Below the pieces are notes generated by a model that had not been told where the DNA came from, ran no database searches, and was given only the letters and a program-made list of their open reading frames with translations. Positions 1-24,973 of a DNA stretch of 24,973 bases are shown piece by piece. The stretch is from Tubiluchus corallicola (taxonomy: Eukaryota; Priapulida; Priapulimorpha; Priapulimorphida; Tubiluchidae). Location of the stretch: contig JAQGDQ010001801.1 in the NCBI GenBank assembly GCA_030141605.1, positions 1 to 24,973 on the forward strand, given 5' to 3'. Positions within the stretch are counted from its first letter, which is position 1. Each line of letters begins with the position of its first letter. The position numbers were made by a program, and so were the translations under genes.

Positions 1-321
1 ATGAAGTACAGCTTTCAGCATGTGGTGCCACTTTGAGTATCAGGTGCATGAGATATTTTGAGCATGAGCGGAGCACACTGAGCATCATCAGAAACCTACA
101 ATGTGAGTTGGTAAAAAAGCCAAATAAGAGCTCGTAATTTATACCAATATTTCATAATGATTTTACATAAATGTTTTTTTTGAAATAAAAATAATTCTAG
201 TTGAGACATGTTTTGTTGATGAATTAATATTGTCACAACTCACCAGAAAAGTCGTCTGCACGTGTGAATATTATTTTTATAAGATTGGTACTTATATAAA
301 TTTCTTTCTTTCTTTTGACAG

Positions 322-354
322 AACCTGCAGAGACTTGTACTTCCTGGAAGAAAT
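322..354 (+). pseudogene. Mirror copy of exon 6 on the plus strand (left arm)
   Basis: Identical to the minus-strand exon at 3538-3570, including the TTTGACAG acceptor and the GTGAGA donor. It would encode PAETCTSWKK in the opposite transcription direction. It may belong to an inverted paralogue whose upstream exons lie left of the window, or be a stranded duplicate. Typed as pseudogene only because no parent gene is visible here; nothing in the exon is broken. Confidence 0.5.
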
Positions 355-466
355 GTGAGATTTTGATTTGTCATTATTTTTGAAAGTTGTTTTTTATCTA
401 ATCATTTTAGCGCTTAACAATGCTGGATTATTTGGGTATCTATTAAATTGAAGATCAATCATGATT

Positions 467-530
467 GCAGTGGTAGGGTTGGCTGTATTGGATGTGTGAT
501 TTAAAGTCTCTAGTTCGAATCCAAGACTGG
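467..530 (+). repeat. tRNA-like (SINE-head-like) block, left arm
   Basis: Contains GCAGTGGTAGGG, resembling a tRNA D-arm/A-box, and about 40 bp later AGTTCGAATCC, close to the B-box consensus GGTTCGAATCC. The T-arm stem does not pair well and no acceptor stem is evident, so this is a tRNA-derived relic and not a functional tRNA gene. The mirror copy is at 3362-3425. Confidence 0.4.
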
Positions 531-688
531 TTATGTTTTGTTTTTGTAATAGTGGATTTTTTTACTAACAATAGCTAGTGTAGCTCTGAAAACATTATGT
601 TATGTAATTCGAAATGTGAGACATGATTTTTACTATTATCTAACTAATTTTAAAATAGTTAAACTAATTTTTGCTCTTGTTTTTATAG

Positions 689-733
689 CAGCAGACACAG
701 CCGGTCGCGTAAGCCTAAACTTTGCGCATGGAG
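689..733 (+). pseudogene. Mirror copy of exon 7 on the plus strand (left arm)
   Basis: Identical to the minus-strand exon at 3159-3203, with the same TAG-CAG-CAG acceptor series and GTAAGA donor. The peptide would be ADTAGRVSLNFAHG in phase 1. It is intact and splice-competent in appearance. It suggests a tail-to-tail duplicated gene or an inverted duplication of the 3' half of the receptor gene. Typed as pseudogene only for want of a visible parent gene. Confidence 0.5.
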
Positions 734-906
734 GTAAGAATGAGTCTCTTTTATTGCAGTAATAATTTTGCTAGGTGGCAGCATAGGTTATTTAAACACT
801 CTTATATGTTGCCTCCTCGAGTGAGGGAAATCCTAGTTTTAAACTGCCCATTATTTTGTTATTTTTTTAATTTTGATTAAGTATTGCCTGCTTAGCAAAG
901 TGCTTT

Positions 907-2201
907 GCTAGCCATCAGCACCACCTGGTGTTCACAACATTCAGTATGCTAGCCATCAGCACCACATGGTGTTCACAACATTCAGTATGCTAGCCATCAG
1001 CACCACCTAGTCTTCACAACATTCAGTATGCTAGCCATCAGCACCACATGGTGTTCACAACATTCAGTATGCTAGCCATCAGCACCACCTGGTGTTCACA
1101 ACATTCAGTATGCTAGCCATCAGCACCACCTGGTGTTCACAACATTCAGTATGCTAGCCATCAGCACCACATGGTGTTCACAACATTCAGTATGCTAGCC
1201 ATCAGCACCACCTGGTGTTCACAACATTCAGTATGCTAGCCATCAGCACCACCTGGTGTTCACAACATTCAGTATGCTAGCCATCAGCACCACCTGGTGT
1301 TCACAACATTCAGTATGCTAGCCATCAGCACCACATGGTGTTCACAACATTCAGTATGCTAGCCATCAGCACCACCTGGTGTTCACAACATTCAGTATGC
1401 TAGCCATCAGCACCACCTAGTGTTCACAACATTCAGTATGCTAGCCATCAGCACCACCTAGTGTTCACAACATTCAGTATGCTAGCCATCAGCACCACAT
1501 GGTGTTCACAACATTCAGTATGCTAGCCATCAGCACCACCTAGTGTTCACAACATTCAGTATGCTAGCCATCAGCACCACATGGTGTTCACAACATTCAG
1601 TATGCTAGCCATCAGCACCACCTAGTGTTCACAACATTCAGTATGCTAGCCATCAGCACCACCTGGTGTTCACAACATTCAGTATGCTAGCCATCAGCAC
1701 CACCTAGTGTTCACAACATTCAGTATGCTAGCCATCAGCACCACCTAGTGTTCACAACATTCAGTATGCTAGCCATCAGCACCACCTGGTGTTCACAACA
1801 TTCAGTATGCTAGCCATCAGCACCACCTAGTGTTCACAACATTCAGTATGCTAGCCATCAGCACCACCTGGTGTTCACAACATTCAGTATGCTAGCCATC
1901 AGCACCACCTGGTGTTCACAACATTCAGTATGCTAGCCATCAGCACCACATGGTGTTCACAACGTTCAGTATGCTAGCCATCAGCACCATCTGGTGTTCA
2001 CAACATTCAGTATGCTAGCCATCAGCACCACCTAGTGTTCACAACATTCAGTATGCTAACCATCAGCACCACCTGGTGTTCACAACATTCAGTATGCTAG
2101 CCATCAGCACCACATGGTGTTCACAACGTTCAGTATGCTAGCCATCAGCACCATCTGGTGTTCACAACATTCAGTATGCTAGCCATCAGCACCACCTGGT
2201 G
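907..2201. repeat. Minisatellite, 41-bp unit, about 31.6 copies (left of palindrome centre)
   Basis: The unit begins GCTAGCCATCAGCACCACCT and ends ACATTCAGTAT; successive GCTAGCC starts are 41 bp apart. Variation is concentrated at one site (CACCACCTGGTG, CACCACATGGTG or CACCACCTAGTG). The CACCA..TGGTG core can form a small hairpin. A 164-bp (4-unit) block marked by AACGTTCAG occurs at 1961 and again at 2125, a recent internal duplication. Confidence 0.98.
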
Positions 2202-2357
2202 GTTTGTGCATGGAAATCTTGATTTGCAAAAGAAAAGACTTGTGACCGAACTTCAAACAATCTTTTATTGTCTTGGAACAAAGAGCACAAACATGGTGTC
2301 AATATCAACACGACCGTAAAATATTTGAAATATTTCAGTAATATTTGCCATACTAAT

Positions 2358-2363
2358 TTTATT
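2358..2363 (-). terminator. Poly(A) signal AATAAA (minus strand)
   Basis: Canonical AATAAA hexamer in the unique spacer of the inverted repeat, 26 bp after the stop of the candidate terminal exon. A second hexamer is at 2264-2269. Placement fits a 3'UTR of the minus-strand receptor gene. AATAAA is common by chance in AT-rich DNA, so this is supportive only. Confidence 0.35.
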
Positions 2364-2388
2364 GATTGGTGGCAAATTGTGACTGACG

Positions 2389-2435
2389 TCAAATGCAAAG
2401 CATACTTGAAATATTTATGCACTGTTTAGAACTCT
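2389..2435 (-). CDS. Candidate terminal exon of the IgSF receptor
   Basis: Inside the palindrome spacer the minus strand has an acceptor-like GTTCGCCTCTAG. An open phase-1 stretch follows, encoding E-SSKQCINISSMLCI and stopping with TGA at 2391-2389. AATAAA lies 26 bp further on (2358-2363), and a second AATAAA is at 2264-2269. No AATAAA occurs on the plus strand of the spacer. The acceptor pyrimidine tract is weak and the peptide short, so this is the least certain exon. The alternative is that the gene ends by reading through the exon 7 donor. Confidence 0.3.
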
Positions 2436-2463
2436 CTAGAGGCGAACATTTGAAATGAAGGAA

Positions 2464-2971
2464 GGTGCTGATGGCTAGCATACTGAATGTTGTGAACACC
2501 AGGTGGTGCTGATGGCTAGCATATTGAATGTTCTGAACACCATGTGGTCCTGATGGCTAGCATACTGAATGTTGTGAACACCAGGTGGTGCTGATGGCTA
2601 GCATACTGAATGTTGTGAACACCAGGTGGTGCTGATGGCTAGCATACTGAATGTTGTGAACACCAGGTGGTGCTGATGGCTAGCATACTGAATGTTGTGA
2701 ACACCATGTGGTGCTGATGGCTAGCATACTGAATGTTGTGAACACCATGTGGTGCTGATGGCTAGCATACTGAATGTTGTGAACACCAGGTGGTGCTGAT
2801 GGCTAGCATACTGAATGTTGTGAACACCATGTGGTGCTGATGGCTAGCATACTGAATGTTGTGAACACTAAGTGGTGCTGATGGCTAGCATACTGAATGT
2901 TGTGAACACCAGGTGGTGCTGATGGCTAGCATACTGAATGTTCTGAACACCAGGTGGTGCTGATGGCTAGC
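2464..2971. repeat. Inverted 41-bp minisatellite, about 12.4 copies (right of palindrome centre)
   Basis: Same 41-bp unit as 907-2201 in the opposite orientation, with only about 40% of the copies. Outer units show part of the same variant order as the left array: the third unit from the edge carries the TAG variant, the fourth CATGG, the fifth CCTGG. The arrays therefore descend from one array that was inverted and then changed length. Confidence 0.97.
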
Positions 2972-3158
2972 AAAGCACTTTGCTAAACATAAAATAGCAG
3001 GCAATACTTAATCAAAATTAAAAAAAAAAATAACAAAATAATGGGCAGTTTAAAACTAGGATTTCCTTCACTCGAGGAGGCAACATATAAGAGTGTTTAA
3101 ATAACCTATGCTGCCACCTAGCAAAATTATTACTGCAATAAAAGAGACTCATTCTTAC

Positions 3159-3203
3159 CTCCATGCGCAAAGTTTAGGCTTACGCGACCGGCTGTGTCTG
3201 CTG
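3159..3203 (-). CDS. Exon 7: 45-nt cytoplasmic exon with triple NAG acceptor (right arm)
   Basis: The acceptor tract is CTCTTGTTTTTATAG followed at once by CAGCAG, so three in-frame acceptors (TAG, CAG, CAG) three bases apart are possible. The donor is GGAG|GTAAGA. Read in phase 1 it gives S/ADTAGRVSLNFAHG. If the donor is not used, the frame continues GKNESLLLQ and stops at 3130-3132, a possible alternative end. An identical mirror exon lies on the plus strand at 689-733. Confidence 0.55.
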
Positions 3204-6200
3204 CTATAAAAACAAGAGCAAAAATTAGTTTAACTATTTTAAAATTAGTTAGATAATAGTAAAAATCATGTCTCACATTTCGAATTACCTAACATAATGT
3301 TTTCAGAGCTACACTAGCTATTGTTAGTAAAAAAATCCACTATTACAAAAACAAAACATAACCAGTCTTGGATTCGAACTAGAGACTTTAAATCACACAT
3401 CCAATACAGCCAACCCTACCACTGCAATCATGATTGATCTTCAATTTAATAGATACCCAAATAATCCAGCATTGTTAAGCGCTAAAATGATTAGATAAAA
3501 AACAACTTTCAAAAATAATGACAAATCAAAATCTCACATTTCTTCCAGGAAGTACAAGTCTCTGCAGGTTCTGTCAAAAGAAAGAAAGAAATTTATATAA
3601 GTACCAATCTTATAAAAATAATATTCACACGTGCAGACGACTTTTCTGGTGAGTTGTGACAATATTAATTCATCAACAAAACATGTCTCAACTAGAATTA
3701 TTTTTATTTCAAAAAAAACATTTATGTAAAATCATTATGAAATATTGGTATAAATTACGAGCTCTTATTTGGCTTTTTTACCAACTCACATTGTAGGTTT
3801 CTGATGATGCTCAGTGTGCTCCGCTCATGCTCAAAATATCTCATGCACCTGATACTCAAAGTGGCACCACATGCTGAAAGCTGTACTTCATGTTAAAAGT
3901 GGCACCTCATGCTGAAAGCTGTACTTCATGTTAAAAGTGACACCTCATGCTGAAAGCTGTACCGCATGTTAAAAGTGGCACCTCATGCTGAAAGCTGTAC
4001 CTCTTGTTAAAAGTGGCACCACATGCTGAAAGCTGTACCTCATTTTAAAAGTGGCACCACATGCTGAAAGCTCTACCTCATGTTAAAAGTGACACCACAT
4101 GCTGAAAGCTGTACTTCGTATTAAAAGTGGCACCTCATGCTGAAAGCTGTACTTCGTGTTAAAAGTGGCACCACATGCTGAAAGCTCTACCTCATGTTAA
4201 AAGTGGCACCACGTGCTGAAAGCTCTACCTCATGTTAAACGTGGCACCACATGCTCAAAGTGGCACCTCATGCTGAAAGCTGTACTACGTGTTAAAAGTG
4301 GCACCTCATGCTGAAAGCTGTACCTCATGTTAAAAGTGGCACCACATGCTGAAAGCTAAACCTCATGTTAAAAGTGGCACCTCATGCTGAAAGCTGTACC
4401 TCATGTTAAAAGCGGCACCACATGCTGAAAGCTAAACCTCATGTTAAAAGTGGCACCTCATGCTGAAAGCTGTACCTCATGTTAAAAGCGGCACCACATG
4501 CTGAAAGCTAAACCTCATGTTAAAAGTGGCACCTCATGCTGAAAGCTGTACCTCATGTTAAAAGTGGCACTTCATGCTGAAAGCTGTACTTCATGTTAAA
4601 ATTGGCACCATATGCCGAAAGCTGTACCTCATGTAAAAAGCGGCACCTCATGCTCAAAATTACACTTACTGTCACTGGAAAACCATTGCTTTGTTGTGTA
4701 TGCAAACAAGACAAATCCAGCAACAATGATAGCAGCTAACAATGCAGCTATAGAACCAGATACTGCCAAGATTGGTTTAATGAGGGCTAATTCTATTAAT
4801 ACAAAACAAAACAAAGCAAAACTTATGTGACTGTCTTTAGAATAAGCCACAAACAACTGTGCAACAATTACTCAATAATACTGTGAGAATCTTTAGAATA
4901 AGCCACAAGCAACTGTGCAACAATTACTCAATAATACTGTGAGAATCTTTAGAATAAGCCACAAGCAACTGTGCAACAATTACTCAATAATACTGTGAGA
5001 ATCTTTAGAATAAGCTACAAGCAACTGTGCAACAATTACTCAATAATACTGTGAGAATCTTTAGAATAAGCCACAGACAACTGTGCAACAATTACTCAAT
5101 AATACTGTGAGAATCTTTAGAATAAGCCACAAGCAACTGTGTAAGAATCACTCAATAATACTGTGAGAATCTTTAGAATGAGCTACAAGCAACTGTGCAA
5201 CAATTACTCAATAATACTGTGAGAATCTTTAGAATGAGCCACAAGCAACTGTGCAACAATTACTCAATAATACTGTGAGAAAATCTTGAAGAAAGTAGTT
5301 ACTGACCAGCACAAGTATTTACCTATCAATAACTTACATCATCCTACACAATACAGTACTGTAAACATACTCTGGGTTCGGCATGATCGTATAGTAAGTA
5401 TTTACCTATCAATAACTTACATCATCGTACACAATACAGTACTATAAATATACTCTAGCTTCGGCATGATCGTATAGTAAGTACTTACCTATCAATAACT
5501 CTCATCATCCTACACAATACAGTACTGTAAACATACTCTGGCTTCGGCATGATCGTATAGTAAGTATTTACCTATCAATAACTTACATCATCCTACTCAA
5601 TGCAGTACTATAAATATACTCTAGCTTCGGCATAATCGTATAGTAAGTATTTACCTATCAATAACTCTCATCATCCTACTCAATACAGTACTGTAAACAT
5701 ACTCTGGCTTCGGCATGATCGTATAGTAAGTATTTACCTATCAATAACTTACATCATCCTACGCAATACAGTACTGTAAACATAATCTGGCTTCGGCATG
5801 ATTATATAGTAAGTATTTACCTATCAATAACTTACATCATCCTACTCAATACAGTACTGTAAACATAATCTGGCTTCGGCATGATTATATAGTAAGTATT
5901 TACCTATCAATAACTTACATCATCCTACTCAATGCAGTACTATAAATATACTCTAGCTTCGGCATGATCGTATAGTAAGTACTTACCTATCAATAACTCT
6001 CATCATCCTACTCAATACAGTACTGTAAACATACTCTGGCTTCGGCATGATAATATAGTAAGTATTTACCTATCAATAACTTACATCATCCTACGCAATA
6101 CAGTACTGTAAACATAATCTGGCTTCGGCATGATTATATAGTAAGTATTTACCTATCAATAACTTACATCATCCTACTCAATACAGTACTGTAAACATAA

Positions 6201-9200
6201 TCTGGCTTCGGCATGATTATATAGTAAGTATTTACCTATCAATAACTTACATCATCCTACTCAATGCAGTACTATAAATATACTCTAGCTTCGGCATGAT
6301 CGTATAGTAAGTATTTACCTATCAATAACTCTCATCATCCTACTCAATACAGTACTGTAAACATACTCTGGCTTCGGCATGATCGTATAGTAAGTATTTA
6401 CCTATCAATAACTTACATCATCCTACACAATACAGTACTGTAAACATACTCTAGCTTCGGCGTGATCGTATAGTAAGTATTTACCTATCAATAACTTACA
6501 TCATCCTACACAATACAGTACTGTAAACATACTCTTACCTGGTAACTTTCAATTCTTACTGAGATCAAACAAAAACATTCAACAAATTCCTCTTTTCTAT
6601 ATCTAAATCTCAGCGAAAATAAGTAAAAATATTCAGTCATTCGTTAGCCTAGCATAAAAAAGGTGAACACTGCAATACAAATAAAAGCTTAAAAGTGATT
6701 TGCGTTGCATCAGAGTAGATGCCCGTTTAAAAGAATACTTACCAATTCTTCTAGCACCACGATCCACCTCCACAAGCACTCGGAATTTTTTCATAGCGTT
6801 AAGATTCTTTACAACAAGCCAGTAAGTTCCCGTGTCTCTTTCTCTTGCTGAAACAATGAGAAGTGTTGCGGCATAGCATAGCTCCTCTTTACCACTGCTG
6901 CTGTTCTGAGAGAACACGTAGCGGATGCTGCCAATTATACGACCCTCAAAGTCCATCCGAGAAGTCGTGGGCGTCAGAGTAATCTTCCCGTCTGTCCACT
7001 CCCACCGAACCTCGGTAAACAGTGTCAATGAGCAGAAGTAGGTGGTGACATTGAGTTTGCTGTAAGCAGGTGTATGAAAAGCTGTCTGGCTTCCTGGCAT
7101 TAATTCTGGTTCTTCTGCAAACGTCACAAACTTACAATGTTTTATAAGATGAATATCATCATTTTCATGTTTCTTTGCTCAGTAGCTTGGAACTTTTCAA
7201 ACAACTCTACAATTGAACTTTATCCTTGTAACATTTGTAACATTGTTAATCTGTAACATAGTGTGACATAGTTGTAACATTGTTAATCTGTAACATAGTT
7301 GTAACATTTGTAACATTGTTAATCTGTGACATAGTTGTAAAATTGTTAATCTGTAACATAGTTGTAACATTTGTAACATTGTGAATCTGTAACATAGTTG
7401 TAACATTGTTAATCTGTAACATAGTTGTAACACTTGTAACATTGTTAATCTGTAACATAGTTGTAACATTTGTAACATTGTTAATCTGTAACATAGTTGT
7501 AACATTTGTAACATTGTTGATCTGTAACATAGTTGTAACATTTGTAACATTGTTGATCTGTAACATAGTTGTAACATTTGTAACAAATGTGTAACATTTA
7601 GTGAGAAAGAGAAGGCATCCCGTATTACACAATCATCTGATGAAAATGATCAATAATTTATCACTTTTTAATTCAGTATTGCTTTTGTAAGTTTATCACA
7701 CCTGCATTGATGAGTGCCGGTGATCGTTTCGACTACAACTGTCATCATCAACGCTTGAAATCAAGTGAAAAAATCAATACATTTACAGCACATTAACGCA
7801 CAAAATACAGATACAAACACAAAAAAGTGAAATTTAAATTATCAAAAACTAGTGGAAATAACTGGAAAGAGTTTCATACGAAAATGTAAGAAATTGTACC
7901 TCACACAAGAGGCAACGACCACAACTCCAGCAAACAATTCAACATACAATAATATTACAAAGTGCAAAAGTAATTATTGATTGGTGGTGAAAGGGTGGCG
8001 AAAGAACTATAAGTTATCGAGGTCAGCCACCCTCTCAGGATTGTTACTAATATAATTAACTTGTTAATGCGCATGTACCAGGTAATTAAAAATTATCAGA
8101 TTTTGCATTTAAGATGAATGAAAATTGAATTATTATACAAATGTGTTAGTTTATAATAAAATAATGTTCAATAATGGGAAAGAAGGACACACGTGACCAT
8201 CTTTAAATATCACCGTATTTTCCCATGTATAAGAGACCCTTTTTGGCTCAGAATTTTCACTTTAAAAATAGGGGGTCTCTTATACATGGGAGTAAGTCTC
8301 CGACTCCAATCTGACACCAACTAGCAAGGTAAGAAAGCCAACCCTTGGAGAAGTCTGCAGCTGGGTCCTCAAGGCATGGAATGGTGTAAAGCCAGAGGTC
8401 ATTATTAAATCTTTCAAGAAGTGTGGCATCTCCAATGCCATGGACGGCACAGAGGACAATGCCATTTTTGAGCAGAGTGACTCCTCTGATGATGAACTGG
8501 CTCGAATTGCTGAAGGTCTGACTCCAGTTGATATTTTTGATGAGAGTGATGAGGAATTTAATGATTTCTATGATGAATAAAGTTATTCATTACCAAAAAA
8601 CTTTTTTCCAGAATTTTTGCCTAAAAATTGAAGGGGTCTCTTATACACAAGGGTCTCTTATACATGGGAAAATACGGTAATTTAACCATTACATATTTAA
8701 AATTAATGTTATGAGGACCTAGAGCCAAAGGAAGAAAAAATTAATTTTCCGCTTGCAGCTAGCAAAAGTGGATAAACATGTAAGTTTAGTTATGAAAAAA
8801 AGAGTTGAAAGAAAAGTATCTTAAAATTCTTTAGGATTAGCGTCCATTATTGCAACATCTACATAATGGGAGAAACTTGTTATGACAGTAATGAGTATTA
8901 AGAGAATGAATTGGTTGTTGAGTCATAAATGTATTGAATATTGATTTTGGTTTGATTTCTAACATTGATAATAACAGATATTGTTGTAATGATTATCTGC
9001 AGTTTGTACACGCCATAGGAACTGATTCTTTCATATATTTAAGAAGCTAGAGCAGCGGAACATTGAAAACAAACACTTGTGGCAGGAACGGTACCTAATC
9101 ATTACATACCTGACTCAGCCACTAAAAGACCGACTGTAAGGTTCTTTTCACCATCCCCGTTTGCCACTGATAATGAGTAGTTCCCCGAGTCAGTGAGCTC

Positions 9201-12200
9201 TGATGAGCTAATCGATAACGTTGCACTGTAGCAATCATTTGCAGTGCTGTTAGTCACAATGCTCGCTGCAATGCGATCCTCAAATGACCCCTGTGTTTTC
9301 GAGTGTGTGAGGTTTATCTGACCGTTGGACCATGTCCATCTGGCTTGTATATACTCGGGTAGCGAACAGAAGTAAAGAGTCAAAATAATGCTTTCACCAA
9401 CGTAACATTTGTATTCTGTTTTAGTATCCCGCCAAACTCTTATCGTGTTACTTCCTGCTGAAAAATACGAATCAATACTTTTTGCTATTGATCAACATAT
9501 TTAAATATTGGTCAAGGGCAGGACTACAACTTTTTGGAAGCCCTTAGGTTAATGAAATTACAGAGCCCCCTTAGATGGAGCTACCCTTTAATTCGCACGA
9601 ACACGTCTCAAGTATTTCTTTTACTCTTGACATATTTTAGCGACAATTACATAGCTTGAAGGAAGACCATTGCAAGTTTTATAAATAAACTGGAATAATT
9701 ATGTTTTTATGTCAATAAAAATGTTGTTTAAGAAATGGCACCATTTTAGTAATTAGTGCAATAAATTGTTGCAGTATCAAATTAGTATGAATTTTAACAC
9801 AGCTGTAGTGAAAAAGAGACTTTACACTAACTTACACTATGCTTGCACGTGTGTTTCTATGCTTGCATGTGTGTCTCTATGCTTGCCTGTGTGTTTCTAT
9901 ACTTGCATGTGTTTCTATGCTTGCATGTGTGTTTCTATGCTTGCATGTGTGTCTCTATGCTTGCATGTGTGTTTCTATGCTTGCACGTGTGTCTCTGTGC
10001 TTGCATGTGTGTTTCTATGTTTGCATGTGTGTCTCTGTGCTTGCACGTGTGTCTCTACGCTTGCCTGTGTGTTTCTATGCTTGCATGTGTGTCTCTATGC
10101 TTGCATGTGTGTCTCTATGCTTGCATGTGTGTCTCTGTGCTTGCATTTGTGTTTCTATGCTTGCATGTGTGTCTCTGTGCTTGCACATGTGTCTCTATGC
10201 TTGCACGTGTGTCTCTATGCTTGCATGTGTTTCTATGCATGCATGTGTGTCTCTGTGCTTGCACATGTGTCTCTATGCTTGCACGTGTGTCTCTGTGCTT
10301 GCACATGTGTCTCTATGCTTGCACGTGTGTTTCTATGCTTGCATGTGTGTCTCTGTGCTTGCACGTGTGTTTCTATGCTTGCATGTGTGTCTCTATGCTT
10401 GCCTGTGTGTTTCTATGCTTGCATGTGTGTCTCTATGCTTGCATGTGTGTTTCTATGCTTGCATGTGTGTCTCTATGCTTGCATGTGTGTCTCTGTGCTT
10501 GCATTTGTGTTTCTATGCTTGCATGTGTGTCTCTGTGCTTGCACATGTGTCTCTATGCTTGCACGTGTGTCTCTATGCTTGCATGTGTTTCTATGCATGC
10601 ATGTGTGTCTCTGTGCTTGCACATGTGTCTCTATGCTTGCAGTGTGTTCTTGCTTCACTGTGTCTCTATGCTTGCATGTTCTATGCTTGCATGTGTGTCT
10701 CTATGCTTGCAGTGTGTTTCTATGCTTGCATGTGTCTCTATGCTTGCATGTGTGTTTCTATGCATGCACGTGTGTCCCTATGCTTGCATGTGTGTCCCTA
10801 TACTTGCATGTGTGTCTCTATGCTTGCATGTGTGTTTCTATGCTTGCATGTGTGTTTCTATGCTTGCATGTGTGTTTCTATGCTTGCATGTGTGTTTCTA
10901 TGCTTGCATGTGTGTTTCTATGCTTGCATGTGTGTCCCTATGCTTGTATGTGTGTTTCTATGCTTGCATGTGTGTTTCTATGCTTGCATGTGTGTTTCTA
11001 TGCTTGCATGTGTGTTTCTATGTTTGCATGTGTGTTTCTATGCTTGCATGTGTGTTTCTATGCTCGCATGTGTGTCTCTATGCTTGCACGTGTGTTTCTA
11101 TGCTTGCAAGTGTGTTTCTATGCTTGCATGTGTCCCTATGCTTGCATGTGTGTTTCTATGCTTGCATGTGTGTTTCTATGCTTGCATGTGTGTTTCTATG
11201 CTTGCATTTGTGTCTTTATGCTTGCATGTGTGTTTCTATGCTCGCATGTGTGTTTCTATGCTTGCATGTCTGTATTATTATATGGCTAGTATACGTCCAG
11301 TTGAGCTTTGGTAGCATTTAGTAAAAAGTTTTTTTTTTCATTAAAGTTGTATTGAAGTGTCTGCCAATGTGATACAAAATTGTGGTATTTCTTAAAGAAT
11401 ATTTTTATTGACAAACAAAAGACAGCCATTCTGGTTTATTTAAAGAATTTACAAGTAGGTTCACTTCAAATTATGTAAATGTCGCGAGTAAAATATATCA
11501 GGAGCAAAAATATTTAAAAATTCAAGACGTGTGGGGTCGAGTTAGAGGGTGACCCCGTCTACAAGGACCCCAAAATTTCATGCGCTTGCAGACACCAAAA
11601 GATCACTACATGGCCCTGCTCACAGCATTTACTGAGCCCAGCAAAAACCACTTTATACTCTGAAGAGGCCCTGTACCAGTCTTCACTTGTTGCCAAGCAT
11701 TCTAACCACTAAGCTATTTCCTTTGCCTACACACTAACCGTCTTACCTTTGCTTATATTGGTTAAGCGGCCATTTGCGGGAGCAAGATGGACGCTGACAT
11801 TAAATCTAGTCCACGTATTGTTCGCCTTCACTAACAACGAATAGACTTTTGCATCCGTGGCCGAGATTGAATGTAACAGCAGAGTGGCCATGTAGCAGAA
11901 CTTGCCGAAATCGAGAGCTAGTCGTGTGAGTGGTGCGATGCCGGTCCTAACGGGTGTTGCCATGGTAACGGCGGCTCTTACATCCGCATGATTTTTCCAC
12001 TGCCACTTTACGCCACTGACATTGTGCTCGCCGCAAAAACGCAGCGAAATGTTGAGGTCCTCGCCGAGTACCCCTTCAAATGATATTTTGCTGTTTGGAA
12101 TCAGCACCGGTTTACCTGCAAATAAATAAATTTGAAAACACAAATAAATAAAATAAATGAATAAAATCAAAACTTTTCATGACAATTTTTTTACTTTTGC

Positions 12201-15200
12201 TCACAGCCATCTTTCATTTGGTCAAGAACATTTTTTTACCTATTCGAAGCACTAAAATGGTGCATATTCTATTATTCTGTTCTAAAAATGGATTAGTGGA
12301 CTAAACAGTGCACTTATTATAATGTTCTTGACACTCAACTGACTACATACTAAATTCTTGCTTATGTATCAAGCAGGATATAGTTGCGGATTCATAACAT
12401 GAAATTATCTCAAGGTCACTCCATGCAGGGCTTCGCTTTCACTACCCAGTGTTTAACTACTAACTGCCTATATATAGGATTCAACATTAGGGACAGAGAA
12501 ACTGCTAACATGTTGTTGATGCTAGATGTTGATAAACATGTTGTTGATGCTAGATGTTGATAAACATGTTATTGATGCTAGATGTTGATAAACATGTTAT
12601 TGATGCTAGATGTTGATAAACATGTTGTTGATGCTAGATGTTGATAAACATGTTGTTGATGCTAGATGTTGATAAACATGTTGTTGATGCTAGATGTTGA
12701 TAAACATGTTGTTGATGCTAGATATTGATAAACATGTTATTGATGCTAGATGTTGATAAACATGTTATTGATGCTAGATGTTGATAAACATGTTATTGAT
12801 GCTAGATGTTGATAAACATGTTGTTGATGCTAGATGTTGATAAACATGTTGTTGATGCTAGATGTTGATAAACATGTTATTGATGCTAGATGTTGATAAA
12901 CATGTTATTGATGCTAGATGTTGATAAACATGTTATTGATGCTAGATGTTGATAAACATGTTGTTGATGCTAGATGTTGATAAACATGTTGTTGATGCTA
13001 GATGTTGATAAACATGTTATTGATGCTAGATGTTGATAAACATGTTATTGATGCTAGATGTTGATAAACATGTTGTTGATGCTAGATGTTGATAAACATG
13101 TTATTGATGCTAGATGTTGATAAACATGTTATTGATGCTAGATGTTGATAAACATGTTGTTGATGCTAGATGTTGATAAACATTTTGTTGATGCTAGATG
13201 TTGATAAACATGTTGTTGATGCTAGATGTTGATAAACATGTTGTTGATGCTAGATGTTGATAAACATGTTGTTGATGCTAGATGTTGATAAACATGTTGT
13301 TGATGCTAGATGTTGATAAACATGTTGTTGATGTTAGATGTTGATAAACATGTTGTTGATGCTAGATGTTGATAAACATGTTGTTGATGATGCTAGATGT
13401 TGATAAACATTTTGTTGATGCTAGATGTTGATAAACATGTTATTGATGCTAGATGTTGATAAACATGTTGTTGATGCTAGATGTTGATAAACATGTTATT
13501 GATGCTAGATGTTGATAAACATGTTGTTGATGCTAGATGTTGATAAACATGTTATTGATGCTAGACGTTGATAAACATGTTATTGATGCTAGATGTTGAT
13601 AAACATGTTATTGATGCTAGATGTTGATAAACATGTTGTTGATGCTAGATGTTGATAAACATGTTGTTGATGATGCTAGATGTTGATAAACATGTTGTTG
13701 ATGCTAGATGTTGATAAACATGTTGTTGATACTTGATGTTGATAAACATGTTGTTGATGCTAGATGTTGATAAACATGTTGTTGATGCTAGATGTTGATA
13801 AACATGTTATTGATGCTAGACGTTGATAAACATGTTATTGATGCTAGATGTTGATAAACTGTTATTGATGCTAGATGTTGATAAACATGTTATTGATGCT
13901 AGATGTTGATAAAAAAGACAAGTGGTTTCAAGCAAACAGAAAGAAATTAATCAGCCGAAACATAAGTAAAACTCACAAGACATTTAATTTATGTGATTCA
14001 AGCAGCACTGATTTTTGTCTCAGAAATGCGTCTCAAATCTTTTATATTACTCGGGAAATCCTGGTTTTGTTTAATGACGTTTAGCTTGACGGCGCGTTTT
14101 GCTGAAATCCCTTAAACTACCGTATTTTCCCATGTATAAGAGACCCTTTTTTGCTCAGAATTTTCACTTTAAAAATAGGGGGTCTCTTATACATGGGAGT
14201 AAGCCAACCCTTGGAGAAGTCTGCAGCTGGGTCCTCAAGGCATGGAATGGTGTAAAGCCAGAGGTCATTATTAAATCTTTCAAGAAGTGTGGCATCTCCA
14301 ATGCCATGGACGGCACAGAGGACAATGCCATTTTTGAGCAGAGTGACTCCTCTGATGATGAACTGGCTGGAATTGCTGAAGGTCTGACTCCAGTTGATAT
14401 TTTTGATGAGAGTGATGAGGAATTTAATGATTTCTACTTTTTTCCAGAATTTTTGCCTAAAAATTGAAGGGGTCTCTTATACACAAGGGTCTCTTATACA
14501 TGGGAAAATAAGGTAATTTTGCTGGAATGCCTTAACTAATTTTGCTGGAATGCCTTAACTAGTTTTGCTGGAATGCCTTAACTAGTTTTGCTGGAATGCC
14601 TTAACTAATTTTGCTGGAATCCCTTAACTAGTTTTGCTGGAATGCCTTAACTAATTTTGCTGCAATGCCTTAACTAATTTTGCTGGAATGCCTTAACTAG
14701 TTTTGCTGGAATGCCTTAACTAATTTTGCTGGAATGCCTTAAACTAATTTTGCTGAAATGCCTTAACTAATTTTGCTGGAATGCCTTAACTAATTTTGCT
14801 GGAATGCCTTAACTAATTTTGCTGAAATGCCTTAACTAATTTTGCTGGAATGCCTTAACTAATTTTGCTGGAATGCCTTAACTAATTTTGCTGCAATGCC
14901 TTAACTAATTTTGCTGAAATGCCTTAACTAATTTTACTGAAATGCCTTAACTAATTTTACTGAAATGCCTTAAACTAATTTTACTGGAATGCCTTAACTA
15001 ATTTTACTGAAATGCCTTAACTAATTTTACTGGAATGCCTTAACTAATTTTGCTGGAATGCCTTAACTAATTTTGCTGGAATGCCTTAACTAATTTTGCT
15101 GCAATGCCTTAACTAATTTTACTGAAATGCCTTAACTAATTTTACTGGAATGCCTTAACTAATTTTACTGAAATGCCTTAACTAATTTTACTGGAATGCC

Positions 15201-17876
15201 TTAACTAATTTTGCTGCAATGCCTTAACTAATTTTACTGGAATGCCTTAACTAATTTTGCTGCAATGCCTTAACTAATTTTGCTGAAATGCCTTAACTAA
15301 TTTTACTGGAATGCCTTAACTAATTTTACTGAAATGCCTTAACTAATTTTACTGAAATGCCTTAACTAATTTTACTGGAATGCCTTAACTAATTTTGCTG
15401 CAATGCCTTAGCTAATTTTGCTGCAATGCCTTAACTAATTTTGCTGCAATGCCTTAACTAATTTTGCTGCAATGCCTTAACTAATTTTGCTGGAATCCCT
15501 TAAGTAATTTTGCTGGAATGCCTTAACTAATTTTGCTGGAATCCCTTAACTAATTTTGCTGGAACGCATTATTAACTCCTTTCCAACAGGTAGATACATC
15601 ATCTGTGATGGCTAAACACTTTGTGCTCTTCAAATTTGATGAAATTTGGAGAAAAATAACTAACATACAATAAAATTATATGAAAACAAAAAAGTTGTGT
15701 TGTTATCTTTGTTTTCACTCTTTAAAAGAATATTTTCTAATGGACAAAAATTTTGCTTTGTGCTTATACAGCAATTCAGTGCATCAGTGACATTGATCTG
15801 CCTTGTGCTGATTAGCTAGGCTACTGTCAGCAATGGCTAGGCTACTGTCAGCAATGGCTAGGCTACTGTCAGCAATGGCTAGGCTACTGTCAGCAATGGC
15901 TAGGCTACTGTCAGCAATGGCTAGGCTACTGTCAGCAATGGCTAGGCTATTGCTGTCCACTCCAAACTAACTTTTATTGTCATCATCCGGGCGTGTGTTC
16001 ACAGAATGTGACAGCAGCAAGCACTGGTCACTGTCCAGTGCACATGAGCTCTACGAGCTCTACTCTGAACAGACTTGATGTTGTTTTGCTTCTGAATGTA
16101 CAAAATGCCTTTGAATGCAGGAAAACGAAAAAAAGTTACAATGTTTTGGGATATTTCTTTAATATTTGGTGTAATTTCACAGTTGGACTTATCACTTGGA
16201 CAGTTGGACTTATCACTTGGGCAGTAATGAGTTACATGATTACAATCGGATACTTTCTGTTTGTTTCACTTATTAGCAGTACTGCATGTATGCTAGCAAA
16301 TATTAAGCCTTTGCAAAATCTCTTGGAAGTAGACCAATGTTCATAAAAAATATTAATGGCCACTATCTTACTATACAATTACTGATCATTAAGGAAGTGC
16401 TGGCTGTCAATTAACCACACCAGTGGCTGGTTGATAACTACCTGCTGCCAGCAGAGGGCAGACACACCAGTGGCTGGTTGATAACTACCTGCTGCCAGCA
16501 GAGGGCAAACACACCAGTGGCTGGTTGATAACTACCTGCTGCCAGCAGAGGGCAGACACACCAGTGGCTGGTTGATAACTACCTGCTGCCAGCAGAGGGC
16601 AGACACACCAGCGGCTGGTTGATAACTACCTGCTGCCAGCAGAGGGCAGACACACCAGCAGCTGGTTGATAACTACCTGCTGCCAGCAGAGGGCAGACAC
16701 ACCAGTGGCTGGTTGATAACTACCTGCTGCCAGCAGAGGGCAGACACACCAGTGGCTGGTTGATAACTACCTGCTGCCAGCAGAGGGCAGACACACCAGT
16801 GGCTGGTTGATAACTACCTGCTGCCAGCAGAGGGCAGACCCACCAATGGCTGGTTGATAACTACCTGCTGCCAGCAGAGGGCAGACCCACCAGTGGCTGG
16901 TTGATAACTACCTGCTGCCAGCAGAGGGCAGACACACCGCGGCAAGTGTTGCAATTCTAGCACAAATTTCATAATGCCTGAGCGCATCTAAACAGCTGTC
17001 AAATGTACAAACTTTAATTGATCTGAACACTTTTTGTGAAATTTTATGCAGAAATAAATACTTTACAATATTTATGTTGAACAGTTTTAGATACAAGCTG
17101 TCACTTGAAAGCTGGGAAGGTTTAATATAAAAAAAATTCGAATTATCCTATTAATAACACCACTGAGTAAAAAAATCTAAACTTTAAATTTACAATGCTA
17201 GAAAAAAAGTGTCTTCAGAAAATATAATAAGGTATGCACTAGTATCTCACACATGTAAGCTGTTATGGGCAGCTTTATTTGGGGATGTCAAAACTTTACA
17301 AATATTCATCATCGTAAACAAGTTAAGTTAATGGAAATAAATAAATTTACTATTTACTAATATTTACTCATTTAAGCAAGAACTCACAGTACAGTCAACC
17401 CTCGTTAAACCGGATTAATTGGTGGGGGTGGGGTGGTCCGGTTCAGCCGATTGTCCGATTTATCCGATATGCTTATATATGATCTATATTATACACGAAT
17501 AATCACCTTAATAAGGCCTATATACATTGCACTATATACTATACTGTATATTACTTTAAAATAGTTAGCCTGTGAGGATAAAGAAATTATTGTACAGTTG
17601 GTAGGTCGTGTTGTGTTTAGCGCTCTGGCTCGGATGGAAATCGGTCAGTCTACCACGGATGACGTCCGTCTTATCCGATATCCGGGCTAACGGGGTCCGG
17701 TTTAACGAGGGTCGACTGTATCTATGAATGCGTTTCGGAAATGATTAAAATAATGAAGCTTTACTATAAAAGCTATTAGAAAAGTTTTGTCTCGTATTAA
17801 ACTTACCAGATATTGCAATGAAAGATACGCTGGTAATGAAAACCGAGATCCGCAAAAATATTACATAATTCTTCAT
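3159..17876 (-). CDS. Gene model: type I membrane IgSF receptor (signal peptide, 3 Ig-like domains, TM, short tail)
   Basis: Minus-strand model joining 17876-17807, 12115-11747, 9457-9110, 7114-6743, 4792-4670, 3570-3538 and 3203-3159, with a possible end exon at 2435-2389. Each junction has AG/GT edges and splits a codon after its first base, so the frame stays open throughout and any internal exon can be skipped in frame. With the end exon it totals 1407 nt (468 residues). The predicted product is a secretory-pathway protein with a cleavable signal, three Ig-like ectodomains of 116-124 residues, one membrane helix and a cytoplasmic tail of roughly 50 residues without an ITIM or ITAM tyrosine motif. 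Ligand and pathway are unknown. The layout resembles invertebrate self/non-self or adhesion receptors, but that is inference from architecture only. I do not recognise a named orthologue. Confidence 0.75.
3538..3570 (-). CDS. Exon 6: 33-nt cytoplasmic microexon (right palindrome arm)
   Basis: The acceptor is TTTCTTTCTTTTGACAG and the donor AAAT|GTGAGA. Reading in phase 1 after exon 5 gives K-PAETCTSWKK. The length is a multiple of three with phase 1 at both ends, so it can be included or skipped freely. It lies inside the right arm of the giant inverted repeat and has an identical mirror copy on the plus strand at 322-354. Support is the strong polypyrimidine tract and compatible phase. The small size leaves some doubt. 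Confidence 0.55.
3857..4652. repeat. Minisatellite, 38-bp unit, about 20 copies
   Basis: Unit built from TGTTAAAAGTGGCACCACAT followed by GCTGAAAGCTGTACCTCA, with frequent CTCAT/CACAT, GTACC/TAAAC and GTACTT variants and one shortened unit near 4250. The first unit and a half overlap the palindrome arm, so the same array probably also lies just left of the window. It fills the intron between exons 6 and 5 up to the exon 5 donor. Confidence 0.97.
4670..4792 (-). CDS. Exon 5: transmembrane segment
   Basis: 123 nt, phase 1-1. The acceptor has a T-rich tract ending TATTAATAG|AATTAG and the donor is GACA|GTAAGTG. It encodes about 41 residues: a short juxtamembrane ELALIKP, a membrane helix of about 23 residues (ILAVSGSIAALLAAIIVAGF then VLFAY), and the start of the cytoplasmic tail TTKQWFSSD. 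A positive charge on the cytoplasmic side fits type I topology after the signal peptide. The donor lies only about 10 bp from the edge of the 38-bp minisatellite, and the acceptor side is followed within about 45 bp by the 56-bp minisatellite. The exon is thus almost walled in by repeats. Confidence 0.8.
4833..5279. repeat. Minisatellite, 56-bp unit, about 8 copies
   Basis: Unit GAATCTTTAGAATAAGCCAC then AAGCAACTGTGCAACAATTA, ending CTCAATAATACTGTGA; spacing is 56 bp (for example 4861 to 4917). Very homogeneous. Lies in the intron upstream of the TM exon. Confidence 0.97.
5313..6536. repeat. Minisatellite, 83-bp unit with 332-bp higher-order repeat, about 14.7 copies
   Basis: Unit starts AAGTATTTACCTATCAATAA and ends ATGATCGTATAGT; starts at 5313 and 5396 give an 83-bp period. 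Unit types alternate (ACTGTAAACATACTCTGG versus ACTATAAATATACTCTAG). A four-unit block recurs after 332 bp: the marker CCTACGCAATACAG occurs at about 5758 and 6090. On the gene's sense (minus) strand every unit contains GATGTAAGTTAT and ATAGGTAAATAC, both like 5' splice sites. Confidence 0.97.
6539..6558 (-). other. Candidate 20-nt poison or secreted-isoform microexon
   Basis: Between domain 3 and the TM exon the minus strand shows a strong acceptor (GTTTTTGTTTGATCTCAG), 20 bases, then a strong donor (TTACCAG|GTAAGAG). Entered in phase 1 it encodes VRIESYQ and exits in phase 0. The TM exon would then be read AAT TAG and stop at once. Inclusion would therefore give a receptor ending before the membrane helix, or a transcript degraded by NMD. 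The sequence match is good, but exons this short occur by chance and there is no expression evidence. Confidence 0.3.
6559..6742. other. Intron 4 segment next to exon 4 donor
   Basis: About 180 bp of unique intron between the candidate microexon and the domain 3 donor. On the minus strand it includes the open extension downstream of exon 4 (to 6633). No other feature is seen. Confidence 0.5.
6743..7114 (-). CDS. Exon 4: Ig-like domain 3
   Basis: 372 nt, phase 1-1. The acceptor is GTGACGTTTGCAG|AAGAACC and the donor ATTG|GTAAGT. It encodes 124 residues beginning EEPELMPGSQ. Strand B reads VTTYFCSLTL, strand C VRWEWTDGK, then DFEGRIIGS, strand E LCYAATLLI and strand F DTGTYWLVVKN. The B and E cysteines are kept and the F cysteine is leucine, as in the other two domains. 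Sequons are NVT and NSS. The domain ends in a basic juxtamembrane stretch (DRGARRI) that leads into the TM exon. If the donor is ignored, the frame stays open for about 37 more codons (to 6633) with a partly hydrophobic tail, so intron retention could give an alternative C-terminus. Confidence 0.85.
7229..7598. repeat. Minisatellite of TAACATTTG/TAACATTGTTAATCTG type, 27- and 36-bp units
   Basis: Composed of TAACATTGTTAATCTGTAAC plus ATAGTTG, with or without an extra TAACATTTG module, giving 27- or 36-bp units; about 11 units. Several frames on both strands stay open only because the period is a multiple of three, which makes repetitive peptides such as TMLQINNVTNV. These are not genes. Lies in intron 3, about 115 bp from the exon 4 acceptor. 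Confidence 0.95.
7599..8212. other. Unique intron 3 sequence
   Basis: About 600 bp of AT-rich intronic DNA without repeats, convincing exons or transposon ends that I can see. Confidence 0.5.
8213..8677 (+). mobile_element. Non-autonomous pogo/Tigger-like element, copy 1 (465 bp)
   Basis: Terminal inverted repeats start CCGTATTTTCCCATGTATAA and the right end is the reverse complement, finishing GGGAAAATACGG. The right flank is TA; the left flank is CA, probably a mutated TA target duplication. The interior (about 8323-8580, plus strand) encodes the tail of a pogo/Tigger-type transposase: PTLGEVCSWVLKAWNGV, KSFKKCGISNAMDGTED, then an acidic end FDESDEEFNDFYDE, a TAA stop and AATAAA. There is no helix-turn-helix or DDE catalytic core, so it depends on transposase from elsewhere. 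It sits in intron 3 of the IgSF gene, antisense to it. Confidence 0.85.
8678..9109. other. Unique intron 3 sequence next to exon 3 donor
   Basis: About 430 bp of AT-rich intron between the pogo-like element and the domain 2 donor. No gene or repeat is seen. Confidence 0.5.
9110..9457 (-). CDS. Exon 3: Ig-like domain 2
   Basis: 348 nt, phase 1-1. The donor is TCAG|GTATGT. The acceptor is a tandem NAGNAG (TTTTTCAGCAG), so the exon may start at 9457 or 9454, adding or removing one alanine at the domain's N-terminus. It encodes 116 residues. Motifs: strand B in LTLYFCSLPEY, strand C in ARWTWSNGQ, a FEDRIAAS segment, strand E in CYSATLSISS, and strand F in DSGNYSLSVANG. The strand-F cysteine is again leucine. 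One additional cysteine lies near the N-terminus (YKCYVGES). Sequons are NLT, NST and NLT. The domain is clearly paralogous to the other two in the W-x-W, F-E-x-R-I and C-Y-x-A-T-L blocks. Confidence 0.85.
9458..9839. other. Unique intron 2 sequence
   Basis: About 380 bp between the domain 2 acceptor and the 20-bp array. No feature is recognised beyond the acceptor tract. Confidence 0.5.
9840..11275. repeat. Minisatellite, 20-bp TG-rich unit, about 72 copies
   Basis: Unit GCTTGCATGTGTGTTTCTAT with CACG/CATG/CCTG and TTTC/CTCT/CCCT variants and a few 18- or 16-bp units. A 20-bp unit shifts frame by two, so all three plus-strand frames stay open for almost 1.5 kb and spell the same cysteine-rich repeat (CMCVSMLACVFLCLHVCFYA). 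This is repeat arithmetic and not a gene. TGCATGTGTGT is an alternating purine-pyrimidine run in most units. Occupies most of intron 2. Confidence 0.98.
11525..11725 (-). repeat. tRNA-derived SINE-like element
   Basis: On the minus strand, about 20 bp after the exon 2 donor, there is a tRNA-like head: ATAGCTTAGTGGTTAGAATG then CTTGGCAACAAGTGAAG. This matches the D-arm/A-box and anticodon-arm pattern of a tRNA-derived SINE. The B-box region (CTGGTACAGGGCC) is degenerate. A body of about 150 bp follows, with GGGGTCCTTGTAGACGGGGT and CACCCTCTAACTCGACCCC. The 3' limit is approximate and no target duplication was found. Confidence 0.5.
11747..12115 (-). CDS. Exon 2: Ig-like domain 1
   Basis: 369 nt, phase 1 at both ends. 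The acceptor is TTATTTGCAG|GTAAACC and the donor AAAG|GTAAGA. It encodes 123 residues starting KPVLIPNSK. Ig signatures: a strand-B cysteine in NISLRFCGEH, a strand-C tryptophan pair in VKWQWKN, and a strand E/F segment FCYMATLLL...DAKVYSLLVKAN. The usual strand-F cysteine is replaced by leucine (Y-S-L) and another cysteine lies before YMATL. Five N-x-S/T sequons (NIS, NVS, NNT, NVS, NIS) suggest heavy glycosylation. The membrane-proximal end (PANGRLTNISK) is a linker. A tRNA-derived SINE-like sequence begins about 20 bp past the donor. Confidence 0.85.
12116..12508. other. Unique intron 1 sequence
   Basis: About 390 bp between the domain 1 acceptor and the 28-bp array. AT-rich; no exon, repeat or element is seen. 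Confidence 0.5.
12509..13912. repeat. Minisatellite, 28-bp unit, about 50 copies
   Basis: Unit CATGTTGTTGATGCTAGATG plus TTGATAAA, with GTTGTTG/GTTATTG variation and two units carrying an extra GAT. Very homogeneous. Each unit contains TGTTGAT and ATAAACA, both of which fit the degenerate forkhead consensus. Lies in intron 1. Confidence 0.98.
13913..14096. other. Unique spacer between two arrays
   Basis: Short unique intronic stretch. A small plus-strand open frame starts in the 28-bp repeat and runs through it, with no coding signature. Confidence 0.4.
14097..15567. repeat. Minisatellite, 23-bp unit, about 46 copies, split by a transposon
   Basis: Unit GCTGGAATGCCTTAACTAAT plus TTT, with GCTGG/GCTGC/ACTGA/ACTGG variants. 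The first unit (14097-14119) is separated from the rest (14514 onward) by the pogo-like element. Each unit contains GGAATG or AAATG/CAATG variants. Lies in intron 1. Confidence 0.97.
14120..14513 (+). mobile_element. Non-autonomous pogo/Tigger-like element, copy 2 (394 bp), inserted in a minisatellite
   Basis: Same ends as the 8213-8677 element, here with TA on both sides (14118-14119 and 14514-14515). It is nearly identical to copy 1 apart from two deletions. One removes about 41 bp upstream of PTLGEVCSWVLKAW. The other removes about 30 bp carrying the true stop and AATAAA, so the frame runs on into FFPEFLPKN before stopping at about 14465. Its left flank, GCTGAAATCCCTTAAACTA, is a 23-bp satellite unit that resumes on the right side, so the element landed inside that repeat. 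Confidence 0.85.
15568..15814. other. Unique intron 1 sequence
   Basis: About 250 bp; nothing recognised. Confidence 0.4.
15815..15950. repeat. Minisatellite, 21-bp unit, about 6.5 copies
   Basis: GCTAGGCTACTGTCAGCAAT plus G repeated almost perfectly. Lies in intron 1. Confidence 0.95.
15951..16413. other. Unique intron 1 sequence with a plus-strand open frame of doubtful meaning
   Basis: A 117-codon plus-strand open frame (15993-16346) starts MCSQNVTAAS and has a hydrophobic second half. Part of that half is a perfect 21-bp tandem duplication (about 16179-16220), which doubles the peptide TVGLITW. I recognise no domain, splice context or poly(A) signal, and it is antisense to the receptor gene. 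I judge it more likely chance than gene. Confidence 0.3.
16414..16940. repeat. Minisatellite, 47-bp unit, 11 copies, each with a CTCF-like core
   Basis: Unit CACACCAGTGGCTGGTTGAT then AACTACCTGCTGCCAGCAGA, ending GGGCAGA, at 47-bp spacing (16421, 16468 and so on). CCAGCAGAGGGCAG matches the published CTCF core CCASYAGRKGGCRS at all 14 positions in ten units; the second unit has one mismatch (GGGCAA). All copies point the same way. The array lies in intron 1, about 0.9 kb downstream of the signal-peptide exon. Confidence 0.95.
16941..17391. other. Unique intron 1 sequence
   Basis: About 450 bp of AT-rich DNA. A 62-codon minus-strand open frame here runs into the 47-bp repeat. It lacks a usable acceptor and I do not consider it an exon. 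Confidence 0.4.
17392..17718. mobile_element. MITE with pogo/Tigger-like ends (327 bp)
   Basis: Ends CAGTCAACCCTCGTTAAACC and the reverse complement of a near-identical sequence (CCGGTTTAACGAGGGTCGACTG), flanked by TA on both sides. CAGT termini plus TA target duplication fit the pogo/Tigger branch of the Tc1/mariner superfamily. No transposase coding remains. It sits about 90 bp from the exon 1 donor. Confidence 0.8.
17807..17876 (-). CDS. Exon 1: start codon and signal peptide of the IgSF receptor
   Basis: The ATG is at 17876-17874 and the exon encodes 23 residues plus one base. It begins MKNYVIFLRIS and continues with a hydrophobic core VFITSVSFIAIS, a typical signal peptide with a basic n-region. 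The donor is excellent (TCTG|GTAAGT, GT at 17806-17805). The split codon G+GT restores glycine with the first Ig exon. The intron to the next exon is about 5.7 kb. Upstream on the minus strand there is no obvious TATA box. A TTTTCAG about 80 bp upstream could mark the start of a 5'UTR exon, so the transcription start is undetermined. Confidence 0.8.
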
Positions 17877-20800
17877 AACAGATCAACATCCTCACAATTT
17901 CAAAACTTTCAAAATTTAAGGGTTTTTTGCAATCGAAGCAAATCCTGAAAAGCGATAGTAATTATTTAGGTCCCATTATAAGTGAGGGACAAATCAAGAA
18001 AAACATCATACACTAAAAAATTATTCAGTACCCACCAGCTCTAAGTGAGAGAAAAACAACTAACCAAGCAAATGCAAAATTAAGTTTTATCAGTAATATT
18101 ATCGATTTGAGCGATGTGAGAGTGCGTTAAATAAGAACCACCTAAACTGCAAACTACCCTAGTTCTTTCATATAAGTCATTCTTAAAACCACTATTTCCC
18201 TTTAATATTACACGGTAGATCGTTCTCCATTGCGGTATAAAATTCGGCCGATTTACTACACTAATCCTGTCCATGACAACAAGAGCTCCAACTTCACCTA
18301 CTTATCATAATAAATTATTGTGTCTGTAGATCATCATGCACTCATTAGATGTGTTTAAAAACATCATATTTTACAAGTACAACATATTGAAATGATATTC
18401 AGGCATGTTCTTACTCAATTATACTAGAAATCCCCAATTATAATTACATTTTAAAACTAAATTTAAAAGACGGGAAATGTCACAAAAACAGGCAGCCATT
18501 TAAATTTGCTGAAAAAACAACAGCAACATAAGGACTTTTTTGGTTTGCAGATTATTACCAAACATCGAATACAGAGCTATATACAGAATGCAGAACACAA
18601 AAAACAGCAATATTTGTAGGGGCTTCGATTAATATTTCTGTTTAAGATACGCCTGCCATTCCGACTTTGCAGACTAATAACAGCCGCTTTTTAACGTTAA
18701 CCATGTTGTTTATCCTAGTTACGGACGCGCATTTATCTCTTAAGCGCACTGCTGTTTTGCCACGACAATTACGCACGCCAACCTCATCAAGGTTACAGGT
18801 GATTTACGATAACCACAAGTGACACTATTTAAGGAGTACCTCTTCCAATAACAATGCTGTAATTATATCCTCCACAAAAATAGTAAAACGTAAATCACAT
18901 ACAGACTATTTAACATCTCGTCATTTAAATGCTCGCACCGTCTAAAACATGATTGGCATGCTCAAGGTGTCCCTGACAGGCACTCCTATCCCCTGCCACC
19001 ACTTACTATATATCATAGCCCCAAATATAAAGTTGCACGTGCTAAATCTTTTGCAGTACGCCTATATACTTTAGCGTGGCTGAGACCTTTGCAGCTATTT
19101 GATAGTTATAATTTTTCAAGGTTTTAAATAATGTTGTATTAAAAGGAAATTATTGAGGTGATGTTTGTACATGTCAAATTCAGTCGTCTTACTCAGATTT
19201 GCCTACCCCAAGGATTCTTCTTTACCACATTATGCAGATCATAATCATAATGCTGATTATTGACTATTTATCTAATGCTGATTCATAATCCACCGAGCTA
19301 AGTAGTTACATCAATATGCAGTCGTTTTCTTGGCACAATAAATACATACAACCTAAGAATCACTATTGCTTTAACACTTAATTGCAATGTCAATACAATT
19401 TCGTCTATTTAATTTTCTTACTATGCGAATTTTATGCTAGCTTTTTGCAACATGATTTACTTTATGACTTGCAAAATGTCTGCATTCATACTTTTGTTAA
19501 CCATGTTGTTGACATAGCCAGACCAGTAATATGCCTCACTGTAATGCTATACTAATATTTATCTGCCACAAGAAGCTAACAGTTACTGTCTGTGTCAATT
19601 TGTTATAGAAATATGTTTGACAAAGCACAAAAGAAAGCTCTACATTCTACAAGCAGCAGTACATAATCTAGAATGTACACTTTTTTATATGTTTTGACTG
19701 ACAATTATATACTGAACTACAGGCGGTACCTCAGCGACTAAAACTAGCAAATCTGGGTCGGTAGCAGCTGATGCGGAGGGCATGCGGTCTATAACTCTTT
19801 TGACATCCAGCCACAAAACCACAGGATGATGTGCAAAAAAAACTATACCTTCATTGGCAAATTACATGAAGTCGATTTAAAAATAATGATGAAATAGAGT
19901 TTACACCATCATGGATTAATCTAACTGGACAAGTAAAAGAACAGAGAAAGCCACTGTTATACAGACCAGGTATAATGTGGCTTCCAATTTAGCATGAAAG
20001 TGTTAAACACAATACTAGCAACATTTTTTTTTGAATATGAACTTCCCTTGACGCAGTGGTGTATGTGGCAATTATTCAATATAATTTTAGATTTTGTACC
20101 ACTGCTGTAGCAATTATTATAAGAATTTGTTTAATTTTTGATGAATTATGCGTAATATCTTGTACCCAAGCAACAAAACACATAATAATCACACGAATAG
20201 AAAGCTTCCGATTATTTAGAAGTATATTATTATTGTAATGTCATATAATACCACAATAATTAGTTTTATTAAACTTTGTTATTATACAGTATGACTCTAT
20301 AATAAATCACAATTGTATAACCAACAGTATACAAAGATATAGAAAACTAATATAATAAACAACCTTGCATATCAAAAAATTTCATTTGCAATACAAAATA
20401 GATACGCAATTTGAAAAAAAAGAATAATTTTTTACAACATAACAAAGCATTTACTGTAGCAAAGGTATTCATAACACATATACACGTATTGATAAAATAA
20501 ATAAATAAAATATAAAACAATAATCAGTAAGATCATTAGAATATTAGCTAGTGCAAGTAGTTATTGATCGAGTCATTGGCTTAAAGGAATTTAGTTCAAA
20601 ATTTAAATAATTTGTGTAATTTGGTTTACAAAACCATCTGGTAAGTATGGCGCTGAACATGCAAAAGTTTACAAAATAATGCAGTTTAAATTGCATAAGA
20701 AACCTGTAATGTTTACGTTTTTTGTATGTCTAACGTGAATGTACTACATTCGTTCTGTATTGGACATTCAACTTAATAATGATTGCAACTTCAATTAAAT

Positions 20801-21488
20801 TTTCAGGATACTCGAAAACGGTGCAAACTTTCGTCTGATTCGGTACGTTTAACTTCAACGTTAACAATACGTTGAGTGCGCTTATTCAGTACTGGACATA
20901 CAATGTAATATTATAACTGCAATTAAATTTTCAGGACACTTGAAAACAGCAAAAGCATTGAGGATCTGATGCATTGTCTTAGGATGTCATACCACAAATG
21001 CGAGACAGGTTACAATGTTTTAAAAAAAAAGTGCTTCACAAATCTTACATTGTAGCATTGTAAACAAATTTAATTGTAGTAAATATCACAAAACAAACAA
21101 GTACTTGTCTGTACCACTTTGCAAAAAAAAACATACATGTTTAAGCTTTAGATTTATCAAGAATCACGCAAATACGTTTGATCGTAAGATAATTCCTAAG
21201 AATGACAGCAGAGCTAAAAGGGATTTATCAAGCTTCTTTACTTACAAAATGTTTCACAAAGTATCATTAGAATGCTGGCTAAACACAACCTAAGAATTTT
21301 GTTATGAACTCTTTTGTGTAAGATCATTCTTACGAACTCAATGATAAATGAGTCTGATTTTCAGACAAGGGCTCTACATTCAACTAACAAAATTTGTATT
21401 GCAACACAAAACGTATAATCTATATACAGCAGTGGTGTATCCATTATACAACATGCTACACACAGCCATTTCTTCTAAAAATTTCTGT
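17877..21488. other. Gene-poor region upstream of the receptor gene
   Basis: About 3.6 kb without minisatellites. It must contain the receptor's 5'UTR and promoter at its left edge if exon 1 is the first coding exon, but I see no clear TATA box. Open frames at 18080-18274 (minus) and 20056-20238 (plus) look like chance. A GC-richer minus-strand open stretch at about 19685-19863 (containing DRMPSASAATDPDLLVLVAE) could be a relic coding segment but lacks good splice edges. A diverged duplication is at about 20752-20958. Confidence 0.4.
20752..20958. repeat. Diverged tandem duplication, about 130-bp spacing
   Basis: CAATTAAATTTTCAGGATAC preceded by TGTATTGGACATTCAA recurs about 133 bp later as CAATTAAATTTTCAGGACAC preceded by AGTACTGGACATACAA, followed in both by T-GAAAAC. 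An old duplication of unknown origin. Confidence 0.5.
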
Positions 21489-21730
21489 TTAAAGATAAAG
21501 CACAGAGTGCGACTCATTAGGAAGGGAGCAATATTCAAAATCATAGGAGTTAACAACAAAACTACAACCTAGACTATCTAATGGCTTTGAAAAAATTTGG
21601 TAACATGAGTGATCTAGCACAAGAAAGGTTTTTTGAACAAGTAGCTTAATGTTCACTCCATTGGCAAAGTTGAGCACATCATAAATGGCATTAGACTTCT
21701 GATAGCAGGTGGTAACTTCGCTGTTGCCAT
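21489..21730 (-). CDS. Candidate 3'-terminal exon of an unidentified minus-strand gene
   Basis: The acceptor is TTTTTCTTTTACTAG|AT. The following phase-1 frame is open for 79 codons to a TAA at 21489-21491: GNSEVTTCYQKSNAIYDVLN, then FANGVNIKLLVQKTF, and an end region with DHSCYQIF, LGCSFVV, YDFEYCSLPNES. Four cysteines, an NES sequon and mixed composition look like an extracellular protein fragment rather than random translation of AT-rich DNA. I recognise no family. It lies about 3.6 kb upstream of the receptor's exon 1 on the same strand. Earlier exons would lie at higher coordinates or off the window. No poly(A) signal was pinned down. Confidence 0.4.
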
Positions 21731-21868
21731 CTAGTAAAAGAAAAACAAAGCTTTAGCTCATTTCTGCCTAAATTCTAATTCTGAAATACTTCAATTAAGT
21801 TAGTAAAATATAAGAGTTGTGTGGCTAAATATTCGTACAAAATTAAGCCCATCAGGACTTGCAATCAT

Positions 21869-22239
21869 TAAGGGGTGAGCATTCTCCATCAGAAAATGAT
21901 TTGAATCTAATCGAATTTTCCACTTTCGAATTTTAATCAAACCGAATTACGAGAATTAAATTCTGTGTCAAAGATTTCCAAATTATTAATTTTCAAAAAC
22001 TCTGTCTCACGAAGGTTATGCATATTGCTTGATTTTATTCTACAGTAAAAACATCAATAATTTGTTTGAAAATTGTTCTGATTGGACGGTGTTTCAAACG
22101 TTTAAATGATAAAAAAATTTTGTAGTTGAAATGGAAAATTAATTGAATCAAAATTTTAGATGCAAATTTAATTCGAATTAGGAAAATTGGTTCGAATTCG
22201 ATGTGGCTATTCGACCTTGAAAGTTCGATGCTCACCCTG
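21869..22239. mobile_element. hAT-like MITE (371 bp)
   Basis: Ends TAAGGGGTGAGCATTC and GTTCGATGCTCACCCTG are inverted repeats. They are flanked by an 8-bp duplication with one mismatch (GCAATCAT at 21861-21868, GCGATCAT at 22240-22247), the hAT signature. The interior is AT-rich with repeated TTCGAATT motifs and no transposase. The related element at 23518-23932 shares ends and composition. Confidence 0.7.
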
Positions 22240-22346
22240 GCGATCATGCATAAATGAACAATAAATTAGAGTCAGCTAGAACAGGTAAATTAAAGTGAAT
22301 CAATCTTTATCTTAAAACAGCAGAACACAACACTCATGACACTTAC

Positions 22347-22444
22347 TTAAACATCAAACAGCTGACTTATTTGCTTTTTAGACAATGTCCTGCGCATTGT
22401 TTCCTCATTTCCTCCCAATTCCTGCTGTTGTTGGTGCAAACTGA
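22347..22444 (-). CDS. Candidate exon with stop codon touching a splice donor
   Basis: A strong acceptor (CATTTTTATCTTTATTATTATAG) is followed in phase 1 by SLHQQQQELGGNEETMRRTL then SKKQISQLFDV and TAA. The TAA is directly followed by GTAAGT. The other two frames hit early stops, so the open frame matches the splice phase. The peptide is charged and glutamine-rich, like a cytoplasmic or nuclear tail. It could be an alternative C-terminal exon of the same unknown gene as 21489-21730, since both are entered in phase 1. Confidence 0.35.
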
Positions 22445-22516
22445 CTATAATAATAAAGATAAAAATGAAATTTATATTTACACATGGATCCTGGAGAGAG
22501 AATCTCTGATTTAGAG

Positions 22517-22965
22517 AAGGGGCGGAACTAGGGGGAGCGAGGGGGGCACGCACCCCCCTTGTCAAAATTTGCACCCCCCAGCGAAATCGGACAAATAATT
22601 TTTTGCAGTGAAAATTGCAGTTCGCATGTAATCATTTTCGATATGAATTTGAATTAGATAAAAAAATGTTTGGTAGCTTCAGTGTATTATTTTCTTAAAA
22701 CTTGTGTGTGATAAATTTCTGTAAATAACAATTTAGTTAGAGGCACATTAATAACGTTAGGTTAACTGAGAGTTCATTTTCTCATTATTGCTCTGTCCGC
22801 TACGCCGTCCTACACACATGCTAATTATAGGCCTGCATGCAGTATAAAAGGGCTTAAAATTGGCTTAACCATTATTTAACCACTTCGGATACCTCACCCC
22901 CCCCCCCCCCCCCAGAAAGTTTTTGCGCCCCCCCCCCCTGCTTGCCACATCTAGTTCCGGCCCTG
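22517..22965. mobile_element. hAT-like MITE with long C-tracts (449 bp)
   Basis: Left end AAGGGGCGGAACTAG pairs with right end CTAGTTCCGGCCCTG. Flanks ATTTAGAG (22509-22516) and AATTAGAG (22966-22973) form an 8-bp duplication with one mismatch. Near the right end are runs of 17 C (22897-22913) and 11 C (22928-22938); near the left end are CACCCCCC runs. No coding capacity. Confidence 0.7.
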
Positions 22966-23026
22966 AATTAGAGAATATTAAAATAAATTGCACGTTAATT
23001 CAAATACACCTCCGGACAGGAAAAAA

Positions 23027-23463
23027 CAGTCTCTTATATCCGATGTCCCTTATAGCCGAAGTTGAGTCAGACCGAGGGTGTATCTAGACCCGTACTTTTC
23101 TGTACCCATATTTTTATGGATTATTGCTAAACATTCTGTGCAAACGGTATGTAGGAAGCTCCTTCAGTGATGCGAGATGTATGTGACTGCGGAAACCGAG
23201 CTGTTCAAAGGCAGAGTTTGCGAAAAATTGAGGTTTTCACTTTATTTATAGGGTGCCTTATATGCGAGGTAATTTACCTGGGTTTCTATTATGCGGGAGC
23301 TCAAGATATCGTCCCTTATAACCAAAAGTCGCTGACATCCAATTACCTTATATGTAAAGATTTTTACATAACAAAAACATTACGAAAAATCGGGACCAGT
23401 GTTGGTGGTCCCTTGCAAGAGAGTGTCCATTATAAGCGAGTACCTTGTACCTGAGGTTGACTG
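23027..23463. mobile_element. Diverged pogo/Tigger-like relic (437 bp)
   Basis: Starts CAGTCTCTTATATCCGATGT and ends CTGAGGTTGACTG before TA (23464-23465). Repeated CTTATA-CCGA and CCATTATAAGCGAG motifs resemble pogo-type subterminal sequence. The left TA flank is not preserved. A 95-codon plus-strand open frame inside it has no transposase motif. Confidence 0.55.
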
Positions 23464-23517
23464 TACAAATAGGTGACAGTCAGACATCATTATAGCACTC
23501 CCCTTTATAATGTCAGC

Positions 23518-23932
23518 TAGGGGTGAGCATCGAATGTTCGAGTTTGAAGGCTTGAATCAAATTCGAACGAGTTTTTTTTAGTTCAAATTCGATTCGAACC
23601 TAAAACTATAAATTCAAATAATTCAGCATTTCAATCACATACGTTCTTTATCATTAAAGTGAATGAAACTATTAGCATAATTTAGCTGTGATTTCTGTGC
23701 ACAATTTTACACAAGTTATTGGTGGTTTTACTGCAGAATAAAATCCCGTAACATGCACGATCTTTGTAAGACTAATTTTTACTGGTGGTTCGAAAACATG
23801 TTCGAAAATCTTTCGTTCTCGATTTGAATTTGATTCGGATTTGAAACACCGCAGTTTGGTTTGACTGGAATTCGAAAGTCACAAGTTCGAGTCGATTTGA
23901 ATTCGTTTTCTGGTGGGGAATGCTCACCCCTA
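23518..23932. mobile_element. hAT-like MITE (415 bp), relative of 21869-22239
   Basis: Ends TAGGGGTGAGCATCGAAT and GGAATGCTCACCCCTA are inverted repeats, and the interior is rich in TTCGAATT/ATTCGAA as in the relative. A clean 8-bp target duplication is not visible. Confidence 0.65.
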
Positions 23933-23976
23933 AAGCCAACCTCACTTAGTACCCAAACTGTAAGCAAAATAAGCTG

Positions 23977-24021
<45 letters not shown>

Positions 24022-24077
24022 CAGGGCACCTATATATATATATATGTTTATATATATATTTCTATATATATATAGAC
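23977..24077. repeat. (TA)n microsatellite with a repeated flank
   Basis: Three runs of TA dinucleotides. The unit TATATAGACAGGGCACCT occurs twice (about 24015-24031 and 24070-24087), so a TA tract with its flank was duplicated. Confidence 0.9.
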
Positions 24078-24087
24078 AGGGCACCTC

Positions 24088-24973
24088 ATTATAAAGCCAA
24101 ATTTCCTTAATGCGAATTTTTTGCAGTCAAACAGTAGGTGGCAGCACAAAGAGGTTTGAATGTACACAAACAGAGCGTAAGTTCTGCATGAGTTTTTAAT
24201 ATGCTGATATAGTGAAACTGTGATATAGTGAGGTTATAGTACAATTGTAGTAGTTGAGCCCTCTTCACATCTTTGACTAAGATTCCTCTTTGCCCGTTGT
24301 CCCTGAAGAATGTTCGTAAATAAATTGCCGATGCTTTGCTCTTTTCGGATGTTAAAGCTTTGGGCGGATTTCGTTAAAATTTAGCTGTTGAGAATCTCTT
24401 CACCATTTGAACCGATCCATTGAGTTCCTATTTTAGCGTAATCCATATCCGATAACTGGATGTTAAACACGACTTACGAGGGTTAATTACTATTTTAACA
24501 TTTAAAAAACAAACAAGGAGAAATAAAAGTGTTCTTGCAAACCAAAACTCTCCACAAGTCGGCATAGTTAAGACTAGAATGCACCAAAAATTTGGTCTAG
24601 TGGTATTTTTTTTTGTTTTTTGTAAAAACAAATGCTAAATGTATTGGATTTTTATATTCCAGCATCAAATTACCAATAAAATATCCAAAAATGCTAAAAA
24701 TCTAATTTTATAACTACATGTCCACTTCTCTGTCTAGAAACTAGTACTGGAATTACAAAAAATGCGTCATTTCAAACTCGGATAGTAGCTCGTGGAAGCA
24801 GTAATTTTTCTTCAGGTTTTTTTCTGTTGACAAGGCCAGATCTTTGTGAGGAAGCGCCATCTACTGGATTTAAACGTAACTTCAAAGTGTTCTTGCAAAG
24901 TCTGTAGCAACCAACATTCATACGGTTTGTTAAGTGTTTTGTAGAAATGCGACAAAAAATGATGGGAAATTAT
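24088..24973. other. Unannotated right end
   Basis: About 890 bp without a supportable gene. A 67-codon minus-strand frame at 24428-24631 has no splice or domain support. Two single CTCF-like matches occur: ACAGTAGGTGGCAG (24131-24144, 13 of 14) and, on the minus strand, CCAGTAGATGGCGC (24854-24867, 14 of 14). Confidence 0.4.

Follow-up and report, generated by a model that had tools for sequence, protein, structure and literature searches.

Inverted duplications that carry IgSF genes have been described before in an animal genome. In the excerpts of the Folsomia candida paper that deal with this subject, palindromes make up 11 of the 15 blocks within scaffolds, and one of them holds 2 x 8 Dscam2 IgSF genes (PMC5490193). 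Inverted duplication of an IgSF gene thus belongs to a known kind of arrangement. The same excerpts cite 17 palindromes for Adineta vaga and also refer to the palindromes of the human Y. Inverted gene copies are the common feature of these systems, and conversion has been proposed to homogenise their arms; for the human Y it is said to have been shown (as cited in PMC5490193). Fold-back primed palindromic duplications of yeast and mammalian cells are outlined in part of PMC7999016, where a break and a turn-back lead to inverted copies around a centre. The hpRNA loci of Drosophila, as portrayed in passages of PMC10292708, contain an inverted repeat that is complementary to a coding gene. The Alr family of Hydractinia consists of unusual IgSF genes in clusters, and the Podocoryna paper used a signal peptide as a criterion (portions of PMC11876637 and PMC13119343).

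The locus discussed here lies at the beginning of a contig from the priapulid Tubiluchus corallicola (GCA_030141605.1, JAQGDQ010001801.1); the window is the whole stretch of 24,973 nucleotides that was analysed. Like the F. candida palindrome, it appears to be an inverted duplication with an IgSF gene in an animal genome. However, in F. candida whole multi-gene blocks with a synonymous rate of 0.2 are involved (PMC5490193, as excerpted), whereas here the arms are 0.2% different and only two mirror exons are visible. The yeast and mammalian fold-backs are experimental and are seeded by short inverted repeats (PMC7999016, in part), whereas here we infer the origin and the turn-back would lie in a minisatellite. 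A minisatellite at the turn-back point is a little unusual; the papers searched on palindromes, minisatellites and sponge genomes offered general precedents only. The likeness to the Drosophila hpRNA loci concerns an inverted repeat that is known here from DNA alone, and the likeness to the Alr family is by description only and is a lead.

The first-pass annotation had described a large, near-perfect palindrome at 1..3891 with arms of about 900 bp. Such a palindrome is present: positions 1-1414 are the reverse complement of 3891-2464 in a single BLAST alignment of 1428 columns with 98.3% identity, and the match is perfect as far as window position 1, as had been stated. The inverted arms pair as 1-868 with 3024-3891 and as 882-1414 with 2464-2996. 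An arm of 905 bp agrees with the length first given, but the repeat continues about 500 bp further inward through 12.4 units of a 41-bp array. In the same way, the centre had been placed at 2202-2463; 262 bp of unique sequence do lie there, but the non-palindromic centre is wider (1415-2463, 1049 bp) and consists of 787 bp of extra array in addition to the unique 262 bp.

All 24 differing columns of the alignment can be listed. They are two substitutions (603/3289 and 825/3067), four extra T in the right arm (a T-run of 7 on the left vs 11 on the right), 10 extra bases in the right arm close to the border of the 41-bp array, and eight substitutions in the array. The two substitutions in 905 bases correspond to an arm divergence of 0.22% (95% CI 0.03-0.80%). 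Both fall in the inner 303 bases and none in the outer 602, numbers that are too few for a divergence gradient. The homopolymer runs of at least 5 bases are equal in length in 11 of 12 cases. An inverted match this long with two substitutions is, judged from the alignment, far beyond chance. There are thus two near-identical inverted arms with predicted gene exons in both orientations, as in gene-containing palindromes. By eye, a short near-palindrome, TAGCAAAGTGCTTTGCTA, can be seen in each arm where the 41-bp array has its outer border (893-910, mirrored at 2968-2985).

Table 1. Positions of the arms, arrays and predicted exons in the window
Feature	Position	Strand	Remarks
Left arm of inverted duplication	1..905	+	self-alignment; open at base 1
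Mirror copy of E6	322..354	+	identical; 33 bp
Mirror copy of E7	689..733	+	identical; 45 bp
Left 41-bp minisatellite	906..2201	+	31.6 units; units 0-12 pair with right array
Unique 262-bp spacer	2202..2463	.	two AATAAA on minus strand, starts 2363 and 2269
Right 41-bp minisatellite	2464..2972	-	12.4 units, in register with arm-side end of left array
Right arm	2973..3891	-	self-alignment; reverse-complement partner of 1-905
Predicted E7, cytoplasmic	3159..3203	-	phase 1; 45 bp
Predicted E6, cytoplasmic	3538..3570	-	phase 1; 33 bp
Predicted E5, transmembrane-like	4670..4792	-	exon chain
Predicted E4, Ig-like domain exon	6743..7114	-	
Predicted E3, Ig-like domain exon	9110..9454	-	structure modelled
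Predicted E2, Ig-like	11747..12115	-	by alignment to E3 and E4
Predicted E1, start codon and signal-peptide-like	17807..17876	-	exon chain

The gene at the right arm is predicted to have seven minus-strand exons that chain with GT-AG borders, and every junction is in phase 1. Phase 1 junctions are usual for Ig-domain exons. The joined chain is 452 residues long and free of stops; the signal-like E1 and the transmembrane-like E5 were read from it by eye. By a simple in-house score, the acceptor of E6 ranks 1st and that of E7 joint 2nd among 1612 minus-strand AG sites, and by the same score the acceptors of E2, E3, E4 and E5 rank 15, 120, 87 and 47. With structure modelling, one Ig exon of the three (E3) shows a confident Ig fold. 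The Pfam Ig profiles scored below their curated cut-offs for the E3 frame (19.2 vs 23.7 bits) and the E4 frame (17.4 vs 21.8 bits) and had no match to the E2 frame, and general homologue searches returned no protein homologue at E 0.001. The all-phase-1 chain and the confident fold support the receptor proposed in the earlier annotation. The gene reads, as a prediction, as an IgSF receptor with a signal-like exon, three Ig-like exons, a TM-like exon and two short tail exons. A Bax1-I identity of the TM frame was considered and set aside, as its Pfam score of 16.2 bits lies below the cut-off of 34.1 and was taken as hydrophobic chance. A tyrosine signalling motif in the tail was likewise discarded; one Tyr only was counted in the stretch. 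In the three Ig exons YxL replaces YxC, so that the strand-F Cys is missing, and a Cys is found where strand E begins instead (strands assigned by hand on the E3 model).

Intact plus-strand copies of predicted E6 and E7 with the same splice sites had been claimed for the left arm, and both were found there with unchanged sequences and splice sites. We tried a further exon of 11 bp at 3790-3800 (mirror 92-102) and dropped it from the chain, since its acceptor ranks 874 of 1612 and its omission keeps all junctions in phase 1. In favour of keeping it, only two donors in the 4.67-kb stretch score better than its own, and the donor of E6 scores lower (9 vs 10.5). Inclusion of this exon shifts the frame, and the tail then ends early within E7 as QQTQPVA-stop. 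Both tail readings use E6 and E7, and the mirrored exons are therefore independent of the 11-bp exon. Past E7, read-through runs into a double stop whose first stop ends at 3130. The terminal exon may begin at an acceptor at 3132, 2435 or 2382 or be a read-through to 3130, and these options are not separable; the frame of the right-hand gene stays open to E7, and the 3' UTR of this gene may cross the array and extend into the AATAAA-containing spacer.

The order of the repeat units in the two 41-bp arrays is informative. At offset 0, the register that is set by the arms, the arrays have 8 mismatches in 509 bp, and at the 19 other in-array offsets there are 11-20 mismatches each. When left units were drawn at random, 8 of 20000 draws matched as well as the observed order, and when only the first 12 left units were shuffled, 191 of 20000 were as good. 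By the in-register fit and the order test, the shared stretch takes in the array to unit 12 and then ends. Variant C30G occurs in two units of the right array (R0 and R10) and is absent from 31 left units, which argues that the two array copies have separate histories. Units with CCTAG make up 8 of the 19 left inner units, 1 of the 12 left arm-side units and 0 of the 12 right units (one has CTTAG). This contrast between the left inner units and both arm-side sets is expected if a break truncated the right array. The 41-bp unit had no matches in viral_contigs and genome_contigs, from which records of its own genome may be left out.

The arms, the common in-register array and the lopsided centre are observed directly, and a turn-back history can be reconstructed from these. 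A lopsided pair of arrays (31.6 vs 12.4 units, followed by 262 bp of unique sequence) fits an asymmetric fold-back inverted duplication, and we consider it reasonably likely that a real duplication of this type took place at the 3' end of the predicted IgSF receptor gene; we are less certain which way the copying went. In the simplest history, a break or a fork would have turned back after the whole left array and the 262 bp, switched strand at unit 12 and run back out, so that the joint would fuse position 2463, 262 bp past the array, to position 1414 in array unit 12 on the opposite strand. The product would be a tail-to-tail copy outward through E7, E6 and perhaps the whole gene. The right-hand gene would then be the copy, and a mirror gene would be expected left of base 1. 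The near-identity of the arms and the in-register array support the recent, or conversion-homogenised, inverted duplication of the receptor 3' end that had been put forward. The favoured reading of the sequence is that the duplication is young or that conversion has homogenised its arms, two cases that one sequence cannot separate, and the arrays would have begun to drift since. Copying may also have gone in the reverse direction, with the right gene and the spacer original, only the 3' end copied and the novel joint at 2201/2202. This rival also holds the duplication to be real and so overlaps with the explanation given above. The spacer carries its AATAAA hexamers on the minus strand, with neither AATAAA nor ATTAAA on the plus strand of 2202-2463, and this suits the right gene as its native neighbour. 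However, two AATAAA in 262 AT-rich bases are weak evidence and were given less weight because such hexamers are common in AT-rich DNA. The reverse direction would also need a left array that grew to 31.6 units, from 12.4 or fewer, and gained unit types absent on the right, or else a loss on the right side that ended exactly at the edge of the array, and we regard it as a tentative alternative that is less probable than not. Inverted arrays around a short loop are found in the FB elements of Drosophila and are resembled by the arrays seen here. A foldback-type transposon with minisatellite arms is nevertheless very improbable and was rejected: the inverted repeats are not confined to an element, the homology runs at least 905 bp past the arrays and enters the predicted gene exons, and a second copy of the spacer was not found within the window.

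A technical origin of the palindrome, such as a fold-back from MDA, a chimera from nanopore or PacBio sequencing, or haplotypes misjoined at the contig end, deserves attention, since the window starts inside the palindrome and the lopsided fold-back shape is that of amplification chimeras. In the available sections of PMC1855051, more than 85% of MDA rearrangements are inversions with intervening deletions. For Arabidopsis, 40-50% of the PacBio reads from amplified DNA are reported to hold palindromes, against 0.5% without amplification (PMC6218980, in excerpt), and inverted-repeat reads made up 0.18-7.33% of those from ligation-based nanopore libraries (PMC13141652, abstract). An intramolecular fold-back copies one molecule, and its arms should therefore be alike after consensus. 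The copies here differ by 10 substitutions and a 10-bp indel, with a variant in two units that is found on the right only, and are thus not identical apart from read noise, which disfavours such an artefact. The equal homopolymer runs likewise argue against read noise. A missed adapter would give a symmetric centre and was ruled out by the asymmetric one of 1049 bp. A haplotype misjoin, however, would also give arm differences, and the drift of the arrays could be allelic. Overall a technical palindrome is unlikely, though far from negligible. The arms look like sequences with separate histories, and a real duplication is probably the better explanation of them than a fold-back artefact.

It had also been suggested that a transcript across the centre could form a hairpin of about 900 bp. 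Computed folding of 1-3891 indicates that this is physically possible: if a shift of up to 20 positions is allowed, pairing with the mirror partner is seen for 904 of 905 left-arm bases of the plus strand and for 903 of 919 right-arm bases of the minus strand. This near-complete pairing would suit a hairpin-RNA locus, in addition to a real duplication, in which transcription across the centre yields long dsRNA and the receptor is silenced or edited by it. The dsRNA idea has a real model, since duplicated targets are regarded as the source of hpRNAs in Drosophila (PMC10292708, in the passages available). However, 1049 bp lie between the arms, and any inverted repeat folds likewise, so the pairing of the arms is no evidence of use. 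We regard such a locus as quite improbable. The inverted copy might be imagined as a young cis-acting hairpin-RNA control element whose dsRNA against the tail exons tunes or edits an IgSF recognition receptor, a role that must be called highly doubtful.

If the duplication is real, an IgSF receptor gene is seen here shortly after it was duplicated in inverted orientation; a minisatellite would then mark the turn-back point, and the unit-level variants of this array would record where the copy stopped. Loci of this kind lead to the questions of how receptor families grow and whether conversion homogenises the copies. If the palindrome is an artefact, it is a warning against paralogue counts at contig ends.

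Other repeats are present in the window. Minisatellite arrays account for 7405 of the 14718 bp of the predicted gene span (3159-17876). Five of the six introns contain arrays, with units of 38; 56 and 83; 36; 20; and 28, 23, 21 and 47 bp; only the E6-E7 intron of 334 bp is free of arrays. Searches of Rfam at the gathering score and for tRNA each gave 0 matches. Two elements that are about 99% alike (8206-8685 and 14112-14520) carry terminal inverted repeats (33 and 35 bp), and their plus-strand frames match Pfam DDE_1 below the cut-off (14.9 and 15.7 vs 22 bits); they are perhaps a pogo-like remnant. Further inverted repeats pair 21868-22237 with 23521-23934 (66% identity), 9552-9747 with 11376-11581 (70%) and 17363-17414 with 17696-17749 (81%), and these are perhaps transposon ends or foldback elements.
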